From Actinophytocola algeriensis (GTDB lineage: Bacteria; Actinomycetota; Actinomycetes; Mycobacteriales; Pseudonocardiaceae), in assembly GCF_014203735.1 (NCBI RefSeq), contig NZ_JACHJQ010000004.1, forward strand, positions 434,001-498,000: a stretch of 64,000 bases of DNA. The letters run 5' to 3'. The stretch's first letter is position 1. Every line of letters starts with the position of its first letter. The translations under genes and the position numbers were made by a program. Shown here one piece after another: positions 1 to 64,000 of the stretch. The notes below the pieces were generated by a model. It did not search any database, was not told the origin of the DNA, and worked only from the letters and a program-made list of their open reading frames with translations.

Positions 1-210
1 TTGACCGCGAAGGTGGTGGAGGAGTATCGCGCCAAGGGCATCGACAAGCCCGTGGTGGCCTCCCTCGCCGGGGACACCGAGGTCGAGCAGGCGTGCGACT
101 ACCTGTTCGACCACCGGGTCATCGCGTACCCGTACACCACGGAACGTCCCGTGGCCGTGCTGGGCGCGAAGTACCGGTGGGCACGGGCCGCGGGTCTGAT
201 AGTCGGATAA
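1..210 (+). CDS. C-terminal end of an ADP-forming acetyl/acyl-CoA synthetase-like protein (partial)
   Basis: The window opens inside this gene; only the last 69 codons and the TAA stop are present, and the TTG at base 1 is just the window edge. The peptide has the end of the flavodoxin-like succinyl-CoA-ligase domain of acetate--CoA ligase-family proteins: a KPVVASLAGDTE segment, then YLFDHRVIAYPYTTERPV, then a short tail where these proteins stop. The family makes acyl-CoA from a carboxylate with ATP, giving ADP. The substrate cannot be read from this piece. An Nramp-like carrier follows 170 bases downstream on the same strand, so a carboxylate uptake/activation unit is possible but unproven. 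Confidence 0.6.
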   Translation: MTAKVVEEYRAKGIDKPVVASLAGDTEVEQACDYLFDHRVIAYPYTTERPVAVLGAKYRWARAAGLIVG

Positions 211-379
211 CAGGAACTTGACCGCTACGGGAACGGCGGTCATAGGGGCCGGCCGAGGCTGACCGACCCGCAATTGGGTGATCGAGCAGGGGTCAACAGG
301 CAGGCGACAGGAAGCGGGTCTTCCGCAGGCGCGAGCGTCCGCGGAAACCCGCTTTCACGAAGTGATTTCTGGAGGTCCA

Positions 380-1903
380 ATGGTGGATTCTCACAACCCC
401 CCGAGTGTGGGGCTGTCCTCGGGCAGTGGCACTCGCGGGGCGACTTACGAGGGAGTGGGTGAAGAACGCGTCTGGCGAGCCGGGGGGCTCGAGCCGATGC
501 CCATCCGCCCGCTCCCCGAGGCGCCACCGTCCATCCACCTACTCGGGCCGACCGTCTTCCTGGTCGCGCTCGGCGTCGGTATGGGCGAGTCCTACATGTG
601 GCCGCGACTGGTCCTGGTCTTCGGACCCGAGATCAGGTGGCTGTTCCTGATCGGTGTCACCCTGCAGGCAGTGGTGATGCTCGAGATGGCGCGTTACGCG
701 ATGGCCACCGGCGAGAGCATCTTCTCCGGTGCGGCGCGCGTGTTCAAACCACTGATGTGGTTCTTCTTCGTGACAGCGATCATGGTCTACATCTGGCCTG
801 GTCACCTGTCGGCGGGCGCGTCCGCGTTCGAGGAGATAACGGGCATACCGTGGGTCGTGACCGCCTGCGTTGCCCTGATCCTGGTCGGGATCCTGTTCAG
901 CCTGGCCAGTGTCATCTACGACCTGCTCGAGAACGTGCTCGCCATCCTCATCGGCGTGCTCGTCGTCGGCACCGCGATCATCGCGTCCATCGTCGGCAGC
1001 TGGGCCGACCTCGGCAGCACGCTCGGCGGCATGTTCGCCTTCGGGTACATGCCGTCCGAGATGTTCAGCTCGACGTGGTTCCCGATCGTGGTCGGGTCGA
1101 TCGCCTTCGCGGGTCCATCGGGTATGCAGCAGATGTGGTACACGCTGCACCTGCGGGACAGCGGCGCTGGCATGGGCGCGCACGTGCCCAAGATCCGCGG
1201 CCTGCGCAGCGCGAAGGAAGAAGAGCAGATGCCGTCGCGCGGCTTCATGTTCGACACGGGCGACCCCAAGGAAATGGCGAAGTGGCGGGGTTGGCGCAAG
1301 TGGGTGACGTTCGACGCGTTCCTGCTGTTCTGGGGCATCACGATGCTGGTGACGATCTCGTTCACCGTGCTCGCCCAGTCGGCGTCGCGCGAGAACCCGA
1401 ACGTCAAGACCCTCATCGAGGGCGGTGACCGCGACGCGGCGCTGCGGGCCATGTCGGACGCGTTCGCGGCCGCGGGCGGCCCGGTGCTCGGCGGCGTCTT
1501 CTTCGGTTTCATCGCACTGATCGGGTTGAACGCGACCCTCGGTCTGTTCGACTCGTTCTCGCGTGGTCAGGCGGACATGACCTACAACCACATCCCGGGC
1601 GCCAAGCGGTTCCGCCTGTCGCACCTGTACGCGGGGTTCCTGTGGGGCGTCATCACCTTCGGCATCATGATCCTGTTGTTCGGACCCGCTGATGGACCCA
1701 GCGGGATCCTCGACATATTGGCGTTCTTGTCCTCGTTCGCCATGGGTGCCTACTGTGTGACGTTGCTGCTGGTGAACAACAGGATGTTGCCCAAGCCCAT
1801 CCGTCCGAAGTGGTGGTCGAACGCCATCATCGGGTTCGGTGCGGTGTTCTACCTGGGCATGCTGTTCTACAGCCTGTTCAGGTTCGGTGTGGTACTGGAT
1901 TAA
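380..1903 (+). CDS. Nramp-family-like integral membrane transporter
   Basis: 507-residue polytopic inner-membrane protein with about eleven hydrophobic segments after a polar N-terminus of about 45 residues. The conserved pattern LGPTVFLVALGVGMGESY and later segments resemble Nramp/SLC11-related carriers, which move divalent metals with protons; several actinobacterial members of this shape have unknown cargo. The ATG at 380 was chosen because GGAGG lies at 371-375; an in-frame start 102 bases upstream has no ribosome site and adds a low-complexity tail. A small membrane gene starts 12 bases after its stop, so the two are probably co-transcribed. Metal specificity is not claimed. Confidence 0.65.
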   Translation: MVDSHNPPSVGLSSGSGTRGATYEGVGEERVWRAGGLEPMPIRPLPEAPPSIHLLGPTVFLVALGVGMGESYMWPRLVLVFGPEIRWLFLIGVTLQAVVMLEMARYAMATGESIFSGAARVFKPLMWFFFVTAIMVYIWPGHLSAGASAFEEITGIPWVVTACVALILVGILFSLASVIYDLLENVLAILIGVLVVGTAIIASIVGSWADLGSTLGGMFAFGYMPSEMFSSTWFPIVVGSIAFAGPSGMQQMWYTLHLRDSGAGMGAHVPKIRGLRSAKEEEQMPSRGFMFDTGDPKEMAKWRGWRKWVTFDAFLLFWGITMLVTISFTVLAQSASRENPNVKTLIEGGDRDAALRAMSDAFAAAGGPVLGGVFFGFIALIGLNATLGLFDSFSRGQADMTYNHIPGAKRFRLSHLYAGFLWGVITFGIMILLFGPADGPSGILDILAFLSSFAMGAYCVTLLLVNNRMLPKPIRPKWWSNAIIGFGAVFYLGMLFYSLFRFGVVLD

Positions 1904-1915
1904 GGACTGAGTGCG

Positions 1916-2464
1916 ATGCACCTGTTTCGTCTGGCCCGGCTGACTCTGCCCGGGCTCGCAGTAGGGTTCATCGCCGGCGTGCTCGCCGGCGGGCTGGCCG
2001 CGTTCGTCGGCCAGCCCGCCGGGTGGGCGCTGGTCTCCGCGCTGACCCTGGGTGTTCCGCTCGGGCTGCTCGGCGCGGGGTACACGATGCTCCTGATCAA
2101 CGGCAAGATTCGGCTCGGCGGGTTCGCACCCGCCGCGGCGTACTGGCTGATCGGGTTCCCGCTCGCGCGGATGCTGCACGAGGTGCTCACCCGGCTGGTC
2201 CTCACCGGTCAGCCTGGCCTGCCGCCCGACCCGCTCGGTTTCCTGGCCTACCAGGGAATCGTGAGTGCCGGGTTCGCGATCGGCTTCCTGTGGCTGCACG
2301 AGCGGGTCGCGCCGAGGTACTGGCAGCGGCTGGCCGCGCACGATCCGGACGCACGCGATGTGTACCTGCGGTACGCCGAGCACGCGCGCGCGATGTTCGA
2401 GGCCGCGGAGCGGCGCAAGGCCGCGCGCGGCCGTAAGCCGAGCGCACGCACCTCGGTGCGCTGA
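1916..2464 (+). CDS. small membrane protein of unknown function, partner of the Nramp-like carrier
   Basis: 182 residues. About four or five transmembrane helices fill residues 8-140; the C-terminal 40 residues are charged and helical (DPDARDVYLRYAEHARAMFE) and end in a very basic tail. I do not recognise a named family. It begins 12 bases after the Nramp-like gene, so an accessory subunit or a second component of the same uptake system is a reasonable guess. Its TGA stop is the first base pair region of a perfect 10-bp inverted repeat (2464-2520) lying before terC. Confidence 0.6.
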   Translation: MHLFRLARLTLPGLAVGFIAGVLAGGLAAFVGQPAGWALVSALTLGVPLGLLGAGYTMLLINGKIRLGGFAPAAAYWLIGFPLARMLHEVLTRLVLTGQPGLPPDPLGFLAYQGIVSAGFAIGFLWLHERVAPRYWQRLAAHDPDARDVYLRYAEHARAMFEAAERRKAARGRKPSARTSVR

Positions 2465-2520
2465 CCCACCGGTAAATTCCGGGAAACCTGCCGATGCGCC
2501 AGCCAGGTGCACCGGTGGGT
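2464..2520 (+). promoter_or_regulatory. nested stem-loop between the small membrane gene and the terC-like gene
   Basis: ACCCACCGGT (2464-2473) pairs perfectly with ACCGGTGGGT (2511-2520), and inside it ACCTG (2486-2490) pairs with CAGGT (2504-2508). The structure starts at the upstream stop codon and ends 27 bases before the terC-like ATG. It could be a weak terminator/attenuator (only a short TTCTT follows) or a structured leader. TerC/Alx genes in other bacteria are known targets of the manganese yybP-ykoY riboswitch, but I cannot see that consensus here. Confidence 0.45.
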
Positions 2521-2547
2521 TCTTCCTGCGCGCCGAAAGGTTGCTAG

Positions 2548-3549
2548 ATGAACGTCCCGGCCTGGTTGTGGGTGGTGACCGTCGTCGGTCTCATCACCGT
2601 CATCTTCTTCGACTTCTACCTGATCTCACGCAACCCCCGCGACCCGTCGATGCGCGAGTGCACAGGGTGGATCGGGGTCTACGTCGGCCTCGCCGTGCTC
2701 TTCGGCCTTGGCGTGCTCCTGACCTCGGGCCCGCAGTACGGCGGCGAGTTCTTCGCGGGCTGGATCACCGAGTACTCGCTCTCGGTCGACAACCTCTTCG
2801 TCTTCGTGATCATCATGTCGTCCTTCGCCGTGCCAAGGGAGTACCGGCAGAAGGTCCTGTCCATCGGCATCGTGATCGCGCTCGTCATGCGCGGCATCTT
2901 CATCCTGGTCGGCTACGAGGCCATCACCAGGTTCGACTGGCTCTTCTACGTCTTCGGCGCGTTCCTGGTCTACACGGCCTGGAAGCTGATGGCGCACAAG
3001 GACGAGGAGGAGGACGAGTTCAAAGAGAACGCGATGCTCCGCTTCGTCAAGAAGATCGTGCCCGCGACCGACACCTACTCCGGCGCGCGGATGACGGTCA
3101 AGGTCTCCGGTCGTCGCATGGTCACCCCGATGCTGATCGTGATGGTCGCGATCGGGACCACGGACCTCCTGTTCGCCCTGGACTCGATCCCCGCCATCTT
3201 CGGGCTGACGAAGGAGCCGTACCTCGTCTTCACGGCCAACGCCTTCGCGCTCATGGGCCTGCGCCAGCTGTTCTTCCTCATCGGCGGGTTGCTGGACAAG
3301 CTCGTGTACCTGTCGATCGGGTTGTCGGTGGTGCTCGGGTTCATCGGCCTGAAGCTGATTTCCGAGGCCCTGCACCACGATGGCGTCTCCTGGGCGCCGG
3401 AGATCCCCATCCTCGTGTCGCTGGGCATCATCGTCGGGACGCTCGCCGTCACCACGGTGGCCAGCTTGTGGAAGGTACGCCGGGACCGGGACAAGGAACT
3501 GGACTCGTTGGCTGACGAGGCACCGGTTTCCGATCCGGATCCTGCTTGA
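2548..3549 (+). CDS. TerC/Alx family integral membrane protein
   Basis: 333 residues with about nine transmembrane helices. The family signature is clear: an acidic membrane motif in EYSLSVDNLFVFVIIMSSF near residues 75-93 and a second in TTDLLFALDSIPAIFG near residues 204-219. TerC proteins are linked to tellurite resistance, metal (notably manganese) export and metalation of exported proteins. Length matches the actinobacterial family. A charged cytoplasmic loop (HKDEEEDEFKEN) sits mid-protein. The gene is followed by two strong tandem hairpins (3553-3627), so the transcript ends here. Confidence 0.88.
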   Translation: MNVPAWLWVVTVVGLITVIFFDFYLISRNPRDPSMRECTGWIGVYVGLAVLFGLGVLLTSGPQYGGEFFAGWITEYSLSVDNLFVFVIIMSSFAVPREYRQKVLSIGIVIALVMRGIFILVGYEAITRFDWLFYVFGAFLVYTAWKLMAHKDEEEDEFKENAMLRFVKKIVPATDTYSGARMTVKVSGRRMVTPMLIVMVAIGTTDLLFALDSIPAIFGLTKEPYLVFTANAFALMGLRQLFFLIGGLLDKLVYLSIGLSVVLGFIGLKLISEALHHDGVSWAPEIPILVSLGIIVGTLAVTTVASLWKVRRDRDKELDSLADEAPVSDPDPA

Positions 3550-3552
3550 GCT

Positions 3553-3589
3553 GGTGGACCGGGCCCCACGGACCGGGGCCCGGTCCACC
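3553..3589 (+). terminator. 15-bp hairpin with ACGGACC loop after terC
   Basis: Perfect arms GGTGGACCGGGCCCC (3553-3567) and GGGGCCCGGTCCACC (3575-3589) with the heptamer loop ACGGACC. It begins four bases after the terC-like stop codon. No long T run follows, as is common for actinobacterial hairpin terminators. First of five hairpins in this stretch with the same loop. Confidence 0.8.
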
Positions 3590-3594
3590 GTTTC

Positions 3595-3627
3595 GACGGG
3601 CTGAGCCGTGTCACGGCTCAGCCCGTC
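3595..3627 (+). terminator. second hairpin downstream of terC
   Basis: GACGGGCTGAGCCGTG (3595-3610) and CACGGCTCAGCCCGTC (3612-3627) are perfect inverse complements separated by one base, so about 14 bp can pair around a small loop. It is stacked right behind the ACGGACC-loop hairpin and probably makes a double terminator. Confidence 0.7.
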
Positions 3628-3728
3628 GGTGTGTTCACGGCAGCGAGGGGCGGACCCGGGTGCTCCACGCGCCTTCACGGCAACCACTCAGGAGGCGGCC
3701 TGCCTGCGCGGCGAGGGCTCCGGATGGC

Positions 3729-3759
3729 GGGCTGGGCTGCACGGACCGCGGCCCAGCCC
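3729..3759 (+). terminator. 12-bp hairpin with ACGGACC loop
   Basis: GGGCTGGGCTGC (3729-3740) pairs with GCGGCCCAGCCC (3748-3759), one wobble, around the loop ACGGACC (3741-3747). It is about 180 bases past the terC-like stop and has no obvious gene of its own. Confidence 0.65.
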
Positions 3760-3901
3760 ACCAGGGGCCGACGAAACCACCGGCCACCAACAGGATCTCA
3801 TCCGCGCCCAGCATCGCACCGCAAGCTGTGGTCCACCTCGTAAAAATCTCGCGTAGCGGGATGTGTGGTGAGGCGGTAAGTTGCCTGATCGTAAACAGCG
3901 A

Positions 3902-3936
3902 AAAGCTCGGGCCGTACGGACCACGACCCGAGCTTT
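3902..3936. terminator. 14-bp hairpin with ACGGACC loop
   Basis: AAAGCTCGGGCCGT (3902-3915) and ACGACCCGAGCTTT (3923-3936) flank ACGGACC. Read on the plus strand there is one C-A mismatch; on the minus strand that pair becomes a T-G wobble and a T-rich arm follows. So it fits best as a terminator for the leftward small gene at 3982-4152. Confidence 0.65.
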
Positions 3937-3941
3937 CGGTG

Positions 3942-3972
3942 GGGCTGGGCCGCACGGACCGCGGCCCAGCCC
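3942..3972. terminator. perfect 12-bp hairpin with ACGGACC loop
   Basis: GGGCTGGGCCGC (3942-3953) and GCGGCCCAGCCC (3961-3972) are perfect arms around ACGGACC. It lies nine bases beyond the stop of the leftward gene at 3982-4152. The sequence is nearly a copy of the hairpin at 3729-3759. Confidence 0.7.
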
Positions 3973-3981
3973 TTACCGCTG

Positions 3982-4152
3982 TCAGACGGTGACTCGAGTG
4001 GCCACCGGCTGGTCGCGCAGGTACTCCTCCGCCTTGTGGGCGGTGTCCTGGCGCTGCTTCTCCATGGCGATCGCGAGGCCCAGGCCGAGGCGACGGCCAT
4101 CGGCCGACCAGCCACGCGGAGACGTCGTGAGCGACTTAAGCCACTTACGCAT
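3982..4152 (-). CDS. 56-residue small protein, paralogue of the next gene
   Basis: Small basic/amphipathic protein starting MRKWLKSLTT. The ATG at 4152 has a textbook ribosome site (AGGAGG, eight bases upstream), and a longer in-frame start to the right lacks one. Residues 16-50 contain the core ADGRRLGLGLAIAMEKQRQ followed by EEYLRDQPVA, which is repeated almost unchanged in the neighbour at 4267-4428. There is no signal peptide or cysteine; a short glycine/leucine segment (LGLGLAIAM) is followed by a charged helix. I do not recognise the family. Tandem duplication with conserved core and strong ribosome sites argues that it is a real translated gene. Confidence 0.8.
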   Translation of the reverse strand: MRKWLKSLTTSPRGWSADGRRLGLGLAIAMEKQRQDTAHKAEEYLRDQPVATRVTV

Positions 4153-4177
4153 TCTTCTCACCTCCTGGTGTGGCGAC

Positions 4178-4200
4178 CGAGGCGTACGGACCACGTCTCG
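4178..4200. terminator. 8-bp hairpin with ACGGACC loop between the two small genes
   Basis: CGAGGCGT (4178-4185) and ACGTCTCG (4193-4200), one wobble, enclose ACGGACC (4186-4192). It lies between the two leftward small genes, just upstream of the ribosome site of the second one. Confidence 0.5.
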
Positions 4201-4266
4201 ATGCCACTTCTCTCAACCACAGTCACCGGGTTCCCCATACCGTCCGGGGTTACACCGAGGTCGGTG

Positions 4267-4428
4267 TCACACCCGGGCCGACTGGTCGGCGACCGGCTGG
4301 TCACGCAGGAAGTTCTCCACCTCGCGGGCGGCCTCCTGGCGCTGCTTCTCCATGGCGACGGCGAGGCCGAGGCCGAGGGCACGGCCGTCGGCGTTGAAGC
4401 CGCGCAGTGTCCGGAACCAGTTACGCAT
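4267..4428 (-). CDS. 53-residue small protein, paralogue of the neighbouring 56-residue protein
   Basis: Translation from the ATG at 4428 gives a protein starting MRNWFRTLRGFNADGR and ending SARV. AAGGAGGT at 4436-4443 stands seven bases before the start, an ideal ribosome site. It shares with the gene at 3982-4152 the N-terminal MR(K/N)W, the core ADGRxLGLGLAxAMEKQRQ and the end LRDQPVA. It is transcribed in the same direction and lies first of the pair. Function is unknown; there is no signal sequence. The stop overlaps a short inverted repeat (4252-4267) that could end or attenuate transcription before the second copy. The gene is easily missed because of its size. Confidence 0.8.
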   Translation of the reverse strand: MRNWFRTLRGFNADGRALGLGLAVAMEKQRQEAAREVENFLRDQPVADQSARV

Positions 4429-4529
4429 CTACTTCACCTCCTTGCGGGCAGCATTCGTAAACCCGGGGTCGCGGCAGTGCGGCCAGGGTCGGGTCGGCAG
4501 ACAGTCGTCTGCCAGGGATCAGAGAGGGG

Positions 4530-5282
4530 TCAGCCCTTGGCGGGTGATGACCTGCGACGGCGGCGTGTGGGCAGCTCGATCAGCTGCTGCTCCTGCTCAC
4601 CGTCCGCGTCGCGCTGTTCGAGGTAGGACTTCCGTGTCCGCTCGGTGTGTTCCTGCATGATCCGGGCGGCGGCTTCGGCGTCCCTGTTCTCGATCGCGTC
4701 GATCAGCTTCGCGTGCTCCTGCCAGGACTGCTTGCCGCGCTGGCGGGCGATCGGCGTGTAGTACCACCGCACCCTGCGGTCCACCTGGGTCGCGAAGTCC
4801 AGCAGTACCTTGTTGCCAGAAAGCTCGGTCACGCAACGGTGTACCGCCGCGTTCAGCGCCACCGCGGTGTCCACGTCGTCCGCCGCCAGTGCCTCGAAAC
4901 CCTGTTTGTTGAGGTCCCGCAGGCGCGCGATGCCCTCCTCGTCGGCCTGGGTCGCCGCCAAGCGTGCCGACTCGCTCTCGAGGAGCGATCGCACGGCGAG
5001 CAACTGGTCCGCCTCGTCGGGGGTCGGCTGGTGCACGAACGCGCCGTAGCCGGGCCGCAGGTCCACCCAGCCCTCGTTGTTCAGCCACTGCAGTGCCTCA
5101 CGCACGGGCTGACGGGAGACCCCGAGCATCTGCGCCAGTTCACTCTCGACGAGGTGCTGGCCGGGGGCCAGTCGCCGGGAGATGATCAGCTCCTGCATCG
5201 CCTGGTAGACGTGTTCACGCAGGGGCACCGGCCGATCGATCCGGCGAGCCGCCAGTTCCTTTGGCAACTCGGTCGGCTGCAT
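4530..5282 (-). CDS. FadR-type GntR family transcriptional regulator, likely controlling the glyoxylate genes
   Basis: 250 residues. A winged helix-turn-helix at about residues 17-82 (LREHVYQAMQELIISRRLAPG, then ESELAQMLGVSRQPVREAL) is followed by an all-helical FCD ligand domain with the metal-binding pattern around NAAVHRCVTELSGN. The C-terminus is a basic tail (RRRRRSS). FadR-type members sense small carboxylates. The ATG at 5282 has GGAG six bases before it; longer in-frame starts lack a site. The word GCATACAGTC lies in its own upstream region (5352-5361) and again between the OFA carrier and sucC (12166-12175), so autoregulation and control of that divergent operon are inferred. Confidence 0.85.
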   Translation of the reverse strand: MQPTELPKELAARRIDRPVPLREHVYQAMQELIISRRLAPGQHLVESELAQMLGVSRQPVREALQWLNNEGWVDLRPGYGAFVHQPTPDEADQLLAVRSLLESESARLAATQADEEGIARLRDLNKQGFEALAADDVDTAVALNAAVHRCVTELSGNKVLLDFATQVDRRVRWYYTPIARQRGKQSWQEHAKLIDAIENRDAEAAARIMQEHTERTRKSYLEQRDADGEQEQQLIELPTRRRRRSSPAKG

Positions 5283-5341
5283 GGTGATCTCCAACGGGGA
5301 GTGAGTATGTTCAGCACGTAGTCGATTCATGTTTCTAGTCG

Positions 5342-5361
5342 ACTGCCTACAGCATACAGTC
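5342..5361. promoter_or_regulatory. probable GntR operator upstream of its own gene
   Basis: ACTGCCTACAGCATACAGTC contains ACTGC and the inverse-type ACAGT half plus the 10-mer GCATACAGTC that recurs exactly at 12166-12175. It lies 60-80 bases before the regulator start codon, a normal place for autoregulation by a FadR-type protein. Confidence 0.55.
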
Positions 5362-5460
5362 CCTGGTCGGCCGTTCACGGCACTCGTGAGCGCGTTCACA
5401 GTGTGTGATCAGCACCTCTGGGCCGATAGATACCTTGTATCAAATCGCATCGACCGAGCG

Positions 5461-6207
5461 TCACCCGCGGGCGGCCATCTCCCTCGACAGCGACAACGCG
5501 GCGGTCTTCACCGCGGGCGCGAGTCGTGCCAGGTCGAGGCGGTGTGCGCGGCCCGCGATGGAGACGGCGGCGATCACGCGGCGGTGGTGGTCGTGCACGG
5601 GCGCCGCCACCGCGACCACACCGGGCTCCGACTCCTCTCTATTGAGGCCGTAGCCGCGCTCCAGCGTGCGGTCGAGGTCCTGGCGCAGCAGACCGGGCAT
5701 CGTGATGGTCCTGGGCGTCAGCCGGGCGAGTCCGCCGTCGACCACGTCCCGCAGGTACGACGGCGGGCCGAGGGCCAGGAAGACCTTGCCGCTCGCGGTG
5801 CAGTGCGCTGGCAGCCTGCCACCCACCCGCGAGACGATCGGTGTCGAGCGGCGGCCGGTGACCTTCTCCAGGAACAGCGTGTCGGGCGGGTCGAACACCG
5901 TCAGGTGCACGTTCTCGTGCGTGGCCTCGTACAGGTCCTCCAGGTACGGCAGCGCCGCCTCCCGCAGCCCGCGCTGCCTCGGCACGCCCTGCCCGAGCAC
6001 GAACAGCTTCATGCCCAGCCGGTAGCCGCCCTCGGTGCGCTCCAGCCAGCCACCCGCGACCAGCTCGGCGACGAGGCGGTGCGCGGTCGGCTTCGGCAGC
6101 CCGGTCCGCGCGGACAGCCGCGCCAGTGTCAGGTCGGTGTCGGCGGTGCCGAACGCGTCGAGCAGCGACAGCCCCCGAGCGAGGACCGACTTCGGCGGCG
6201 GTTCCAT
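5461..6207 (-). CDS. IclR family transcriptional regulator
   Basis: 248 residues. The N-terminal winged helix (residues 8-65, with LARLSARTGLPKPTAHRLV as the recognition region) and the C-terminal effector domain, ending ALSLSREM, match IclR proteins in order and length. These bind small aromatic or carboxylic metabolites. The gene lies 43 bases behind the thiamine-diphosphate decarboxylase on the same strand, so both are probably one transcript and the regulator probably controls that enzyme. No dedicated operator could be picked out with confidence. Confidence 0.88.
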   Translation of the reverse strand: MEPPPKSVLARGLSLLDAFGTADTDLTLARLSARTGLPKPTAHRLVAELVAGGWLERTEGGYRLGMKLFVLGQGVPRQRGLREAALPYLEDLYEATHENVHLTVFDPPDTLFLEKVTGRRSTPIVSRVGGRLPAHCTASGKVFLALGPPSYLRDVVDGGLARLTPRTITMPGLLRQDLDRTLERGYGLNREESEPGVVAVAAPVHDHHRRVIAAVSIAGRAHRLDLARLAPAVKTAALSLSREMAARG

Positions 6208-6250
6208 GCGGTCGATCCTGGTGCCTCCCGCCGGAGCGGGGCAAGGACGG

Positions 6251-7825
6251 TCACAGCAGCGGTACGTCCACGAGCAGCGGCTCCACGAGCGAGCCGGCCG
6301 AGGCGACCACCTCGCGCAGCTCGGCGTCGTTCTCCACGCGGCGGGTGGCGATGCCGAAGAACAGCGCCGCCTTCGACCAGTCCATGCGCCCGAGGTCGAG
6401 GCCGGGGTGCGGGCCGGGGCCGTAGGACTCGGCGAGCGTGTCCTTGAGTGTCCGGTACTCGCCGTTGTTCATCACGCAGAACAGGACCGGCACGTGATAG
6501 CGCGCCGCGCTCCACAGGCCCTGCAGCCCGAACAGCGCGCAGCCGTCGCCGAGGACCGCCACCACGGGCCGGTCCGGCCGGGCCATGCGGGTGCCGATGG
6601 CCGCGCCGACGCCCCAGCCGAGGCCGCCGCCGACGGTGTGCACGAACGAGTTGGGGCGGGACAGCCGCAGCAGCGGGCGCAGCTCGATGCCGAACGTGAT
6701 GGCCTCGTCGACCACGACCGCGTCGGCGGGCAGTCCGTCGGCGACCGCCTTGGCCGCCACCGGCGACGGCAGCGGCGCCCGGGTCGTGGCCCGCACCGGG
6801 TCGTCGACGGCCGGGTTCGTGGCGCCCACGGGGTGCGCACGGCGCCCGACCTGGGACACCAGCTCGGTCAGCGACGCGCGGATGCCGCCGGTCAGCCCCA
6901 GCTCGACGGCGAAGTTGCGGCCCAGCTCGGCCGGGTCGTCGTCGAGCTGCACGACACGCGTGTTGCCGGGGATGGCGGGGCCGGGCGTGTAGTGGTGCGG
7001 CGAGAACGCGTGGCAGCCGACGACGAGCACGACGTCGTGGCCGGTCAGCGCCTCCCGCACGGCCACGTTGCGTGGGGCGAGCATCCCGGCGTGCAACGGA
7101 TGGGTGAACGGGAAGTTCACCCGATCGTGCATCGGTTGGTGGAAGACGGTCGCGCCGAGGCGTTCGGCGAGGTTGACCAGCTGGGTGACCGCATCGTCGC
7201 GGCCGACGCCGTCACCGGCGACGATCGCGGGGTTCCTGGCACCGGCGAGGATCCACGCGGCCTGGTCGAGCCCGGTGGCCGGGCCGAGCGGCGCGAGCGG
7301 GGAGCGGGCGGGCACCGGCACGTCGACGTCCTCGGCGAGCAGGTCCATCGGGATCGACACGAACACCGGGCCCGCGGGCGGTTGTGCCGCCAGCGCGAAC
7401 GCGCGCCGCAGCACGACCGGCAGGTCGTGTGCGTGCCGCACCTCGGTCGCGCTCTTGGCCGCGGCGGCCGCGAGCCCGACCAGGTCGCCCGCGAGCATCG
7501 GGTCCTCGATGAGGTGGCGGCGGTCCTGCTGGCCCGCGGTGACGACCAGGGGAGTGCGGGAGCGCTTCGCGTTGAGCATCCCGATCAGCCCGTTGGCGAG
7601 GCCGGCGGCGACGTGCAGGCTGACGAACGCGGTGCGGCGGGTGGCGCGCGCGTACCCGTCGGCCATCGCGACCGCGGAGTGTTCCTGGACGGCGAGCACG
7701 TACTCGAAGTCGGCCGCCTTCGCGAGCGCGTCGATCAGCGGCAGCTCGGTCGTGCCGGGATTGCCGAAGATCTTCTCGACGCCCTCGGAGCGCAGCACCT
7801 CGAGCATCGCGTCCATCGGGTTCAT
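6251..7825 (-). CDS. mdlC: thiamine-diphosphate enzyme, benzoylformate decarboxylase type
   Basis: 524 residues with the three domains of ThDP decarboxylases. The N-terminal Pyr domain has the catalytic glutamate in VQEHSAVAMADGYAR, and SLHVAAGLANG places a histidine where benzoylformate decarboxylase has His70. The central domain ends near NTRVVQLDDDP. The C-terminal PP domain has the ThDP motif GDGCALFGLQGLW followed by MNNGEYRTLK. A second histidine-rich stretch (CHAFSPHHYTPGP) matches the other active-site histidine region. The predicted reaction is decarboxylation of a 2-oxo acid such as benzoylformate, but other members are carboligases, so the substrate is uncertain. The ATG at 7825 follows GGGAG. 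It is transcribed ahead of the IclR gene. Confidence 0.75.
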   Translation of the reverse strand: MNPMDAMLEVLRSEGVEKIFGNPGTTELPLIDALAKAADFEYVLAVQEHSAVAMADGYARATRRTAFVSLHVAAGLANGLIGMLNAKRSRTPLVVTAGQQDRRHLIEDPMLAGDLVGLAAAAAKSATEVRHAHDLPVVLRRAFALAAQPPAGPVFVSIPMDLLAEDVDVPVPARSPLAPLGPATGLDQAAWILAGARNPAIVAGDGVGRDDAVTQLVNLAERLGATVFHQPMHDRVNFPFTHPLHAGMLAPRNVAVREALTGHDVVLVVGCHAFSPHHYTPGPAIPGNTRVVQLDDDPAELGRNFAVELGLTGGIRASLTELVSQVGRRAHPVGATNPAVDDPVRATTRAPLPSPVAAKAVADGLPADAVVVDEAITFGIELRPLLRLSRPNSFVHTVGGGLGWGVGAAIGTRMARPDRPVVAVLGDGCALFGLQGLWSAARYHVPVLFCVMNNGEYRTLKDTLAESYGPGPHPGLDLGRMDWSKAALFFGIATRRVENDAELREVVASAGSLVEPLLVDVPLL

Positions 7826-8065
7826 GACCCACTCCCGCCAATGTCGCCGGACCGGTCAGTATTACCCGCATGATCCGCTGTCAACCGGACAGCGTGGTCT
7901 CCGCGAAAGGCATCGTCGGGTACCCGCCAGCGGACCTCGTACCGACCCACTCTCGAATGCTGTTGGCAGCGCGGATCCTGGGACAAGGCGGGCGTTTCAC
8001 TGAGCGGAACGGTGCCCGTTGACGACGTGTCCCGGTGCGCAATAGCGTTCGTGCACAGAACCGCT

Positions 8066-8080
8066 GTTCGCAGTACGAAC
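8066..8080. promoter_or_regulatory. inverted repeat before the ABC binding-protein gene
   Basis: GTTCG-CAGTA-CGAAC is a perfect 5-bp inverted repeat lying 13 bases before the lipoprotein start codon, between the divergent decarboxylase and binding-protein genes. It is a plausible operator; the cognate regulator is not known. Confidence 0.35.
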
Positions 8081-8092
8081 ATGGGAGTCCGG

Positions 8093-9037
8093 ATGCGCCG
8101 ACGCCTCGCTGTGCTTGCCGCACTGGCCCTGTTCGCCTCGGGTTGCGGCTCGGCGGAGCCGTCGTCGTCCGGCGGCCAGGACGAGGTGAAGGTCGGGTTG
8201 ATCTCGATCCTCGACGTGGCGCCGATCTACCTGGGGAAGGAGAAGGGCTTCTTCGCCGAGCGGAACATCGAGCTGACACTGCAGCCCGCCGAGGGCGGCA
8301 CCGAGACGGTGCCGTCGGTGCTGAGCGGCAACCAGCAGTTCGGGTTCAGCAACGTCGTGACCCTGTTGCTGGCGCAGGCGCAGGGGTTGCCGGTGAAGGT
8401 GGTCAGCAACGGCACCAACTCCACCGGGGTCGACGGTGCGGACTTCGGCGCGCTGATGGTCGGTGCGGGCAGTGCCGTCCAGTCGGTGAAGGACCTGGCG
8501 GGCAAGAAGGTCGCGGTCAACACGTTCCAGAACGTCGTCGAGCTGGCCGTGCGCGCGTCGGCGCTGAAGGCGGGCATCGACCCGGAGTCGATCGAGTTCG
8601 TCAAGCTGCCGTTCCCGGACATGCCCGCCGCGCTGTCGGAGGGACGTGCGGACGCCGTGTTCGTGGTGGAGCCGTTCCAGCAGATCGTGCTGTCCCAGGG
8701 CGGCCGAGCCCTGGCGTCGAGCTATGTCGACACCGCACCGGACCTGAGCGTGGCCATGTACTTCACGTCGAAGCAGCTGCTCGGTGAGAACCCGGACCTG
8801 GTGAAGCGCTTCACGGAGGCGATGAACGAGTCCCTCGCGTACGCGGACGCCCACCCGGACGAGGTCCGCCAGATCCTGCCGACGTACACGAAGATCGGGC
8901 CGGAGATCATCCCCGAGCTGGTGCTGCCGAAGTGGCCCGCGGACATCAACACGGAGTCGGTGGCAGCGATCGCGGAGCTGGCGGAGCAGGAGAAGGTGCT
9001 GCCGAAGAAGCCCGACATCGCGGACCTCATGCCCTAG
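8093..9037 (+). CDS. lipoprotein substrate-binding protein of a NitT/TauT-type ABC transporter
   Basis: 314 residues. A lipoprotein signal (MRRRLAVLAALALFASGCGS, lipobox FASGC) anchors it outside the membrane. The mature part is an NMT1/SsuA-like type II periplasmic fold: LISILDVAPIYLGKEKGFF at the start, a glycine-rich ADFGALMVGAGS region, and SEGRADAVFVVEPF near residue 190. Family members bind sulfonates, nitrate, pyrimidine precursors or aromatic acids. The ATG at 8093 has GGGAG at 8083-8087; a start 12 bases upstream is also possible. No ATPase or permease gene is adjacent, so it is an orphan binding protein here. It is divergent from mdlC, which suggests a related substrate. Confidence 0.8.
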   Translation: MRRRLAVLAALALFASGCGSAEPSSSGGQDEVKVGLISILDVAPIYLGKEKGFFAERNIELTLQPAEGGTETVPSVLSGNQQFGFSNVVTLLLAQAQGLPVKVVSNGTNSTGVDGADFGALMVGAGSAVQSVKDLAGKKVAVNTFQNVVELAVRASALKAGIDPESIEFVKLPFPDMPAALSEGRADAVFVVEPFQQIVLSQGGRALASSYVDTAPDLSVAMYFTSKQLLGENPDLVKRFTEAMNESLAYADAHPDEVRQILPTYTKIGPEIIPELVLPKWPADINTESVAAIAELAEQEKVLPKKPDIADLMP

Positions 9038-9372
9038 ACCACCAGCACCGCGACCGCCAGCGCGAGGAAGACGCCCGGGTAGGCGATGTTGTGGAAGACC
9101 CGTCTCCACACGTGGACGCCGACCGCACCGAGGAAGAACAGGACGAGCCCGACCGCGGCGGCGGTGCCGATGAGCGGTATCCCGGCAAGCCCGAGCAGGA
9201 GCCCCGCGGCACCGGCGGCTTTCAGCAGTCCCAGCGGGGTGAGCCAGGCCGGCGGGAGGTCGAGCGCGGCCGCGTTGCCCAGCACGAACCCGGCACGCAG
9301 GAAGTCGGCCACGGCGGCCCACAGGTTGACCGCGGCGGTGACGAGGACGAGAGCGACGTACACGCTGTCCAC
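9034..9372 (-). CDS. DoxX-like small membrane protein
   Basis: 112 residues with four transmembrane helices and the loop pattern ADFLRAGFVLGNAAAL typical of DoxX-like four-helix proteins. The function of this family is poorly defined; members are often controlled by an adjacent regulator in oxidative or solvent stress. It starts with GTG at 9372 behind GGAGG, converges with the binding-protein gene (four-base stop overlap) and is divergent from a LysR gene 53 bases away, which probably controls it. Confidence 0.7.
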   Translation of the reverse strand: MDSVYVALVLVTAAVNLWAAVADFLRAGFVLGNAAALDLPPAWLTPLGLLKAAGAAGLLLGLAGIPLIGTAAAVGLVLFFLGAVGVHVWRRVFHNIAYPGVFLALAVAVLVV

Positions 9373-9425
9373 CCTCCGCCCCGCGCCGGTCGTGCGTCCA
9401 ATACCTGCGTCTATAACCTGACGGC

Positions 9426-10301
9426 ATGGATGTCGACACTCGGCTGCTGCGCTACTTCGCCGCCGTGGCCGAGGAGGGGAACCTGACCCGCGCCGCGGAG
9501 CGGTTGTTCGTGTCGCAGCCCGCGCTGACCAAGCAGGTCAAGCAGCTGGAGGACCGGCTGGGGGTGCGGCTGTTCGCACGGTCGCGAGCGGGCATGGCAC
9601 TGACCGAAGCCGGCCGTGCGCTGGCGTCGCGGGTCCCGGTGCTGCTGGGGGAGTGGGACCGCGCGCTGCGTGAGACACGACGTGCGGCGACCCAGGTCCT
9701 GCGCGTCGGTTTCCTCGCCAGCGCGGCGAACGAGGCCACCCCGGCGATCATCGCCGCGTTCGGGGAGCGGCGGCCGGGCTGGCGGGTGGACATGCGGCAG
9801 GCCGCGTGGTCGAACCCGACCGCGGGCCTGGCTTCGTCCGACGTCGACGCGGCGCTGGTACGCCTTCCCTTTCCCGGGCAGGAGAAGTGGCGCGTGTCGG
9901 TGCTGCTGACCGAACCCCGTTGCGTGGCGCTGCCGAGCGACCACCGACTGTCCACACAGGACGTGATCGCCTTCGAGGACCTGTGGGACGAACCGTTCGT
10001 CGCGGCCCCGGTGGAAACCGGATCGTGGCGCGACTACTGGCTGGCCGTCGACCACCGCCCGGACGAACCCCGGATAGGCGCCGTGACGGAACACCCGGAC
10101 GACTGGCTGAGCGCGATCGCCAACGGATACGGCGTGGCGCTGGCCCCGGAGTCCGCCGCGCGGTACTACGCCCGGCCCGGCGTCACCTACCGCCCGGTGA
10201 CCGGCGTGCCCCCGACGCAGGTCGGCATCGCGTGGTCCCCGGCGGACGACGACAACCCGGTGGTGCGGGACTTCGTGGAGTGCTGCCTGGAGCACCGGTG
10301 A
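9426..10301 (+). CDS. LysR family transcriptional regulator
   Basis: 291 residues. The winged helix-turn-helix occupies residues 1-60 (NLTRAAERLFVSQPALTKQV), and a LysR effector domain follows from about residue 90. The effector contains GVALAPESAARYY near its C-terminus, normal for the family. It is divergent from the DoxX-like gene, the usual arrangement of a LysR regulator and its target. Its TGA overlaps the GTG of the HAD-like gene, so those two are translationally coupled. Confidence 0.88.
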   Translation: MDVDTRLLRYFAAVAEEGNLTRAAERLFVSQPALTKQVKQLEDRLGVRLFARSRAGMALTEAGRALASRVPVLLGEWDRALRETRRAATQVLRVGFLASAANEATPAIIAAFGERRPGWRVDMRQAAWSNPTAGLASSDVDAALVRLPFPGQEKWRVSVLLTEPRCVALPSDHRLSTQDVIAFEDLWDEPFVAAPVETGSWRDYWLAVDHRPDEPRIGAVTEHPDDWLSAIANGYGVALAPESAARYYARPGVTYRPVTGVPPTQVGIAWSPADDDNPVVRDFVECCLEHR

Positions 10302-10777
10302 CGCGCCCGCTGCTGTTCATCGACGTCGACGGGACACTGCTCCCGTTCGGCGGCGCGGTCCACACCTTCTGCGACGACCCGAACCCCTTGCTGGCCCGGC
10401 TGGACCCCGCGCACGGCCCGCGGCTGGCGGCGCTGCCGTGCGAGCTGGTCTGGGCCACGACCTGGATGGCCGATGCGAACGACGTGCTGGCGCCGCGGCT
10501 CGGGCTGCCCCTGCTGCCGGTCGTCGACTGGCCGGAACCGTCCGATATGGACGAACAGGACGAGCGGGCCGGGCTGCACTGGAAGACCAGAGCCCTCGTC
10601 GACTGGGCCGCGGGCCGACCGTTCGCGTGGGTCGACGACGAGATCACCCGCGTCGACCGCGCCTGGGCGGAAGAGCACCACCCGGGCGCCGCTCTTCTCC
10701 ACCGTGTGGATCCCCGCGAGGGGCTCATCGACGCCGGCTACGCCACCCTCGGCGAGTGGGCGCGGCGGCACCGGTGA
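10298..10777 (+). CDS. HAD-like hydrolase domain protein (HAD_SAK_2 type)
   Basis: 159 residues. It starts at the GTG overlapping the LysR stop and immediately gives the HAD motif I, RPLLFIDVDGTLLPFGG, with the nucleophilic Asp pair DxD. A later WVDDEITRVDRAW is the motif IV-like acidic pair. The compact size without a cap and the ELVWATTWMADAN segment resemble the HAD domain of Swiss-army-knife RNA repair proteins, which also occurs alone in actinobacteria. Substrate is unknown; phosphatase activity is inferred from the family. Confidence 0.65.
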   Translation: MTRPLLFIDVDGTLLPFGGAVHTFCDDPNPLLARLDPAHGPRLAALPCELVWATTWMADANDVLAPRLGLPLLPVVDWPEPSDMDEQDERAGLHWKTRALVDWAAGRPFAWVDDEITRVDRAWAEEHHPGAALLHRVDPREGLIDAGYATLGEWARRHR

Positions 10778-10820
10778 CAGGCTCGCCCGGAGGAGCGCCG
10801 GGCGAGCCCGAGTCCATCGG

Positions 10821-12131
10821 TCACGACTCCGTCGTCGCCACTCGCTGCGGGGGCAGGCCGGGCAGGAAGCGGCCCGGCTGGCGGAGCTTCACGCACAGCG
10901 CGGCCGACGCGACGGCCAGCGCGCAGGCCAGCAAGAGCACCGGCGTGTAGCCCCACGACGGCAGCACCGCCGCCGCCACGCCGACACCCAGCACCCCGCC
11001 GAACGCCTTCGCGCTGTACACCGCCGCGTGCGTGCGGCGGGCGCCCGCGCTCTGGTCGCCGAAGAACTCCCGCACCAGTGACGCGAACAGCGGGTAGAAC
11101 GCACCACCGCCGACACCAGCCAGCAGCGCCGCGAACACCAGCATCGCCACGGCCCCGGTGCTCGCCGCCGACGCCAGGAACAGCTGCCCCAGCCCGAGAA
11201 CCGCGAGCACCCACGCCAGCGTGCGGGTCCGGCCGAGGCGGTCCGACACCCGGATCGCCGCCGCGCGGCCCGCGCCGTTCGCGCCGAGCAGTACACCTGT
11301 GCCCACCGCGACCACGACGAGCGGCGCGTTGATGGTGCCGCCCAGTGTGGCCAGGAACGTGATGTCGAACAGCGACACGGCGCTCGCGATGAACAGGATG
11401 AGGTACATCAGCGGCGCGACGCCGGTCCGCATCGCCTCGCGGGGCGAGTACTGCCGCACCGCCGACGACCGCTGCTCCAGCATCCACTCGCGCGGGTCGA
11501 CCGAAGCAGGCCACCAGTTCGCGGGCGGGTCCACCATGAGTGACCCGGCCGCCAGCACCACCGCGAACACCACGACGGCCGTCACCGTCAGGGCGGGGCC
11601 GACCGGGGCGAACAGGAACGCGATCGCGAACGGCACCGAGCCGTACGCGAAGGCGCCGGTCGCGAGGCTGACCTTCGCCGCCTGGCGCTCCGGGTACCAC
11701 TTGGCGACCGTCGCGGAACAGGTGGCGTAGACCAGGCCGGCGCCCGTACCGCTCAGCACGGAGTACCCGATGACGGCGGCGAACTGGGAGCCGAACGCGA
11801 GCGAGAGCGGGCCGAGGGGGAGGAGCACCGCCCCGGCGATCATCGCGGTGCGTGGCCCGATCCGGCCGCGTTCACGCAGGAACGCGACGGGGAAGCCGGC
11901 GCCGGCCTGGAAGACCGTCCACAGCGCGAGGAGCCAGAACACGTCGAGCGCGGACCAGCCGCGGTCGACGAGCGACGGCACCAGCGAGCCGAACCCGTAC
12001 TGCAGGATGCCGATCGCGGCCATCGCGGCCCAGGACGCGCGCAGCATCCAGGCGCGGTCGCGGCCGACCAGCTCACCAGGGGAAGGTCCGACCTGGAAGC
12101 GACGGCCTAGGAAGTCAACAGAGGCACTCAT
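10821..12131 (-). CDS. oxalate/formate antiporter-type (OFA) MFS transporter
   Basis: 436 residues, twelve predicted transmembrane helices. The N-terminal half has the pattern QYGFGSLVPSLVDRGW and GTGAGLVYATCSATVAKWYP, typical of the OFA branch of the major facilitator superfamily, whose members carry oxalate, formate or related monocarboxylates. The start at 12131 has AGAGGGG upstream. It is divergent from sucC with a shared 98-base promoter region holding the putative GntR operator, so it most likely imports the carboxylate used by the glyoxylate operon. Oxalate, glycolate or glyoxylate are all possible; the sequence does not decide. Confidence 0.75.
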   Translation of the reverse strand: MSASVDFLGRRFQVGPSPGELVGRDRAWMLRASWAAMAAIGILQYGFGSLVPSLVDRGWSALDVFWLLALWTVFQAGAGFPVAFLRERGRIGPRTAMIAGAVLLPLGPLSLAFGSQFAAVIGYSVLSGTGAGLVYATCSATVAKWYPERQAAKVSLATGAFAYGSVPFAIAFLFAPVGPALTVTAVVVFAVVLAAGSLMVDPPANWWPASVDPREWMLEQRSSAVRQYSPREAMRTGVAPLMYLILFIASAVSLFDITFLATLGGTINAPLVVVAVGTGVLLGANGAGRAAAIRVSDRLGRTRTLAWVLAVLGLGQLFLASAASTGAVAMLVFAALLAGVGGGAFYPLFASLVREFFGDQSAGARRTHAAVYSAKAFGGVLGVGVAAAVLPSWGYTPVLLLACALAVASAALCVKLRQPGRFLPGLPPQRVATTES

Positions 12132-12162
12132 CACGGACCCCTCTCTGGACAACGGGTTCCAT

Positions 12163-12175
12163 ACTGCATACAGTC
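12163..12175. promoter_or_regulatory. probable GntR operator between the OFA carrier and sucC
   Basis: ACTGCATACAGT (12163-12174) has ACTG/CAGT inverted ends; with the next base the word GCATACAGTC (12166-12175) is identical to 5352-5361 in front of the FadR-type GntR gene. It lies 32 bases before the carrier start and 55 bases before the sucC start, in position to control both directions. Confidence 0.6.
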
Positions 12176-12229
12176 TACAACACATGGTGGTGTCGGTCAC
12201 AGCCCTGAAAGACGGAAGGTTGGGCGCGA

Positions 12230-13390
12230 GTGGACCTGTACGAATACCAAGCGAAAGACCTCTTCGCGGCGCACGGAGTGCCGGTGGGCCCCGGTCAGCG
12301 AGTGGTCACCGACGCGGGCGCGGCATCGACCGCCGCCGCCGAGTTCGGGGTGCCGGTCGTCATCAAGGCGCAGGTGAAGACGGGTGGCCGTGGCAAAGCC
12401 GGCGGCGTCAAGCTCGCCACCGACGCCGGTGACGCGCTCGGGAAGGCCGAGAGCATCCTCGGCCTGGACATCAAGGGCCACACGGTGCGGCGCGTGCTGG
12501 TCACCCCCGCGTCGACGATAGCCGAGGAGTACTACTTCTCGTTCCTCCTCGACCGCGCGAACCGGACGTTCCTCGCGATGGCGTCGGCCGAGGGCGGCAT
12601 GGAGATCGAGCAGCTGGCCGTGGAACGACCAGAGGCCCTCGCGAGGATCCCGATCGACGCCAACGAGGGCGTGGACCTGGCCAAGGCCAAGGAGATCGCG
12701 GCGATCTTCCCGACGGACGTGCAGGACGCCGCCGCCGAGGTGATCGTCAAGCTGTGGGAGACCTTCGTGTCCGAGGACGCGACGCTGGTGGAGGTCAACC
12801 CGCTCGTGCGTGACGGCGACGGGAACATCGTCGCGCTGGACGGCAAGGTGACGCTCGACGAGAACGCGGCGTTCCGCCACCCCGGCCACGCCGACCTCGT
12901 CGACGCCGAGGCCGAGGACCCCCTCGAGGCGGCCGCGAAGGCCAAGGACCTCAACTACGTCAAGCTCGACGGCCAGGTTGGCATCATCGGCAACGGTGCT
13001 GGGCTCGTCATGTCTACATTGGACGTGGTGGCGTACGCGGGTGCGGAGCACGATATCCGGCCTGCCAACTTCCTCGACATCGGCGGTGGCGCGTCGGCGC
13101 AGGTGATGGCCGACGGGCTGGAGATCATCCTGTCCGACCCGGACGTGAAGTCGGTGTTCGTCAACGTGTTCGGCGGCATCACCGCGTGCGACGCGGTCGC
13201 CAACGGGATCGTGCAGGCGTTCGGGCTGCTGGGCAACGTGACCAAGCCGGTCGTGGTCCGGCTCGACGGCAACAACGCCGCCGAGGGCCGCCGGATCCTC
13301 GACGACGCCGCACTTCCCGGCCTGCAGCGCCTCGACACCATGGACAGCGCGGCCCGCAGCGCCGCCGAGCTTGCCTTCAAGGGGGCCTGA
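12230..13390 (+). CDS. sucC: succinate--CoA ligase (ADP-forming) beta subunit homologue
   Basis: 386 residues, the normal SucC length. The N-terminal ATP-grasp domain starts [19 protein letters not shown] (GTG start) and carries [19 protein letters not shown]; the metal-binding LVEVNPLV follows near residue 190. The C-terminal CoA-ligase domain has the helix-lead [22 protein letters not shown] lies nine bases before the GTG. Classic SucCD makes succinyl-CoA in the TCA cycle; here the pair heads an operon with hyi, glxR and gcl and lies opposite an OFA carrier. It may therefore be a second copy used to activate a C2 or C4 acid. Whether another sucCD exists in the genome cannot be seen. Confidence 0.88.
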
Positions 13391-13392
13391 GC

Positions 13393-14286
13393 ATGTCGAT
13401 CTTCCTCAACGAGGACAGCAGGATCATCGTCCAGGGCATGACCGGCGCCGAAGGCCGCAAGCACACCGCGCGCATGCTCGCCGCGGGCACCAACGTGGTC
13501 GGCGGTGTCACTCCGGGCAAGGGCGGGCAGAAGGCCGAGATCGGCGAGGCGAACCTCCCGGTCTTCAACTCGGTGGCCGAGGCCATGAGTGAGACGGGTG
13601 CCGACACCACGGTCGTGTTCGTGCCGCCGAAGTTCGCGAAGGGCGCGGTGAACGAGGCGGTCGACGCGGGCATCGGGCTCGCGGTCGTGATCACCGAGGG
13701 CATCCCGGTGCACGACACCGCCGCGTTCTGGGCGCACGCCCGCGCCACCGGGAACAGAACACGGATCATCGGCCCGAACTGCCCCGGCGTGATCAGCCCC
13801 GGCAAGTCGAACGCGGGCATCATCCCCGCCGACATCACCTCGTCCGGCCGGATCGGGCTCGTGTCCAAGTCGGGAACCCTGACCTACCAGCTGATGTACG
13901 AGCTGCGCGACATCGGGTTCTCGACCGCCGTGGGCATCGGCGGCGACCCGATCATCGGCACCACCCACATCGACGCGCTGGCCGCGTTCGAGGCGGACCC
14001 GGAGACCGAGCTGATCGTGATGATCGGCGAGATCGGCGGCGACGCCGAGGAGCGGGCGGCCGCGTTCATCAAGGACAACGTCACGAAGCCGGTCGTGGGT
14101 TACGTCGCCGGGTTCACCGCGCCGGAGGGCAAGACGATGGGGCACGCGGGTGCGATCGTGTCCGGTTCGTCGGGCACGGCGGCCGCGAAGAAGGAAGCAC
14201 TGGAGGCGGCCGGCGTACGTGTGGGCAAGACTCCTTCCGAGACCGCAGAGCTGGCCAGGGCGAGCCTGGTCCAGACCGTCGCCTAG
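13393..14286 (+). CDS. sucD: succinate--CoA ligase alpha subunit homologue
   Basis: 297 residues. The N-terminal CoA-binding Rossmann domain reads [19 protein letters not shown], then [10 protein letters not shown]. The catalytic histidine lies in [10 protein letters not shown] near residue 250, in the flavodoxin-like domain. All SucD landmarks are present. It starts three bases after sucC with AAGGGGGC in front, so the subunits are co-translated. Position inside a glyoxylate operon suggests a specialised or condition-specific role, as for its partner. Confidence 0.9.
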
Positions 14287-14294
14287 GAGTACCA

Positions 14295-15068
14295 GTGCGC
14301 TTCGACGTCAACCTGTCCATCCTGTTCACCGAGCTGCCCATGCTCGAGCGGCCCGCCGCGGCCGCCGCGAAGGGGTTCGACGCGGTCGAGATGTGGTGGC
14401 CGTTCGACGGCCCGGTGCCCGCGGACGCGGAGCTGGACGCGCTCGAACGAGCCATCAACGACGCGGGTGTTTCCCTGGTGGGCCTCAACTTCGACGCCGG
14501 GCACATGCCATCGGGTGACCGGGGCCTGTTGTCGTCGAAGGCCACGAGCCTGCGGTTCCGCGACAACATCGACGTGACGGTCGGGTTCGCGGAACGGCTG
14601 GGCTGCAAGGTGCTCAACGCCTTGTACGGCAACACGACCGACGACTCCGACGTGGAGCTGGCGCTGGAGAACCTCGCGCTGGCGGCGAAGTCGGCGTCGC
14701 GGACCGGTGCCACGGTCGTCGTGGAGGCGCTCAACTCGTTCGAGAACACCCGGTACCCGATCACCTCGACCACCGCGGCACTGCAGGTGATCGACCAGGT
14801 GCCGGGTACCGCGTTCCTCGCGGACTTCTACCACCTGGCGCGGATGGGCGAGGACATCCCCGCGCTGATCACGAACCACGCGGACCGGTTCGGGCACGTG
14901 CAGATCGCGGACGTGCCCGGCCGCGGCCAACCGGGGACGGGAGAGCTGGACTACCCGGCGATCCTGCGGCAGCTGGCGGCGAGCCCCTACCAGGGACCCG
15001 TTGGCCTGGAGTACAAGCCGGTTGGGCCAAGCGATGAGAGTTTCGGCTGGTTGGAGGCTATGCGGTGA
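14295..15068 (+). CDS. hyi: hydroxypyruvate isomerase
   Basis: 257-residue TIM-barrel protein starting with GTG behind GGAG. Landmarks: MRFDVNLSILFTELP at the first strand, KGFDAVEMWWPFD, VVVEALNSFENTRYPI with a metal-ligand glutamate near residue 150, FYHLARMGED, and VGLEYKPVG near the C-terminus. These match Hyi, which interconverts hydroxypyruvate and tartronate semialdehyde. It lies between sucD and the reductase gene, overlapping the latter by four bases. It feeds the Gcl product pool into glycerate. Confidence 0.9.
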   Translation: MRFDVNLSILFTELPMLERPAAAAAKGFDAVEMWWPFDGPVPADAELDALERAINDAGVSLVGLNFDAGHMPSGDRGLLSSKATSLRFRDNIDVTVGFAERLGCKVLNALYGNTTDDSDVELALENLALAAKSASRTGATVVVEALNSFENTRYPITSTTAALQVIDQVPGTAFLADFYHLARMGEDIPALITNHADRFGHVQIADVPGRGQPGTGELDYPAILRQLAASPYQGPVGLEYKPVGPSDESFGWLEAMR

Positions 15069-15949
15069 CGAAAGTCGGAATAGTCGGGCTCGGCATCATG
15101 GGCGGCCCGATGGCGTCGAACCTGCTCAAGGCGGGGTTCGACGTCATCGGGTTCGACGTGGTGCCCGCCTCGTTGGAACGGCTGGCGGGGGAGGGCGGCA
15201 CCAAGGCGGTGAGTGCCGCGCAAGCCGCCGCCGAGTCCGATGTGGTCATCACGATGCTGCCGAACCACCCGCAGGTGGAGGCGGTGGCGCTCGGCGAGGG
15301 CGGCGTGCTCGACAGCGCCAAGCCGGGCACGCTGTACATCGACATGTCGTCGATCCGCCCGGAGACCGCGCGCAGGCTCGCCGAGGTCGGGGCCGAGCGC
15401 GGTGTCCGGGTGCTGGACGCGCCGGTGTCGGGCGGTGAGAAGGGTGCGATCGACGGCGTGCTGTCCATCATGGTCGGCGGTGCGGCCGAGGACTTCGCCG
15501 CCGCGCAGCCGATCTTCGACGTGCTCGGCAGGACGATCGTCCACGTCGGACCGGCCGGAGCGGGCCAGACGGTCAAGGCCGCCAACCAGCTCGTGGTCGG
15601 CGGCACGTACGCGCTGGTGGCCGAGGCCATCGTGCTGCTGGAGGCGTCCGGCATCGACGCCGGCGTCGGGCTCGACGTGCTCGCCGGCGGGCTCGCGGGC
15701 AGCCGGATCCTGGAGCTGAAGCGGAAGTCCATGGTGGCGCGCCAGTTCGCACCCGGCTTCCGGATCGACCTGCACCACAAGGACATGGGGATCATCCTGG
15801 ACGCCTCCCGCGACGCCGGCGTGGCGCTCCCGGTCGGCAACCTCGTCGCGGCGCTGATCGCGTCGGCCAGGGCTCAGGGGTACGGGCAGTTGGACCACTC
15901 CGCGCTGCTCAGGGTGGCGGAAAACCTCTCCGGTAAGGGAGACGCGTAG
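15065..15949 (+). CDS. glxR: 2-hydroxy-3-oxopropionate (tartronate semialdehyde) reductase
   Basis: 294 residues, beta-hydroxyacid dehydrogenase family. The N-terminal NAD(P) fold begins TKVGIVGLGIMGGPMASNL. The substrate motif DAPVSGGEKGAIDG and the catalytic lysine region GAGQTVKAANQLVVG follow, then the C-terminal helical domain with DLHHKDMGIILDASRD. It reduces tartronate semialdehyde to D-glycerate. The GTG start overlaps the hyi stop, and its stop overlaps the gcl start, so the three enzymes are translationally coupled. No glycerate kinase is in the window. Confidence 0.92.
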   Translation: MTKVGIVGLGIMGGPMASNLLKAGFDVIGFDVVPASLERLAGEGGTKAVSAAQAAAESDVVITMLPNHPQVEAVALGEGGVLDSAKPGTLYIDMSSIRPETARRLAEVGAERGVRVLDAPVSGGEKGAIDGVLSIMVGGAAEDFAAAQPIFDVLGRTIVHVGPAGAGQTVKAANQLVVGGTYALVAEAIVLLEASGIDAGVGLDVLAGGLAGSRILELKRKSMVARQFAPGFRIDLHHKDMGIILDASRDAGVALPVGNLVAALIASARAQGYGQLDHSALLRVAENLSGKGDA

Positions 15950-17664
15950 TGAGCACCATGCCTTGTATGGAGGCCGCGGTCGCGGTCATGGAGTCCGAGG
16001 GTGTCGACACCGTGTTCGGCATCCCGGGCGCCGCGATCCTCCCGCTGTACGCGGCGTTGCAGCACAGCGGTATCAAGCACATCACCGTGCGGCACGAAGA
16101 AGGCGGCACACACGCGGCGGACGGCTGGTCCCGAGTCACCGGCAAGGTCGGAGTGTGCATCGGCACCTCCGGTCCTGCCGGCACCAACATGATCACCGGT
16201 CTGTACACCGCGCTCGCCGACTCCATCCCGATGATCTGCATCACCGGTCAGGCGGAGCGGGCCAAGCTGCACCAGGAGGCGTTCCAGGCGGTCGACATCG
16301 TCGAGATCGCCAAGCCGGTGACCAAGTGGGCGGTGCAGCTCAAGGAGCCGGGCCAGGCGCCGTGGGTGTTCCGGGAGGCGTTCCGGATCGCCCAGTCGGG
16401 GCGGCCGGGCCCGGTCCTGATCGACCTGCCCATCGATGTCCAAAGAGGACTGTGCAACTACGACCCGGCGCTGGACGCGCCCCTGCCGATCGACGTGCCG
16501 GAGCCGCATCCGGCGCGGATCCGGGCCGCGGTCGAGCTGCTGGCCGGCGCGGAACGGCCCCTGATCCTGGCCGGTGGCGGCGTCATCATCGCGAACGCGG
16601 CGGACGAACTGCGTGAGCTGGCCGAGGCGCTGAACGTGCCGGTGCAGGTCACGCTGATGGGCAAGGGCGCCTTCCCCGAGAACCACGAGCTGTTCGCGGG
16701 CATGGCGGGCATCCAGACGCAGCAGCGGTGGGGCAACCAGGCGTTTCTGGAGAGCGACGTGGTGCTCGCGGTCGGCGCGCGGTTCGGCGACCGGCACACC
16801 GGCAAGCTCGACACCTACCTCGGCGACCGGAAGTTCATCCACGTCGACATCGAGCCGACGCAGCTCGGCAAGGTGTTCGAGCCGACGCTCGGCATCGTGG
16901 GACATGCGCGTCCCACCCTGTCCGCGCTCACGGACTGCGCGCGGGCGGTCGGCGTGGCGCCGCACGGTGAGGTGTGGCCGTCGCGGGTCGCGACGTTGCG
17001 GTCGACCCTGTTGCGCCGCGACGACTTCGACGACGTGCCGATCAAGCCGCCCCGGGTGTACCGGGAGATCAACGAGCACTACGGCGAGGACACCACGTTC
17101 GTCACCGCGATCGGGCTGTACCAGATCTGGTCCGGGCAGTTCCAGCACACGTACCTGCCTCGGCGCTACCTCGTGTGCGGGCAGGCCGGTCCGCTGGGCT
17201 GGGAGGTGCCCGCCGCGATGGGCGTGAAGTGCGCGTTCCCGGACCGGCGGGTGGTGGCGGTGGCCGGTGACTACTCCTTCCAGTTCCTGATGGAGGAGAT
17301 CGCGGTCGCCGCGCAGTACCAGATCCCGTTCGTCATCGTGATGGTCAACAACGAGTACCTGGGGCTGATCCGCCAGGCCGAGTTGCCGTACGAGATGAAC
17401 TACGCGGTGGACCTGCACTACGGCGAGGGCGGCATCGACCACGTGAAGCTCATGGACGCCTTCGGGTGCCCGGCGCGGCGCGTGGAGCAACCGGGTGACA
17501 TCCGGGCCGCGCTGGAGTGGGCGGACGCCGAGTCGGAGCGGCTGTCGCTGCCGGTGCTCGTGGAGGTCATGGTCGAACGCGAGGCCAACGCGGCCATGGG
17601 TCCGTCGCTGGACAAGGTCAAGGAGTTCGAGCCGGTCCCCGAACTGGCCCCCGCGGCCGACTGA
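15949..17664 (+). CDS. gcl: glyoxylate carboligase (tartronate-semialdehyde synthase)
   Basis: 571 residues. Three-domain ThDP enzyme closely following Gcl landmarks: FGIPGAAILPLYAAL, CIGTSGPAGTNMITGLY, RFGDRHTGKLDTY, INCGQ-like VCGQAGPLGWEVPAAMG, the ThDP motif GDYSFQFLMEE and MVNNEYLGLIRQ. It joins two glyoxylates to tartronate semialdehyde with loss of CO2, the first step of the glycerate pathway. Oddity: the known enterobacterial enzyme has Val51 (RHVEG) where other ThDP enzymes have the activating glutamate; here the segment is VRHEEGGTHAADG, putting a glutamate (residue 50) back in that place. The last gene of the operon; a strong terminator follows at 17675. Confidence 0.92.
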   Translation: MSTMPCMEAAVAVMESEGVDTVFGIPGAAILPLYAALQHSGIKHITVRHEEGGTHAADGWSRVTGKVGVCIGTSGPAGTNMITGLYTALADSIPMICITGQAERAKLHQEAFQAVDIVEIAKPVTKWAVQLKEPGQAPWVFREAFRIAQSGRPGPVLIDLPIDVQRGLCNYDPALDAPLPIDVPEPHPARIRAAVELLAGAERPLILAGGGVIIANAADELRELAEALNVPVQVTLMGKGAFPENHELFAGMAGIQTQQRWGNQAFLESDVVLAVGARFGDRHTGKLDTYLGDRKFIHVDIEPTQLGKVFEPTLGIVGHARPTLSALTDCARAVGVAPHGEVWPSRVATLRSTLLRRDDFDDVPIKPPRVYREINEHYGEDTTFVTAIGLYQIWSGQFQHTYLPRRYLVCGQAGPLGWEVPAAMGVKCAFPDRRVVAVAGDYSFQFLMEEIAVAAQYQIPFVIVMVNNEYLGLIRQAELPYEMNYAVDLHYGEGGIDHVKLMDAFGCPARRVEQPGDIRAALEWADAESERLSLPVLVEVMVEREANAAMGPSLDKVKEFEPVPELAPAAD

Positions 17665-17674
17665 CTGCCTGAAA

Positions 17675-17709
17675 GACGCTTTCGGGACGCTCAGCGTCCC
17701 GAAAGCGTC
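17675..17709 (+). terminator. 16-bp hairpin terminator after gcl
   Basis: GACGCTTTCGGGACGC (17675-17690), loop TCA, GCGTCCCGAAAGCGTC (17694-17709), perfect pairing, ten bases after the gcl stop. The CTGAAAG lead resembles the GTGAAAGGCGC repeat words found elsewhere in the window. Confidence 0.85.
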
Positions 17710-17751
17710 CTTCGGGCCATGTGGGCCTACTTTCGTCGGTACCGGTTCCAG

Positions 17752-17765
17752 GTGGTCTAGACCAC
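17752..17765. promoter_or_regulatory. DasR-type dre operator upstream of the chitinase
   Basis: GTGGTCTAGACCAC is a perfect 14-bp palindrome, 41 bases before the chitinase ATG. It matches the dre element bound by the GntR regulator DasR in streptomycetes (core TGGTCTAGACCA), which represses chitin and N-acetylglucosamine genes until glucosamine-6-phosphate accumulates. The match and target are both right; DasR itself is not in the window. Confidence 0.9.
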
Positions 17766-17806
17766 ACTTGTCCCCGTCCTGTTCACGGATAGGTCGGGGA
17801 GTGTCA

Positions 17807-18757
17807 ATGAAGTCCTTGCTGGCCGGGGCCCTAGCGGTCGCCGCGAGCCTGTCGTTCCTGCCAGCGGCCTCGGCCGCACCGGTCGCGGTCGCACCCGCGG
17901 CGCCGTACCTGTTCCTGGGTTGGGGTGAACCCCCTTCGCCTTCAGCGGTGATGGAGGCGACGGGCGTCAGGTCGTTCACCATGGCCTTCGTGCTGTCGGA
18001 CGGCGGCTGTTCGCCGGCGTGGGACGGGTCGCGCCCGCTGACGGGCGGCGCCGACCAGGCGGCCATCGACGAGATCCGCGCGGCGGGCGGTGACATCGTC
18101 CCGTCGTTCGGCGGCTGGAGCGGCAACAAGCTCGGCCCGAACTGCGAGTCGCCGGAGGCCCTCGCGGGCGCGTACCAGGAGGTGATCGACGCCTACGGCC
18201 TGCCGGCGATCGACATCGACATCGAGAACACGGACGAGTTCGAGAACGAGGCGGTCCAGGACCGCATCCTCGGCGCGCTGAAGATCGTGAAGGCCAACAA
18301 CCCCGGCATCCAGACCATCGTCACGTTCGGCACCACCACGACGGGCCCGAACTACTACGGCAACCGGCTCATCGACCAGGCGAAGGCGCTCGACGCCGGG
18401 ATCGACGTCTTCACGATCATGCCGTTCGACTTCGGCTCGTCGGACATCGAGACCGACACGATCGCCGCGGCCACCGGCCTGAAGGACAAGCTGGTGTCGA
18501 CCTTCGGCTGGTCGGACGCCGAGGCGTACCGCCACGTCGGCATCTCCGGCATGAACGGCCTGTCCGACCAGCAGGAGATGACCTCGGTCGACACGTGGAC
18601 CGCGATCCGCGACTGGGCGTCGTCGAACGGGTTGGGCCGCCTGGCGTTCTGGGCGGTGAACCGGGACCGGCCATGCGCCGGCGGCGGTGTGCAGTCCAAC
18701 TGCAGCGGCATCGACCAGCCGGAGTGGGAGTTCACCCGTATCACGGCGGGCTTCTGA
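17807..18757 (+). CDS. secreted GH18 family chitinase
   Basis: 316 residues. A Sec signal (MKSLLAGALAVAASLSFLPA, cleavage after an ASA site around residue 23) leads into a single GH18 barrel without a binding module. The active-site strand IDIDIENTDEFE near residues 132-143 carries the catalytic Asp/Asp/Glu, and the substrate-binding FTIMPFDFGSSD and the late AFWAVNRDRPC are typical of bacterial GH18 chitinases of this short type. GGGGAG precedes the ATG. A perfect dre site upstream predicts DasR control, so it hydrolyses chitin outside the cell when N-acetylglucosamine is available. Confidence 0.88.
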   Translation: MKSLLAGALAVAASLSFLPAASAAPVAVAPAAPYLFLGWGEPPSPSAVMEATGVRSFTMAFVLSDGGCSPAWDGSRPLTGGADQAAIDEIRAAGGDIVPSFGGWSGNKLGPNCESPEALAGAYQEVIDAYGLPAIDIDIENTDEFENEAVQDRILGALKIVKANNPGIQTIVTFGTTTTGPNYYGNRLIDQAKALDAGIDVFTIMPFDFGSSDIETDTIAAATGLKDKLVSTFGWSDAEAYRHVGISGMNGLSDQQEMTSVDTWTAIRDWASSNGLGRLAFWAVNRDRPCAGGGVQSNCSGIDQPEWEFTRITAGF

Positions 18758-18829
18758 TCGTTGGTTCTTGAGCGGGGCGGCCGGGTGTGCGGGCCGCCCC
18801 GTTCTCGTGCCGGCGCCGTGCCCACCTGG

Positions 18830-19648
18830 TCACCGTGGCGCGCACTGCACCGCCGCCTGGATGAACGCCGCCAGCGGGCGGGAGCGGGAGTCCTCCGCCC
18901 ACGCGATCGCCAACGTCGACGTCGGGGCGTCGGTGACCGGGACCTGGGCCAGTTCGGGACCCAGGTGGTGACGGGTGGACGCGGGGAGCAGGGCGATCGT
19001 CCGGCCCAGGGCGATCAGCTGCTGCAACTGGCCGCTGTCCCGCACCAGCGGGCCGCCATTGGGCGGGTTGCCCGGCCAGTGCGGCAGCTGCTCACCGGCC
19101 AGGTCCGCCATCGTGAGGGACTCGCGGTCGGCGAGGCGGTGGGTGCGGGGGAGGACCGCGGCGTCGGGTTCGGTCAGCAGTTCCTCGTACGCGAAGCCTT
19201 CCGTGTCGTCGTGCGGGAAGCGCAGCAGTGCCGCGTCGGCCTCGCCCTCGCGGAGGAGCTTCCCCTGTTCGCCGATGCCGCAGATGTGCACGTCCACCTC
19301 GACCGCCGAGGGGGACGCCGCGTACTCGGTGAGGATCTTCTCCAGCAGGCCGCCGTCGCTGTGGGGCTTCATCGTCAGCACGAGCCGCGTGCCCGCCCGC
19401 TGTGTCCTGCGCTCCGCCGCGGTCAACGCCGTCAGGGCGCGGCGCCCCTCGTGCAGCAACACCTCGCCCGCCGTGGTGAGTGACACCTGACGGCTGGTCC
19501 GCTCGAACAGCGTGACCCCCATCCGCCGCTCCAGCTGCTGGATCGTCCGCGACAGTGGTGGCTGCGCGATCCCGAGGCGCGTCGCCGCCCGTCCGAAGTT
19601 CAGCTCCTCGGCGACCGCGACGAAGTAGCGAAGCTCCCGCGAATCCAT
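18830..19648 (-). CDS. LysR family transcriptional regulator
   Basis: 272 residues. Helix-turn-helix at residues 1-60 (LNFGRAATRLGIAQPPLSRTI), then a LysR effector domain. The chosen ATG gives the canonical start MDSRELRYFVAVAEEL; GGAGGT lies only one base upstream, so initiation is unusually spaced or leaderless. It is divergent from an SDR gene with 69 bases between them; a small inverted repeat CACCC-AAC-GGGTG (19669-19681) there may be part of its site. It most likely activates the SDR gene. Confidence 0.88.
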   Translation of the reverse strand: MDSRELRYFVAVAEELNFGRAATRLGIAQPPLSRTIQQLERRMGVTLFERTSRQVSLTTAGEVLLHEGRRALTALTAAERRTQRAGTRLVLTMKPHSDGGLLEKILTEYAASPSAVEVDVHICGIGEQGKLLREGEADAALLRFPHDDTEGFAYEELLTEPDAAVLPRTHRLADRESLTMADLAGEQLPHWPGNPPNGGPLVRDSGQLQQLIALGRTIALLPASTRHHLGPELAQVPVTDAPTSTLAIAWAEDSRSRPLAAFIQAAVQCAPR

Positions 19649-19717
19649 ACCTCCAGAGTATCGATTCCCACCCAACGGGTGTTGGACCCCGCGCTGACCA
19701 GTGGGAACGCTGGACGT

Positions 19718-20392
19718 ATGACCACAGCACTGGTGACCGGGGCCAACAAAGGGATCGGCCTCGAGATCGTGAAGCGACTCGTCGACCAGGGGATGACCGT
19801 GTACCTCGGTGCGCGGGACCCGGAGAAGGGGGAGAAGGCCGCCGCCGACGTCGGGGCGCGGTTCGTCCAGCTGGACGTGACCGATCCGGCCTCGGTCCAG
19901 CGGGCCGCCGAGGCCATCGACAGCCTCGACGTGCTCGTCAACAACGCGGGCATCATCGGCGGCCGGATGAACGCGCCGGGTGCGGCCGACGTCGCGGACA
20001 TCCGGGAGGTGTTCGAGACCAACGTGTTCGGTGTCATCACGGTCACCGAGGCGTTCCTGCCGAGGCTCCGCCGCTCCGCGCACGGCCGGATCGTCAACGT
20101 GTCCAGCTCCGTCGGCTCGCTGGCCGGGATGCTGACCGACGACACCCCCGACTCGCTCGGCTACCGGCCCTCCAAGACCGCCCTCAACGCGGTCACCGTC
20201 CTGTACGCGAAGGCAGAACCGGGCCTGCGGATCAACGCGGCCTGCCCCGGCTACTGCGCGACCGACCTCAACGACAACCGCGGGTACCGCACCCCCGCCC
20301 AGGGCGCCAACGCCGCGGTGACGTTGGCGACCGTGGCCGACGACGGCCCGACCGGCGGCTTCTACGACGAGGACGGCGTCGTCGCCTGGTGA
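19718..20392 (+). CDS. short-chain dehydrogenase/reductase
   Basis: 224 residues, classical SDR. The cofactor glycine motif TGANKGIGLE begins at residue 7, NNAG at about residue 74, the catalytic serine in VSSSVGS, and the YRPSK active-site pair follows. The length fits a small carbonyl-reductase-like SDR using NADPH. It is divergent from the LysR gene. The substrate is not predictable. Its end nearly touches the oppositely oriented glucanase pseudogene. Confidence 0.88.
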   Translation: MTTALVTGANKGIGLEIVKRLVDQGMTVYLGARDPEKGEKAAADVGARFVQLDVTDPASVQRAAEAIDSLDVLVNNAGIIGGRMNAPGAADVADIREVFETNVFGVITVTEAFLPRLRRSAHGRIVNVSSSVGSLAGMLTDDTPDSLGYRPSKTALNAVTVLYAKAEPGLRINAACPGYCATDLNDNRGYRTPAQGANAAVTLATVADDGPTGGFYDEDGVVAW

Positions 20393-20393
20393 C

Positions 20394-20830
20394 TCACGGC
20401 CAGCCGCAGCCCTCCCACCGCGAGTCCCAGCCCGAGTTGCCAGAGCCGGTGACCTGCAGCCCGCCGCAGTTGTAGGTCCCGGCGGCACCCACGTCGGTGG
20501 CGGTCACGTTCGGGATCGCCACCGACCCGGCGGTCTGCGCCTGCGCCACGAACGTGCCCGCACCGTCGCGGAACGCGGCCACGTCGTCCTGGCCGTCACC
20601 CGCGACCGCGCCGTGGTCGGTCACCGACACCGAACCTGACGGTCGTTCGGCAGGCGCGCCGACCTGTTCGAAGTCGGCCAGGTCGATCGTGTACTGACCA
20701 GCGTCGTCCCCACTGTCCACCTGCAACCGGGCCCGGTCGCCGGTGCGGCCTCCGACTCCGCGCCGACCACCAGGGCCCCGGTGGCGGAGACTGCTACTGC
20801 CATCCCCGCCACCCAGCGGTTGCTCACCAT
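20394..20830 (-). pseudogene. wrecked secreted glucanase-like protein (frameshift and internal deletion)
   Basis: An ATG at 20830 starts a clear Sec signal (MVSNRWVAGMAVAVSATGAL, then EAAPATG), but this frame soon loses protein-like character. The +1 frame continues as LQVDSGDDAGQYTIDLADFE, then SGSVSVTDHGAVAGDGQDD, which resembles the junction between a carbohydrate-binding module and the beta-helix start of secreted glucan hydrolases (GH87/mycodextranase-like). It then jumps to a short C-terminal piece ending in SGWDSRWEGCGWP. An intact enzyme would be several hundred residues longer. It lies 14 bases behind the GH13 gene as the last member of the glucan operon. The family guess is from pattern memory only. 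Confidence 0.6.
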
Positions 20831-20844
20831 TGAGCTGTTGCTTC

Positions 20845-22431
20845 CTATGTGCGCAGCCACACCGCCGTGTCCGACGGCAGGTTCGAACCGTCGAGCGGCC
20901 CGCTCGCGAGCAGGACCTCGACGTGCGGCGGCAGTGGCACCGCCGAGTCGGAAAGGTTGACGGCGCAGGCGAACCGGTCGTCACGGGAGAACACGAGCAA
21001 CCCGCCGGGCTGGTCGTCGAGCCACGCCATCGGCCCGTCGCCGAGCCCCGCCTCGGTGTGCCGGATCCGCAGCGCCGACCGGTACAGCTCGAGCATCGAC
21101 GACGGGTCGCCGGTCTGTGCCTCCACAGTGGACCCGGCCCAGTCGTCGGGCTGCGGGAGCCACGGCGCGGTGCCGGTCGTGTTGAAGCCGTACGGCGACG
21201 TGGTGCCCGACCACGGCACCGGCACGCGGCAGCCGTCGCGGCCGATGTCGGCGCCCTTGGTGCGCCGGAACACCGGGTCCTGGCGCACCTCGTCGGCCAG
21301 GTCCTCCACTTCGGACAGACCGAGCTCCTCGCCCTGGTAGATGTACACCCCGCCGGGCAGGGCCAGTGTCAGCAGGGCGGCGGCCCGTGCCCGGCGGGTA
21401 CCGAGCGCCTGGTCGGTCGGCGCCCGGTGCTGGCGGTCGGCGAACGAGAACGACGTGTCCGCGCGGCCGTAACGGGTGACGTGCCTGGTCACGTCGTGGT
21501 TCGACAGCACCCACGTCGCGGGCGCGTTGACCGGTTCGTGCGCGGCGAGCGTCGCGTCGACGACCTCACGCAGCTTCTTCGCGTCCCACGGGCAGGACAG
21601 GAAGTCGAAGTTGAACGCCGAGTGCAGCTCGTCCGGTCGCAGGTACATCGCGAACCGCTGCGGGTCCGGCAGCCACATCTCGCCGACGAACACGCGCTTG
21701 TCGTCGTAGGAGTCGGCGATCTTGCGCCACTCCTTGTAGATCTCGTGCACGCCGTCGAGGTCCGAGTACGGCAGGCGACCGTCCGGGTCGTCGACGTCCG
21801 GCAGCCCGTCCTGCTTGACCAGCCCGTCGGCCACGTCGATGCGGAACCCGTCGACGCCGCGGTTGAACCAGAACCGCAGGATGTCGGCGAACTCGGTGTG
21901 CACCTGCGGGTTCGTCCAGTTCAGGTCCGGCTGCCGCGAGCTGTACAGGTGCAGGAACCACTGCCCGTCCGGCACCTGCGTCCACGCCGACCCGCCGAAG
22001 CGGGACTGCCAGTTGTTGGGTGGGCCGCCGTCGACCCCGTCACGGAACCAGAACCGCTCGCGTTCCGGCGATCCCGGCCCGGCCGCGACCGCGGCCCTGA
22101 ACCACGGGTGCTCGTCGGAGCAGTGGTTCGGGACGATGTCGATGATGATCCGGATGCCCAGGTCGTGGGCCTCCTCGATCAGCTTCTCCGCCTCGGCGAG
22201 CGACCCGAAGGACGGCTCGATGTCGCGGTAGTCCGACACGTCGTAGCCGCCGTCGTCCATCGGCGACGGGTACCACGGGTTGAACCAGATCGCGTTGATG
22301 CCCAGGTCGGCCAGGTACTGCAGTTTCGACCGCACACCGGCCAGGTCACCCGTGCCGTCACCGTCGCCGTCCGCGAAGCTGCGCACGTAGACCTGGTAGA
22401 TAGCGGCACCCCGCCACCAGTTGTCGCTCAT
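20845..22431 (-). CDS. GH13 alpha-glucosidase / oligo-glucosidase
   Basis: 528 residues. Starts WWRGAAIYQVYVRSFADGDG and shows all GH13 landmarks: DIVPNHCSDEHPWF, nucleophile aspartate in DGFRIDVADGL, acid/base glutamate in VFVGEMWLPD and the third acid in VLSNHDVTRH. A beta-sandwich domain C ends the protein. It cleaves alpha-linked gluco-oligosaccharides in the cytoplasm after import by the ABC system encoded upstream. The ATG at 22431 has GAGGGGG in front; a GTG at 22512, directly after the permease stop, would add 27 residues including the repeat-encoded RSLRSE, so the true start is not certain. Confidence 0.88.
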   Translation of the reverse strand: MSDNWWRGAAIYQVYVRSFADGDGDGTGDLAGVRSKLQYLADLGINAIWFNPWYPSPMDDGGYDVSDYRDIEPSFGSLAEAEKLIEEAHDLGIRIIIDIVPNHCSDEHPWFRAAVAAGPGSPERERFWFRDGVDGGPPNNWQSRFGGSAWTQVPDGQWFLHLYSSRQPDLNWTNPQVHTEFADILRFWFNRGVDGFRIDVADGLVKQDGLPDVDDPDGRLPYSDLDGVHEIYKEWRKIADSYDDKRVFVGEMWLPDPQRFAMYLRPDELHSAFNFDFLSCPWDAKKLREVVDATLAAHEPVNAPATWVLSNHDVTRHVTRYGRADTSFSFADRQHRAPTDQALGTRRARAAALLTLALPGGVYIYQGEELGLSEVEDLADEVRQDPVFRRTKGADIGRDGCRVPVPWSGTTSPYGFNTTGTAPWLPQPDDWAGSTVEAQTGDPSSMLELYRSALRIRHTEAGLGDGPMAWLDDQPGGLLVFSRDDRFACAVNLSDSAVPLPPHVEVLLASGPLDGSNLPSDTAVWLRT

Positions 22432-22489
22432 GCCGCCCCCTCGCAGGCTCCGTGGCGCCGCTCGCCGTCGCCCTGTGTCCGATGGTTCA

Positions 22490-22503
22490 CTCCGCAAGCT
22501 CCG
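22490..22503. repeat. CTCCGCAAGCTCCG dispersed repeat, copy a
   Basis: CTCCGCAAGCTCCG lies in the 81 bases between the permease stop and the GH13 ATG. On the gene strand it continues as GGAGTGAAC and then TCGGACACAG, a tail shared with the copy at 32304-32317. Read in frame with GH13 it encodes RSLRSE. Confidence 0.75.
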
Positions 22504-22512
22504 TTCACGCAC

Positions 22513-23394
22513 TCACCCCTTGAGACTGCCGGCCGTGAGACCGGCCAGGATCTGCCGTTGGAAGATCAGGAACGCGACGACCATCGGGATGCTCGCGAGG
22601 ACGAGGCCCGCCAGCATCAGGTTGATCGGCGTGTCCGGCTCGAACCGTTGCAGCGCGACGGACAGCGTCTGGATCTCCGGGTCCTGCAGGACCAGGAGCG
22701 GCCAGATGAAGTCCTTCCACGCGGCCACGATCGAGAAAATGGACACCACGGCGATGATCGGCCGCGACAACGGCAGCACGATCCGCCACATGGTGGTGAC
22801 GCTGCCCGCGCCGTCGATCCGCGCCGCGTCGAGCAGTTCGGTCGGGATCTGGTCGAAGAAGCGCTTGAGCAGGTAGATGTTGAACGCGTTCGCCGCGGCG
22901 GGGAGCCAGATCGCCGCTGGCGAGTTGACCAGGTTCACCTCGACGATCGGCACCTCGGTGATCGCCAGGTAGGTCGGCACGAGCAGCGCGGAGGCGGGCA
23001 GCATCAACGTCGCCAGCATCAGCGCGAGGATCCACCTGCCCAGTGCGGGCCGCAGCTTCGACAACGCGTACGCGGCGGGTACCTGCACCGCGAGCTGAAT
23101 CAACCACGCACCCGCCGCGATGATCACGGTGTTCGTGAAGTACTTGGCGAGGTCCATGAACTCCCACGCCTCGGTGTACGCGCCCGCGCCGAACGACTCG
23201 GGCAGCAGCGTCGGCGGGTTGCGCGCCAGCTCCGGCGCGGTCTTCATGGCGCCGAGCACCATCCACAGCAGCGGCACGACGAACGCGACCGTGAACAACG
23301 TGATCACGAGCGCGAACACGAGCCAGTAGAGGAGCTTGCCCCGGCGTTTCTTCATCGCCCACGGGGAGATCAGCGTTCGCTCCACTGTGGTCAC
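22513..23394 (-). CDS. sugar ABC transporter permease (MalG type)
   Basis: 293 residues, six transmembrane helices. The binding-protein-dependent permease EAA loop is LLDAARIDGAGSVTTMWRIV, followed by LPLSRPIIAVVSIF. It ends in the typical MalG C-terminus QRQILAGLTAGSLKG. The GTG start overlaps the stop of the MalF-type gene by three bases, so the two permeases are coupled. It forms the membrane channel that takes up an oligosaccharide; the ATPase is not in the operon and a shared MsiK-type ATPase, common in actinomycetes, is probably used. Confidence 0.9.
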   Translation of the reverse strand: MTTVERTLISPWAMKKRRGKLLYWLVFALVITLFTVAFVVPLLWMVLGAMKTAPELARNPPTLLPESFGAGAYTEAWEFMDLAKYFTNTVIIAAGAWLIQLAVQVPAAYALSKLRPALGRWILALMLATLMLPASALLVPTYLAITEVPIVEVNLVNSPAAIWLPAAANAFNIYLLKRFFDQIPTELLDAARIDGAGSVTTMWRIVLPLSRPIIAVVSIFSIVAAWKDFIWPLLVLQDPEIQTLSVALQRFEPDTPINLMLAGLVLASIPMVVAFLIFQRQILAGLTAGSLKG

Positions 23395-24332
23395 CCCCTC
23401 GTCCTGGTCAGTCGCAGGTACAGCGCGGAGAACGCGCCGAGCGCGATGAACAGCAGCAGGCTCAGCGCACTGGCGGTGCCGAAGTCGTTGTAGGTGAAGG
23501 CGTAGCGGTACAGCAGGAGCAGCACGGTGACCGTGGAGTCCTCCGGTCCGCCGCCGGTCATCACGTACGGCTCGGTGAACACCTGCATGGTCGCCACGAT
23601 CTGCATCAGCATCATGATCAGCAGCACGAACCGGGTCTGCGGGATCGTGACGTACCGCAGGCGCTGCCACAGGTTCGCGCCGTCCAGCTCCGCGGCCTCG
23701 TACAGCTCACCGGGGATGGTCTGCAGCGCGGCGAGGTAGATCAGGGTCGCCGACCCCATGGCCGCCCAGGTCGCGACGAGCACCAGCGACAGCATCGACG
23801 TGTCGGCCGAGTCGATCCACGACAGCGGTGGCAGCCCGACCAGGCGCAGCATGCTGTTGAACAGGCCGGGACCCGGGTCGTAGAACCACTTCCAGAGGAT
23901 CGCGACGACCACCGGCGGCAGCATCACGGGGATGTAGACCACGAGCCGGAAGTAGGCCTTCATGTGCCGCAGCTCGTTCAGCACGATCGCGACGGCGAAC
24001 GGCACCGCGAACCCGATGACCAGCGCCAACCCGGTGAACAGCAACGTGTTCCGCCACGCGATGCCGAACAGCGGGTCGGCGAACAGGGTCTGGAAGTTCT
24101 GCCAGCCCACCCACTCGGCCGGTGTCACGAAGTTGACCTGCTGGAAGCTCAGCAGGACCCCGCGGACGATCGGGTACCACGAGAAGAGCGCGAAGCAGAC
24201 CAGTGCCGCGCACAGGAACCCGTACGCGGTGAGGTTGTCGGTGACCGCGCGCCGGAGATTCTTCCTTGCCCGGCGCGGCGCCCGCGCCGGACGCCTCTCG
24301 ACGTCCGGCGCGAGCACGGCGGTGCTGGACAC
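23391..24332 (-). CDS. sugar ABC transporter permease (MalF type)
   Basis: 313 residues, six transmembrane helices after a basic, proline/arginine-rich cytoplasmic N-terminus of about 28 residues. The EAA loop is GELYEAAELDGANLWQRLRYV, split over the inner face, and the MalF-like TGGGPEDSTVTVLLLLY is near the end. It starts with GTG at 24332, just after the binding-protein stop. With the MalG-type protein it builds the translocation pore. Confidence 0.9.
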   Translation of the reverse strand: MSSTAVLAPDVERRPARAPRRARKNLRRAVTDNLTAYGFLCAALVCFALFSWYPIVRGVLLSFQQVNFVTPAEWVGWQNFQTLFADPLFGIAWRNTLLFTGLALVIGFAVPFAVAIVLNELRHMKAYFRLVVYIPVMLPPVVVAILWKWFYDPGPGLFNSMLRLVGLPPLSWIDSADTSMLSLVLVATWAAMGSATLIYLAALQTIPGELYEAAELDGANLWQRLRYVTIPQTRFVLLIMMLMQIVATMQVFTEPYVMTGGGPEDSTVTVLLLLYRYAFTYNDFGTASALSLLLFIALGAFSALYLRLTRTRG

Positions 24333-24334
24333 GG

Positions 24335-25702
24335 TTACTTGACCTGCGCCAGTGCGGAGTTGACCTTGCCTTCCGCGTCCGACAACAACGTGTCGATGTC
24401 GGCGTCCTTGTTGGTGAGCACACCCTGCATCACGTTGTCGAGCGCCGCGTACACCTGCTGCGCGTTCGGCGGCTCGATCTTCTTGTCGAGGTCGGCGAGC
24501 CCGTCGACGTAGGGCTGGTAGTTCTCGACCGGCATGGTGGCGTACTTGGCACGCAGGTCGACCTGCTGGTTGCGCAGGTCACCGGTCCACACGTCGGACG
24601 AGCCCGCGGGCGGCGAGGTGGGCAGCCCGATCGGCTGGTCCTGGTCGGCGTACCGCTTGAGGTCCGACTCCATGCGGTCCGGGTTCAGGTACTTCCACGA
24701 GATCCACTCGAGACCGGCTCTGATCTTCTCGGGCGTGGCCTTCGGGTTGATCATGTAACCCTCGCCGCCGACAAGGGTTCCGTTGCCACCCGGCAGCGGC
24801 GCGAGCCCGTAGTTGGCGTAGTCACCCTTGAACTGGTTGACCAGCACGGGCACGTTGTCCGGCGCGGCGATGTACATGCCGAGCTGGCCCGCGCCCATCA
24901 TCCGCTGGACGTCCTCGATCACCAGCAGCTGCTTGCTGCCCATGGTGTTGTCGGTCCAGCGCATGTCGTGCAGCGCCTGCGCGACTTCCTTGCCCTTGGC
25001 GTTGTTGAAGTCCGCGACCCACTTGTCGCCGTCCTGCTTGGCGATGTCACCGCCCGCGGAGTACATCCAGGTGGTGAAGTGCCAGCCACCCTGGTTGTTC
25101 TTGCTGTACTCGGCGAAGCCCACGGTGTTGTTGCCCAGCGCCGTGATCTTCTTCGCGGCATCGCGGACCTCCGCCCACGTGCTCGGCGGTGCGTCGGGGT
25201 CGAGGCCGGCGTCGGTGAAGAGCTTGCGGTTGTACAGCAGGCCCATCGAGTAGTTCGCGGTCGGCAGCCCGTAGACCTTGCCGTCCTTGGTGAAGATCTC
25301 CTTCAGCTCGGGCTGCAGCTCGTCGTAGTGCGGCACGTCCTTGACGTAGGCGGAGATGTCGGCCGCCTGCCGACGCGCGATCAGGTTGGCCGGGTCGGTC
25401 AGGTAGACGTAGAAGACGTCCTCCAGCTGGCCACCCGCGAGCTTCGAGTTGAAGGTCTTGGGGTCCATGAACCCCTCGCGGGGCTGGATGTCGATGTCCG
25501 GGTGCGTCTTCTCGAACTCGGCCACGTCCTCGTCGAAGATCTTCCGCTCGAACGGCTGCGTCTTCGGTGGCTGGCCGTTCACCGTGATGGTGACCTTGCC
25601 GTTCGCGCTGCCCTCGCCGGCGTCCTCGCCGCAGGCGACCAGGCTGACGCCCAGGCCCGCCGCGAGCACGAGGCCGAACGACCTGCGCGTGAGTGTGTTC
25701 AT
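24335..25702 (-). CDS. extracellular solute-binding lipoprotein of the sugar ABC importer
   Basis: 455 residues. The lipoprotein signal MNTLTRRSFGLVLAAGLGVS ends in the lipobox LVAC. The mature part is a type 1 sugar-binding fold with KVYGLPTANYSMGLLYNRKL, TWAEVRDAAKKI and GGEGYMINPKATPE. First gene of the operon (binding protein, two permeases, GH13, glucanase remnant). GGAGGG lies 11 bases before the ATG, a slightly long spacing. Context suggests alpha-glucan oligosaccharides as ligand. The LacI gene lies upstream on the same strand and is the obvious regulator. Confidence 0.9.
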   Translation of the reverse strand: MNTLTRRSFGLVLAAGLGVSLVACGEDAGEGSANGKVTITVNGQPPKTQPFERKIFDEDVAEFEKTHPDIDIQPREGFMDPKTFNSKLAGGQLEDVFYVYLTDPANLIARRQAADISAYVKDVPHYDELQPELKEIFTKDGKVYGLPTANYSMGLLYNRKLFTDAGLDPDAPPSTWAEVRDAAKKITALGNNTVGFAEYSKNNQGGWHFTTWMYSAGGDIAKQDGDKWVADFNNAKGKEVAQALHDMRWTDNTMGSKQLLVIEDVQRMMGAGQLGMYIAAPDNVPVLVNQFKGDYANYGLAPLPGGNGTLVGGEGYMINPKATPEKIRAGLEWISWKYLNPDRMESDLKRYADQDQPIGLPTSPPAGSSDVWTGDLRNQQVDLRAKYATMPVENYQPYVDGLADLDKKIEPPNAQQVYAALDNVMQGVLTNKDADIDTLLSDAEGKVNSALAQVK

Positions 25703-26206
25703 GGTTGTCGTAACCCTCCGTCGACGAGCCGCAGTCGGGGGACCGGCCCGTGTCTCGGGTAGCTGATGGTGGGGAAATTTGGTGAGCAACACCATAGGTC
25801 TCACGAACGAGATGTTGCAATAGTTCGACAGAGATTTGAAAAAATCTGACTCCCGCCAGAGCTGGCTCGGTGCGCGCTGGTCTCGGATGGGTGACGGCGG
25901 GGTTGCGTTCGAGCCGCTGAACCGGTCCATGCCCGGCTTCGGGACTTCACCCAGCTCGACGGGACTTGTCACTGCCACAGCCCGGACGCTTTCCAGCTCG
26001 CCCGGCGGCTAGCCGCGGTCTCGAACCGGAGGTGTCGAGTCAGTGGGGTCTTGGGTCAGCGCGATCACATCAGCGCAGGCCGAGGTCCGCACGACCGTGT
26101 GGGAGAGCCGAATCTGAGACCCCAACGGAGGGCGTCTCCCGACCCCAGCGGTTGCCGGGTCCTGTCAAGCCGACGGGTGATCGCCGTACCCGGGGTGGGG
26201 TGGTAT

Positions 26207-26325
26207 GCCGTGAAAGGCGCGTTCGGGTCATCGCCGACGCTGTGAAAGGCGCGCGGTGAGGGCGCCCAGTGACCTGAAAGCGCCTTTCACAGCGTGGTCA
26301 ACGCCGTGAAAGCGCCTTTCACGGC
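26207..26325. repeat. cluster of four GTGAAAGGCGC-type words, one a perfect palindrome
   Basis: GCCGTGAAAGGCGC (26207-26220), CTGTGAAAGGCGC (26240-26252), CTGAAAGCGCCTTTCACAG (26274-26292) and a hairpin with arms GCCGTGAAAG and CTTTCACGGC around CGC (26303-26325). The same word occurs at 59770-59782, and relatives lie in the gcl terminator and at 35165. The array may fold into two small hairpins. Confidence 0.75.
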
Positions 26326-26393
26326 ACAACGGGATGGCAGGCAGACCACCGAAAAGAGTCCCTGCCAAAGAACCCTGTTGCCAACCCGCGAGG

Positions 26394-26462
26394 CCATCCC
26401 GGAGAGACCTGCCCCTCCGGCGAGGAGCCGCCGGAGGCAAACCCGCCCGGCGAGGGACAAAC
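26394..26462. repeat. about 60-bp dispersed repeat, copy 1
   Basis: From CCATCCC through GAGACCTGCCCCTCCGGCG to GGACAAAC. The inverse complement is found at 37743-37798 with a few small indels. GGGATGGCAGGCAG, the end of the second copy, also occurs here at 26331-26344. It is intergenic in both places. Confidence 0.7.
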
Positions 26463-26587
26463 CACGAACCCACCCCAGCCAACGCAAGTGGACACAGCAA
26501 CTAGCCAGCGCCACCGACAACAAGCCCCAGCGCGCCCGGAGTTGTCCACAGTCCAACGAGTTGTCCACAGCCCGCCGCGACGAGCCG

Positions 26588-26635
26588 GGTTCTGTCGGTG
26601 CCTTCCGGTAGCGTGGTTCGAGGGGGCCGGAGGCC
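26588..26635. repeat. 48-bp promoter-like dispersed repeat, copy R1
   Basis: TTCTGTCGGTGCC, then TAGCGTGG, then GGGGGCCGGAGGCC. It is the inverse complement of copies at 34906-34953 and 35037-35080 and parallel to the copy at 35150-35196. Two TTGTCCACA boxes precede it by 20-45 bases. The spacing of TGTCGG and TAGCGT would suit a -35/-10 pair. Confidence 0.75.
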
Positions 26636-26640
26636 AAGCC

Positions 26641-27660
26641 TCACCCCAGCGCCGCCCGGGCGCGGGCCGGGGCCGCCGATGCGCGGACCACCAGTTCGGG
26701 CTCGAACAGCAGCTCCTCCATCGACACCTCGTTGCCCGCGATCAACGCCGCCAGCAGCTCGACCGCTGCCCGGCCCATGGCCTCGATCGGCTGGCGGACG
26801 GTGGTCAGCGGCGGGTCTGTGCACGTCATCAGCGCCGAGTCGTCGTAGCCGATCACCGACACGTCCTCCGGCGTGCTCAACCCCAGCCGCCGGACCGCGC
26901 GGATCACCCCCAGCGCGAGGGGGTCGCTCGCGCAGATCAGGCCCGTGATGCCGTTCTGCACCAACCGCGTCCCGACCGCCTGCCCGCCCTCGACCGAGAA
27001 CATGGTGTGGCCGATCGTGTGCTCGTCGACCGTCAGCCCCACCCGGTCGGCGCACGCGCGGAACGCCGCCAGCTTCCGGCGCGACGGGATGTGGTCGCGC
27101 GGCCCCAGCACGATGCCGATCCGCTGGTGGCCGAGCGCGACCAGGTGCCCGAACGCCTGCTCGACCGCCACCGCGTCGTCGCACGACACGACCGGGTAAT
27201 CAAGATCGATCGACGCGTTCACCAGGACCACCGGCAGCTTGCGCCGCACCAGCTCGTAGTGGTGCTCGTGGTTCGCGTCCTCCTCCGCGTGGCTGCCGCC
27301 CGCGAACACCACGCCGGACACCTGCTGCGCCAGCAACAGCTCGACGTAGTCCGGCTCGGACACGCCTCCGGTACAGGTGCACAGAACCGGCGTGAACCCC
27401 TGCTGTGCCAGCGCGCTGCCCACCACGTCCGCGAGCGCCGGGAAGATCGGGTTCTGCAACTCGGGCAGCACCAGCCCGACGAGCCGGGCCCGCTCACCGC
27501 GCAGCTGCGTCGGTCGCTCGTACCCGAGCACGTCCAGCGCGGTGAGCACCGCCTGCCGCGTCGACTCGGAGACGCCGGGCTTCCCGTTGAGCACCCGGCT
27601 CACGGTCGCCTCGCTGACACCGACCTTCTTGGCTACTTCGGAGAGACGTCGTTGCGCCAT
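26641..27660 (-). CDS. LacI family transcriptional regulator of the sugar operon
   Basis: 339 residues. The LacI helix-turn-helix and hinge start at residue 5: LSEVAKKVGVSEATVSRVLNG, then the periplasmic-binding-like domain with VGLVLPELQNPIFP and PEDVSVIGYDDSALM. It ends with the usual dimer-face helix. No ribosome site precedes the ATG at 27660; instead the palindrome ACTTGCAAGT abuts it, so translation may be leaderless and autoregulated. It sits directly upstream of the binding-protein operon, in the same direction, and most likely represses it until an oligosaccharide is present. Confidence 0.9.
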   Translation of the reverse strand: MAQRRLSEVAKKVGVSEATVSRVLNGKPGVSESTRQAVLTALDVLGYERPTQLRGERARLVGLVLPELQNPIFPALADVVGSALAQQGFTPVLCTCTGGVSEPDYVELLLAQQVSGVVFAGGSHAEEDANHEHHYELVRRKLPVVLVNASIDLDYPVVSCDDAVAVEQAFGHLVALGHQRIGIVLGPRDHIPSRRKLAAFRACADRVGLTVDEHTIGHTMFSVEGGQAVGTRLVQNGITGLICASDPLALGVIRAVRRLGLSTPEDVSVIGYDDSALMTCTDPPLTTVRQPIEAMGRAAVELLAALIAGNEVSMEELLFEPELVVRASAAPARARAALG

Positions 27661-27699
27661 ACTTGCAAGTCTACGACAGCGCTTGCAAAGGCTTGCGCT
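27661..27699. promoter_or_regulatory. probable LacI operators at the regulator start
   Basis: ACTTGCAAGT (27661-27670) is a perfect palindrome touching the start codon, and AGCGCTTGCAAAGGCTTGCG (from 27678) holds GCTTGC twice, ten bases apart. CTTGCA words are typical of actinobacterial LacI/MalR operators. A further TTGCAA lies in front of the sugar operon (25815-25820). Confidence 0.6.
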
Positions 27700-27737
27700 G
27701 GTTTGCGGAATGTCCGGTTCGGCTTGCGGCACAGCCT

Positions 27738-27884
27738 GTCGCCTCGCCGGGCGTCGACGACCTGCGGTGGACCGCCCCGGTGCGGCCGGGTGACACGCTG
27801 CGGGCGCGGGTGACCGTCGCCGAGGCCAGGGTGCTCGCCATGTCCGCCGTCAACTTCCCGCGGTGCCGGAGTGTCCTGTCCTGA
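27738..27884 (+). pseudogene. remnant of a MaoC-like dehydratase
   Basis: A frame reading VASPGVDDLRWTAPVRPGD, then TLRARVTVAEAR, closely matches the internal hot-dog strand pattern of MaoC dehydratases (GVDELRWLRPVRPGD type). It has no start, no catalytic hydratase motif and ends after about 48 codons in unrelated sequence. It is a decayed fragment wedged between the LacI promoter and a hypothetical gene. Confidence 0.55.
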
Positions 27885-27906
27885 CCGCGTGGACGGGGAT
27901 GGCACG

Positions 27907-28242
27907 ATGCCGGGCGAGGAGGTGGTCGGAGTGGCCGAGCCCGTGTTGCCCGCCACGGTCGTGACCGCCCACCTCGCCACCTGCGCACGGGCCATCGCGG
28001 ACGCCGAGCCGGCCGTCGCCGACCTGCCGGAGACCGCCGACCACCTCGTCGGTGCGCAGCGGGACATCTCCTCCGCGCTGACCCGGCTCGCGACCCGTCT
28101 CGCACGCGGTCCGCTGAGCGAGGACCGGGCCGCGCTCGTCGAGGTCCTGCGTGCCGCCGCGGCCGCTTCCGAGCACGCCGCAGACGCACTCGACGCAGGT
28201 GGACAACTGTTCGAATCAGTTGCGAATGAAACGCACTTTTAG
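27907..28242 (+). CDS. hypothetical helical protein
   Basis: 111 residues from the ATG at 27907 (weak GGGGAT upstream; an in-frame start 36 bases earlier is possible). The product is alanine-rich, predicted all-helical, with no signal, membrane span or cysteine motif: PATVVTAHLATCARAIADAE, then LARGPLSEDRAALVEVLRAA. I do not recognise it. The stop is 60 bases before Ku, without a shared ribosome site. It may be real; coding bias is consistent with the neighbours. Confidence 0.5.
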   Translation: MPGEEVVGVAEPVLPATVVTAHLATCARAIADAEPAVADLPETADHLVGAQRDISSALTRLATRLARGPLSEDRAALVEVLRAAAAASEHAADALDAGGQLFESVANETHF

Positions 28243-28302
28243 CTGGTCAGAGCCACTTTTGCGGACTAGAATGGAGAGAGTCCGCGATTGGGAGGTTCGT
28301 CT

Positions 28303-29178
28303 ATGCGAAGCGTCTGGAACGGCACGATCAGGTTGGGTCTCGCGAACATCCCGGTGAAGGCGTACGGGGCGACCGAGGAGCGGGGGACCGGCCTGCACCA
28401 CGTGCACGTGACCGACGGCGGGCGGGTGCGGCACCGCAGGGTGTGCGAGGTCGACGGCGAAGAGGTGGACCTGTCGGAGCTGGCGCGGGGCTACGTGCTG
28501 CCGGGTGGCGAGACGGTGGTGCTGACCGACGACGACCTGTCCGGGCTGCCGTTGTCGACGTCGCGTGCCATGGACGTCCAGGCGTTCGCGCAGGTGGAGG
28601 AGATCGACCCGATCTACTTCGCGCGGACCTACCACCTGGAGCCCGACCCGGCCGGGGTGAAGGCGTACGTGCTGCTGGCCGAGGCGCTGCGCCGGTCCGG
28701 CCGGGTGGCGGTGGTCAAGATCGCGCTGCGGCAGCGGGAGAGCCTCGGTGTCGTGCGCGTTCGCGACCAGGTGCTGGTGCTCGAGACGATGCTGTGGCCG
28801 GAGGAGGTCCGCACGCCGGACTTCCCGTTCCTGTACCAGGACGTCGAAGTGAGCGAACGCGAGATCCGCGACGCGACGGAGCTGGTCGAGGGCCTGTCGG
28901 AGAAGTTCACGCCCGCCCACTACTCGGACGGCTACCGCGTCGCGTTGCGCGCGCTGGTGCAGTCCAAGATCGACGGCAACGAGATGGTCCAGCCGGCGGC
29001 CGAGACGCAGCGCGAGGGCGCGGCCGACCTGCTGAGCGCGCTGCGGACGACGCTGGCGGACAAGCGCATGCCGCGCCAGCGCGTCGAGGAGGCGCGGGCG
29101 GCGGAGGCGGCGGCCGAGAAGGCGAAGGAGACCGCCAGGAAGGCGGCCAGGAAGAGCCGCGAGACGACGAAGAGCTGA
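28303..29178 (+). CDS. ku: Ku protein of non-homologous end joining
   Basis: 291 residues. The conserved Ku core begins MRSVWNGTIRLGLANIPVKA, continues with the DGGRVRHRRVCEVDGEEV strand and DPIYFARTYHLEPD, and ends in a lysine/arginine-rich tail (KAARKSRETTKS), which in bacterial Ku extends DNA binding. The homodimer encircles broken DNA ends and recruits LigD. GGGAGG lies seven bases before the ATG. No ligase D gene is adjacent. A terminator follows at 29192. Confidence 0.93.
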   Translation: MRSVWNGTIRLGLANIPVKAYGATEERGTGLHHVHVTDGGRVRHRRVCEVDGEEVDLSELARGYVLPGGETVVLTDDDLSGLPLSTSRAMDVQAFAQVEEIDPIYFARTYHLEPDPAGVKAYVLLAEALRRSGRVAVVKIALRQRESLGVVRVRDQVLVLETMLWPEEVRTPDFPFLYQDVEVSEREIRDATELVEGLSEKFTPAHYSDGYRVALRALVQSKIDGNEMVQPAAETQREGAADLLSALRTTLADKRMPRQRVEEARAAEAAAEKAKETARKAARKSRETTKS

Positions 29179-29191
29179 CGTCAGGAGCGAG

Positions 29192-29222
29192 GGGCCCGTC
29201 CGGAGTTCGTCCGGGCGGGCCC
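29192..29222 (+). terminator. hairpin terminator after ku
   Basis: GGGCCCGTCCGGA (29192-29204), loop GTTCG, TCCGGGCGGGCCC (29210-29222), one wobble, followed by TTCGCG, 13 bases after the ku stop. Confidence 0.8.
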
Positions 29223-29288
29223 TTCGCGCTTGGTGGGAGTGCCCGGCCCCGGCTCGGCAACCCTGTGGACAACCGGCCCCAGGCCGAC

Positions 29289-29333
29289 CGGAATCGTCGG
29301 TGCTCAGCGGTAGTGTGAGAACCGGGGGTCCCC
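29289..29333. repeat. diverged copy of the 48-bp promoter-like repeat (R5)
   Basis: CGGAATCGTCGGTGCTCAGC, then GGTAGTGTGAGAACCGGGGG keeps the TCGGTGC and TAG-TGT spacing of the other copies but lacks the GCCGGAGGCC end. TGTGGACAA (29264-29272) lies just upstream, as in the other copies. Confidence 0.5.
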
Positions 29334-29335
29334 CT

Positions 29336-29364
29336 GACCGTACGAATGGACCGTTCGTACGGTC
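29336..29364 (-). terminator. 11-bp hairpin at the end of the sigma gene
   Basis: GACCGTACGAA (29336-29346) and TTCGTACGGTC (29354-29364) are perfect arms around TGGACCG. It lies eight bases beyond the stop of the leftward sigma factor gene. Confidence 0.75.
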
Positions 29365-29372
29365 GAGAGGGA

Positions 29373-30188
29373 CTACTTGCCGTCCGGATCCGCCAGCAGG
29401 CCCTGGCGCAGGTTCTCCAGGGTGCGCGTGAGCAGCCGGGACACGTGCATCTGCGAGATGCCGATGCGGTCGGCGATCTGGGTCTGCGTCATGTGCCGGA
29501 AGAAGCGCAGCGTCAGGATCTGCCGCTCCCGCTCCGGCAGCGACTCGATCAGCGGCCGCAGCGACTCGTAGTTCTCGACCCCCGCCAGCGCCTCGTCCTG
29601 CTGTCCGAGCGTGTCGCCCAGCGGGTCCGAGTCGGCGTCCGGCGACAGCGCCTCGTCCAGTGACATCGAGTGGTACGCGTTGCCGGCCTCGAGGCCCTCG
29701 TACACCTGCTCAGGCGTCAGGTCCAGGTGCCTGCCCAGCTCACTGGGGGTCGGCGCGCGACCCAGCCGCTGGGACAGCTCCGCGCTCGCCGCGTTGATGG
29801 CGAGGTTCAGCTCCTTCAACCGCCGCGGCACGTGCATCGACCAGCTCGCGTCGCGGAAGTGGCGGCGGACCTCGCCCATCACCGTCGGGACGGCGAACGA
29901 CAGGAAATCCGTACCGCGATCGGGCTGGAAGCGGTCGACCGCGTTGATCAGACCCAGGGTCGCCACCTGCACGAGGTCCTCGCGGGGGACACCGCGGTTG
30001 GAGAACCGCGCGGCGATGTGCTCCGCGAGTGGCAGGTGACCGGTGACCAGTTTGTTCCGAAGCTCCGCGCGCCTGGGGTCGTCCTCCGGCAGCTCCGCCA
30101 TCTCGGCGAACATCGGTGTCAGGTGTTCGTAGCCGGTGGCCGAACTGTCCTGGTCTCTGGCGGCGCGCGAACTCTGCGTCCCGGTCAC
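29373..30188 (-). CDS. SigB/SigF-type stress sigma factor
   Basis: 271 residues with regions 2, 3 and 4 but no region 1.1. Region 2 reads HIAARFSNRGVPREDLVQVA, then FLSFAVPTVMGEVRRHFRD; region 3 PTPSELGRHLDLTPEQVYEG; region 4 LTLRFFRHMTQTQIADRIG then SQMHVSRLL. This is the group III architecture of general-stress/sporulation sigma factors. The GTG start overlaps the stop of the anti-sigma gene by four bases. A promoter of the type this sigma reads lies before the anti-sigma gene, so positive autoregulation is likely. Confidence 0.92.
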   Translation of the reverse strand: MTGTQSSRAARDQDSSATGYEHLTPMFAEMAELPEDDPRRAELRNKLVTGHLPLAEHIAARFSNRGVPREDLVQVATLGLINAVDRFQPDRGTDFLSFAVPTVMGEVRRHFRDASWSMHVPRRLKELNLAINAASAELSQRLGRAPTPSELGRHLDLTPEQVYEGLEAGNAYHSMSLDEALSPDADSDPLGDTLGQQDEALAGVENYESLRPLIESLPERERQILTLRFFRHMTQTQIADRIGISQMHVSRLLTRTLENLRQGLLADPDGK

Positions 30189-30619
30189 CCGGGAAGCCCT
30201 TCCGTCCTGCGCTTGGCCAGCTCGATGTGGACCAGATGCGTGTCAGCCTGCGAGTTGGGGTCGTCAGGACCGTCGACCCACGTCGCGGTGTGGTCGGTGA
30301 GCGTCGTCAGCACCCGCCAGCCGAACGAGTCGCTGGACGGCTTCGCGTCGCTTGTGGACGGAACGGTCACGACGAACCTGATCTCGTCGACGCTCACCCT
30401 GAAAGCGCACGTCAGAGCCGCGTCGGGCGCGCCCTGCGTGATCAGCGTCGAACATGCCTCGTCCACCGCGAGACGCAGGTCTGCGATGGAGTCAAGGTCG
30501 AAGTCCGCACGCATCGCGATGCTCGCGGCCAGCGACCGGATGATCGGAAGGTTGGTGAGCACGGCGCCGATTCGCAGCTCGATCTCTTCTGGACTGCCGT
30601 CCTCGGTTCCCTCGAACAT
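30185..30619 (-). CDS. RsbW-type anti-sigma factor (serine kinase fold)
   Basis: 144 residues, GHKL ATPase fold: LRLAVDEACSTLITQGAPDA is the N-box helix, and the short G1/G2 region follows near FGWRVLTTLTDH. It binds the sigma factor encoded next and releases it through a partner switch with an RsbV antagonist, which is not in the window. The ATG at 30619 has no good ribosome site and lies only nine bases from the -10 box of a SigB-type promoter, so a leaderless message is likely. Confidence 0.88.
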   Translation of the reverse strand: MFEGTEDGSPEEIELRIGAVLTNLPIIRSLAASIAMRADFDLDSIADLRLAVDEACSTLITQGAPDAALTCAFRVSVDEIRFVVTVPSTSDAKPSSDSFGWRVLTTLTDHTATWVDGPDDPNSQADTHLVHIELAKRRTEGLPG

Positions 30620-30628
30620 GTACCCGGA

Positions 30629-30652
30629 GTACCCACAATCTTGAGCAGAAAC
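30629..30652 (-). promoter_or_regulatory. SigB/SigF-type promoter of the rsbW-sigma operon
   Basis: On the minus strand GTTT (30652-30649), a 14-base spacer, then GGGTAC (30634-30629). This matches the actinobacterial SigB/SigF consensus GNNTN or GTTT, 14-17 bases, GGGTAC/T. Confidence 0.75.
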
Positions 30653-30806
30653 ACAGGAGTTCGGGCCGCTTCATGACCGCGCGACAACACCGTATCGGGT
30701 CTTTCGGCCCTGCTCAACACACGCCTCCCACTACCCCGTTTGGCGCATGCGTGTTCCTCCGCATAACGTGGGAAGGGCAAGCCGTCGAAACGAGGGAGCC
30801 AAATAC

Positions 30807-31097
30807 ATGTTGGCGGTAACGGAAGCGGCTGCCGAGGCGATCAGTGCGCTGACCGCTCAGGGTGGCAAACAGGAAGGCGGACTCAGGTTCGCCATGCAGG
30901 CGAGTTCCGACTCGCAGGCCGCGCTCGCGCTCACCGTGGCGCCCGCGCCCGCCGATGGCGATCAGGTCGTCACGGCGAACGAGGGTGCGCACGTGTTCCT
31001 CGAGCCGGAAGCGGCCGACTATCTCACGGACAAGGTCCTCGACGTCCAGCCGGACGCCGACGGGCAGCTGAGTTTCGCTGTCCTCGAGCAGGCCTGA
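30807..31097 (+). CDS. HesB/IscA-fold protein lacking the cluster cysteines
   Basis: 96 residues. The pattern LAVTEAAAEAISALTAQGG, GGLRFAMQAS and AHVFLEPEAADYLTDKVLDV follows the A-type Fe-S carrier fold in order and size. However there is no cysteine anywhere, whereas real IscA/ErpA/HesB carriers need three, so it cannot bind a cluster the usual way. Such proteins are often called HesB-like in actinobacteria; their role is not known. GAGGGAG precedes the ATG. It lies divergent from the rsbW-sigma operon, which suggests a stress connection. Confidence 0.7.
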   Translation: MLAVTEAAAEAISALTAQGGKQEGGLRFAMQASSDSQAALALTVAPAPADGDQVVTANEGAHVFLEPEAADYLTDKVLDVQPDADGQLSFAVLEQA

Positions 31098-31120
31098 CGT
31101 TCCACAAAGGACCGGGTGGC

Positions 31121-31450
31121 TCACCGGCCCAAGGCGTTCTGCAGTTCCTTCTTGGTCATGGAAGAACGACCCTTGATGTTCTTCTTCTTGGCCTCGTTGT
31201 AGAGCTGGTCCTTGGTCGGCCCACCCGGTCCTTTGCGGTTGCCGGACCGCTCGCCACCGCGCTTCTGCGGCGACTTGTCCTTCAGCGACGTCCTGCTCGC
31301 CGTCCGCGACTCACCGGACTGCGCGCGGTTCTTGTTCACCGTCCGCGCCGCGATCTCCTTGGCCCGGCCCTCACTGCGGCCCTGGTCCTTCTGGCCTTCC
31401 TTGATGTGCTCGTACTGACGTTCGCGCTTGTTGCTCCACGACTGCGGCAT
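31121..31450 (-). CDS. basic DUF7218/Rho_N-like small protein
   Basis: 109 residues, extremely basic and low in hydrophobics (PQSWSNKRERQYEHIKEG). The C-terminus, TKDQLYNEAKKKNIKGRSSM then TKKELQNAL, is a SAP/Rho-N-type helix-extended-helix motif that usually binds nucleic acid. Such proteins are sometimes labelled plasmid stabilisation or termination-factor-like without experimental support. AAAGGAG lies six bases before the ATG. A SigB-type promoter 33 bases upstream suggests stress induction. It converges with the HesB-like gene. Confidence 0.75.
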   Translation of the reverse strand: MPQSWSNKRERQYEHIKEGQKDQGRSEGRAKEIAARTVNKNRAQSGESRTASRTSLKDKSPQKRGGERSGNRKGPGGPTKDQLYNEAKKKNIKGRSSMTKKELQNALGR

Positions 31451-31482
31451 CGTCGACTCCTTTCAAGGCTGCTCACCTCGGT

Positions 31483-31508
31483 GTACCCACTTCGGCGGAC
31501 GCCGAATC
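31483..31508 (-). promoter_or_regulatory. SigB-type promoter of the DUF7218-like gene
   Basis: On the minus strand GATTC (31508-31504, fits GNNTN), 15 bases, then GGGTAC (31488-31483), 33 bases before the start codon. Same -10 as at 30629-30634. Confidence 0.6.
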
Positions 31509-31530
31509 GTCCCGGCCCTACGGTGGGCCC

Positions 31531-32286
31531 ATGACCCGCGCAGACGAGTTCCGTGCCCTCCACGACGACTTCCTCCTCCTGCCGAACGCGTGGGACGTCG
31601 CGTCCGCCGCCGCACTGGCCGGCGCGGGGTTCGCCGCGGTGGGCACCACGAGCCTCGGGGTGGCCGCCGGTGCCGGGCTGACCGACGGCGTGGCCCTGTC
31701 GCGGACCGAGACCGTGGCGCTCGCCACTCGTCTCGCCGGGCTCCCGGTGCCGGTGACGGTCGATGTCGAGGGCGGGTTCAGCGACGACCCCGGCGCCGTG
31801 CGTGACCTGGGACACGAGCTGGCCGCCATGGGCATCGCGGGTGTCAACCTCGAGGACGGCCGGGAGAACCGCGGGCTCGCCGACCCGGCGCACCACGCGC
31901 GGCTCGTCGCCGCGATGGGGGAGAGCGGGCTGTTCGTCAACGCCCGCACCGACACCCACTGGCTCGACATCGAGCGGGACAGCACGCTCGACCGGGTGCG
32001 CGCGTACGTCGACGCGGGCGCGGACGGGGTGTTCGTGCCGGGCGTGGTCGCCGACGCGGAGGTCGAGGCGCTCGTCGCCGCCGCGGGTGTGCCGGTGAAC
32101 CTGTTGTTCCAGCCGGGCAGGCTGTCGATCGAGACCGTGCGCGCGCTCGGGGTGCGGCGGGTCAGCACCGGGTCGCTGCTGTTCCGCGCCGCGCTGGGTG
32201 CGGCGCTCGAGACCGCAGGAGCGGTACGCGACGGCGTACCGCTCCTGCGTGAGGTCCCCACTGTGCGACAGATCCAGGGACTGTAG
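31531..32286 (+). CDS. isocitrate lyase/PEP mutase family protein
   Basis: 251-residue TIM barrel. The family pattern is plain: LLLPNAWDVASAAALAGAGF, then the metal site VTVDVEGGFSDDP, GVNLEDGRE and FVNARTDTHWL. These proteins cleave or form C-C or C-P bonds next to a carboxylate (oxaloacetate hydrolases, methylisocitrate lyase-like). The catalytic KKCGH motif of true isocitrate lyase is absent, as in the small PEP-mutase-like branch. The substrate is open. The gene ends before a bidirectional terminator. Confidence 0.8.
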   Translation: MTRADEFRALHDDFLLLPNAWDVASAAALAGAGFAAVGTTSLGVAAGAGLTDGVALSRTETVALATRLAGLPVPVTVDVEGGFSDDPGAVRDLGHELAAMGIAGVNLEDGRENRGLADPAHHARLVAAMGESGLFVNARTDTHWLDIERDSTLDRVRAYVDAGADGVFVPGVVADAEVEALVAAAGVPVNLLFQPGRLSIETVRALGVRRVSTGSLLFRAALGAALETAGAVRDGVPLLREVPTVRQIQGL

Positions 32287-32303
32287 AGGCGAAGACGGAT
32301 TCG

Positions 32304-32317
32304 CGGAGCTTGCGGAG
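32304..32317. repeat. CTCCGCAAGCTCCG dispersed repeat, copy b (inverse)
   Basis: CGGAGCTTGCGGAG followed by CGAACGTCGGACACAG, 18 bases after the PEP-mutase-like stop. The trailing CGGACACAG is shared with copy a, which shows that the element is longer than the 14-base core. Confidence 0.75.
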
Positions 32318-32394
32318 CGAACGTCGGACACAGTCGAACCCGCGTACAAGGCTTTGCGGGCCCTCTGCCTGTCCTCTCGGTCACTTCGCCAGGA

Positions 32395-32429
32395 ACCGTG
32401 TGCTGCCAACAACATTGACAGCACACGGT
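32395..32429. terminator. bidirectional hairpin between convergent genes
   Basis: ACCGTGTGCTG (32395-32405) and CAGCACACGGT (32419-32429), perfect 11-bp arms with a 13-base loop, midway between the convergent PEP-mutase-like and DctA-like genes. Confidence 0.75.
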
Positions 32430-32464
32430 CACCTGGGCAACGCCTCCCACAGCATGGGAATCCG

Positions 32465-33832
32465 TTAGGCGCCGACGGGCTCCTTGTCCTTCCTGGACTC
32501 CTCGGCCGGCGCGTCTGCGCTGTCCTCCGGGTCCTCGTCGATCAGCGGCAGATCGGTCGGCGCGTGCAGCGCGGTCTCGTCGAGGGTGCCGGTGCTCCGC
32601 GCCACCAGGATCGGCACGGTGATCTGGCCCGCGACGTTCGTGGCGGTGCGCATCATGTCGAGGACCGGGTTGATGGCGAACACGGTGGCGACACCGGTCG
32701 CGATCACCTCGGCGGGCAGGTTCACGGCCGCGAGCGTGAGGGTCAGCATGGTGAACCAGCCGGTGGTGCCCGCGGTGGCGAGCGACCCGAACACCGCGAC
32801 CAGCACGATCAGCACGTAGTCGCCGAACGACAGCGCGATGCCGTTGAGGTTCGCGATGAAGATGGTGGTGGCGGCGGGGAACACGGCCGCGCAGCCGTCC
32901 ATCTTCGTCGTCGTGCCGAGCGGTACCGCGAAGCTCGCGTACCCGCGCGGCACACCGAGGTTCACCGCGGCCTGCCGGGACAGGGGCAGGGTCGCGCCCG
33001 AGGACTGCGACACGAACGCGAACTGCAGCGCGGGCCACGACTTGCGGAAGAACGTCAGCGGGTTGATCTTGCCGACGAACCGCAGCAGGACCGGGTAGAC
33101 CACGAAGAGCACGAGCGCGCTGCCGAGGTACACGGCGACGATCAGCGAGACCAGCGGTGCCCAGAACTCGTTGCCGTAGCTGGCGAACGCGTTGCCGAGC
33201 AGGCCGAGCACGCCGACCGGCGCGAGCCAGATGATCCAGCCCAGCACCTTCTGGATGATGTCGAACGCGGACTGGTTGAAGTTCACGAACACCGAAGCGC
33301 GGTCGCCGAGAGCGTACGCGGCGCCGCCGACGAGCAGCGCGATGAAGACGACCTGCAGGATGTTGCCCTCGCTGAACGCGCTGAACACGTTGGTGGGCAC
33401 GATGCTCTGGATGAACGCCCACCAGTCACCCGGGTTGCGTTCCGCGATGTTCGCCACGGCGTCCTCGGACGGGGTGACCTGCACACCGCTGCCGATGTTG
33501 CCGATCGACGCGACGGCGATGCCGATGAGGACCGCGATCAGCGACGTGATCGCGAACCACAAGAGCGTGCGGCCGCCCAGCTGAGCCGCGGTGCGGGGGC
33601 CGCCGAGCCTGCGCAGGCTCGTGATGCCCACCACGATCGCGGTGAAGACCAGCGGGATCACCGTGAACTGGACGAGGCTGACGAAGATCTCGCCGATCCG
33701 CGACAGCGTGGTGGCGAGCCACGACACCTCGGCCTGCTTGGCGATGAAGCCGAGCAGGGCGCCGAGCACGAGCCCGGCGAGGACGGCCAAACCGAAGACC
33801 GTGTGCCGACGGCTTCGAGTGGATGTCGACAT
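32465..33832 (-). CDS. dicarboxylate/amino acid:cation symporter family protein (DctA/GltP type)
   Basis: 455 residues with the full SDF fold: eight helices, the re-entrant loop 1 serine motif SQSSGATLPLS, and the helix 7 segment TTTKMDGCAAVFPA. In well-studied members that segment is NMDGT and helps to build the sodium sites; here Asn is Lys and Thr is Cys. A charged, disordered C-tail (EDPEDSADAPAEESRKDK) follows the last helix. GGGAG lies six bases before the ATG. It probably imports a C4-dicarboxylate or acidic amino acid, perhaps with altered cation coupling. Confidence 0.88.
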   Translation of the reverse strand: MSTSTRSRRHTVFGLAVLAGLVLGALLGFIAKQAEVSWLATTLSRIGEIFVSLVQFTVIPLVFTAIVVGITSLRRLGGPRTAAQLGGRTLLWFAITSLIAVLIGIAVASIGNIGSGVQVTPSEDAVANIAERNPGDWWAFIQSIVPTNVFSAFSEGNILQVVFIALLVGGAAYALGDRASVFVNFNQSAFDIIQKVLGWIIWLAPVGVLGLLGNAFASYGNEFWAPLVSLIVAVYLGSALVLFVVYPVLLRFVGKINPLTFFRKSWPALQFAFVSQSSGATLPLSRQAAVNLGVPRGYASFAVPLGTTTKMDGCAAVFPAATTIFIANLNGIALSFGDYVLIVLVAVFGSLATAGTTGWFTMLTLTLAAVNLPAEVIATGVATVFAINPVLDMMRTATNVAGQITVPILVARSTGTLDETALHAPTDLPLIDEDPEDSADAPAEESRKDKEPVGA

Positions 33833-33940
33833 CTGTCACTCCCGATGACGTCAAGTAGTGGCCGGACCGGGCCACCAAGACGCATCCAACCCCACATTTC
33901 GTGAATTCCTTCCCGCTCCCACGATGTGGACCAGACCTTT

Positions 33941-33970
33941 TGACCTTGACTTAGCTGGAGGTCATAGCGT
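33941..33970 (+). promoter_or_regulatory. leaderless promoter with inverted repeat before the NmrA-like gene
   Basis: TTGACC (33940-33945), 19 bases, TAGCGT (33965-33970), then seven bases to the ATG at 33978. TGACCT (33941-33946) and AGGTCA (33959-33964) form an inverted repeat inside the promoter and may be an operator. Confidence 0.5.
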
Positions 33971-33977
33971 CCTGACC

Positions 33978-34787
33978 ATGACGATCCTGGTGACCGGCGC
34001 GACCGGCAACGTCGGCAAGCACGTGGTGGCGGAACTGGTGGCGGCTGGCGAGCCCGTGCGGGCGGTGACTCGCACACCATCCCGGCTTCCCGCAGGGGTG
34101 CCCGTGGCAGAGGGCGGCATCACAGACGTGCCCGACATGCTGGACGGTGTCGACCGCGTGTTCCTGCTGTGGCCGTTCACCGACGCCGAGTCCGCACCGC
34201 CGGTGATCTCGGCGCTGGCGTCCCGCGTGTCGCACGTCGTGTTCCTGTCGGCACGCGGCGCGTCGGATGACTCGCCGCTGTTCCACGCACGCATCGAACG
34301 GCTGATTCGTGACAGCGGCGTCGACTGGACGTTCCTCCGGGCCGGCGGCTTCGCGACCAACACGCTGGAGTGGGCTGACCAGGTGCGCGCCGGGGTGGTG
34401 CGCTGGGTGTACGGCGGGGCGGGCCGGTCACTGATCCACGAACGGGACATCGCGGACGTGGCGGTCGCGGCGCTGACGTCGCCTGGTCACGTGGACGCCG
34501 CCTACGAGTTGACCGGCCCGGAGACGTTGACGCAGGCGGAGCAGGTGCGCGTGTTGGGGGCCGCGGTGGGGCGGGACGTGCGGTGGGAGGAGATGCCGCT
34601 GGCGGAGGCCAAGGCGGCGATGGCGGCGCGGGGGTGGGACGAGTACTTCCTCGAGCACGGGCTCCGGTACTGGGCGTCGCTGGTCGACCAGCCGGAGACG
34701 GTGACCGGGGTGGTGGAGGAGGTCACGGGGAAGCCTGCGCGCACGTTCGCCCAGTGGGCGACGGACCACGCCGCGGACTTCCGCTGA
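33978..34787 (+). CDS. NmrA-like NAD(P)-binding protein
   Basis: 269 residues, atypical SDR of the NmrA/HSCARG type. It begins TILVTGATGNVGKHVVAEL (the glycine motif of these proteins) and continues with VRAVTRTPSRLP, VFLSARGASDDSP and WTFLRAGGFATNTLEW. The usual Tyr-x3-Lys catalytic pair is absent, consistent with redox-sensing or quinone-reductase roles in the family. No ribosome site exists at the ATG; a -10 seven bases upstream suggests a leaderless message. The substrate is unknown. Confidence 0.8.
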   Translation: MTILVTGATGNVGKHVVAELVAAGEPVRAVTRTPSRLPAGVPVAEGGITDVPDMLDGVDRVFLLWPFTDAESAPPVISALASRVSHVVFLSARGASDDSPLFHARIERLIRDSGVDWTFLRAGGFATNTLEWADQVRAGVVRWVYGGAGRSLIHERDIADVAVAALTSPGHVDAAYELTGPETLTQAEQVRVLGAAVGRDVRWEEMPLAEAKAAMAARGWDEYFLEHGLRYWASLVDQPETVTGVVEEVTGKPARTFAQWATDHAADFR

Positions 34788-34905
34788 CGGAGTCCCTGGC
34801 CGCGGCGGGTTGTGGTCGGGGTGTCGCGGGCCGTGGCTGGGGTGGTTTCGTGGGTAGTTCCGCTTCGGCGGCTTCGGTTGGCGGCCAGCGGTTCCCGGCT
34901 GGGGT

Positions 34906-34953
34906 GGCCTCCGGCCCCCGGATTCCAGCGTAGTCCGGGGGACCGACAGAACC
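34906..34953. repeat. promoter-like dispersed repeat, copy R2 (inverse)
   Basis: GGCCTCCGGCCCCCGGATTC, CAGCGTAGTCC, then ACCGACAGAACC. The inverse complement reads TGTCGGTCCCC then TACGCTGG, matching R1 and R3. Confidence 0.75.
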
Positions 34954-35036
34954 CGCGTCGCCGCCGGGGTTGTGGACAACCGGCTATCCGTCGAGAACGG
35001 CACGGGAAGCTCGACCGTTCGCGTGGGTAGTGGGGC

Positions 35037-35080
35037 GGCCTCCGGCCCCCCGGAATCCAGCGTAGAACGGGGCACCGACA
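35037..35080. repeat. promoter-like dispersed repeat, copy R3 (inverse)
   Basis: GGCCTCCGGCCCCCCGGAAT, CCAGCGTAGAAC, then GGGGCACCGACA. Nearly the same as R2, 131 bases away in the same orientation. Confidence 0.75.
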
Positions 35081-35149
35081 GCGAGACCCGCCGCGTGCGG
35101 AGTTGTCCACATCGCACCACGTTGTCCACAACCCCGCCCGCGCGGCCGA

Positions 35150-35196
35150 TTTCTGTCGGTGCCCCGTGAAAGGCTGGTTACCGGGGGCCGGAGGCC
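35150..35196. repeat. promoter-like dispersed repeat, copy R4
   Basis: TTTCTGTCGGTGCCCCGTGA, then GGCTGG, then ACCGGGGGCCGGAGGCC. Opposite orientation to R2 and R3; two TTGTCCACA boxes precede it. Confidence 0.75.
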
Positions 35197-35221
35197 GACC
35201 CCCGGTAGCTCCGGCCGTGAC

Positions 35222-35953
35222 TCAGCAGCGGACCTTGACCTTCTTCAGGTCCGTCTTCAGCGCCGGCGCGCCATCCACCGGAGCCGGGTCCTCCGGGGTC
35301 GGCACCACGCCCGCGGCCGCGACCTTGTCCAGTGTCTCCAGGCCGTCCGCGCCGATCGTGCCGAAGATCGTGTAGTTCGGGCGCAGGTAGGCGTTGCCGT
35401 ACACGAGGAAGAACTGGCTGCCGTTCGTGTCCGGGCCCGCGTTCGCCATCGCCAGGGTGCCGCGCGGGTAGATCTTCCGTTCGCCCGTCGGGTCGTTCGG
35501 GGCCGGGGCCAGGTCGACCGGGAGTTCGTCCTTGTACCGGTAGCCAGGCCCGCCCTCGCCGGTGCCGCTCGGGTCGCCGCACTGCAGGACCTCGAGCGTC
35601 GGGTAGGTCGTCAGCCGGTGGCACGTCGTCCGGTCGTAGAAGCGCCACTTCGCCAGGTGCACGAAACTCTGCACCGTGCACGGCGCCGCCGCACGGTTCA
35701 GCGTCAGCGGCAGCTTGCCCTGGTTCGTGTGCACATCAACCTTGACCTTGCCGCGGTCCGGCGTGTGTGCGGGATCGCGCGGCAGCGGCACCGGCCGGGC
35801 AGACGGCTCGTCGGGGGTCACCGTGTACTGGCACGGGCCGTGGGTGGACCCGTCTCCGGTCGCGGTGGTCGCGGCGCCGGTCGGGGCCGTCACCACCAGG
35901 CTCGCGGCGGCGATCAGCAGGGCGCCTGCCGCGATCGTGAACTTCCTGACCAC
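35222..35953 (-). CDS. secreted cyclophilin-type peptidyl-prolyl isomerase
   Basis: 243 residues. A Sec signal covers about residues 1-28 (MVRKFTIAAGALLIAAASLV). The mature protein has a cyclophilin barrel: FVHLAKWRFYDRTTCHRLTT, GTLAMANAGPDTNGSQFFLV (here GSQFF of the active site) and NYTIFGTI. Extra cysteines occur in the mature part, as expected for an exported fold. It speeds prolyl isomerisation outside the membrane. The GTG start has GAGGAGG four bases before it. The final residue region KKVKVRC is typical of this exported group. Confidence 0.88.
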   Translation of the reverse strand: MVRKFTIAAGALLIAAASLVVTAPTGAATTATGDGSTHGPCQYTVTPDEPSARPVPLPRDPAHTPDRGKVKVDVHTNQGKLPLTLNRAAAPCTVQSFVHLAKWRFYDRTTCHRLTTYPTLEVLQCGDPSGTGEGGPGYRYKDELPVDLAPAPNDPTGERKIYPRGTLAMANAGPDTNGSQFFLVYGNAYLRPNYTIFGTIGADGLETLDKVAAAGVVPTPEDPAPVDGAPALKTDLKKVKVRC

Positions 35954-36098
35954 TGGTCCTCCTCTTCGCAGGGGCGAGGAAGTCTAGGCCGCCGCGCACA
36001 TCGGGCACCAGGGTTCGCGTGCGCGCCGCTCGTTGGCAGGCGCGGCTCGTGGTCGGCGAGCGCACCCGTGGGGCCTGAAAGTGGTTATGCTGCAACGG

Positions 36099-36551
36099 AT
36101 GACCACCGGAGCAGACATCGTGCGCGCTGTCCTCGACGGCAACTCGTTCATGACCATGGCCACCGCGGACGCCGACGGGGTGCCGTGGGCGACGCCCGTG
36201 TGGTTCGCGACCGAGGACTACCGGTCGCTGTACTGGGTTTCCGCGCCCGACACCAGGCACTCGCACAACATCGCCGTGCGACCCGAGGTCTCGGTGGTCG
36301 TGTACGACTCGACGCAGCGGCCGGGCGACGTGATGGCGGTGTATATGACGGGCACCGCGGGCCTGGCTCTCGATGTCGGGGAGGGGATCGGCATCTTCTC
36401 CCGCGTCTCCGTGCGGGAGGGGATCGGCGCCTGGGGGATCGAGCGGGTGACCGGTGACGCCCGGCTGCGGCTGTACCGCGCATCCGTTGCGGAGCACTAC
36501 ATCCTCGACCCCGACGCGACCATCGACACGCGGTTGGCGGTCACGCTCTAG
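36099..36551 (+). CDS. pyridoxamine 5'-phosphate oxidase-like flavin/F420-binding protein
   Basis: 150 residues, split-barrel PPOX fold. FMTMATADADGVPWATPVWF is the canonical first strand pair, and SLYWVSAPDTRHSHNIAVRP the second. Family members bind FMN, F420 or haem and reduce diverse small molecules. The ATG at 36099 has TATGCT seven bases upstream (36086-36091) and no ribosome site, so the transcript is probably leaderless. It ends at a good terminator. Confidence 0.8.
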   Translation: MTTGADIVRAVLDGNSFMTMATADADGVPWATPVWFATEDYRSLYWVSAPDTRHSHNIAVRPEVSVVVYDSTQRPGDVMAVYMTGTAGLALDVGEGIGIFSRVSVREGIGAWGIERVTGDARLRLYRASVAEHYILDPDATIDTRLAVTL

Positions 36552-36565
36552 CGTTCGACGCGAAA

Positions 36566-36594
36566 CTGGGGCCGACCATCGCGGTCGGCCCCAG
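36566..36594 (+). terminator. 12-bp hairpin terminator
   Basis: CTGGGGCCGACC (36566-36577), loop ATCGC, GGTCGGCCCCAG (36583-36594), perfect, 15 bases after the PPOX-like stop and just before the convergent small gene end. Confidence 0.8.
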
Positions 36595-36607
36595 TCGGCG
36601 GCGTGGG

Positions 36608-36823
36608 TCAGTGCGTGCCCCGGTGCGGTGGCTTGCCCGTGTAGCCGTGGACCTTGCGCACCGCGTTGTCGATCTGGTGGTGGTACTTGCCCTTGGTCCT
36701 CTTGTCGACGAACTGAGCTGCCTTCGCCGCCATCCTGTTCACCTTGTCCGGATTGCGGCGGACATAGGTGCGCGCCGCGGCGGCGGTCCCGGCCAGTGCG
36801 GTCAATCTCCTCATGAGTGGCAT
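36608..36823 (-). CDS. Rv0909/MT0933-like small antitoxin-type protein
   Basis: 71 residues. The central NPDKVNRMAAKAAQFVDKRT then KGKYHHQIDNAVRK resembles the MT0933-type antitoxin repeat (KVDKAGDFVDEKTGGKYSDQ-like). In mycobacteria Rv0909 pairs with an SRPBCC-fold toxin, Rv0910. An SRPBCC gene lies 400 bases away but in the opposite direction and coupled to ArsR, so no true pair is proven. AAAGGA precedes the ATG by eight bases. A SigB-type promoter upstream suggests stress expression. Confidence 0.65.
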   Translation of the reverse strand: MPLMRRLTALAGTAAAARTYVRRNPDKVNRMAAKAAQFVDKRTKGKYHHQIDNAVRKVHGYTGKPPHRGTH

Positions 36824-36861
36824 GGCACGTCCTTTCCGTCGTCACGTACCCGGTCAACGGA

Positions 36862-36888
36862 GTACCCACCCCGCGTAGTTCCCCAAAC
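36862..36888 (-). promoter_or_regulatory. SigB-type promoter of the Rv0909-like gene
   Basis: On the minus strand GTTT (36888-36885), 17 bases, GGGTAC (36867-36862), 38 bases before the ATG. A second GGGTAC lies at 36851-36846 without a clear -35. Confidence 0.5.
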
Positions 36889-36930
36889 ATGTCGGAAGTT
36901 GTTGACATGTCGGAGATTTCCGACATATCT
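36889..36930 (+). promoter_or_regulatory. ArsR promoter with three ATGTCGGA operator half-sites
   Basis: TTGACA (36902-36907), 17 bases, ATATCT (36925-36930), then eight bases to the GTG at 36939. ATGTCGGA (36907-36914) and TCCGACAT (36919-36926) form a perfect inverted repeat with a 4-base gap inside the spacer, and a third ATGTCGGA is at 36889-36896. Confidence 0.8.
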
Positions 36931-36938
36931 TGGGTGTC

Positions 36939-37259
36939 GTGCTTGACGATCGACTGTTCACCGCCATGGCCAACCCGGTGCGGCGGCGGTTGCTGGAACT
37001 GTTGCGCGACGGCTCGCTGACCGCCGGTGCGCTGGCCGCCCAGTTCGACCTGTCTCGCCCCGCGGTTTCCGAACATCTGCAGGTGCTGCGGCGCGCGGAG
37101 CTCGTGCGCGAGGAGGTGCGCGGCCGGGAGCGCCACTACCACCTCACGGCCGAACCGCTCGCCGCGGTGAGCGACTGGCTGCACCCGTTCGAGCGCTTCT
37201 GGCGTGACCGCATGCGCACGCTGTCCAAGATCATGGAGGAAGAACCCGATGACGGATGA
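36939..37259 (+). CDS. ArsR family repressor
   Basis: 106 residues. Winged helix: LFTAMANPVRRRLLELLRDG, then AAQFDLSRPAVSEHLQVLRR and a beta-wing RERHYHLTAEPL. It lacks the metal cysteines of true ArsR/SmtB sensors and belongs to the branch that sits in front of SRPBCC genes. It begins at a GTG directly behind its promoter with no ribosome site, so it is leaderless, and three ATGTCGGA half-sites in that promoter indicate autorepression. Its last 11 bases overlap the SRPBCC gene. Confidence 0.88.
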   Translation: MLDDRLFTAMANPVRRRLLELLRDGSLTAGALAAQFDLSRPAVSEHLQVLRRAELVREEVRGRERHYHLTAEPLAAVSDWLHPFERFWRDRMRTLSKIMEEEPDDG

Positions 37260-37725
37260 AAGCTCGCTCCGCAAGCTCCGCTCGGAAGAAGGCTCGCTCC
37301 GCAAGCTCCGCTCGGAAACAATTCACGTCGACCAGTTCCTGGCCCAGCCGCCCGCGAAGGTGTGGCGGATGCTGACCGAGCCCGACCGGCTGGCCCGCTG
37401 GTGGGCGGCGGGCGACATCCGGCCGGAGGTGGGTCACCGCTTCACCCTCGACATGGGTTCGTGGGGCATGCGGCCGTGCACGGTGACCGAGGTGGAGCCC
37501 GAACGCCTGCTGAGCTACACGTTCGGCGAGGGCGACGTGGACTGGACGATCTCGTGGCGCCTCGTCGCGGAGGGCGCGGGGACGCGGCTTTTCCTGGAGC
37601 ACGGCGGGTTCGACCTCGACGACCCCCGGCACCAGCACGCGTTCACGAACATGGGGCGCGGGTGGGCCGGGTCTGTGTTGCCGAAGCTGGCGCGGGAGCT
37701 GGAGGAGGAAGTCGCCGCGTCCTGA
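37249..37725 (+). CDS. SRPBCC/AHSA1 domain protein with repeat-encoded N-terminus
   Basis: 158 residues. The AHSA1-like START fold begins IHVDQFLAQPPAKVWRMLTE and ends in a helix ALGRGW-like MGRGWAGSVLPKLARELEEE. It probably binds a hydrophobic ligand. The ATG at 37249 has GGAGGA upstream and lies inside the end of arsR. Oddity: the first 25 residues are almost entirely two tandem copies of SLRKLRSE, encoded by two copies of the CTCCGCAAGCTCCG repeat. The native domain starts right after them, so the repeat seems to have inserted in frame. Confidence 0.88.
   Translation: MTDESSLRKLRSEEGSLRKLRSETIHVDQFLAQPPAKVWRMLTEPDRLARWWAAGDIRPEVGHRFTLDMGSWGMRPCTVTEVEPERLLSYTFGEGDVDWTISWRLVAEGAGTRLFLEHGGFDLDDPRHQHAFTNMGRGWAGSVLPKLARELEEEVAAS
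37264..37318. repeat. two tandem CTCCGCAAGCTCCG repeats inside a coding start, copies c1 and c2
   Basis: GCTCGCTCCGCAAGCTCCGC then TCGGAA occurs twice, 30 bases apart (cores 37267-37280 and 37297-37310). The period is a multiple of three, so the reading frame is kept and gives SLRKLRSE twice. Confidence 0.85.
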
Positions 37726-37742
37726 CCTGAGTTTCTGGCGTG

Positions 37743-37798
37743 GTTTGTCCTCGCCGGACGGGCCTCCTCGCCGCCGGAGGGGCAGGTCTCTGGGATGG
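37743..37798. repeat. about 60-bp dispersed repeat, copy 2 (inverse)
   Basis: GTTTGTCCTCGCCGGACGGG, through CCGCCGGAGGGGCAGGTCTC to TGGGATGG. Inverse complement of 26394-26462; both are followed by GGCAGGCAG-type sequence. Confidence 0.7.
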
Positions 37799-37811
37799 CA
37801 GGCAGCCTCGA

Positions 37812-37843
37812 GCGCGCGTGGGGGCTCACGCCCCCACGCGCGC
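37812..37843 (+). terminator. 14-bp hairpin terminator after the ArsR-SRPBCC operon
   Basis: GCGCGCGTGGGGGC (37812-37825), loop TCAC, GCCCCCACGCGCGC (37830-37843), perfect, followed by GCCTTTC. Confidence 0.8.
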
Positions 37844-38003
37844 GCCTTTCAGGGCATCATCGGTGGCCGAAGGACCCGGCAAACGCCGACATCGGCAGCC
37901 TCAGTCCGCGTCGTCGCGTGAAGACGCGTTCCCGCTTTTCCGAAGGTCACCACGACCTCATCCCCTGCGGAGCCACCCCGGTCATCTGATCTCCTATCTC
38001 CAT

Positions 38004-38033
38004 TTGTTCTATTAGTTGTATATCAGATAGAGT
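38004..38033 (+). promoter_or_regulatory. leaderless promoter of the YtrA-type GntR gene
   Basis: TTGTTC (38004-38009), 18 bases, TAGAGT (38028-38033), seven bases, then GTG at 38041. CTATTAG and ATCTGAT/ATCAGAT inverted words in and around the spacer are candidate operator parts. Confidence 0.55.
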
Positions 38034-38040
38034 GGCTAGC

Positions 38041-38433
38041 GTGAACCTCACGTTGGACCTCCAGTCCGAGGTGCCGATCTACCAGCAGATCCGCGACAGC
38101 GTCGTGGACCAGATCGCCCGCGGGCACGCGAAGCGCGGTGACCCGCTGCCGTCCACGCGGCAGCTGGCGGCCGACTTCGGCATCAACTTCCACACCGTCA
38201 CCAAGGCCTACGACCTGCTCAAGCGGGAAGGGATCATCCGCATCAACCGCAAGAGCGGGGCGGTGGTCCACAAGCACCCCGGCATCGAGCCCGCCGACGA
38301 GATGTTCGTCCACGCGTGGCGGGACCGGCTGCGGGTGCTGCTCGCCGAGGCGACGGTCCAGGGCGTCAACCGCCAGGACGTGCTCGTGCACTGCGCGGAA
38401 CTGCTCGACCTGTTCGAGGGGGATGAGGAATGA
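38041..38433 (+). CDS. YtrA-type GntR family regulator
   Basis: 130 residues. A GntR winged helix is at residues 9-75 (PIYQQIRDSVVDQIARGHAK, then STRQLAADFGINFHTVTKAY). Only a short helical tail follows, which defines the YtrA subfamily that controls membrane-protein or ABC operons. GTG at 38041 was chosen because it sits seven bases after a -10 box; an in-frame GTG nine bases upstream is possible. It overlaps the DUF5808-like gene by four bases, so repressor and membrane protein are one unit. Confidence 0.85.
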   Translation: MNLTLDLQSEVPIYQQIRDSVVDQIARGHAKRGDPLPSTRQLAADFGINFHTVTKAYDLLKREGIIRINRKSGAVVHKHPGIEPADEMFVHAWRDRLRVLLAEATVQGVNRQDVLVHCAELLDLFEGDEE

Positions 38434-39512
38434 CCGCAGTACTGCTCGTCGCCGCCGTCACCGCGTTCGCCGTGTTGTTGCCCGGGCTTGCCCGGCCCAC
38501 GCTGCCGTTCGGGGTCCGGATCACGCACGACCGCGTCGCCGACCCGGCCGTCATCCACCAGAAGGCGATCTACCTTCGGCTGCTGCTCGTGGCGGGACTG
38601 CTCGCCGCGGCAGGGGTGGTGCTCATCGGCGGGGGGCTGGTGTGGCCGTCGGTGCTCGCCGCCGTCGACTTCGCGATCTACCTGCGTGCCCACCACGCCG
38701 TGCGCAGGGCCAAGCGGAAATGGGGGCCTGGCAAGCGGGAAGGCGTCACCGTCGACACCTCGTTCCGCACCGACCCCGTCCGCCTGCCCTGGCCACACCT
38801 CGTGCCCGCGGCGGTGGTCGTCGCCGCGACCGTCGTCGCCGGGCTCGTTCGGTACGGCAGCCTGCCCGCCGACCTGGTGCGGTTCACCGGGTTCGGCGTC
38901 GACCCGGACGGGACCGAGCCGGTCACGCTGGCGCGCGCGTTCGAACCCGTCCTGATCCAGCTCGGCGTCGTCGTGCTCGTGCCGGTCGTCGCCCTCGTTG
39001 TCCTGCGGGCCCGTCCCGACCTCGACGCGGCCCGTCCGCGCGGCTCGGCCCGCCGCTACCGCGTGTACCTGCGTGGCGTGGCGACCATGACGTTCTGGGT
39101 CGCCGGCGCGCTCACCCTCGGTCTCGCCGTGTCGGCGGCGCAGGTCTGGCACCTGCTACCGGCGAACACCGGCTGGCGCGTCGCGACCTACGTGCCGCTC
39201 GCCGCGATGGTCGTGGTGCTCGTCGTGTGGGACCGGCGTGTCGGGTCCGCGGGGCACCGGCTGCCGCCGGAGCCCGGCGAGGAGGACGAGGAATCCCCTG
39301 TGGTGCAACGGGATGACGACGACCACTGGTACCTCGGCGGCCTCGTGTACGTGAACCGCCAGGACCCGGCCGCGTTCGTGCACGCGCGCATCGGGCACAG
39401 CTGGACGATGAACCTCGCCAACCCCGTCACCTGGCTCGTGCTCGGGGCGGTGCTGCTGCTCCTGGCAGGGGCGCTCACCGGAGTCGTGCCGGAGCGGGAA
39501 AGCCTCTTCTAG
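38430..39512 (+). CDS. DUF1648/DUF5808-like membrane protein
   Basis: 360 residues, about eight transmembrane helices. The C-terminal cytoplasmic stretch DDDHWYLGGLVYVNRQDPAA then FVHARIGHSWTMNLANP is the DUF5808 signature that follows DUF1648-type membrane domains in Firmicutes and actinobacteria. Function is unknown; a SdpI/immunity-like or envelope role has been suggested for relatives. The start overlaps the GntR stop. It converges on, and overlaps by four bases, the histidine kinase gene. Confidence 0.8.
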   Translation: MTAVLLVAAVTAFAVLLPGLARPTLPFGVRITHDRVADPAVIHQKAIYLRLLLVAGLLAAAGVVLIGGGLVWPSVLAAVDFAIYLRAHHAVRRAKRKWGPGKREGVTVDTSFRTDPVRLPWPHLVPAAVVVAATVVAGLVRYGSLPADLVRFTGFGVDPDGTEPVTLARAFEPVLIQLGVVVLVPVVALVVLRARPDLDAARPRGSARRYRVYLRGVATMTFWVAGALTLGLAVSAAQVWHLLPANTGWRVATYVPLAAMVVVLVVWDRRVGSAGHRLPPEPGEEDEESPVVQRDDDDHWYLGGLVYVNRQDPAAFVHARIGHSWTMNLANPVTWLVLGAVLLLLAGALTGVVPERESLF

Positions 39513-40675
39513 GAACCGCGCGGGAGCGTCACCCGCAGGGTGGTCGGCCCGCCGGCGGGACTGTCGAGCGCCATCGTCCCGTCGAACGCGGTCACCCGCC
39601 GCCGGATGCCGACGAGGCCGGTGCCGTCCTCCTCGTCGGCGCCGCCGTGCCCGTCGTCCCACACCTCCAGCACGAGCTCGGCCGGGCCCGACAGCCGCAC
39701 CTCGCAGCGGGTGGCGCCGCTGTGCTTGGCGACGTTCGTCAGGGCCTCCGCGACCACGAAGTACGCCGCCGACTCGACCGCGGCCGGGGCACGCGGCAAG
39801 TCGTCCACCGACAGCGAGCACGGCACCCCGCAGTTCGCGATCAGGCCGGCGACGGCCCCGTCGAGCCCGCGTTCGCTCAGCACCGGCGGGTAGATGCTGC
39901 GGACCACCCCGCGCAACCCGGCCAGCGCGTCACTCGTCGCGTCCTGCGCCTTCAGCACCAGCGGCAACGCGCTCGCCGGGTCGCGCCGCAGCGCCCGCTC
40001 CACGATCCCCAGGTGCATGGCGACCGCCACCAGCTTGTTCTGCGTCCCGTCGTGCAGGTCCCGCTCGATGCGCCGAAGCTCCGCACCGTGCGCCTCCAGC
40101 GCCGCGGCACGCGACTGGGTCAGCTCGGCGACCCGCATCGCGAGCCGGGCACCCGGCGGCGGCGACAACAAGGCCCGCGACCACCGCGACTGCAGCCGCG
40201 CGAGCCCCGGCGTGACCCACAGCGACAGCAGCGCGTACCCGAGCGCGACCAACGGCATGAACGCCGCGCCGGTCCACGACGTCACCGGGTACGGCGATGT
40301 CACCGGCTCGTCCTCCGGCACCACCCACCAGTAGAGCGGCACGACTACGGCGTTGAGGGCCGACAAGGGCAGCGCGACGCCGAGCAGACCGGTGACCGAA
40401 CCGGTGAGACCGTGCACGAGGAGCCACGCGAGGTCGCTCCGCGCGTCCCACAGCCGCTCCGGCGGCGCGGGCTCCGGGATCGGCGCGCCCGTGAACTCCG
40501 CGACCCGCACCCGTTCGCGGTGCGCCCACTCGTACAGCCAGCGCAGCGCCGTGTGCCGGACCACCGCCAGCAGCACGAGCATCACCGGCAGCAGGAACAG
40601 CGACACCAAGCCTGTGACGGCGCCCACGAGCAGGTACCGCGCCGCCACCAGGACCGCCGCGACCCGTTTCCGCAT
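39509..40675 (-). CDS. sensor histidine kinase (HisKA_3/NarL-type), orphan
   Basis: 388 residues. Two N-terminal membrane regions (about residues 8-40 and 80-165) form the sensor. The dimer/phosphoacceptor helix is RRIERDLHDGTQNKLVAVAM with the phospho-histidine in DLHDG. The HATPase follows with VAEALTNVAKHSGATR (N box) and VWDDGHGGADEEDGTGLVGI (G boxes). Kinases of this type work with a LuxR-type response regulator; none is adjacent. It starts at 40675 without a ribosome site. The ABC exporter genes lie divergently, 89 bases away, and may be its target. Confidence 0.85.
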   Translation of the reverse strand: MRKRVAAVLVAARYLLVGAVTGLVSLFLLPVMLVLLAVVRHTALRWLYEWAHRERVRVAEFTGAPIPEPAPPERLWDARSDLAWLLVHGLTGSVTGLLGVALPLSALNAVVVPLYWWVVPEDEPVTSPYPVTSWTGAAFMPLVALGYALLSLWVTPGLARLQSRWSRALLSPPPGARLAMRVAELTQSRAAALEAHGAELRRIERDLHDGTQNKLVAVAMHLGIVERALRRDPASALPLVLKAQDATSDALAGLRGVVRSIYPPVLSERGLDGAVAGLIANCGVPCSLSVDDLPRAPAAVESAAYFVVAEALTNVAKHSGATRCEVRLSGPAELVLEVWDDGHGGADEEDGTGLVGIRRRVTAFDGTMALDSPAGGPTTLRVTLPRGS

Positions 40676-40764
40676 GTCACAAGCATGGGGTATAGCCAGC
40701 TGTACCGTGAATCCGGTACCTGGCTTCATCGTGCGCGGGCCCCGGAATTCATAGGTTCTACCGC

Positions 40765-41514
40765 GTGTCCGAAACCATGATCTCCGAGGCGACCGCGGTA
40801 CGGCTCGCCGATGTGTCCAAAGTGTACGGTCGGGGGGGCGCGGCGGTGACCGCGCTCGACCAGGTCAGCATCACGCTGGCCCGCGGGAGCTTCACCGCGG
40901 TGATGGGCCCGTCCGGGTCCGGCAAGAGCACCTTCCTCCACTGCGCCGCCGGACTCGACCGGCCGACGTCGGGCAACGTGTGGCTGGGAAGCACCGACCT
41001 GTCGAGTCTCAAGGAGACCGCGCTCACCGCGCTGCGCCGCGAACGCGTCGGGTTCGTCTTCCAGGCCTACAACCTGCTGCCCGCGTTGACGGTCGAGCAG
41101 AACATCACGCTCCCGCTGCGCCTGTCCGGCCGCGCGGTCGAGCGGGACTGGCTGCGCGAGGTCGTCGCGAACGTGGGGCTCGGTGACCGGCTCACGCACC
41201 TGCCGTCCGAGCTGTCCGGCGGTCAGCAGCAGCGGGTGGCGATCGCCCGCGCGCTGGTCACCCGGCCGGACGTGATGTTCGCCGACGAGCCGACCGGCGC
41301 GCTCGACACCCGCACCGGCAAGCAGGTGCTCGGCCTGCTGCGGACGGTCGTGACCCGGTTCGGGCAGACCGTGCTGATGGTGACCCACGACCCGGTGGCC
41401 GCGTCCTACGCGGACCGCGTGGTGTTCCTCGCCGACGGCCGCCTCGCCGACGAGCTGTACCAGCCGTCGCCCGAGGTCGTCGCCGAGCGCATGACGCGAC
41501 TGGGGGAGTGGTGA
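40765..41514 (+). CDS. ABC exporter ATPase (MacB/LolD type)
   Basis: 249 residues. Walker A MGPSGSGKST, Q-loop GFVFQAYNLLP, signature LSGGQQQRVAIARAL, Walker B VMFADEPTGALD and H-loop MVTHDP are all present. The MacB-type sequence predicts a mechanotransmission or peptide/lipid-export ATPase working with the FtsX permease encoded next. A GTG start at 40765 stands seven bases after TAGGTT (40752-40757), so the message may be leaderless. The stop overlaps the permease ATG by one base. Confidence 0.92.
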   Translation: MSETMISEATAVRLADVSKVYGRGGAAVTALDQVSITLARGSFTAVMGPSGSGKSTFLHCAAGLDRPTSGNVWLGSTDLSSLKETALTALRRERVGFVFQAYNLLPALTVEQNITLPLRLSGRAVERDWLREVVANVGLGDRLTHLPSELSGGQQQRVAIARALVTRPDVMFADEPTGALDTRTGKQVLGLLRTVVTRFGQTVLMVTHDPVAASYADRVVFLADGRLADELYQPSPEVVAERMTRLGEW

Positions 41515-44003
41515 TGGACCACTCTGTGGCGATGGGCTCCGCCGTAGCCACCATCCGGCACCGGAAAGGCCCGTTCATCGGGGTGTTAATCGCGGTGCTG
41601 GCCGCCTCGGCGCTGCTGACCGGGCTCGGGGTGCTGTTCGAGTCTGGGCTGCGGTCGGGAGTGCCGCCGCAGCGGTACGCGGGTGCGCCCGTCGTCGTCG
41701 GTGCGCCGCAGGCGATCCCCGTCGTCGAGGACATCGACCAGCCCTACAGCGAACGCGTCCCGCTGCCGGTGGAGACGCTCGAGAAGGTCGCCGCGGTGCC
41801 CGGGGTGGCGAAGGCGGTCGGCGACCTCACCGTGCCGGTCACCATCGGCGGCGTGCCCGCGGGGGCGCACGGCTGGAGTTCGGCCGAGCTGGCGCCGTTC
41901 TCGTTGCGGGACGGGGACAAGCCGCGCACGGACGGTGTCGTGCTGGACAGCGCGCTGGCCGCGCGGACAGGCTCGGGTGTCGGCGACGAGGTCGAGATCG
42001 CGCTCGGCGCCGTGCCGAGGACGTTCACCGTCACCGGCGTCACCGAGCAGGCCTTCGGCCGCGAGGCCGCGTTGTTCTTCACCGACGCGCAGGCCGGCGA
42101 GCTGTTCGGGCGGCCAGAGCAGGTCGACGCCGTCGGCGTGCTCACCGAGCCGGGTGTCGACGCGGACGAGCTGGCCGAGCGGATCGGCGTCGCCGTGCCG
42201 GGGGTCGACACGTTCACCGGCGACGAGCGCGGGGACGTCGAGTTCCTGGACGTCGGGCAGGTCCGGACGCAGCTGATGGTGCTGTCGCTGTCGTTCGCGG
42301 GCACCGCGATGATGATCGCGATGATGGTGGTGGCGAGCACGCTCGCGCTGTCCGTCCAGCAGCGGCGCAGGGAGTTCGCCCTGCTGCGGGCGGTCGCGGC
42401 CACGCCGCGCCAGGTGCACCGCATGGTCGGCGCCGAGATCCTGCTGGTCGCGGGCATCGCGGCGGTGCTCGGCGCGCTGCCCGGCTACGCGCTGGCCTAC
42501 GGGCTGCGGTCCGCGTTCGCGAGCGCGGGCATGCTGCCCGCCGACTTCGGGCTGGCGATCGGCCCGGCGCCCGCCGCCGCCGCGATCGCGTTGTGCCTGG
42601 GCACCGCGCGGGTCGCGGGCTGGGTCGCGGCCCGGCGCGTGGCGAGGATCCAGCCCGTCGAGGCGCTGCGGGAGTCGGCGGTCGACGCGAAACCGGTCGG
42701 GCGGGCCAGGGTGCTGTCGGGGGTGGTGGCGCTCGCGTTGGGGACGGGCGCGGCCGCACTGCCGGTGTTCCTGCCAGGGGAGACCGCGGTGGCGGGCGCG
42801 GCGAGTTCCGCGCTGCTGATGGTGCTGGGGATCGCGCTCCTGGGGCCGAAGCTCGTGGCGGTGGCGATCCGGCTGGTCGGCGGGCCGCTGCGGGCCGCGT
42901 CACCGGTCGGCGGGTACCTCGCGGTGGCGAACGTGACCGCCAGCGCGCGGCGGCTCGCCGTCGCGGTGACACCGCTCGTGCTGGCGGTGACGCTGGCGTC
43001 GGTGCAGATCTTCGCGGGGTCCACTGTGGATGCCGAGGCGACGGACCAGGCGGACCGGGGTGTGGTGGCGGACTTCGTGGTGACCGCGCCGTCCGGGCTC
43101 GCGCCGTCGGTGACCGACGAGGTGCGTGCCGCGGGCGGGGTCGAGGTGGTGACGCCGGTGGTGCGCAGCCAGGTGTTCGTGAAACACCTGACGGCGGGTC
43201 AGTGGGCGACCACGCCGTACGCGGCGCAGGGCGTCGACCCGGCCGGTCTCGCGCGGACCCTCGACCTCGTGCCGCGCGAAGGTGACATGAACGCGTTGCG
43301 GGACAACACGGTCGCACTGTCCACGATGGCCGCCGAGACCGTCGGGGTCGGCGTCGGTGACGAGATCGAGGTGTACCTCGGCGACGGTGTGGTCACGCAC
43401 CCGAAGGTCGTCGCGACCTACCAGCGCGGCCTCGGCTTCGGTGACCTGACGCTGCCGCACGACGTGCTGATCGCGCACACCACGAGCAGGCTCGACCAGT
43501 CGATCCTCGTTTCCGCTACCGATTCCGCCGCGGCCGGGCGGTCGCTGGCCGAGATCCCGGGGGTCGTTGTGGCCGACCGGCAGGCACTCGCCGCGGCGGG
43601 GCAGGCCGAACGGGACGCGAACTCGTGGGTGAACCTGATCGCGTTGTTCGTGATCCTCGGCTACGTCGCGATCGCCGTGGTGAACACGCTGGTGATGGCG
43701 ACCGCCGCGCGGTCGCGGGAGTTCGCGCTGCTGCGGCTCGTCGGCACCGGCAAGCGGCAGGTGCGGCGCATGACGCTGATCGAGTCGCTGGTCGTCATCG
43801 CGGTCGCGGTGGTGGTCGGGTCGCTGGCCGCGGTCCCGCCGCTGGTGGGGCTCGCCATCGGGATGACCGGGTCGCCGATCCCCGCGATAACACCGCTCGC
43901 CTACCTGGGCATCGTCGGTGTCACCGCGTTGCTGGGGCTGTTCGCGATCGGCGTGCCGACGAGGCTCGCGTTGCGTGCCCGGCCGATCACGGCGATCGCC
44001 TGA
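41514..44003 (+). CDS. FtsX-family ABC exporter permease, double-length
   Basis: 829 residues, with two FtsX/MacB permease repeats. Each has the three-helix FtsX core (for example VVASTLALSVQQRRREFALL then RAVAATPRQVHRM in the first, and NTLVMATAARSREFALLRLV then GTGKRQVRRM in the second) plus large extracytoplasmic loops. This layout is typical of actinobacterial antimicrobial-peptide or lipoprotein exporters. GGGGGAG lies five bases before the ATG. With the ATPase it makes a two-gene exporter; the divergent orphan kinase may sense its substrate. Confidence 0.88.
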   Translation: MDHSVAMGSAVATIRHRKGPFIGVLIAVLAASALLTGLGVLFESGLRSGVPPQRYAGAPVVVGAPQAIPVVEDIDQPYSERVPLPVETLEKVAAVPGVAKAVGDLTVPVTIGGVPAGAHGWSSAELAPFSLRDGDKPRTDGVVLDSALAARTGSGVGDEVEIALGAVPRTFTVTGVTEQAFGREAALFFTDAQAGELFGRPEQVDAVGVLTEPGVDADELAERIGVAVPGVDTFTGDERGDVEFLDVGQVRTQLMVLSLSFAGTAMMIAMMVVASTLALSVQQRRREFALLRAVAATPRQVHRMVGAEILLVAGIAAVLGALPGYALAYGLRSAFASAGMLPADFGLAIGPAPAAAAIALCLGTARVAGWVAARRVARIQPVEALRESAVDAKPVGRARVLSGVVALALGTGAAALPVFLPGETAVAGAASSALLMVLGIALLGPKLVAVAIRLVGGPLRAASPVGGYLAVANVTASARRLAVAVTPLVLAVTLASVQIFAGSTVDAEATDQADRGVVADFVVTAPSGLAPSVTDEVRAAGGVEVVTPVVRSQVFVKHLTAGQWATTPYAAQGVDPAGLARTLDLVPREGDMNALRDNTVALSTMAAETVGVGVGDEIEVYLGDGVVTHPKVVATYQRGLGFGDLTLPHDVLIAHTTSRLDQSILVSATDSAAAGRSLAEIPGVVVADRQALAAAGQAERDANSWVNLIALFVILGYVAIAVVNTLVMATAARSREFALLRLVGTGKRQVRRMTLIESLVVIAVAVVVGSLAAVPPLVGLAIGMTGSPIPAITPLAYLGIVGVTALLGLFAIGVPTRLALRARPITAIA

Positions 44004-44025
44004 TTTCACACGTTCTTTGCTTATC

Positions 44026-44080
44026 ACCCCTTTCGGTCCGGCTTGTTGGGATTGATCCCGTAGCCCGACGCGAAAGGGGT
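44026..44080 (+). promoter_or_regulatory. RBS-sequestering hairpin leader
   Basis: ACCCCTTTCG (44026-44035) pairs perfectly with CGAAAGGGGT (44071-44080), which contains the ribosome site AAAGGGG of the next gene. Inside, GGCT/AGCC and GGGAT-TG-ATCCC (44048-44059) continue the stem. The folded form would hide the ribosome site. Confidence 0.7.
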
Positions 44081-44087
44081 CCATCAG

Positions 44088-44300
44088 ATGAGGGTCAGGA
44101 CACTGGCAGGGGTCGCGGTCGCCGGAGTGGCGGCCGCGGCCGCCGTCGTCGGCGGGGTCGCGGTCGCGACCGCCGACGACAACGAGCCGATCGTGCGGAT
44201 CGTGCAGGAGGCGCAGCCCGGGGAAACCGCGCAGCAGCAGCCGGACGAGGACTGTCCGGAGAAGAACGGTGAGGCCGCCCCGCAGGAGTCCGGGCTGTGA
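44088..44300 (+). CDS. small secreted or membrane-anchored acidic protein
   Basis: 70 residues. One hydrophobic segment at residues 4-29 (TLAGVAVAGVAAAAAVVGGV) is a signal peptide or signal anchor; ATADD may be a cleavage site. The mature part is short, acidic and glutamine-rich (PGETAQQQPDEDCPEKNGEA) with one cysteine. AAAGGGG lies eight bases before the ATG but is buried in a hairpin. It overlaps the MoxR start by four bases and so opens the MoxR-DUF58-VWA operon. I do not recognise a family. Confidence 0.75.
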   Translation: MRVRTLAGVAVAGVAAAAAVVGGVAVATADDNEPIVRIVQEAQPGETAQQQPDEDCPEKNGEAAPQESGL

Positions 44301-45313
44301 CGGCCGCCCCGGCGCAACTCCTCGAGCAGACGCTGTTCGAGGTCAAGCGGACGATCGTCGGGCAGGACCGGCTCGTCGAGCGGCTCGTGGTCGCGCTGCT
44401 CGCGGACGGCCACTGCCTGCTCGAGGGCGTGCCCGGGGTGGCGAAGACGCTGGCCGCCCGCACACTGGCGACGGTGGCGGGCGGCAGCTTCTCCCGCATC
44501 CAGTTCACGCCCGACCTCGTGCCGTCCGACATCGTCGGCACGCGGATCTACCGGCCGTCGCGGGAGAACTTCGATGTGGAGCTCGGCCCGGTGATGGCGA
44601 ACGTCGTGGTCGCCGACGAGATCAACCGGGCACCTGCGCGGGTGCAGTCGGCACTGCTGGAGGCCATGGCGGAGCGGCAGGTGTCCATCGGGGACCGCAG
44701 CCACCCGGTGCCGTCGCCGTTCCTGGTGCTGGCGACGCAGAACCCGATCGAGTCCGAGGGCGTGTACGCGCTGCCGGAAGCGCAGCGCGACCGGTTCCTG
44801 ATGAAGATCGTCGTGGACTACCCGTCGGACAACGAGGAACTCGCGATCCTGTACCGGATGGGGGTGCGGCAGCCGGAGGCCCGGCCCGTGCTGAACCCCT
44901 CGGTGCTGCTCGCCTTGCAGGACAAGGCACGCGAGGTCCACGTGCACCACGCGCTGGCGGAGTACGTGGTGGCGCTGGTGTTCGCGACCCGTGACCCGGT
45001 GCGTTTCGGGTTGCCGGACATCGCCGATGCCCTCCAGTTCGGTGCCTCCCCGCGTGCGACGCTCGGACTGGTCGCCGCGGCGCGGGCACTCGCCCTGTTG
45101 CGCGGGCGGGAGTACGTGCTGCCCGGCGACATCCAGGAGCTGGTCGTCGACGTGCTCGCGCACCGGCTGGTGCTGTCGTTCGACGCGCTTGCCGAGAACG
45201 TCTCGGCGGAAGCCTTGGTGCAGCGGGTGTTGGCCGCGGTTCCGGTGCCGGTGATCGCGCCTCTGCAAGCGTCTGAGCGGAGCTTGCGGAGCGAACATCA
45301 GGGTGTCGCATGA
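44297..45313 (+). CDS. MoxR family AAA+ ATPase
   Basis: 338 residues. Walker A is GVPGVAKT in HCLLEGVPGVAKTLAARTL, Walker B VVADEINRAP, sensor 1 LATQNPIESEGVYALPEAQ and the C-terminal helical lid ends near VPVPVIAP. MoxR ATPases act as chaperones that assemble or activate VWA proteins, exactly the genes that follow. GTG start overlaps the small secreted gene. The last 13 residues (SERSLRSEHQGVA) are encoded by a dispersed repeat copy and lie beyond the family end. Confidence 0.92.
   Translation: MTAAPAQLLEQTLFEVKRTIVGQDRLVERLVVALLADGHCLLEGVPGVAKTLAARTLATVAGGSFSRIQFTPDLVPSDIVGTRIYRPSRENFDVELGPVMANVVVADEINRAPARVQSALLEAMAERQVSIGDRSHPVPSPFLVLATQNPIESEGVYALPEAQRDRFLMKIVVDYPSDNEELAILYRMGVRQPEARPVLNPSVLLALQDKAREVHVHHALAEYVVALVFATRDPVRFGLPDIADALQFGASPRATLGLVAAARALALLRGREYVLPGDIQELVVDVLAHRLVLSFDALAENVSAEALVQRVLAAVPVPVIAPLQASERSLRSEHQGVA
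45278..45291. repeat. CTCCGCAAGCTCCG dispersed repeat, copy d (inverse), at the 3' end of moxR
   Basis: TGAGCGGAGCTTGCGGAGCG then AACATC, inside the last codons of the MoxR gene. TGAGCGGAG...GCGAACATCA is shared with copy e (60816-60838). Confidence 0.85.
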
Positions 45314-46206
45314 AGGACCTGGTGCAGGAGCAGCGGTTGCGGCGACTCGAGCTGACCGTGACGCGTCGGCTCGACGGTTTGCTGCGCGGCCAGTACGCGG
45401 GGCTGCTGCCGGGCGCCGGGACCGAGATCGCGGGCAGCCGCGAGTACCGGCCCGGCGAGGACGAGGTGCGGCGCATGGACTGGGCGGTGACCGCCCGGAC
45501 CGACACACCCCATGTGCGGGAGACCATCGCCGAGCGGGAGCTGACCGTGTGGGTGCTGGTCGATGCCACGCCCAGCATGGACTTCGGCACCGCGGACGTG
45601 GAGAAACGCGAGCTGGCGGTGGCCGCGGTGGCGGCGGTCGGGTTCCTGACCGCCGGTGCGGGCAACCGGCTGGGCGCGGAGATGATGCTCCCGTCCGGGA
45701 TCCGGCGCTACCCGGCCAGGACCGGGCGCGCGCATCTGCACGGCCTGCTGCGGACGTTGCTCGCGGTCCCGCGCGGTGCGCCGGGAACGACGGTGTCGCT
45801 TTCGGACTCACTGAACGGGCTGCACCGCGCGTTGCGGCGGCGCGGGCTGGTCGTGGTGGTGTCGGACTTCCTCGACGACCCGAAGGCGTGGGAACCGGCG
45901 CTGCGGTTGCTCGCGTTGCGGCAGCAGGTGATCGCGATCGAGGTGACCGATCCCCGGGAGCTGTCGCTGCCGAACGTGGGTGTGCTGACCGTCATCGACC
46001 CGGAGACCGGGCGGCGCCGGGACGTGCCCACCGCCAGCAGGAAGGTGCGGGCCAGGTTCGCGGCGGCGGCCGCCGCCCAGCGCGACGCCGTGCGTACCGC
46101 GATCCGGCGCGCGGGTGCCGCCCACCTGCCGTTGCGCACCGACCGCGACTGGGTCGCCGACATCGTCCGCCACGTCCACATGCAGCGGAGGTTGGCCCGG
46201 CTATGA
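45310..46206 (+). CDS. DUF58 domain protein
   Basis: 298 residues. The DUF58 signature GSREYRPGEDEVRRMDWAVT is at residues 39-58, then TVWVLVDATPSMDFG, a partially conserved VWA-like MIDAS start. No transmembrane segment is seen. DUF58 proteins are nearly always coupled to MoxR and VWA genes and are thought to form an assembly with them. Overlaps both neighbours by four bases. Confidence 0.9.
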   Translation: MKDLVQEQRLRRLELTVTRRLDGLLRGQYAGLLPGAGTEIAGSREYRPGEDEVRRMDWAVTARTDTPHVRETIAERELTVWVLVDATPSMDFGTADVEKRELAVAAVAAVGFLTAGAGNRLGAEMMLPSGIRRYPARTGRAHLHGLLRTLLAVPRGAPGTTVSLSDSLNGLHRALRRRGLVVVVSDFLDDPKAWEPALRLLALRQQVIAIEVTDPRELSLPNVGVLTVIDPETGRRRDVPTASRKVRARFAAAAAAQRDAVRTAIRRAGAAHLPLRTDRDWVADIVRHVHMQRRLARL

Positions 46207-47162
46207 CTTTCCTCGCCTCCGGGCGGCTCTGGCTGTTGGCCGGGGTGGTCGCCCTCGTGGTCCTCTACGCCGTCCTGCAGGTGCGGCGGAGCAGGTTCGC
46301 GGTGCGGTTCACCAACCTGCCGCTGCTGGAGAAGGTCGCGCCCACCCGGCCCGGCTGGCGCCGTCACCTGCCCGCGTCCCTGTTCGTGATCATGCTGGGG
46401 TTGCTGGTGGTCGGCTTCGCGCAACCGGCGGCGGCCGTGCAGGTCCCGCGCGAGCGGGCGACGGTGATCATCGCGGTGGACGTGTCGCCCTCCATGGGGG
46501 CGGACGACGTGCCGCCCGACCGGCTCGCCGCGGCGCGGACCGCCGCGCACGACTTCGTGGACCTCCTGCCCGGGCAGTTCAACGTCGGGCTCGTCGCGTT
46601 CGCCGGGACCGCACAGGTCGTGGTCGCGCCGGTGACCGACCGGGACGCGCTGCGGTCGGGCATCGACCGGCTCACCACCGGCACGGTCGCCCAGCCGGGG
46701 ACCGCGATCGGTGACGCGATCGCCGCGTCGTTGCAGGCCGTGCGCACCGTGGACCCGACCGCCGCCGCGGAACCGCCGCCCGCCCGGGTGGTCGTGCTGT
46801 CCGACGGCGCCAACACCCAGGGCACCGACCCGGGTGTCGCTGCGGCGGAGGCGGCCGCCGCCGAGGTGCCCGTCGACACGATCTCCGTCGGCACCGAGGG
46901 CGGCGCCATCTCCCAGAACGGCAGGGACATGGCGGTCCCCGTCGACGGCGCGACGCTGCGGGACGTGGCGGAGCGGACCGGTGGTTCGTACCACGAGGCC
47001 GCGACGACGAACGAGCTGCGGGACGTGTACGCCGACATCGGCAGCTCCGTCGGCTTCCGCACCGAACAGCAGGACGTGTCGTACCGCTTCATCGGGCTGG
47101 GCCTCCTGTTCGGCCTCGCCACCGCGGGCACCTCCCTGCTCTGGTTCTCGAGACTCCCGTAG
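46203..47162 (+). CDS. membrane-anchored VWA domain protein (BatA type)
   Basis: 319 residues. Two N-terminal helices (about 5-27 and 58-80) flank a short cytoplasmic loop and a C-terminal helix (about 293-312) closes the protein. In between lies a von Willebrand A domain with an intact MIDAS: DVSPSMGADDV, later TAIGDAI and LSDGANTQGTDP. BatA-type proteins bind partners or peptides outside the membrane in a metal-dependent way; MoxR is expected to load or activate it. It overlaps DUF58 by four bases. Confidence 0.9.
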   Translation: MTFLASGRLWLLAGVVALVVLYAVLQVRRSRFAVRFTNLPLLEKVAPTRPGWRRHLPASLFVIMLGLLVVGFAQPAAAVQVPRERATVIIAVDVSPSMGADDVPPDRLAAARTAAHDFVDLLPGQFNVGLVAFAGTAQVVVAPVTDRDALRSGIDRLTTGTVAQPGTAIGDAIAASLQAVRTVDPTAAAEPPPARVVVLSDGANTQGTDPGVAAAEAAAAEVPVDTISVGTEGGAISQNGRDMAVPVDGATLRDVAERTGGSYHEAATTNELRDVYADIGSSVGFRTEQQDVSYRFIGLGLLFGLATAGTSLLWFSRLP

Positions 47163-47171
47163 GAGAGCGCG

Positions 47172-48025
<854 letters not shown>

Positions 48026-48029
<4 letters not shown>

Positions 48030-48700
48030 GGCTCCTGCTCGTCGAGGACGAGGCCGAGCTGGCCGAGGCGGTCCAGCTCGGCCTCGTGCGTGCCGGGTAC
48101 GCCGTCGACGTGACCGGCACGGCGGCCGGCGCCTACGAGAAGCTGACGGTCAACGACTACGACCTGCTGCTGCTCGACCTGATGCTGCCCGACGGCGACG
48201 GGTTCACCATCTGCCGCGCCATCCGTTCCGGCGAGATGCCGGTCGTCGCGGGCACGGACCTGCGGGTGCTCATGCTGACCGCGCGCGGCGGGCTGACCGA
48301 CCGGGTCCGCGGCCTCGACGACGGTGCCGACGACTACGTGGTCAAGCCGTTCGCGCTCGACGAGCTGCTGGCCAGGGTCCGCGCACTGCTGCGCAGGGAG
48401 GTCCGCGGCACCAGCGCCGTGCTGACCGTCGGTGAGCTGTCGCTGGACACCGCGCGGCACGAGGCGTGGCGTGGGGAGCGGCGGCTTCCGTTGTCACCCA
48501 AGGAGTTCGGGGTGCTGGAGTACCTGATGACCCGGCCGGGGCACGTCGTCAGCGCCGAAGAGCTGCTGGAGCACGTGTGGGACGAGAACGTCGACCCGTT
48601 CACCCAGACCGTGCGGGTCACGATCGGCACGCTGCGGCGCAAGCTCGGCGGTGACCGTCTCATCGAGACGGTCGTGGGGAAGGGATACCGCCTGACGTGA
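48026..48700 (+). CDS. OmpR/PhoB-type response regulator
   Basis: 224 residues. Receiver domain with the acidic pair LLVEDEAE, the phosphoacceptor aspartate in DLLLLDLMLPDGDG and the lysine in VVKPFAL. The winged-helix output domain from residue 125 includes LSPKEFGVLEYLMTRPGHVV and VRVTIGTLRRKLGG. It overlaps both the protease and the kinase genes by four bases and is surely the partner of that kinase. Confidence 0.93.
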
Positions 48701-49923
48701 AGCTCCCCGGGTTTGTCCACTCCGTGCGGTTCCGGCTGACCGTCATGTACTCGGTGCTGCTGTTCGTGCTGGCCGCCGCCGCGCTCGGGGTGACGTACTG
48801 GGCGGTCTACGCCGCGACCGACCCGCGCCCGGTCACCCAGGAGTACGAGGCCGAGCTGGTGAAGCGGAAGGCCGACGGCCGGGAGATCCCGGTCGGCACG
48901 ATGACCGTGGCCGCGGTCGAGGACATCGAGTCGGCGGCCAACCTGGGCACGCAGGAGAACCTGCGCACCTACTCGGCGATCGTGCTCGGCGGGCTGTTCG
49001 TCGCGAGCCTCGGCATCGGCTGGGTGCTGTCCGGTCGCGCGCTGCGGCCCGCGCTGCAGATCGCCCACACCGCCAAGGACATCCAGGCGACCGACCTGTC
49101 CCGCCGCATCAACCTGGAAGGGCAGCGCGGCGAGCTGCGCGACCTCGCCGACACCATCGACTCCATGCTCGACCGGCTCGACGACGCGTTCCAGGCGCAG
49201 CGGCGGCTGATCGACGACGCCTCCCACGAGCTGCGGTCGCCGCTCGCGATCATCCGCGCCCACCTCGACGCGGCCCTGACCAGCGAGGACGCGTCCCAGG
49301 CCGAACGCGAACGGGCCGTCGAGGTGATCGACCGGGCCACCAACCGCATGTCACGCCTCGTCGACGACCTGCTCGCTACCGCCCGCCGGTCGTCCGGCGC
49401 GCTCGCCGACACCGACGTCGACCTGTCGGCCGTGGCCCGCGAGGCAGGCGAGGAGTTCGCGGTGCTGGCGGACGAACGCGGCGTGCGGGTCTCCTACGAC
49501 CTGACCGACGGCCTCACGGTGATCGGCGACCACGACGCGCTGCGCCGGGCGGTCGCCAACCTGCTGTCGAACGCCGTGCGGCTGACCACCTCGGTGATCG
49601 TCGTCGCGACCGGCCGCGACGACGACTGGCTGTGGGTGACGGTCGCGGACGACGGGCCGGGCATCGCGCCGGAGGACCAGCCCCACGTGTTCGACCGCTT
49701 CTGGCGGCGTGCGCACTCGTCGCCGCTGGAGGACCGGCACACCGGGCTCGGGCTCGCGATCGTGCGGCAGATCGTGGAGTCGCACGACGGCCGGGTCGCC
49801 CTGTTCTCCGAGGTCGGGGAGGGGAGCACGGTCGTGCTGTGGTTCCCGGCACGCGACCGGCCCTACGGTGCGCCGCCACCGGACCTGCCGGCCGGTCGGC
49901 CGGGTGCCCCGCGGGACACGTGA
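48697..49923 (+). CDS. sensor histidine kinase (HisKA/HAMP type)
   Basis: 408 residues. Two transmembrane helices (about 11-33 and 88-112) enclose an extracytoplasmic sensor of about 55 residues. HAMP region IAHTAKDIQATDLSRRINLE, phosphoacceptor LIDDASHELRSPLAIIRAHL, N box RRAVANLLSNAVRLT, G boxes VADDGPGIAPEDQPHVFDRF and HTGLGLAIVRQI. Last gene of the translationally coupled run from 44088. It may sense envelope state and control this operon. Confidence 0.93.
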   Translation: MKLPGFVHSVRFRLTVMYSVLLFVLAAAALGVTYWAVYAATDPRPVTQEYEAELVKRKADGREIPVGTMTVAAVEDIESAANLGTQENLRTYSAIVLGGLFVASLGIGWVLSGRALRPALQIAHTAKDIQATDLSRRINLEGQRGELRDLADTIDSMLDRLDDAFQAQRRLIDDASHELRSPLAIIRAHLDAALTSEDASQAERERAVEVIDRATNRMSRLVDDLLATARRSSGALADTDVDLSAVAREAGEEFAVLADERGVRVSYDLTDGLTVIGDHDALRRAVANLLSNAVRLTTSVIVVATGRDDDWLWVTVADDGPGIAPEDQPHVFDRFWRRAHSSPLEDRHTGLGLAIVRQIVESHDGRVALFSEVGEGSTVVLWFPARDRPYGAPPPDLPAGRPGAPRDT

Positions 49924-49999
49924 CCAGTAACACGGCGATCACGTCTGGTTTCGACCCCGCTCCCGGAGTTTGACTTCAGGGAGACGACGAGGAGCGGGA

Positions 50000-51178
50000 A
50001 TGTCGAACGACGTGGAGCAGAGCAGCCCGGCGCTCACCGGATCGCTGCGGCTCCTCCAGGTCGGCGCGTTCACCTCGCAGTTCGACCGGCTCATGATCGC
50101 GCCGATGCTGGTGGTGATCGCGGCCGAGATGGACCAGTCGGTCGAGGCGGTCAGCGTGGCCGCCGCCATCTACCTCCTCTGCTACGGCCTCGCGCAGATC
50201 GGGTGGGCCATGGTGTCCGACCGGCTGGGCCGGGTCCGGACCATGCGCCTCGCCCTGCTGCTCGCCATGATCGGCGGGCTCGCGTCCGCGGCCGTGCCCG
50301 ACATCCTGTGGCTGGTGGTCGCGCGCGGCCTCACGGGCGCGTGTTTCGCCGCCGCCATCCCCGGCGGGCTCGTCTACGTCGGCGACACCGTGCCCGTGAA
50401 GGTGCGGCAGGCACCGCTCACCGACCTCATGACCGCGTCCGCGATCGGCATGACCATGGCGACCGTCGGCGCCGGGATCATCGCGGACTTCGCCAGCTGG
50501 CGGGTGGCGTTCGCGCTGACCGCCGTGGTGGCCGGGTTGCTGTCCTTCTTCATGCGCCGCATGACCGAGCCCGAGCTGGGTCCGCCGCCGCGGGTGTGGG
50601 GGTCGCTCAAGGGCGTGCTCACCAACCGCGCCGCGCTGCTCGTGCTGGCGCTGGTGCTCGCCGAGGGCCTGGTGCTGCTCGGCCCGCTGACGTTCCTGCC
50701 GGTCGTCGTGCACTCGTCCGGGTTGTCGGTCACGCTGTCCGGTCTGCTCACGGCCGCCTACGGGGCCTCGGTGCTGGTCTTCGCGCGGGTCGTGAAGGCG
50801 CGCACCGCGAAGGTGGCGCCCGCCATGCTGATCCTGACCGGCGGCACGATGGCCGTGCTCGCGTACGTGCTGCTGGTCATCACGCACGTGCCCGCCGCCG
50901 TGGTCGTCGGGACCGTGTTCCTCGGCGGCGGGTGGGCCTTCATGCACTCCACGCTGCAGACCTGGGCGACCGACATGGCACCCGGCTACCGCGCGACGGC
51001 CATCTCGCTGTTCGCGACGCTGCTGTTCACGGGCAGCGCGATCGGCGCCGCGGTGTTCGGCTCACTGGTCGACAGCGGCCGGTTCACGATGATGTTCGCG
51101 ATCACGCTCGCCGTCAGCGTCCCCCTCGTCGTCACCGCCACCCTCGGCCGCAGGCGCTACGCGACGAAGGGCCACTAG
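50000..51178 (+). CDS. MFS transporter, drug/sugar efflux type
   Basis: 392 residues, twelve helices. The loop 2-3 motif is WAMVSDRLGRVRTMRLALLL, typical for the superfamily. GGAG lies five bases before the ATG. The substrate is unknown; the arrangement resembles small-molecule efflux pumps. Its last 117 bases overlap the end of the convergent MFS gene on the other strand. Confidence 0.85.
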   Translation: MSNDVEQSSPALTGSLRLLQVGAFTSQFDRLMIAPMLVVIAAEMDQSVEAVSVAAAIYLLCYGLAQIGWAMVSDRLGRVRTMRLALLLAMIGGLASAAVPDILWLVVARGLTGACFAAAIPGGLVYVGDTVPVKVRQAPLTDLMTASAIGMTMATVGAGIIADFASWRVAFALTAVVAGLLSFFMRRMTEPELGPPPRVWGSLKGVLTNRAALLVLALVLAEGLVLLGPLTFLPVVVHSSGLSVTLSGLLTAAYGASVLVFARVVKARTAKVAPAMLILTGGTMAVLAYVLLVITHVPAAVVVGTVFLGGGWAFMHSTLQTWATDMAPGYRATAISLFATLLFTGSAIGAAVFGSLVDSGRFTMMFAITLAVSVPLVVTATLGRRRYATKGH

Positions 51179-52306
51179 CAGCAGCGCCACCGCGGCCGCG
51201 ACCCCCACGAGCAGCCACGCCGCCCGGTGCACCCCGCTCGCGTCGCTGACCACACCGAACAGCAGCGAGAACGGCAGGAACACCAGCCACGACAGCGAGC
51301 TGACACCCGACGTCACCCCGGCCCGGACCGTCGACGGGATCGCGTCGTTGACCAGCCTGCTCGCGTGGATGCCCACCGCGACCAGCACCAACGCGGCGAC
51401 GACCTGCGCGGCCGTCACCACCACGAAGTCGTGGCTGACACCCAGCACCACGAGCGCGCCGGTGAGCACCACACCGGCACCCGCGAGCCGCGACGGCCGG
51501 GCCAGCTGCCCGACGAGCAGCCCGCCGATGCCGAGCGTCGACATCAGCCCCGCCCAGTACGGGCCGTACAGCACGGCGGGCACACCCAGCGCCACCAGCC
51601 ACAACGGCCCGAACTCGAACACGACCTGCGTCAGCACCGCGGCGAGCACGGCCAGCGCGATCACCGGCACGAGCCGCCGGTGGGCGGCGCGGAACGTCGT
51701 CGCCAGGTGCGCGCGCAGCGGCGTCCGCACCTCGGCGCGGTGCAGCGTCGGCTCCCGGAACCGCAGGTAGCAGGCGATCGACACGAGCGAGAACGGGATC
51801 GTCACGAAGTACGTGGCACGCGCGTCGAGCAGCCCCGCGAGCACACCGCCCGCGAGTGAGCTGCCGACCAGCGCCACGCTCTCGACGAACCGGACCCGCC
51901 CGAGCCGCCGCTCGAAGTCGCCGGAGCCACCGGTCTCCTCGAGCACCGTGTCGTACACGATCGCGTCGAGGGTGCCCGAGTACATCGCGAAGTACAGCCC
52001 GAGCGCCAGCACGCCCGCGATGTACGTGGGCACGTTCGTGCTCAGGCCGCCGACCAGCGAGCACACCGCGAGCGCCACACTCGCCACGACGAGCACACCG
52101 CGTCTGCTCCACCGGTCGGCGAGCACCCCGGACGGCACCTCGAACAGCGGCACGACCGCCGCGTACGCGGCCGCCATGACCCCGACCGACGCCGCGTCGA
52201 AGCCGATCTCGGTCATGAACAGCTTCTCGACGGGGTACCAGAGCACGAAGCCCTGCAGCGCGACACCGGCGTGCAACGGCAGCAGCCTGCGGGTGAGTGG
52301 ACTCAT
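51062..52306 (-). CDS. MFS transporter, second and convergent
   Basis: 414 residues. Twelve helices with VPLFEVPSGVLADRWSRRGV as the loop 2-3 motif and GTLDAIVYDTVLEETGGSGD after helix 5, as in many actinobacterial efflux-like MFS proteins. The hydrophobic part ends near residue 380; the last 34 residues (AAEGGGDDEGDADGERDREH and on) are hydrophilic and are simply antisense to the other carrier's final codons. No ribosome site precedes the ATG; a perfect 16-bp palindrome (52306-52321) begins at the A-T of the start codon. Confidence 0.85.
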   Translation of the reverse strand: MSPLTRRLLPLHAGVALQGFVLWYPVEKLFMTEIGFDAASVGVMAAAYAAVVPLFEVPSGVLADRWSRRGVLVVASVALAVCSLVGGLSTNVPTYIAGVLALGLYFAMYSGTLDAIVYDTVLEETGGSGDFERRLGRVRFVESVALVGSSLAGGVLAGLLDARATYFVTIPFSLVSIACYLRFREPTLHRAEVRTPLRAHLATTFRAAHRRLVPVIALAVLAAVLTQVVFEFGPLWLVALGVPAVLYGPYWAGLMSTLGIGGLLVGQLARPSRLAGAGVVLTGALVVLGVSHDFVVVTAAQVVAALVLVAVGIHASRLVNDAIPSTVRAGVTSGVSSLSWLVFLPFSLLFGVVSDASGVHRAAWLLVGVAAAVALLLVALRRVAPAAEGGGDDEGDADGERDREHHREPAAVDQ

Positions 52307-52321
52307 GACACTGCAGTGTCA
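52306..52321. promoter_or_regulatory. 16-bp perfect palindrome at the start of an MFS gene
   Basis: TGACACTGCAGTGTCA touches the start codon of the leftward MFS gene. It is long and perfect enough to be the operator of a dimeric repressor. No regulator gene for it is evident next door. Confidence 0.65.
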
Positions 52322-52336
52322 CGAGCCGCCCAGGCG

Positions 52337-52573
52337 TTACACGTGCTTGCGGCGGAACGCGGCCAGCAGTGACTCCCGTGCCTGTTCCGGCAGGTCGGCG
52401 ACCTGTTCGGCGGGCAGGCGCCCGAGTGAGTCGACCGTGGTGCGGAACTGCGCCACATAGGTGGTGCAGCCGTCGCACTCGGCCAGGTGGTCGGTGACCC
52501 GCCGCTCGTCCTCGGGTGACAGCGCGCCGTCCAGGTACGCGGTGACCAGCTCCACCAGCTCGTCGCAATTCAC
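52337..52573 (-). CDS. zinc-binding anti-sigma factor (zf-HC2)
   Basis: 78 residues, soluble. The ZAS motif is DHLAECDGC, with His-x3-Cys-x2-Cys, behind the helix CDELVELVTAYLDGALSPED. No transmembrane helix follows, so it is a cytoplasmic anti-sigma factor of the redox/zinc-responsive kind. The GTG start overlaps the sigma factor stop by three bases, the usual sigma-antisigma coupling. Confidence 0.88.
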   Translation of the reverse strand: MNCDELVELVTAYLDGALSPEDERRVTDHLAECDGCTTYVAQFRTTVDSLGRLPAEQVADLPEQARESLLAAFRRKHV

Positions 52574-53205
52574 CGGTTCACCTCCGCGTGGTAGCCGGCC
52601 AGCTCGTTCCGGACGAACGCCCGTGCCCGGTGCAGGAGCACCCGCTGGTTCGCCGCCGTGATGTCCAGTATCGAACACACCTCGGCACTGTCGTGCCCTT
52701 CGACGTCCCGCAGCACCAGCACGACCCGCTGCCGCTCGGGCAACCGCGCGATCGCGCCCGCGAGGCACGCCCGTACCTCGGCCGCGAGCGCGTGCTGCTC
52801 CGGCCACGGCGCCGGTTCGGCTCGCCAGTGCCCGGGGAACGGCTCACCCGCTCCCTGGAACAGGGCAGGGTCGACCGTCGGCCCGGCGTCGGGCACCACG
52901 CTGCTCCACGGCACGACGCGGCTTTCCCTCGTGGCACGCCGTTTCGCGATGTTCACGAGCACCCGGTACACCCACGTCCGCAGCGACGACCGGCCCGCGA
53001 AGCCGTCGATCCCCTCGATGACCGCGAGCCACGCGTCCTGCACGACCTCCGCCGCCGAGTCCGGTGTGGACACGAACGCGCGCGCCACCCGCACCATGCC
53101 GGGCGACCAGGCGTCCAGCACGCGCGCGAAGCAGGCGTCGTCCCCGGCCCGCAGACCCGCGACGAGCACTGTGTCCTCGGGCAGGTCCTGGGGTAAGTCA
53201 GCCAC
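52570..53205 (-). CDS. ECF sigma factor
   Basis: 211 residues. Region 2 is AEVVQDAWLAVIEGIDGFAG then SSLRTWVYRVLVNIAKRRAT; a linker of about 45 residues follows; region 4 is LPERQRVVLVLRDVEGHDSA then EVCSILDITAANQRVLLHRA. The cysteine in EVCSIL and the long linker are typical of actinobacterial ECF factors. Released when the anti-sigma ZAS domain changes, it would direct a small regulon. GTG start. Confidence 0.9.
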   Translation of the reverse strand: MADLPQDLPEDTVLVAGLRAGDDACFARVLDAWSPGMVRVARAFVSTPDSAAEVVQDAWLAVIEGIDGFAGRSSLRTWVYRVLVNIAKRRATRESRVVPWSSVVPDAGPTVDPALFQGAGEPFPGHWRAEPAPWPEQHALAAEVRACLAGAIARLPERQRVVLVLRDVEGHDSAEVCSILDITAANQRVLLHRARAFVRNELAGYHAEVNR

Positions 53206-53458
53206 GGCTGAGCACCACCACCTTCCCGCGCGCGGACTCGTCCTCCACGAGGTCGATCACGGCATCGCACAGCGCGCCGAGCGTCACCGGGGGAGTCTCG
53301 TCACCCGGCGCGAGCGACGCCAGAGCCCGGTCGATGACGACACCGGGTAAGTCGCCGAGGCACGCCGTGGCGCGCATCGACCCGGCCTTGGCCCGGCCGG
53401 TGCCCTCCCCGGCACCGGTCACCAGCGCGATCCGGTTCTGGATGTCCATGGCCGACAC
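53198..53458 (-). pseudogene. internally deleted short-chain dehydrogenase
   Basis: The reading frame starts as an SDR (IQNRIALVTGAGEGTGRA, with the cofactor glycines) and after 22 residues jumps to an SDR C-terminal end (ALCDAVIDLVEDESARGKVV). The NNAG, serine and Tyr-x3-Lys segments are missing: about 150-170 residues are gone, without a frameshift. At 86 residues it cannot be an active SDR. It overlaps the ECF sigma start by eight bases. Confidence 0.7.
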
Positions 53459-53464
53459 TGTGCA

Positions 53465-54211
53465 CTAGGGCACCGACAATTCCTGGCCGGTCAGCTCGGC
53501 GCACCGGGCGAGGAAGGAATCCTGCAGGTCGGCGTCGTGCGCGGCCGGATGCGTGCGGGACGGCTCTTCGTGGTGGTAGTAGCCGCCGGTGCCGGGGATG
53601 TCGCCCAGCGCGAGCCGGACCTGGGTGACGTGCGCCCGCGACAGGTCGTCGGGCGCGCCGCGGCCGCCCATCCGCGTCGCCACCCAGCCGGGGTCGACGG
53701 CGTTGGACGGCACGTCCGGCCACCGCCGGGCCACCCCGAACGCGAGCACGACGTCCCAGAACTTCGACTCGGCGTAGGCCTGCGAACCGTTCCACCGGCG
53801 CCGCTCCCACCGCAGGTCGCCGAGGTCGGGCGTGACGCCGAGGTGCATGCCGGAACTGAGGTACACCAGCCGTTTCGGCGGCGGCATGAGCGCGGTCAGC
53901 AGGTAAGGCGCGGCCACGTTCACCGCGAAGACGCGCTCGAGCCCGTCCGGCGTGACGACCCGCCGCCGCTCCTGGTAGCCGAGCGCGACGTTGTGGATGA
54001 CGGCGTCGAAGGGCCCGAACCGCGCCGCCTGCCCGGCGACCGACCGGACCTCGGCCAGACTGGCGAAGTCCCCGACCACCACGTCGGAGATCCCGGGGTC
54101 GCGGTCCTTCGTGCGGGCGTGCAGGACGACGTCGTGGCCCTCCTCGATCAACAGCTGCCCGGCCATCAGCCCGAGGCCCTGGGAGGAACCCGTGATCAGA
54201 ATGCGTGCCAT
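53465..54211 (-). CDS. short-chain dehydrogenase/reductase
   Basis: 248 residues. Glycine motif ILITGSSQGLGLMAGQLL, VIHNVALG in the NNAG position, serine in LVYLSSGMH and the catalytic YAESK. It resembles retinol/protochlorophyllide-type SDRs of actinobacteria. The ATG at 54211 has no ribosome site and lies 17 bases from the divergent TetR start, so TetR almost certainly controls it. Confidence 0.88.
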   Translation of the reverse strand: MARILITGSSQGLGLMAGQLLIEEGHDVVLHARTKDRDPGISDVVVGDFASLAEVRSVAGQAARFGPFDAVIHNVALGYQERRRVVTPDGLERVFAVNVAAPYLLTALMPPPKRLVYLSSGMHLGVTPDLGDLRWERRRWNGSQAYAESKFWDVVLAFGVARRWPDVPSNAVDPGWVATRMGGRGAPDDLSRAHVTQVRLALGDIPGTGGYYHHEEPSRTHPAAHDADLQDSFLARCAELTGQELSVP

Positions 54212-54228
54212 CTGACTATCTTGGTCCC

Positions 54229-54873
54229 ATGACGGACTCATCGACGCGGGACCGGCTGCTGGCCGCGGCCGGCGAACTGCTGACGGAGTCACCGGACGTG
54301 TCGACCCGCGCCATCTGCGACCGCGCGGGCGTGCAGGCACCCACGCTGTACCACTACTTCGGCAACAAGCAGGGCCTGCTGGCCGCGGTGGTGGACACCG
54401 TGTTCACGTTCCACATGGGCACGATGGCCGCCAGCGGCGACCCGGTCGCCGCGCTGCGGGAGAGCTGGGACCACCACGTCCGCTTCGGCCTCGCCAACCC
54501 GAACCACTACGCGCTGACGAGCACCCTCATGCCGGCGGCGGAGAAGCTGCTCACGGTCCTGCTGAACGACATCGCACGACAGGGCAGGCTCAGCACGGCC
54601 CCTGAGGTGGCGGCGAAGCAACTGGTGGCGGCGAACGTCGGCGCGACACTGAGCCTCCTCGACGGCGATCGGGAGCTGGGGTGGTCCGACCAGCTGCGCG
54701 ACACGGTGATCGGCGCGGTGGTCACCGGGGCGATCCAGCCGCTGGCCGGCGGGGGCCTGTCCGCGCTGGCGGTGGGTTTCCTCGCCGCGCTGGACACCGA
54801 ACCGGCCGACTTCACGACCGGTGAGCGCACGTTGCTGCGCGAATGGCTCCACCGAGCAGCGGTGCGCAGGTAG
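54229..54873 (+). CDS. TetR family repressor
   Basis: 214 residues. The helix-turn-helix is TRAICDRAGVQAPTLYHYFG followed by NKQGLLAAVVD, classical TetR. A helical ligand domain follows. No ribosome site; TATCTT (54217-54222) lies six bases before the ATG, so the message is probably leaderless and starts inside the narrow 17-base gap shared with the SDR. It should repress both. Confidence 0.9.
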   Translation: MTDSSTRDRLLAAAGELLTESPDVSTRAICDRAGVQAPTLYHYFGNKQGLLAAVVDTVFTFHMGTMAASGDPVAALRESWDHHVRFGLANPNHYALTSTLMPAAEKLLTVLLNDIARQGRLSTAPEVAAKQLVAANVGATLSLLDGDRELGWSDQLRDTVIGAVVTGAIQPLAGGGLSALAVGFLAALDTEPADFTTGERTLLREWLHRAAVRR

Positions 54874-54971
54874 CAGACCCCGAACCTCAGGACCGGCGTC
54901 GCGGTGTCCACCGTGGAGCATGGGAGCTGCCGGCAGGACCGGTCCCGGCGCCAGCCTGTTGTGCTTCCCGC

Positions 54972-55517
54972 ATGGACGAGGTGGCGCGGCTCGTGCGGGC
55001 GCTGGTGGACGACGACGAGACCGTGCGCCTGCGGGGAATCGCCGGTCTGGCACGGTTTCCGCACCACCCCGGCGCGGTCGACGAGCTGATGGAGTCGCTG
55101 AAGAACGACCTCCTCGGAGAGTTGGCGATCACCGCGGCGGTGGCGCTCGCCGACATGGCTCGCGTCAACCCCGCGGTGACCGGCGCGGTCGCCCGGCGGT
55201 TCCGGGAGACCGTCGGCAGCGTCGCGCTCTGCGGCAGCTACGACCCCACCCTGCGCCTGACCTACTTCTTCGCGGTCTCCGGTGACCGAGCCTGGTTCCG
55301 CGAGCTGCGTCCCGCCGACCTGCGCGCGCGGACCGACGAGTTCCGCACGCGAACGGCCCGGTACCTGGCCGCGGGACGGGATGGTGACGTCCGTGCCGCG
55401 GCCAGGTCGATGGTGTGGTTCGAGTCGCTCGAGTCCGCGCGGGTGTTCCGGGCGGCCCGCAGACAGCTCCCGGGGTGGCGCCCCTGGTTCCGGCAGCTGA
55501 TCCGCGCCACCCGCTAG
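54972..55517 (+). CDS. hypothetical helical-repeat protein
   Basis: 181 residues. HEAT-like helices in residues 4-85 (MDEVARLVRALVDDDETVRL, then GIAGLARFPHHPGAVDELME) are followed by a region rich in aromatic and arginine residues (GDRAWFRELRPADLRARTDE). I do not recognise it. The start is uncertain: no ribosome site is seen at 54972 and a longer frame upstream is low-complexity. Its TAG stop is the left junction of a MITE. Confidence 0.55.
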   Translation: MDEVARLVRALVDDDETVRLRGIAGLARFPHHPGAVDELMESLKNDLLGELAITAAVALADMARVNPAVTGAVARRFRETVGSVALCGSYDPTLRLTYFFAVSGDRAWFRELRPADLRARTDEFRTRTARYLAAGRDGDVRAAARSMVWFESLESARVFRAARRQLPGWRPWFRQLIRATR

Positions 55518-55681
55518 TGTCCCGCGCCGGAAATGCGGTGATTGAGTCGGTGGATCCAGGTTTCTGCTGGCAAGGCGCCGGTTCGTCCTCGTACTGTGAT
55601 CGTACTTGGGCGGACCGGCAACGCCGCCAGCAGGAAGCTGGGCCGCCGAATTAGTCGCCTGATTTCCGGCGCGGGACACTA
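55515..55681. mobile_element. 163-bp foldback MITE with TA target duplication (IS630-like)
   Basis: The element runs 55517-55679 and is flanked by TA on both sides (55515-55516 and 55680-55681), inside a CTAG context. Perfect terminal inverted repeats of 19 bases, GTGTCCCGCGCCGGAAAT on the left and ATTTCCGGCGCGGGACAC on the right, extend to 21 with the TA. The interior is also an imperfect long palindrome (CTGCTGGC at 55570, GCCAGCAG near 55627), so the whole element folds back. No transposase is encoded. TA duplication at CTAG is the hallmark of IS630-type elements. The CTAG gives TAG stop codons to the genes on both sides. Confidence 0.85.
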
Positions 55682-56107
55682 GTCGGCCACCAGCATGCGT
55701 CGGTGCCTGCCCGACTCCTGCTGCCTGCGCACCAGCCACCGCCCCGGCGCGACGCCGCTGCCACCGTGTTCCGGGTGGATCAGGTACACCGGCGCCGTGT
55801 TCTCGAACAGCGCGACGCCCAGCCTGAGCGGGTCCCGGAACTCGCCCGTCCACTGGCAGACACCGCGATCGGCGACCAGCGTGTGCGGGTTGCCGCCCGC
55901 CACGCCACGCACCAGCTCCACGCCCTGGCGCGGCACGGGCTGCCAGGAGGTCCACGAGTGGGTCGTCACCACCGGCACCATCGCCATGGGCACCACGATC
56001 AGGTCGCCCTGTGCCTGCGGGCCGTCGAGGACCGGCACCGCCACCTGGAGCTCGAGGTGGTCGAGGACGGAAAGTTCAGCACTGTCAAGGATTTCTGCGA
56101 GGTTCAT
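55679..56107 (-). CDS. hypothetical protein, partner of the DUF6745-like gene
   Basis: 142 residues, mixed alpha/beta, tryptophan- and arginine-containing (VTTHSWTSWQPVPRQGVELV), ending RRQQESGRHRRMLVAD. AGGTG lies six bases before the ATG at 56107. It starts 12 bases after the DUF6745-like stop, so the two are cotranscribed. No family is recognised. Its stop codon (CTA on the plus strand) is the right junction of the MITE. Confidence 0.65.
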   Translation of the reverse strand: MNLAEILDSAELSVLDHLELQVAVPVLDGPQAQGDLIVVPMAMVPVVTTHSWTSWQPVPRQGVELVRGVAGGNPHTLVADRGVCQWTGEFRDPLRLGVALFENTAPVYLIHPEHGGSGVAPGRWLVRRQQESGRHRRMLVAD

Positions 56108-56119
56108 GGTCATCACCTG

Positions 56120-57055
56120 TCAGGTTCGTCGGAGAAGTTGCTGGTACTGGCGGCCGGTGAGCCCGTAGGTCCACCCGGCGGCGTCGATCGGGTCGTCGAA
56201 CCACGGGGGCACGCGCAGTCCGTACCGGCGGCGGGTGCCGTCGCGCTCGACCGAGCCGTTCACCGCGAGCAGGAGCCGGGTCGGCCTGCCCCACCGCGCG
56301 TACGGCAGGTCGTAGAGCCGCAGCTCGGCGCCCGGGTTGCCGGGGTCGTCCGCACGGCCGACGGGCCGCAGCTCCGCCTGGTCGATGAACGCGTCCCACC
56401 CGATCCGCTCGATCGCGCACCGGCGCACCTCGACGTTGGTCTCGGCGGCGATGCGGTCCACCGTCGGGTCGTCGATCACCCACGACGGCACGCGCGTGCC
56501 GTGCCAGGCGTGGACGGTGAACCCGTCCGGGTACGCCACCGCGGGCCCGTCGGCGCAGTGCAGCCGCAGGTCACGGTCGTCACCGGGTTCGGTGTGCTGC
56601 ACGAGCGGCCGTTCGGACAGCACGCACACCTGTTCTCGCGGCCACCACCAGCCACAGGAACGGGTGATCGTCGCCCACGGGTTCGGTTCGTGGACGTGCA
56701 CCACCCAGTGGATGTCGTGCTGGCCGTGCCAGTGCAGGCCGAGCGACGTGCCGACGGCGGCCCGGATCATCGCCACCACCGGTCCGACTCCGGTCATGAG
56801 CTGTTTCCTCGGCAACCGGTTGCGCAGTTCGGAGATCTTCGTGGCGAGCCGCGACTCGAACAGCACGGGCCCGTCGGAGAACAACGGCGGTGACGGTGGC
56901 ACCACGGTCGCGGCGGCCGAGGGGGAACCCACCCAGACGAACTCGGGTGGCGGGGTGTTCAGCTCGGTGTAGAGCTGGGAGATGGCCGCTTCTGCGGCGG
57001 GACGGTCAGCGGGATCGGTGCACAGCGCGTGGTTCAGCCACGCGGCGGCGCTCAT
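56120..57055 (-). CDS. DUF6745-like protein
   Basis: 311 residues. The C-terminal half has the pattern LHCADGPAVAYPDGFTVHAW then HGTRVPSWVIDDP and VEVRRCAIERIGWDAFI, which follows the DUF6745 repeat-like signature found in actinobacterial proteins of unknown function. The N-terminal half is variable with WHGQHDIHWVVHVHEPNP. No signal or membrane helix. It heads a two-gene unit with the 142-residue protein. Confidence 0.65.
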   Translation of the reverse strand: MSAAAWLNHALCTDPADRPAAEAAISQLYTELNTPPPEFVWVGSPSAAATVVPPSPPLFSDGPVLFESRLATKISELRNRLPRKQLMTGVGPVVAMIRAAVGTSLGLHWHGQHDIHWVVHVHEPNPWATITRSCGWWWPREQVCVLSERPLVQHTEPGDDRDLRLHCADGPAVAYPDGFTVHAWHGTRVPSWVIDDPTVDRIAAETNVEVRRCAIERIGWDAFIDQAELRPVGRADDPGNPGAELRLYDLPYARWGRPTRLLLAVNGSVERDGTRRRYGLRVPPWFDDPIDAAGWTYGLTGRQYQQLLRRT

Positions 57056-57188
57056 GCGCTGTGGGCGTACACGCCCTTTCCGTGAGACATGTGGACCATG
57101 GTCGCACAGCCTGTCAACGGACGCGGCGCCCGCGCAGGATCACGGCGGCGGGCGCGGCGAGCTGGTCGAGGTCGGTGCGCGGGTCCTC

Positions 57189-58157
57189 CTAGTAGACGAC
57201 CGCGTCCGCGGGTGCGCCCGGCACCAGCCCGGGCAGGCCCAGGTACTCGCGGGCCGACCAGGACGCGGCGGCGAGCGCGTCGTGCGGTCGCAGTCCCGCG
57301 GCGGCCAGTGCGCGCACCTCGTCGAGAATTCGCCCGTGTGGCACGGAATCGGTGCCCGCGAGTATCGGCACCCCGGCCTCCGCCGCAGCGGCGACGAGCC
57401 CCGGGTGCGCGCTCGCACCCTCGACGTACCACCGTTTGCGCGGGCTGTCTTCGCGCTCGCGCACCGCCGCGAGCGAGTTCCGCAGCGTCGCGAGCGTGGG
57501 TGTGAGCACGGTGCCGCGTGCCGCCATGTCGTTCAGCAGTGCGGGATCCAGGCACATGCCGTGCTCGACCGAGTCGACCCCGGCGGCGACCGCGACCGCG
57601 CCGCCGTCGGCCTGCTGGCTGTGCACGGCGACCCGGCCACCCACCTCGTGCACGGCCGCGACGACCGCGGTCAGCACGTCGAGGGGGACCACGTCGTCGC
57701 CAACGCGCCAGTCGCCGATGATCTTGGCCCACCCGGTGCGCCGTGCTTGCGCGGCGGCGACGGCGGGCAGGTCGGCGTGGGAGGGACGACGGCCCCACCC
57801 TTCGAAGAACTGGTCCTGCTGCGCGAGCCACGGCCCGGCGTGCCAGGCCCTCGGCACGTCCGGGTCGGTGCCGAACCACGCGGGCGGGTCGGCGGCCAGG
57901 CCGGGGGAGCGGATCGCGGTGACGCCCGCGTCGACGTGCTGGTGCAGGTGCTCGCGCAGCAGGTCGTGGTCGAGCGGGTCGCCGGGTTGCTCCGCGCCGG
58001 GATGGGTGTGCGCGTCGACGAGTCCGGGCAGGAGCCAGCCCTGCGCCACCACTTCCGCGCCGGGCACGGGGTCGGTGGTCCACCGGTCGCCGTCGGCGAA
58101 GAGGTCGACGGGTTCGCCGTGTGGGAGCGCGAAACCCCGCACCCGGATCGCGCTCAC
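57189..58157 (-). CDS. amidohydrolase-type metal-dependent hydrolase, cut by a late amber codon
   Basis: 322 residues to the TAG at 57189-57191. Metal-binding HTH motif in LVDAHTHPGAEQ, GWAKIIGDWR, then VAVHSQQADGGAVAVAAGVD, SVEHGMCLD and ILAGTDSVPHG give a complete amidohydrolase barrel (imidazolonepropionase/prolidase-like branch). Past the stop, the frame continues without break as EDPRTDLDQLAAPAAVILRG then RRVR to a TGA at 57114-57116, exactly the C-terminal strand these proteins normally have. So the gene has lost its last 24 residues by a nonsense codon, or is read through. The GTG start overlaps the GNAT stop. Confidence 0.8.
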   Translation of the reverse strand: MSAIRVRGFALPHGEPVDLFADGDRWTTDPVPGAEVVAQGWLLPGLVDAHTHPGAEQPGDPLDHDLLREHLHQHVDAGVTAIRSPGLAADPPAWFGTDPDVPRAWHAGPWLAQQDQFFEGWGRRPSHADLPAVAAAQARRTGWAKIIGDWRVGDDVVPLDVLTAVVAAVHEVGGRVAVHSQQADGGAVAVAAGVDSVEHGMCLDPALLNDMAARGTVLTPTLATLRNSLAAVREREDSPRKRWYVEGASAHPGLVAAAAEAGVPILAGTDSVPHGRILDEVRALAAAGLRPHDALAAASWSAREYLGLPGLVPGAPADAVVY

Positions 58158-58687
58158 TCCGTCAGGTCGCTCGGCCGGATGCGGAACACCTGCAGGCGCA
58201 GGTTGTAGTACTTGTCGGTCTCGCCGACCCACGTCATCCCGAGCCGCTTCGCGGTCGCGACCGCGCGGTTGTTGGTCGGCCGGGCGACGGCGAACAGCTC
58301 GTCGATCTCCTGCGTGAACGCCCAGCTCGCGAGCGCGTGGCCGCCTTCCGCCGCGTAGCCGTGGCCCCAGGCGTCCGGACGCAGCTGCCAGCTCAGCTCC
58401 AGGTCCTCTTTGTACGGTGGCAGCAGCCGGATGCCGAGACCCCCGATGACCTCGCCGTCGTCGCGGCGTTCGATCGCCCAGCGGCCGCGCGGGGACGGCA
58501 TGTTCTGTTGCGCCTCGATCCACGCCTGCAGCACCGCCCGCATCGCCGCCTCGTCGGCGACCTGGCCCATCGCGGGGGTCAGCCAGCGGGTGACCTTCTC
58601 CACGCCGTAGATCGCGAGCGCCGAGGCGGCGTCGTCGAGCCGCCACTCCCGCACCACGAGCCGCTCGGTGGTCAGCTCTTCGCTCAT
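58154..58687 (-). CDS. GNAT family acetyltransferase (RimJ/RimL type)
   Basis: 177 residues. The RimJ/RimL-like start SEELTTERLVVREWRLDDAA, the acetyl-CoA pyrophosphate loop QLRPDAWGHGYAAEGGHAL and NRAVATAKRLGMTWVGE are present. It acetylates an amine: a protein N-terminus or a small molecule. Overlaps the amidohydrolase start by four bases. It is divergent from the aldo/keto reductase. Confidence 0.88.
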   Translation of the reverse strand: MSEELTTERLVVREWRLDDAASALAIYGVEKVTRWLTPAMGQVADEAAMRAVLQAWIEAQQNMPSPRGRWAIERRDDGEVIGGLGIRLLPPYKEDLELSWQLRPDAWGHGYAAEGGHALASWAFTQEIDELFAVARPTNNRAVATAKRLGMTWVGETDKYYNLRLQVFRIRPSDLTE

Positions 58688-58724
58688 GGTCCCGACATTA
58701 CCCACGGCGCGGTGGTAGCAGTGA

Positions 58725-58740
58725 TAACATAATTACGTTA
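58725..58740. promoter_or_regulatory. imperfect palindrome TAACATAATTACGTTA between divergent genes
   Basis: Seven of eight pairs match, centred on AATT, 21 bases before the aldo/keto reductase start region. AT-rich and MarR- or HxlR-like in style. The regulator is not in view. Confidence 0.5.
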
Positions 58741-58760
58741 GCACTGGAAGGAGACGTGGA

Positions 58761-59750
58761 ATGACCACGCTTGGTACCACCGGCCCAGCCGTGTCCCGCA
58801 TCGGCCTGGGACTGATGGGCATGTCCGACCTGTACGGCCCGGCCGACGAGAAGGAGTCGATCGCGACGATCCACGCCGCGGCGGAGGCCGGCGTCACACT
58901 GCTCGACACCGGCGACTTCTACGGGATGGGTCACAACGAGCTGCTGCTCCGTGAGGCCCTGCGGACCATCGACCGTGACCGCGTGGTGATCAGCGTGAAG
59001 TTCGGCGGCCTGCGCGACCCCGACGGCGGCTGGCACGGCCAGGACAACCGCCCGGCGGCGGTGAAGAACTTCGTCGCGTACAGCCTGCGCAGGCTCGGTA
59101 CCGACCACATCGACGTCTACCGCCCGGCCCGGCTGGACCCGGCCGTGCCGATCGAGGACACGATGGGTGCGCTGGCCGAGCTGGTGGAGGCCGGTCACAT
59201 CCGGCACATCGGCCTGTCGGAGATGGGCGCGTCGACGTTGCGCCGCGCGTCGGCGGTGCACCCGGTCGTGGACCTGCAGATCGAGTACTCGTTGCTGTCG
59301 CGGGGGATCGAGGCGGAGATCCTCCCTGCCGCTCGTGAGCTGGGGATGGGGATCACGGCGTACGGCGTGCTGTCGCGGGGGTTGCTGAGCGGACACTGGA
59401 CGCCTGAGCGTTCGTTGCCCGCCGGGGACTTCCGCGGGTTCAGCCCTCGGTTCCAGGGGCCGAACCTGTCGCAGAACCTCGCGCTGGTGGAGGCGCTGCG
59501 GGAGGTCGCGGAGGCGCGCGGGGTGACGGTCGCGCAGGTGGCGATCGCGTGGGTCGCGTCCCGAGGGGCGGACATCGTGCCGCTGGTGGGCGCGCGGACG
59601 CGGGAGCGGTTGGCGGAGTCGCTGGGCGCGCTGGAGCTGGAACTGTCCACTGCGGATCTGGCGGCGATCGAGAAGGCGGTGCCCTCGGGTGCCGCGTCCG
59701 GTGCCCGGTACGCGGAACCCCTGATGGCCCACCTGGACAGCGAACACTGA
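58761..59750 (+). CDS. aldo/keto reductase, catalytic His replaced
   Basis: 329-residue TIM barrel of the YdbC/pyridoxal-reductase-like branch. ISRIGLGLMGMSDLYGPADE starts it; catalytic Asp/Tyr lie in LLDTGDFYGMG and Lys in VVISVKFGG. In the next catalytic position most AKRs have YxxHR; here the strand is IDVYRPARLDPAVPIEDT, so the histidine is an alanine. NADPH-site residues near VPLVGARTRERL are kept. GGAAGGAG precedes the ATG. The substrate is unknown. Confidence 0.85.
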   Translation: MTTLGTTGPAVSRIGLGLMGMSDLYGPADEKESIATIHAAAEAGVTLLDTGDFYGMGHNELLLREALRTIDRDRVVISVKFGGLRDPDGGWHGQDNRPAAVKNFVAYSLRRLGTDHIDVYRPARLDPAVPIEDTMGALAELVEAGHIRHIGLSEMGASTLRRASAVHPVVDLQIEYSLLSRGIEAEILPAARELGMGITAYGVLSRGLLSGHWTPERSLPAGDFRGFSPRFQGPNLSQNLALVEALREVAEARGVTVAQVAIAWVASRGADIVPLVGARTRERLAESLGALELELSTADLAAIEKAVPSGAASGARYAEPLMAHLDSEH

Positions 59751-59809
59751 CGGGACCGGCATCTTCGGTGCTGTGAAAGGCGCGAATTCCTCGCGCGCGC
59801 GTTACCCAA

Positions 59810-59860
59810 CCCCCACCCGTTCCCGGGGGCGTCCCGCCTTGCCATTCTATCGGGTGGGGG
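59810..59860. terminator. 10-bp inverted repeat between convergent genes
   Basis: CCCCCACCCG (59810-59819) and CGGGTGGGGG (59851-59860) with a 31-base loop. It lies between the aldo/keto reductase and the leftward regulator gene and may serve as a weak bidirectional terminator. A GTGAAAGGCGC word is at 59770-59782. Confidence 0.45.
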
Positions 59861-59924
59861 TGACGGTTCGGGCGTTGTTGATCTTGCCTGTGGATAACTC
59901 GGAGTTTGCGGGTTTGTGCTCAAG

Positions 59925-60857
59925 TCAGCGGGCTCGCAGGCGGCGCAGCATGCGGGCGTCCTCGAAGCCGACCGCTCTCGCCGCTGACTCCACCGTCGCG
60001 CCGTGGCCTATTAGGTGTTCGGCTCGTTCGAGGCGTAGCAGGTGCTGGTAGCGGAGCGGGGTCAGGCCCGTCGCGCGGCCGAAGAGGCGGGTGACCGTTC
60101 TTTCGCTGACGTCCGCCGCCGCGGCCAGTGCCGCCAGCCGTAGCTGCCCCGTGAACCTCGCGTCGATGAGGTCCTGCACCCGGTGGACGGTGTCGTCCAC
60201 ATGGGAGCGGTGGCGCAGCATCGCGCTCGTCTGTTGTTCGTCGCCGTTGCGGCGGGCGTACACCACCATCGAGCGGGCCACCTTCGCCGCGGTCGCCGGG
60301 CCGTGGCGGGTCGCCACCAGGTGCAGCGCGAGGTCGATGCCGCTCGCGATGCCCGCTGACGTCGCGATCCGGCCGTCCACCACGTACAGCACGTCGCGGA
60401 CGACCGTCGCTTTCGGGTGGCGGGTGGCCAGTTCGTCCTGCAGGTCGTGGTGTGTGGTGCACCGTCTGCCGTCCAGCAGGCCCGCTCGGCCCAGGGCGTC
60501 GGCGCCCGCGCACACGCTCACCACCATGCCGCCCGCCTCGTGGTGGCCTGCGATCCGGTCGAGGGTCGTGCGGTTCAGCGCGAAGGTCGACGCGAGTGAC
60601 GGGGAGCGCCAGCCCGGGACCACCACCAGGTCTTCCGGTGACAGTGCGGGCCACGTCGTTCCCGCCCGGACCGGCAGGCCCTGCGCGCTCGCCACCTCGG
60701 CCTCCTCGGCCACCCAGTGCAGGTCGTAGTCGAGGAGGTCGTTGTGGAACACCTGCGCCGGGCCCGCCAGGTCCAGCAGGTGCACGCCCGGCGCGAGGAC
60801 GAACACGACTCTGAGCGGAGCTTGCGGAGCTTGCGGAGCGAACATCACCTTCGTCAC
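59925..60857 (-). CDS. DJ-1/PfpI-AraC fusion regulator (GlxA type)
   Basis: 310 residues. N-terminal DJ-1/PfpI-like domain (VVFVLAPGVHLLDLAGPAQV, then VSVCAGADALGRAGLL with the nucleophile-position cysteine) and C-terminal AraC double helix-turn-helix (LAALAAAADVSERTVTRLFG, ERAEHLIGHGATVESAARAV). Odd N-terminus: the GTG start is followed by KVMFAPQAPQAPLR, encoded by three units of the CTCCGCAAG repeat, in front of the native LRVVFVL start. It overlaps the isochorismatase by four bases and probably controls it. Confidence 0.88.
   Translation of the reverse strand: MTKVMFAPQAPQAPLRVVFVLAPGVHLLDLAGPAQVFHNDLLDYDLHWVAEEAEVASAQGLPVRAGTTWPALSPEDLVVVPGWRSPSLASTFALNRTTLDRIAGHHEAGGMVVSVCAGADALGRAGLLDGRRCTTHHDLQDELATRHPKATVVRDVLYVVDGRIATSAGIASGIDLALHLVATRHGPATAAKVARSMVVYARRNGDEQQTSAMLRHRSHVDDTVHRVQDLIDARFTGQLRLAALAAAADVSERTVTRLFGRATGLTPLRYQHLLRLERAEHLIGHGATVESAARAVGFEDARMLRRLRAR
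60816..60838. repeat. CTCCGCAAGCTCCG dispersed repeat, copy e, with an extra unit
   Basis: CGGAGCTTGCGGAGCTTGCG then GAG: three GCGGAGCTT-type units in a row. TGAGCGGAG and GCGAACATCA on its sides are identical to copy d. It encodes APQAPQAPLR in the regulator. Confidence 0.85.
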
Positions 60858-61435
60858 GATCCGGTCAGCGTACCCGCCAGCTCGGCCACCGTCGCCACCT
60901 TCGCGAAGCCGCGGGTCGCCAGGATGAACGCCGCGTGCTCGACGATCTCCTCCGCCTGCTTCGTCCTCGGGTCCGCCAGGTCATCCGGTGCCTCCGGCGG
61001 CGGGGTCGCGAACGACGCGACCGCGTCCACCACGTAGGTCATCTCGTAGCCGAGGTCGAAACCGACGCGGGTGGTCGTCTCCACGCACTGTTCGGCGCGG
61101 ATCCCGCACACCCGCAGCTCCCGCACGCCGCGCTGGGTCAGCAGCTGCGCGAGGTTCGTCGTGGTGAACGCGTTGACGGACGTCTTGACCAGCAGCGGCT
61201 CGTCGTCGCGGTAGTCCAGTTCCGGCAGCAGGCGGACGTGCCCGTGCACCGGGTCGAACACGCCGCCGGTGCCCGGCTCGGCGTGCAGCACCCACACGAC
61301 CAGGTCACCGTCCGCGCGGGCGGCGTGGACCAGGGCGTTCACGTCGTCGGTGATGTCCGGGTTGTTCGTCGTCCGCCATGCCGCCCGCTGCCGGAAGGAC
61401 TCCTGGACATCGATCACGATCAGTGCTCTGCTCAT
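60854..61435 (-). CDS. isochorismatase-like cysteine hydrolase
   Basis: 193 residues. Catalytic triad: Asp in ALIVIDVQESF, Lys in PLLVKTSVNAF and Cys in RVCGIRAEQCVETTTR. The family hydrolyses isochorismate, nicotinamide, biuret or similar amides. No ribosome site is seen at the ATG. It heads a two-gene unit with the GlxA-type regulator. Confidence 0.88.
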   Translation of the reverse strand: MSRALIVIDVQESFRQRAAWRTTNNPDITDDVNALVHAARADGDLVVWVLHAEPGTGGVFDPVHGHVRLLPELDYRDDEPLLVKTSVNAFTTTNLAQLLTQRGVRELRVCGIRAEQCVETTTRVGFDLGYEMTYVVDAVASFATPPPEAPDDLADPRTKQAEEIVEHAAFILATRGFAKVATVAELAGTLTGS

Positions 61436-61520
61436 GTGCCAAGGCTCGCCCGGCGACCGCATGCCCGGAAGGCACCATCCCGCCAGGATGCGGAACGATC
61501 TGGTCAGCGATACTCGCCTG

Positions 61521-62480
61521 ATGACTCTCCGCTGCGCGGTGCTGGACGACTACCAGGACGTGGTGCTGTCGATGGCCGACTGGGGCCGGCTCGACGGCCG
61601 CGTCGACGTGACGGTGTTCCGCGAGCACCTCGACAGCGAGGACGCGGTGGCCGCCGCGCTCGCCGACTTCGACATCGTCGTGATCATGCGGGAGCGCACG
61701 CCGTTCCCCGCGTCGCTGATCGAGCGGTTGCCGAAGCTGCGGCTGCTCGTGACCTCGGGCATGCGCAACGCGTCGGTCGACCTCGCCGCCGCCGCGCGGG
61801 CCGGGGTCGTCGTGTGCGGCACGGGCAGTAGCAAGGCGTCGACCGTCGAGCTGACATGGGCGCTGATCCTCGGTCTCGTGCGCAACGTCGCCGTCGAGAA
61901 CGCCGCCTTCCACGCCGGTGGGCCGTGGCAGAGCACGATCGGGACGAACCTCGCGGGCGCCACGCTCGGGCTGGTCGGGCTCGGCCAGATCGGGTCGCGG
62001 GTCGCGGCGGTGGCGCGGGCGTTCGGCATGGAGGTGCTGGCGTGGAGCCAGAACCTCACCGAGGAGCGGGCGTCGGCGGGCGGTGCCACGCTCGCCGGGT
62101 CGCTGCCGGAGCTGATGGCCGCGAGCGACATCGTGTCGGTGCACGTCGTGCTGAGCGACCGCACCCGCGGCTTGATCGACGCCGCCGCGCTCGCCCACTT
62201 GCGGCCCGGTGCCTGTCTCGTCAACACCTCGCGGGCGGACATCGTGGACCAGGCCGCGTTGCTGGACGCCCTGCGGCACCACCGGATCGCCGGCGCGGCG
62301 GTGGACGTGTTCGCCACCGAGCCGCTGCCCGCCGACGACCCGCTGCGCGGCCTGCCGAACCTGCTCGCCACGCCGCACCTCGGGTACGTGACCCGCGAGA
62401 ACTACGCGCAGTACTTCCGGGAGACGGTCGAGGACATCGAGGCGTTCCTCGCGGGCGAGCCGATCCGGGTGATCTCCTAG
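61521..62480 (+). CDS. D-2-hydroxyacid dehydrogenase
   Basis: 319 residues. Cofactor glycines GLVGLGQIGSRVAAVARAFG, catalytic Arg in VNTSRADIVDQAALLDAL, Glu in DVFATEPLPADDPL and His in ATPHLGYVTRENY. All catalytic residues are in place. It reduces a 2-oxoacid with NAD(P)H or works as a phosphoglycerate-dehydrogenase relative. GATACT lies six bases before the ATG and no ribosome site is seen. The stop overlaps the lipase stop. Confidence 0.88.
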   Translation: MTLRCAVLDDYQDVVLSMADWGRLDGRVDVTVFREHLDSEDAVAAALADFDIVVIMRERTPFPASLIERLPKLRLLVTSGMRNASVDLAAAARAGVVVCGTGSSKASTVELTWALILGLVRNVAVENAAFHAGGPWQSTIGTNLAGATLGLVGLGQIGSRVAAVARAFGMEVLAWSQNLTEERASAGGATLAGSLPELMAASDIVSVHVVLSDRTRGLIDAAALAHLRPGACLVNTSRADIVDQAALLDALRHHRIAGAAVDVFATEPLPADDPLRGLPNLLATPHLGYVTRENYAQYFRETVEDIEAFLAGEPIRVIS

Positions 62481-63415
62481 ACGACGGGTGCGTTCGGCAG
62501 GCACGGTGGCGGTGGCGCGGCCGGGTCGAGAGCCCGGCGCACGTGCCCGACGGCCCGCCACGAGTACGTCATGGACAGGTGGTCGGACAGGTCGATCGGG
62601 CAGCCGTCCTGCAGGGTGATGTTGGTGACGGTGGCGCCGGGCCCCGCCGTGAGGAACGTCGACCGGTACGGCGTCGTCACCTCGTCGTAGCGCGTCGCGA
62701 TGACCACATAGGACACGCCGGGCACGGTGTCACCGCCCGCGTTGAGGGTGGTCAGGAAGGCGGAGCCGGCCACCTGCTGTGCGGCGGCCGCACCCAGGAC
62801 CGGCGGCGTGAAACCCAGTAGCCCCAACGTGTCCACGAACGTGCCGATGCCTGAGAGCGTGGTGCCGTGATGTGTCGCGCCGAGTGTCACGAGCGTCGCG
62901 ACCTTGCCCGCGCCGCCGTCGAAGCGCAGGTACTGGCGCGGCATCATGCCGCCCTGCGAGTGGCCAACGATGTCGACCTTGGCGGTGCCGGTCGCCGCGC
63001 GCACGCGGTCGACGAACGTGGCGAGTTCCTTGGCGGAGGCGCGGATGTCGCCGTTGCCCTTGATGAACTCGGGCTGGCTCAGCAGGTTGTCGTCGGTGTC
63101 ACCGTAGTTCAGGGCGAAAACGCAGTAGCCGTCCCGTTTGAGCGCGGGGGAGAGCTGCGCGAAGTTGTTGTAGCGGTTCTCCCAGGTGCCGTGGACGAGC
63201 ACGACCGGACGCGGGTGCTTCGCGCTGGGGCGACAGGACCAGTCGTTGGCGCCGGGCGGGTCCAGGTCGGGGTGGGTGATCGAGTGCCCGAACGCGACGA
63301 CGAAGCTGTGTAGTTCGGGCCCGGGGTCGGCGGTGGCAGGGCTGCCGGCGCCGAGCGTCGAGGCCGCGACGGCGATCGACACGGCCACTGTGGACAGTAC
63401 GCGACGGTGCGTCAT
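62477..63415 (-). CDS. secreted lipase/esterase (alpha/beta hydrolase)
   Basis: 312 residues. A Sec signal (MTHRRVLSTVAVSIAVAAST and on to SPATA) leads into an alpha/beta hydrolase. Oxyanion PVVLVHGTWENRYNNF, nucleophile elbow DIVGHSQGGMMPRQ, then a late Asp/His pair (RYDEVTTPYRS; SDHLSMTYSW). Mature cysteines in the N- and C-terminal parts suggest disulfides. It resembles the secreted EstA/lipase class 2 proteins of actinobacteria and cleaves short acyl esters or triglycerides outside the cell. Confidence 0.88.
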   Translation of the reverse strand: MTHRRVLSTVAVSIAVAASTLGAGSPATADPGPELHSFVVAFGHSITHPDLDPPGANDWSCRPSAKHPRPVVLVHGTWENRYNNFAQLSPALKRDGYCVFALNYGDTDDNLLSQPEFIKGNGDIRASAKELATFVDRVRAATGTAKVDIVGHSQGGMMPRQYLRFDGGAGKVATLVTLGATHHGTTLSGIGTFVDTLGLLGFTPPVLGAAAAQQVAGSAFLTTLNAGGDTVPGVSYVVIATRYDEVTTPYRSTFLTAGPGATVTNITLQDGCPIDLSDHLSMTYSWRAVGHVRRALDPAAPPPPCLPNAPVV

Positions 63416-63569
63416 GGTCCGATGATGAGCGCTGCCACCGGCCCCGGGAAGAGGAACACGCGAAGGTTGTCACGGTCGCACAAATCGGGGGACGGGAATC
63501 GTCTGCCCGTGATGGCGGTGGCCGAAGGTGATCCCGGCCGGGTGTCCGAAGAGCATCTCCGGGGTGTGG

Positions 63570-63887
63570 TCAGCGGTGGCGGTGGAGTAGTTCGAAGTGT
63601 GGTGAGCGGGCGTCGTGGCGGGCCAGCAGCGCTCGGGCGGCGGGTGGGACCACCGAGTTCGCCGCGTCCGGGCCTGCGAACTCCTCCACTGCCTGCCAGT
63701 TGTCGAAGGTCATCAGGGTCAGGAAGTGGCCCTGCGCTTCCCGGGTGACCCTGCGCAGCACTGCCAGGTCGTGGAGGCCGGGGATCTCGCGGGCCATGAT
63801 CGCCGGGGCGATGGTGCCGTTCAGCAGTTCCTCGTAGGCCGTCGCGTTCTCGGGTGTGGTCCAGCCGTTCCACGCTCGGATGATCAT
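63570..63887 (-). CDS. small antibiotic-biosynthesis-monooxygenase-like (ABM) protein
   Basis: 105 residues, ferredoxin-like dimeric alpha/beta barrel of the ABM superfamily: MIIRAWNGWTTPENATAYEE then REIPGLHDLAVLRRVTREAQ and HFLTLMTFDNWQAVEEFAGP. The family contains cofactor-free quinol oxygenases and haem-degrading enzymes; the role here is unknown. GAGGAG lies four bases before the ATG at 63887. It is divergent from a MarR-like gene. Confidence 0.75.
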   Translation of the reverse strand: MIIRAWNGWTTPENATAYEELLNGTIAPAIMAREIPGLHDLAVLRRVTREAQGHFLTLMTFDNWQAVEEFAGPDAANSVVPPAARALLARHDARSPHFELLHRHR

Positions 63888-63908
63888 TGTGCTCCTCATA
63901 GCAGCGTG

Positions 63909-63931
63909 CTGTTGATTTAACAGTATGCTGT
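63909..63931. promoter_or_regulatory. operator-like CTGTT/AACAG repeats between divergent genes
   Basis: CTGTT (63909-63913), GATTT, AACAG (63919-63923) is a perfect inverted repeat, and a further CTGT is at 63928-63931, so ACAGTATGCTGT is a second inverted word. TATGCT (63924-63929) would be the -10 of the rightward gene. Likely site of the MarR-like protein. Confidence 0.6.
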
Positions 63932-63935
63932 CATT

Positions 63936-64000
63936 ATGCACGAGGTGGAGGCGTACCGGCTGTTGATCGCGGACGTGTACGAGCTGGCGGGTGTTTCGCG
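63936..64000 (+). CDS. start of a MarR-like regulator (partial)
   Basis: The window ends after 21 complete codons: MHEVEAYRLLIADVYELAGV. The helical start with YRLL-DVYEL resembles the first dimerisation helix of MarR-type regulators, but the DNA-binding part is beyond the window. It lacks a ribosome site; TATGCT lies six bases before the ATG. Divergent arrangement with the ABM gene supports a local regulator. Confidence 0.45.
   Translation, partial: MHEVEAYRLLIADVYELAGVS

Follow-up and report, generated by a model that had tools for sequence, protein, structure and literature searches.

Bacterial MITEs are usually viewed as deletion remnants of one insertion sequence (IS), and foldback MITEs with IS630 ends inserted at TA are already known. 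IS630 of Shigella sonnei is autonomous and carries its transposase gene, and a 2006 paper on YPAL of Yersinia reportedly placed its insertions directly after stop codons. The RUP of pneumococcus, for which IS630-Spn1 is the proposed mover, and the Correia/NEMIS elements are described in PMC2229807 as shorter than 200 bp, coding for no protein and mostly intergenic, with terminal repeats, TA ends and a stable hairpin. YPAL, also called RU-2, is presented as a palindromic, mobile and intergenic element of 168 bp in PMC2759123 and PMC2229807. The S. sonnei IS630 prefers the TA within CTAG, as indicated by the title of a 1991 paper (Tenzen and Ohtsubo) cited in PMC2170065. According to PMC11677980, the 4-bp site duplicated by IS5 is C(A/T)A(G/A), and its copies include some at CTAA or CTAG; most of the IS427-group members listed in PMC3281130 duplicate 2 bp.

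The window analyzed here, a stretch of 64,000 nucleotides from Actinophytocola algeriensis, reads CTAG-element-CTAG from 55514 to 55682 (Table 1). This element resembles RUP and Correia/NEMIS in all the features listed above, but differs from them in its target, CTAG, which is often a stop codon, and in a core that is found across phyla and also with IS5-type ends. It is like YPAL/RU-2 in the four respects given, but the RU-2 sequence printed in PMC2759123 lacks, by eye, both the CTAG ends and the CAAGGCG/CAACGC motif, and on this comparison the similarity was too low to place the element in that family. The preference for TA in CTAG is shared with the S. sonnei IS630. The likeness to the IS5 family lies in the IS5-type ends of core-bearing MITEs of A. 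xanthii and of a Thiodiazotropha bin, whereas the ends of the window element itself do not match those of this family. Our best explanation, to which we give a probability of roughly 0.8, is a non-autonomous CTAG-targeting MITE moved in trans by IS630, within a wider superfamily defined by a foldable core. An IS630-family (DDE_3, Tc1/mariner-like) transposase supplied in trans would recognize the ends of about 20 bp and insert the element at the TA within CTAG, probably duplicating this TA rather than four bases. The element starts with G and ends with C, so that CTAG is rebuilt on both sides and genes ending there keep their stops.

Table 1. Positions of the element, its parts and the adjoining genes in the window
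Feature	Position	Strand	Remark
MITE proper, 163 bp	55517..55679	.	Sequence, copies, ends, empty sites
Left CTAG	55514..55517	+	TAG at 55515-55517 ends the rightward gene
Left copy of the putative target duplication (TA)	55515..55516		Inside the left CTAG
Right CTAG	55679..55682	-	55679-55681, read as minus strand, ends the leftward gene
Second copy of the putative target duplication (TA)	55680..55681		Inside the right CTAG
Left terminal repeat with CTAG	55514..55534	+	Match to IS630-family ends
Right terminal repeat with CTAG	55662..55682	-	
Conserved structured core	55547..55649	+	Query positions 34-136
Core motif, 5' half	55566..55577	+	Stem, AA bulge, GGCG
Core motif, 3' half	55619..55631	+	CAA, CGCC, stem
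Inner helix of 8 pairs, 5' side	55578..55585	+	Pairs with 55611-55618
Inner helix of 8 pairs, 3' side	55611..55618	+	
Rightward gene	54972..55517	+	Weakly HEAT-repeat-like, under the Pfam cut-off
Leftward gene, 145 aa	55679..56116	-	Pfam: no match

A preliminary description of the window had proposed a 163-bp foldback MITE lying between two convergent stops, with perfect terminal repeats at CTAG. The sequence, the ends of the open reading frames (ORFs) and the fold all agree with this. The rightward ORF (54843-55517, with the gene start at 54972 deduced from the A. oryzae ortholog) terminates in the left TAG and the leftward one (55679-56116) in the right TAG. The ends are perfect inverted repeats of 21 nt, a pattern for which chance predicts 0.01 occurrences in the window when up to 3 mismatches are allowed, and 163 bp is too short for a transposase gene. 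The folding energy of the strand is -141.9 kcal/mol, compared with -83.4 ± 4.3 in shuffled sequences (z = -13.5). The interior is not "fully palindromic," as had been stated: the 40-nt arms are 83% complementary and the center is partly unpaired, at positions that are kept in relatives.

Further copies, which the same description had suggested looking for, are present in the genome of the window, hereafter G000 (an Actinophytocola species, 9.73 Mb, about 98% complete). It carries ten full copies, including that of the window, with 95 to 100% identity to the window copy and pairwise identities of 0.907 to 0.988; nine of them have CTAG on both flanks, and the right flank of the tenth (L002) is CCAG. 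Two forms of 81 bp (CTAGs counted), bounded by CTAG, retain only the ends. Three diverged relatives (L011, L013 and L016) have a core-like interior and diverged ends; the core model built later recovered the first two but not L016, in which the bulge motif is lost. No relatives of the window element were found in plasmids by blastn. Two lone MITE ends, probably remnants of deleted copies, were also observed in G000: at C7:194503 (L068 2524, minus strand) the CTAG is the stop of a class-III aminotransferase ORF, and at C10:176508 (L069 2509, plus strand) that of a TauD-like ORF. The ORF lists show no evident transposase beside either.

The proposed IS630-type ends and CTAG target are supported by elements of the family. 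Using a transposase piece of an IS630 element of G003 as a query, we found IS630 relatives in 32 of 150 Pseudonocardiaceae genomes. In 20 of the 29 loci examined, the best TA-bounded pair of ends had CTAG on both sides; the other nine had best ends that were not in CTAG on both sides or had no good ends. Three loci (L268 to L270) match the ends of the window element at 20 of 21 bases at the better end and 19 to 20 at the other, and the protein of L269 matches DDE_3 (E = 4.6e−18). The expected parental IS630 of the same genome was not recovered, since no IS630 with window-type ends was found in G000 at its completeness of about 98%; the source enzyme is therefore absent, unassembled or lost. 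Several IS630 loci of the genus have CTAG ends, but their inner ends differ, and we rejected them as direct parents. In one bin (L076, 1308-2468), a MITE core is attached to, or interrupts, an IS630 transposase region toward the 5' side of the latter, and one end reads CTAGTGTGCTGAGTTGGAAGTT.

The state of the target before insertion was approached by joining each of ten flank pairs by a single CTAG and searching 41 genomes. In A. oryzae, a single CTAG and no element were found at three of the sites (L005, L007 and L003), and A. xanthii gave the same result at that of L006. When stops were called at empty and filled sites by the same open-frame and GC3 rule, genes ended at the empty CTAG on exactly those sides where they end at the filled one (both sides for L005 and L007, left for L003, right for L006). 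Filled sites have two CTAGs and empty ones a single CTAG, an outcome predicted equally by a 2-bp TA and a 4-bp CTAG duplication. The alignment spanned a single flank in the case of L001 and L010 (both A. oryzae) and L017 (G003), and the L006 site in G163 gave an alignment gapped around a CTAG. Diverged orthologous sites showed no CTAG at the aligned junction for L008 (TTAG) and L003 in A. xanthii and for L006 in G023, where CTAG may never have been present. At the L008 site of G003, a bin, the MITE of that species sits after the same stop. As for the window site in A. oryzae, the ortholog of the rightward gene terminates at a CTAG that doubles as the stop of a leftward GNAT acetyltransferase gene. 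The counterpart of the latter lies at 58154-58705 of the window, with a stretch of about 2.5 kb between it and the element. This segment (55683-58153) holds the 145-aa gene, a DUF6745 gene and an amidohydrolase, and is absent between the A. oryzae orthologs. The idea that insertion preserved the gene stops is supported by the empty sites, where a single CTAG carries the stops found after insertion. A target CTAG that was the stop of two convergent genes is seen for L005 and L007 and, with a different right-hand partner, for the window site.

CTAG is rare in G000: 81 occurrences in 464 kb, against about 1,235 expected from base composition, a depletion of about 15-fold. Moreover, 36 of the 79 testable control CTAGs of this genome are a gene stop, and 8 of the 79 are the stop of two convergent genes. 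Gene stops were called by the open-frame and GC3 rule rather than by annotation, a rule that fails in low-GC genomes, and the statistics were restricted to copies with CTAG at both ends (omitting 1 of 10 loci in G000, 1 of 1 in G001, 0 of 11 in G002, 1 of 7 in G003 and 14 of 33 in G004). At least one stop was found in 8 of 9 such copies of G000 and two stops in 5 of 9 (one-sided Fisher test; P = 0.015 and P = 0.003). The corresponding values were 9/11 and 4/11 in A. oryzae. In G003, of whose more than 30 matches 7 were inspected, they were 4/6 and 1/6. In A. xanthii they were 9/19 and 1/19, versus 6/21 and 2/21 in the control, and the stop-codon excess (9/19 versus 6/21) was not significant. 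Pooling the four species gave 30/45 and 11/45, versus 42/100 and 10/100 for control CTAGs drawn from G000 and G004 only (one-sided P = 0.005 and P = 0.024).

The base rate of CTAG, together with the copy counts, indicates that CTAG targeting accounts for much of the placement, although the copies of G000 exceed that base rate. The corresponding account, in which insertion is specific for CTAG, CTAG survives mainly at gene ends and the element is neutral there, is one we consider fairly probable, and it is compatible with a MITE moved by IS630. The control CTAGs, so often stops of one or even both convergent genes, speak for it, as do the A. xanthii copies, which are not significantly above control. 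The G000 copies and the pooled set lie above control and speak against it, but this excess may come from the loss of harmful, intragenic insertions. Thus, with a target so rare and so often at stops, CTAG targeting followed by a presumed loss of harmful insertions would put copies at gene ends. The first interpretation of the locus was partly supported, but had missed this base-rate effect as well as the core conserved across phyla.

This core emerged when the genus was searched with the window element. All six genomes gave matches, many of them limited to about positions 34-136 of the query. The lone match in G005, 32 nt long, appears to be fortuitous, and the core model gave no hit in that genome, which leaves the core in five of the six genomes. 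When five species were compared, each through one representative element, identity extended to 62 of 103 core positions, 5 of 57 outer-arm positions and 7 of 8 CTAG positions; the arms are still self-complementary, and the lengths are 168 to 170. The exact core pattern occurs in at least 118 stretches of named genomes. Among the sources are isolates of Pseudonocardia, Kribbella, Nocardioides, Actinocatenispora, Rhodoferax, Pelomonas, Herbaspirillum and Andreprevotia, and bins labeled Planctomycetota, Verrucomicrobia, Thermoanaerobaculia, Vicinamibacteraceae, Myxococcota, Clostridia and others; source titles are known for 80 of the 118 loci, and many of the cross-phylum rows are metagenome bins. 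The architecture recurs across phyla, with lengths of 160 to 171 bp (about 166), arms of 49 to 53 nt (about 52) and the C-AA-GGCG/CAA-CGC motif. Burkholderiales forms differ in that their paired arms are shorter, and CTAG ends are missing from several single copies of proteobacteria. An end finder that favors CTAG through a bonus, so that its counts lean that way, placed CTAG at both ends of 31 elements, at one end of 9 and at neither end of 57 (n = 97), a further 22 of the 119 matches being too near a contig end. With 19 candidates scored per genome, and with its training genomes among the positives, the core model had hits in 34 of 200 genomes of Pseudonocardiaceae, which represent 16 of 46 genera, and in 3 of 198 of Actinomycetota, that of the window included. 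In the Burkholderiales form (L082, L083, L095, L099 and similar loci), the left end is like CCTAGAAACCG and there is an extra 3' hairpin. The ends of L115 are nearly symmetric (CTCGATCCGGCAGTTGG and CTAGATCCGGCAGTTGG). A single exact core match was found in viral contigs (L425, 287-349).

No Rfam family matched the window element at gathering score, the best there being isrG (15.9 bits versus 100). In the loci of 18 relatives, Rfam gave four matches: two tRNAs, a cobalamin riboswitch and ASdes. The last was rejected as an identity for the core, as it lies at 1738-1805 of L186 and the core at 2422-2483. A cross-phylum core with exchangeable ends was found neither in Rfam nor in the literature searched, a weak absence since the search covered open-licence papers only.

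To study the fold, 155 cores were thinned by similarity to 48, of which 45 were aligned (L126, L141 and L167 were omitted). The exact-pattern scan fixes 25 core bases, which are invariant in alignment A1 because the pattern chose the rows. For the 26-pair structure, the covariation over the 45 sequences was 0.418, versus 0.122 ± 0.011 in shuffled alignments (0 of 500 shuffles); ten of the pairs are invariable because the search pattern fixes them. When the structure was slid along the alignment, the covariation was at most 0.131. The inner helix has Watson-Crick or G-U pairs in the window element and partly G.A pairs in other members. From position 1 to position 8, Watson-Crick, G-U or G.A pairs were formed in 44, 45, 42, 43, 39, 42, 41 and 38 of the 45 sequences, compared with about 23 to 32 expected by shuffling. 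G.A pairs were raised at most of these positions, e.g., 17 versus 9.5 at position 2 and 21 versus 12.0 at position 5, and hardly raised at position 7 (8 versus 6.1) and position 8 (20 versus 19.1). In the arms, they showed no overall rise. The 23 hits of the core model, which are free of the exact pattern, vary in the outer stem and mostly keep its pairing; they also mostly keep C-AA-GGCG and CAA-CGC, with one base off in each of L408, L411 and L416. Covariation, G.A pairs and the kept motif together speak for selection on a folded single strand. We also considered a kink-turn, but the order of the bulge and the G.A pairs does not seem to fit one.

A functionless core, left over from a common ancestral MITE whose arms followed the changing ends of transposases, would agree with the patchy spread (34 of 200 Pseudonocardiaceae and 3 of 198 Actinomycetota genomes), as expected of a mobile element without host function. 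We consider this unlikely, since the bulge motif and the pairing are kept across phyla despite changes in the surrounding sequence and the mismatches of the inner helix are mainly G.A.

Doubtful to a similar degree is the view that the element is kept because its folded core acts as RNA where host messages end, whether as a 3' terminator, as a substrate of RNase III or as a stabilizer. The very stable fold, the covariation with its G.A pairs, the position beside stops and one Rhodoferax member directly after groEL are consistent with such a role. Yet the G.A pairs make the two strands unequal, and no orientation bias was observed. Of 84 distinct CTAG-bounded sites, 36 had no gene stop (low-GC genomes, where the stop rule fails, being counted here), 14 had two and 34 had one. 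Relative to the single adjacent stop, the element was in sense in 14 cases and in antisense in 20 (P = 0.39). No terminator pattern was found, and none of the ten full copies has a T run longer than 2 within 12 bases beyond either end. The absence of orientation bias and of a terminator pattern leaves a role in host transcription unsupported, including the "bidirectional terminator" that had been suggested. The Rhodoferax hairpin (Rhodoferax sp. OV413, L089 at about 4600-4730) bears the core shortly 3' of the stop of a GroEL-like frame, and is possibly a domesticated copy. A role for the element itself, either as single-stranded DNA in replication or transposition or as a trans-acting RNA, is a better guess; we infer that the single-strand fold is selected, more likely for the success of the element than for host transcription.

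The ends associated with the core are not always of the IS630 type. In A. xanthii, an IS5-type element (with DUF4096 and DDE_Tnp_1 frames) has a CTAG in common with a 168-bp core-bearing MITE (L226), and their ends agree at 19 to 22 of 24 bases, which identifies those of the MITE as IS5-type. In the Thiodiazotropha bin (G006), core MITEs start with CTAGGGGGTGTTCTCAATTACC and an element found at contig ends starts with CTAGGGGGCGTTCTCAATTAAGG; the end of the latter agrees with that of a similar MITE (L168) at 19 of 24 bases. At its other end, this partly read transposase element encodes TRYERLAITYQAMLSLVATVIWLN, which closely resembles the C terminus of the complete IS5-type element L217. Taken with the IS630 ends of the window element, these cases show one core with the ends of two unrelated transposase families. 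The core model matched 3 of the 34 IS loci and none inside an intact IS: the match in L226 is the adjacent MITE, that in L076 is part of a MITE attached to the IS, and that in L078 is weak and outside the IS. As no core lay inside an intact IS in these loci, the window element is best described as a MITE with IS630-type ends rather than as a proven deletion derivative of IS630; the search of the 34 loci revealed no parent from which the interior was derived by deletion. The L226 arrangement suggests that ends may be exchanged by recombination between abutting elements with a common CTAG. Other core-bearing loci (L407, L410 and L413) have ends like neither IS type (e.g., GGGTGGTCGGGTCGGGGC and GGCCGGTCCACGCGGGCC). 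That an IS5-type transposase, with a 4-bp CTAG duplication, moved the window copy itself is very improbable and we rejected it as an IS5-related MITE: G000 has an IS5-type locus with CTAG ends (L227) and in the sister species an IS5-type element adjoins a core-bearing MITE with similar ends, but the ends of L227 start with CTAGGGCGTGTCC and those of the window element are not of the IS5 type, matching IS630 ends at 20 of 21 bases.

The outer arms and ends would thus turn over, being of the IS630 type in some lineages and of the IS5 type in others. We tentatively propose that the core of about 65 to 100 nt, with its cross-strand A bulges and interchangeable Watson-Crick and G.A pairs, is a selected unit that crosses phyla and has repeatedly taken its ends from the CTAG-targeting transposase at hand, whether of the IS630 or of the IS5 type; a conserved history with slow turnover of the core would be another account of its conservation. 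In this family, the interior outlasts the ends and keeps a detailed fold over phyla, with the ends of two transposase families at one rare target. By targeting a tetranucleotide that is both rare and often part of a gene stop, a mobile element obtains safe sites. If our proposal is true, one module parasitizes unrelated transposases via a common target site, which would make the MITE, and not the parent IS, the long-lived lineage.
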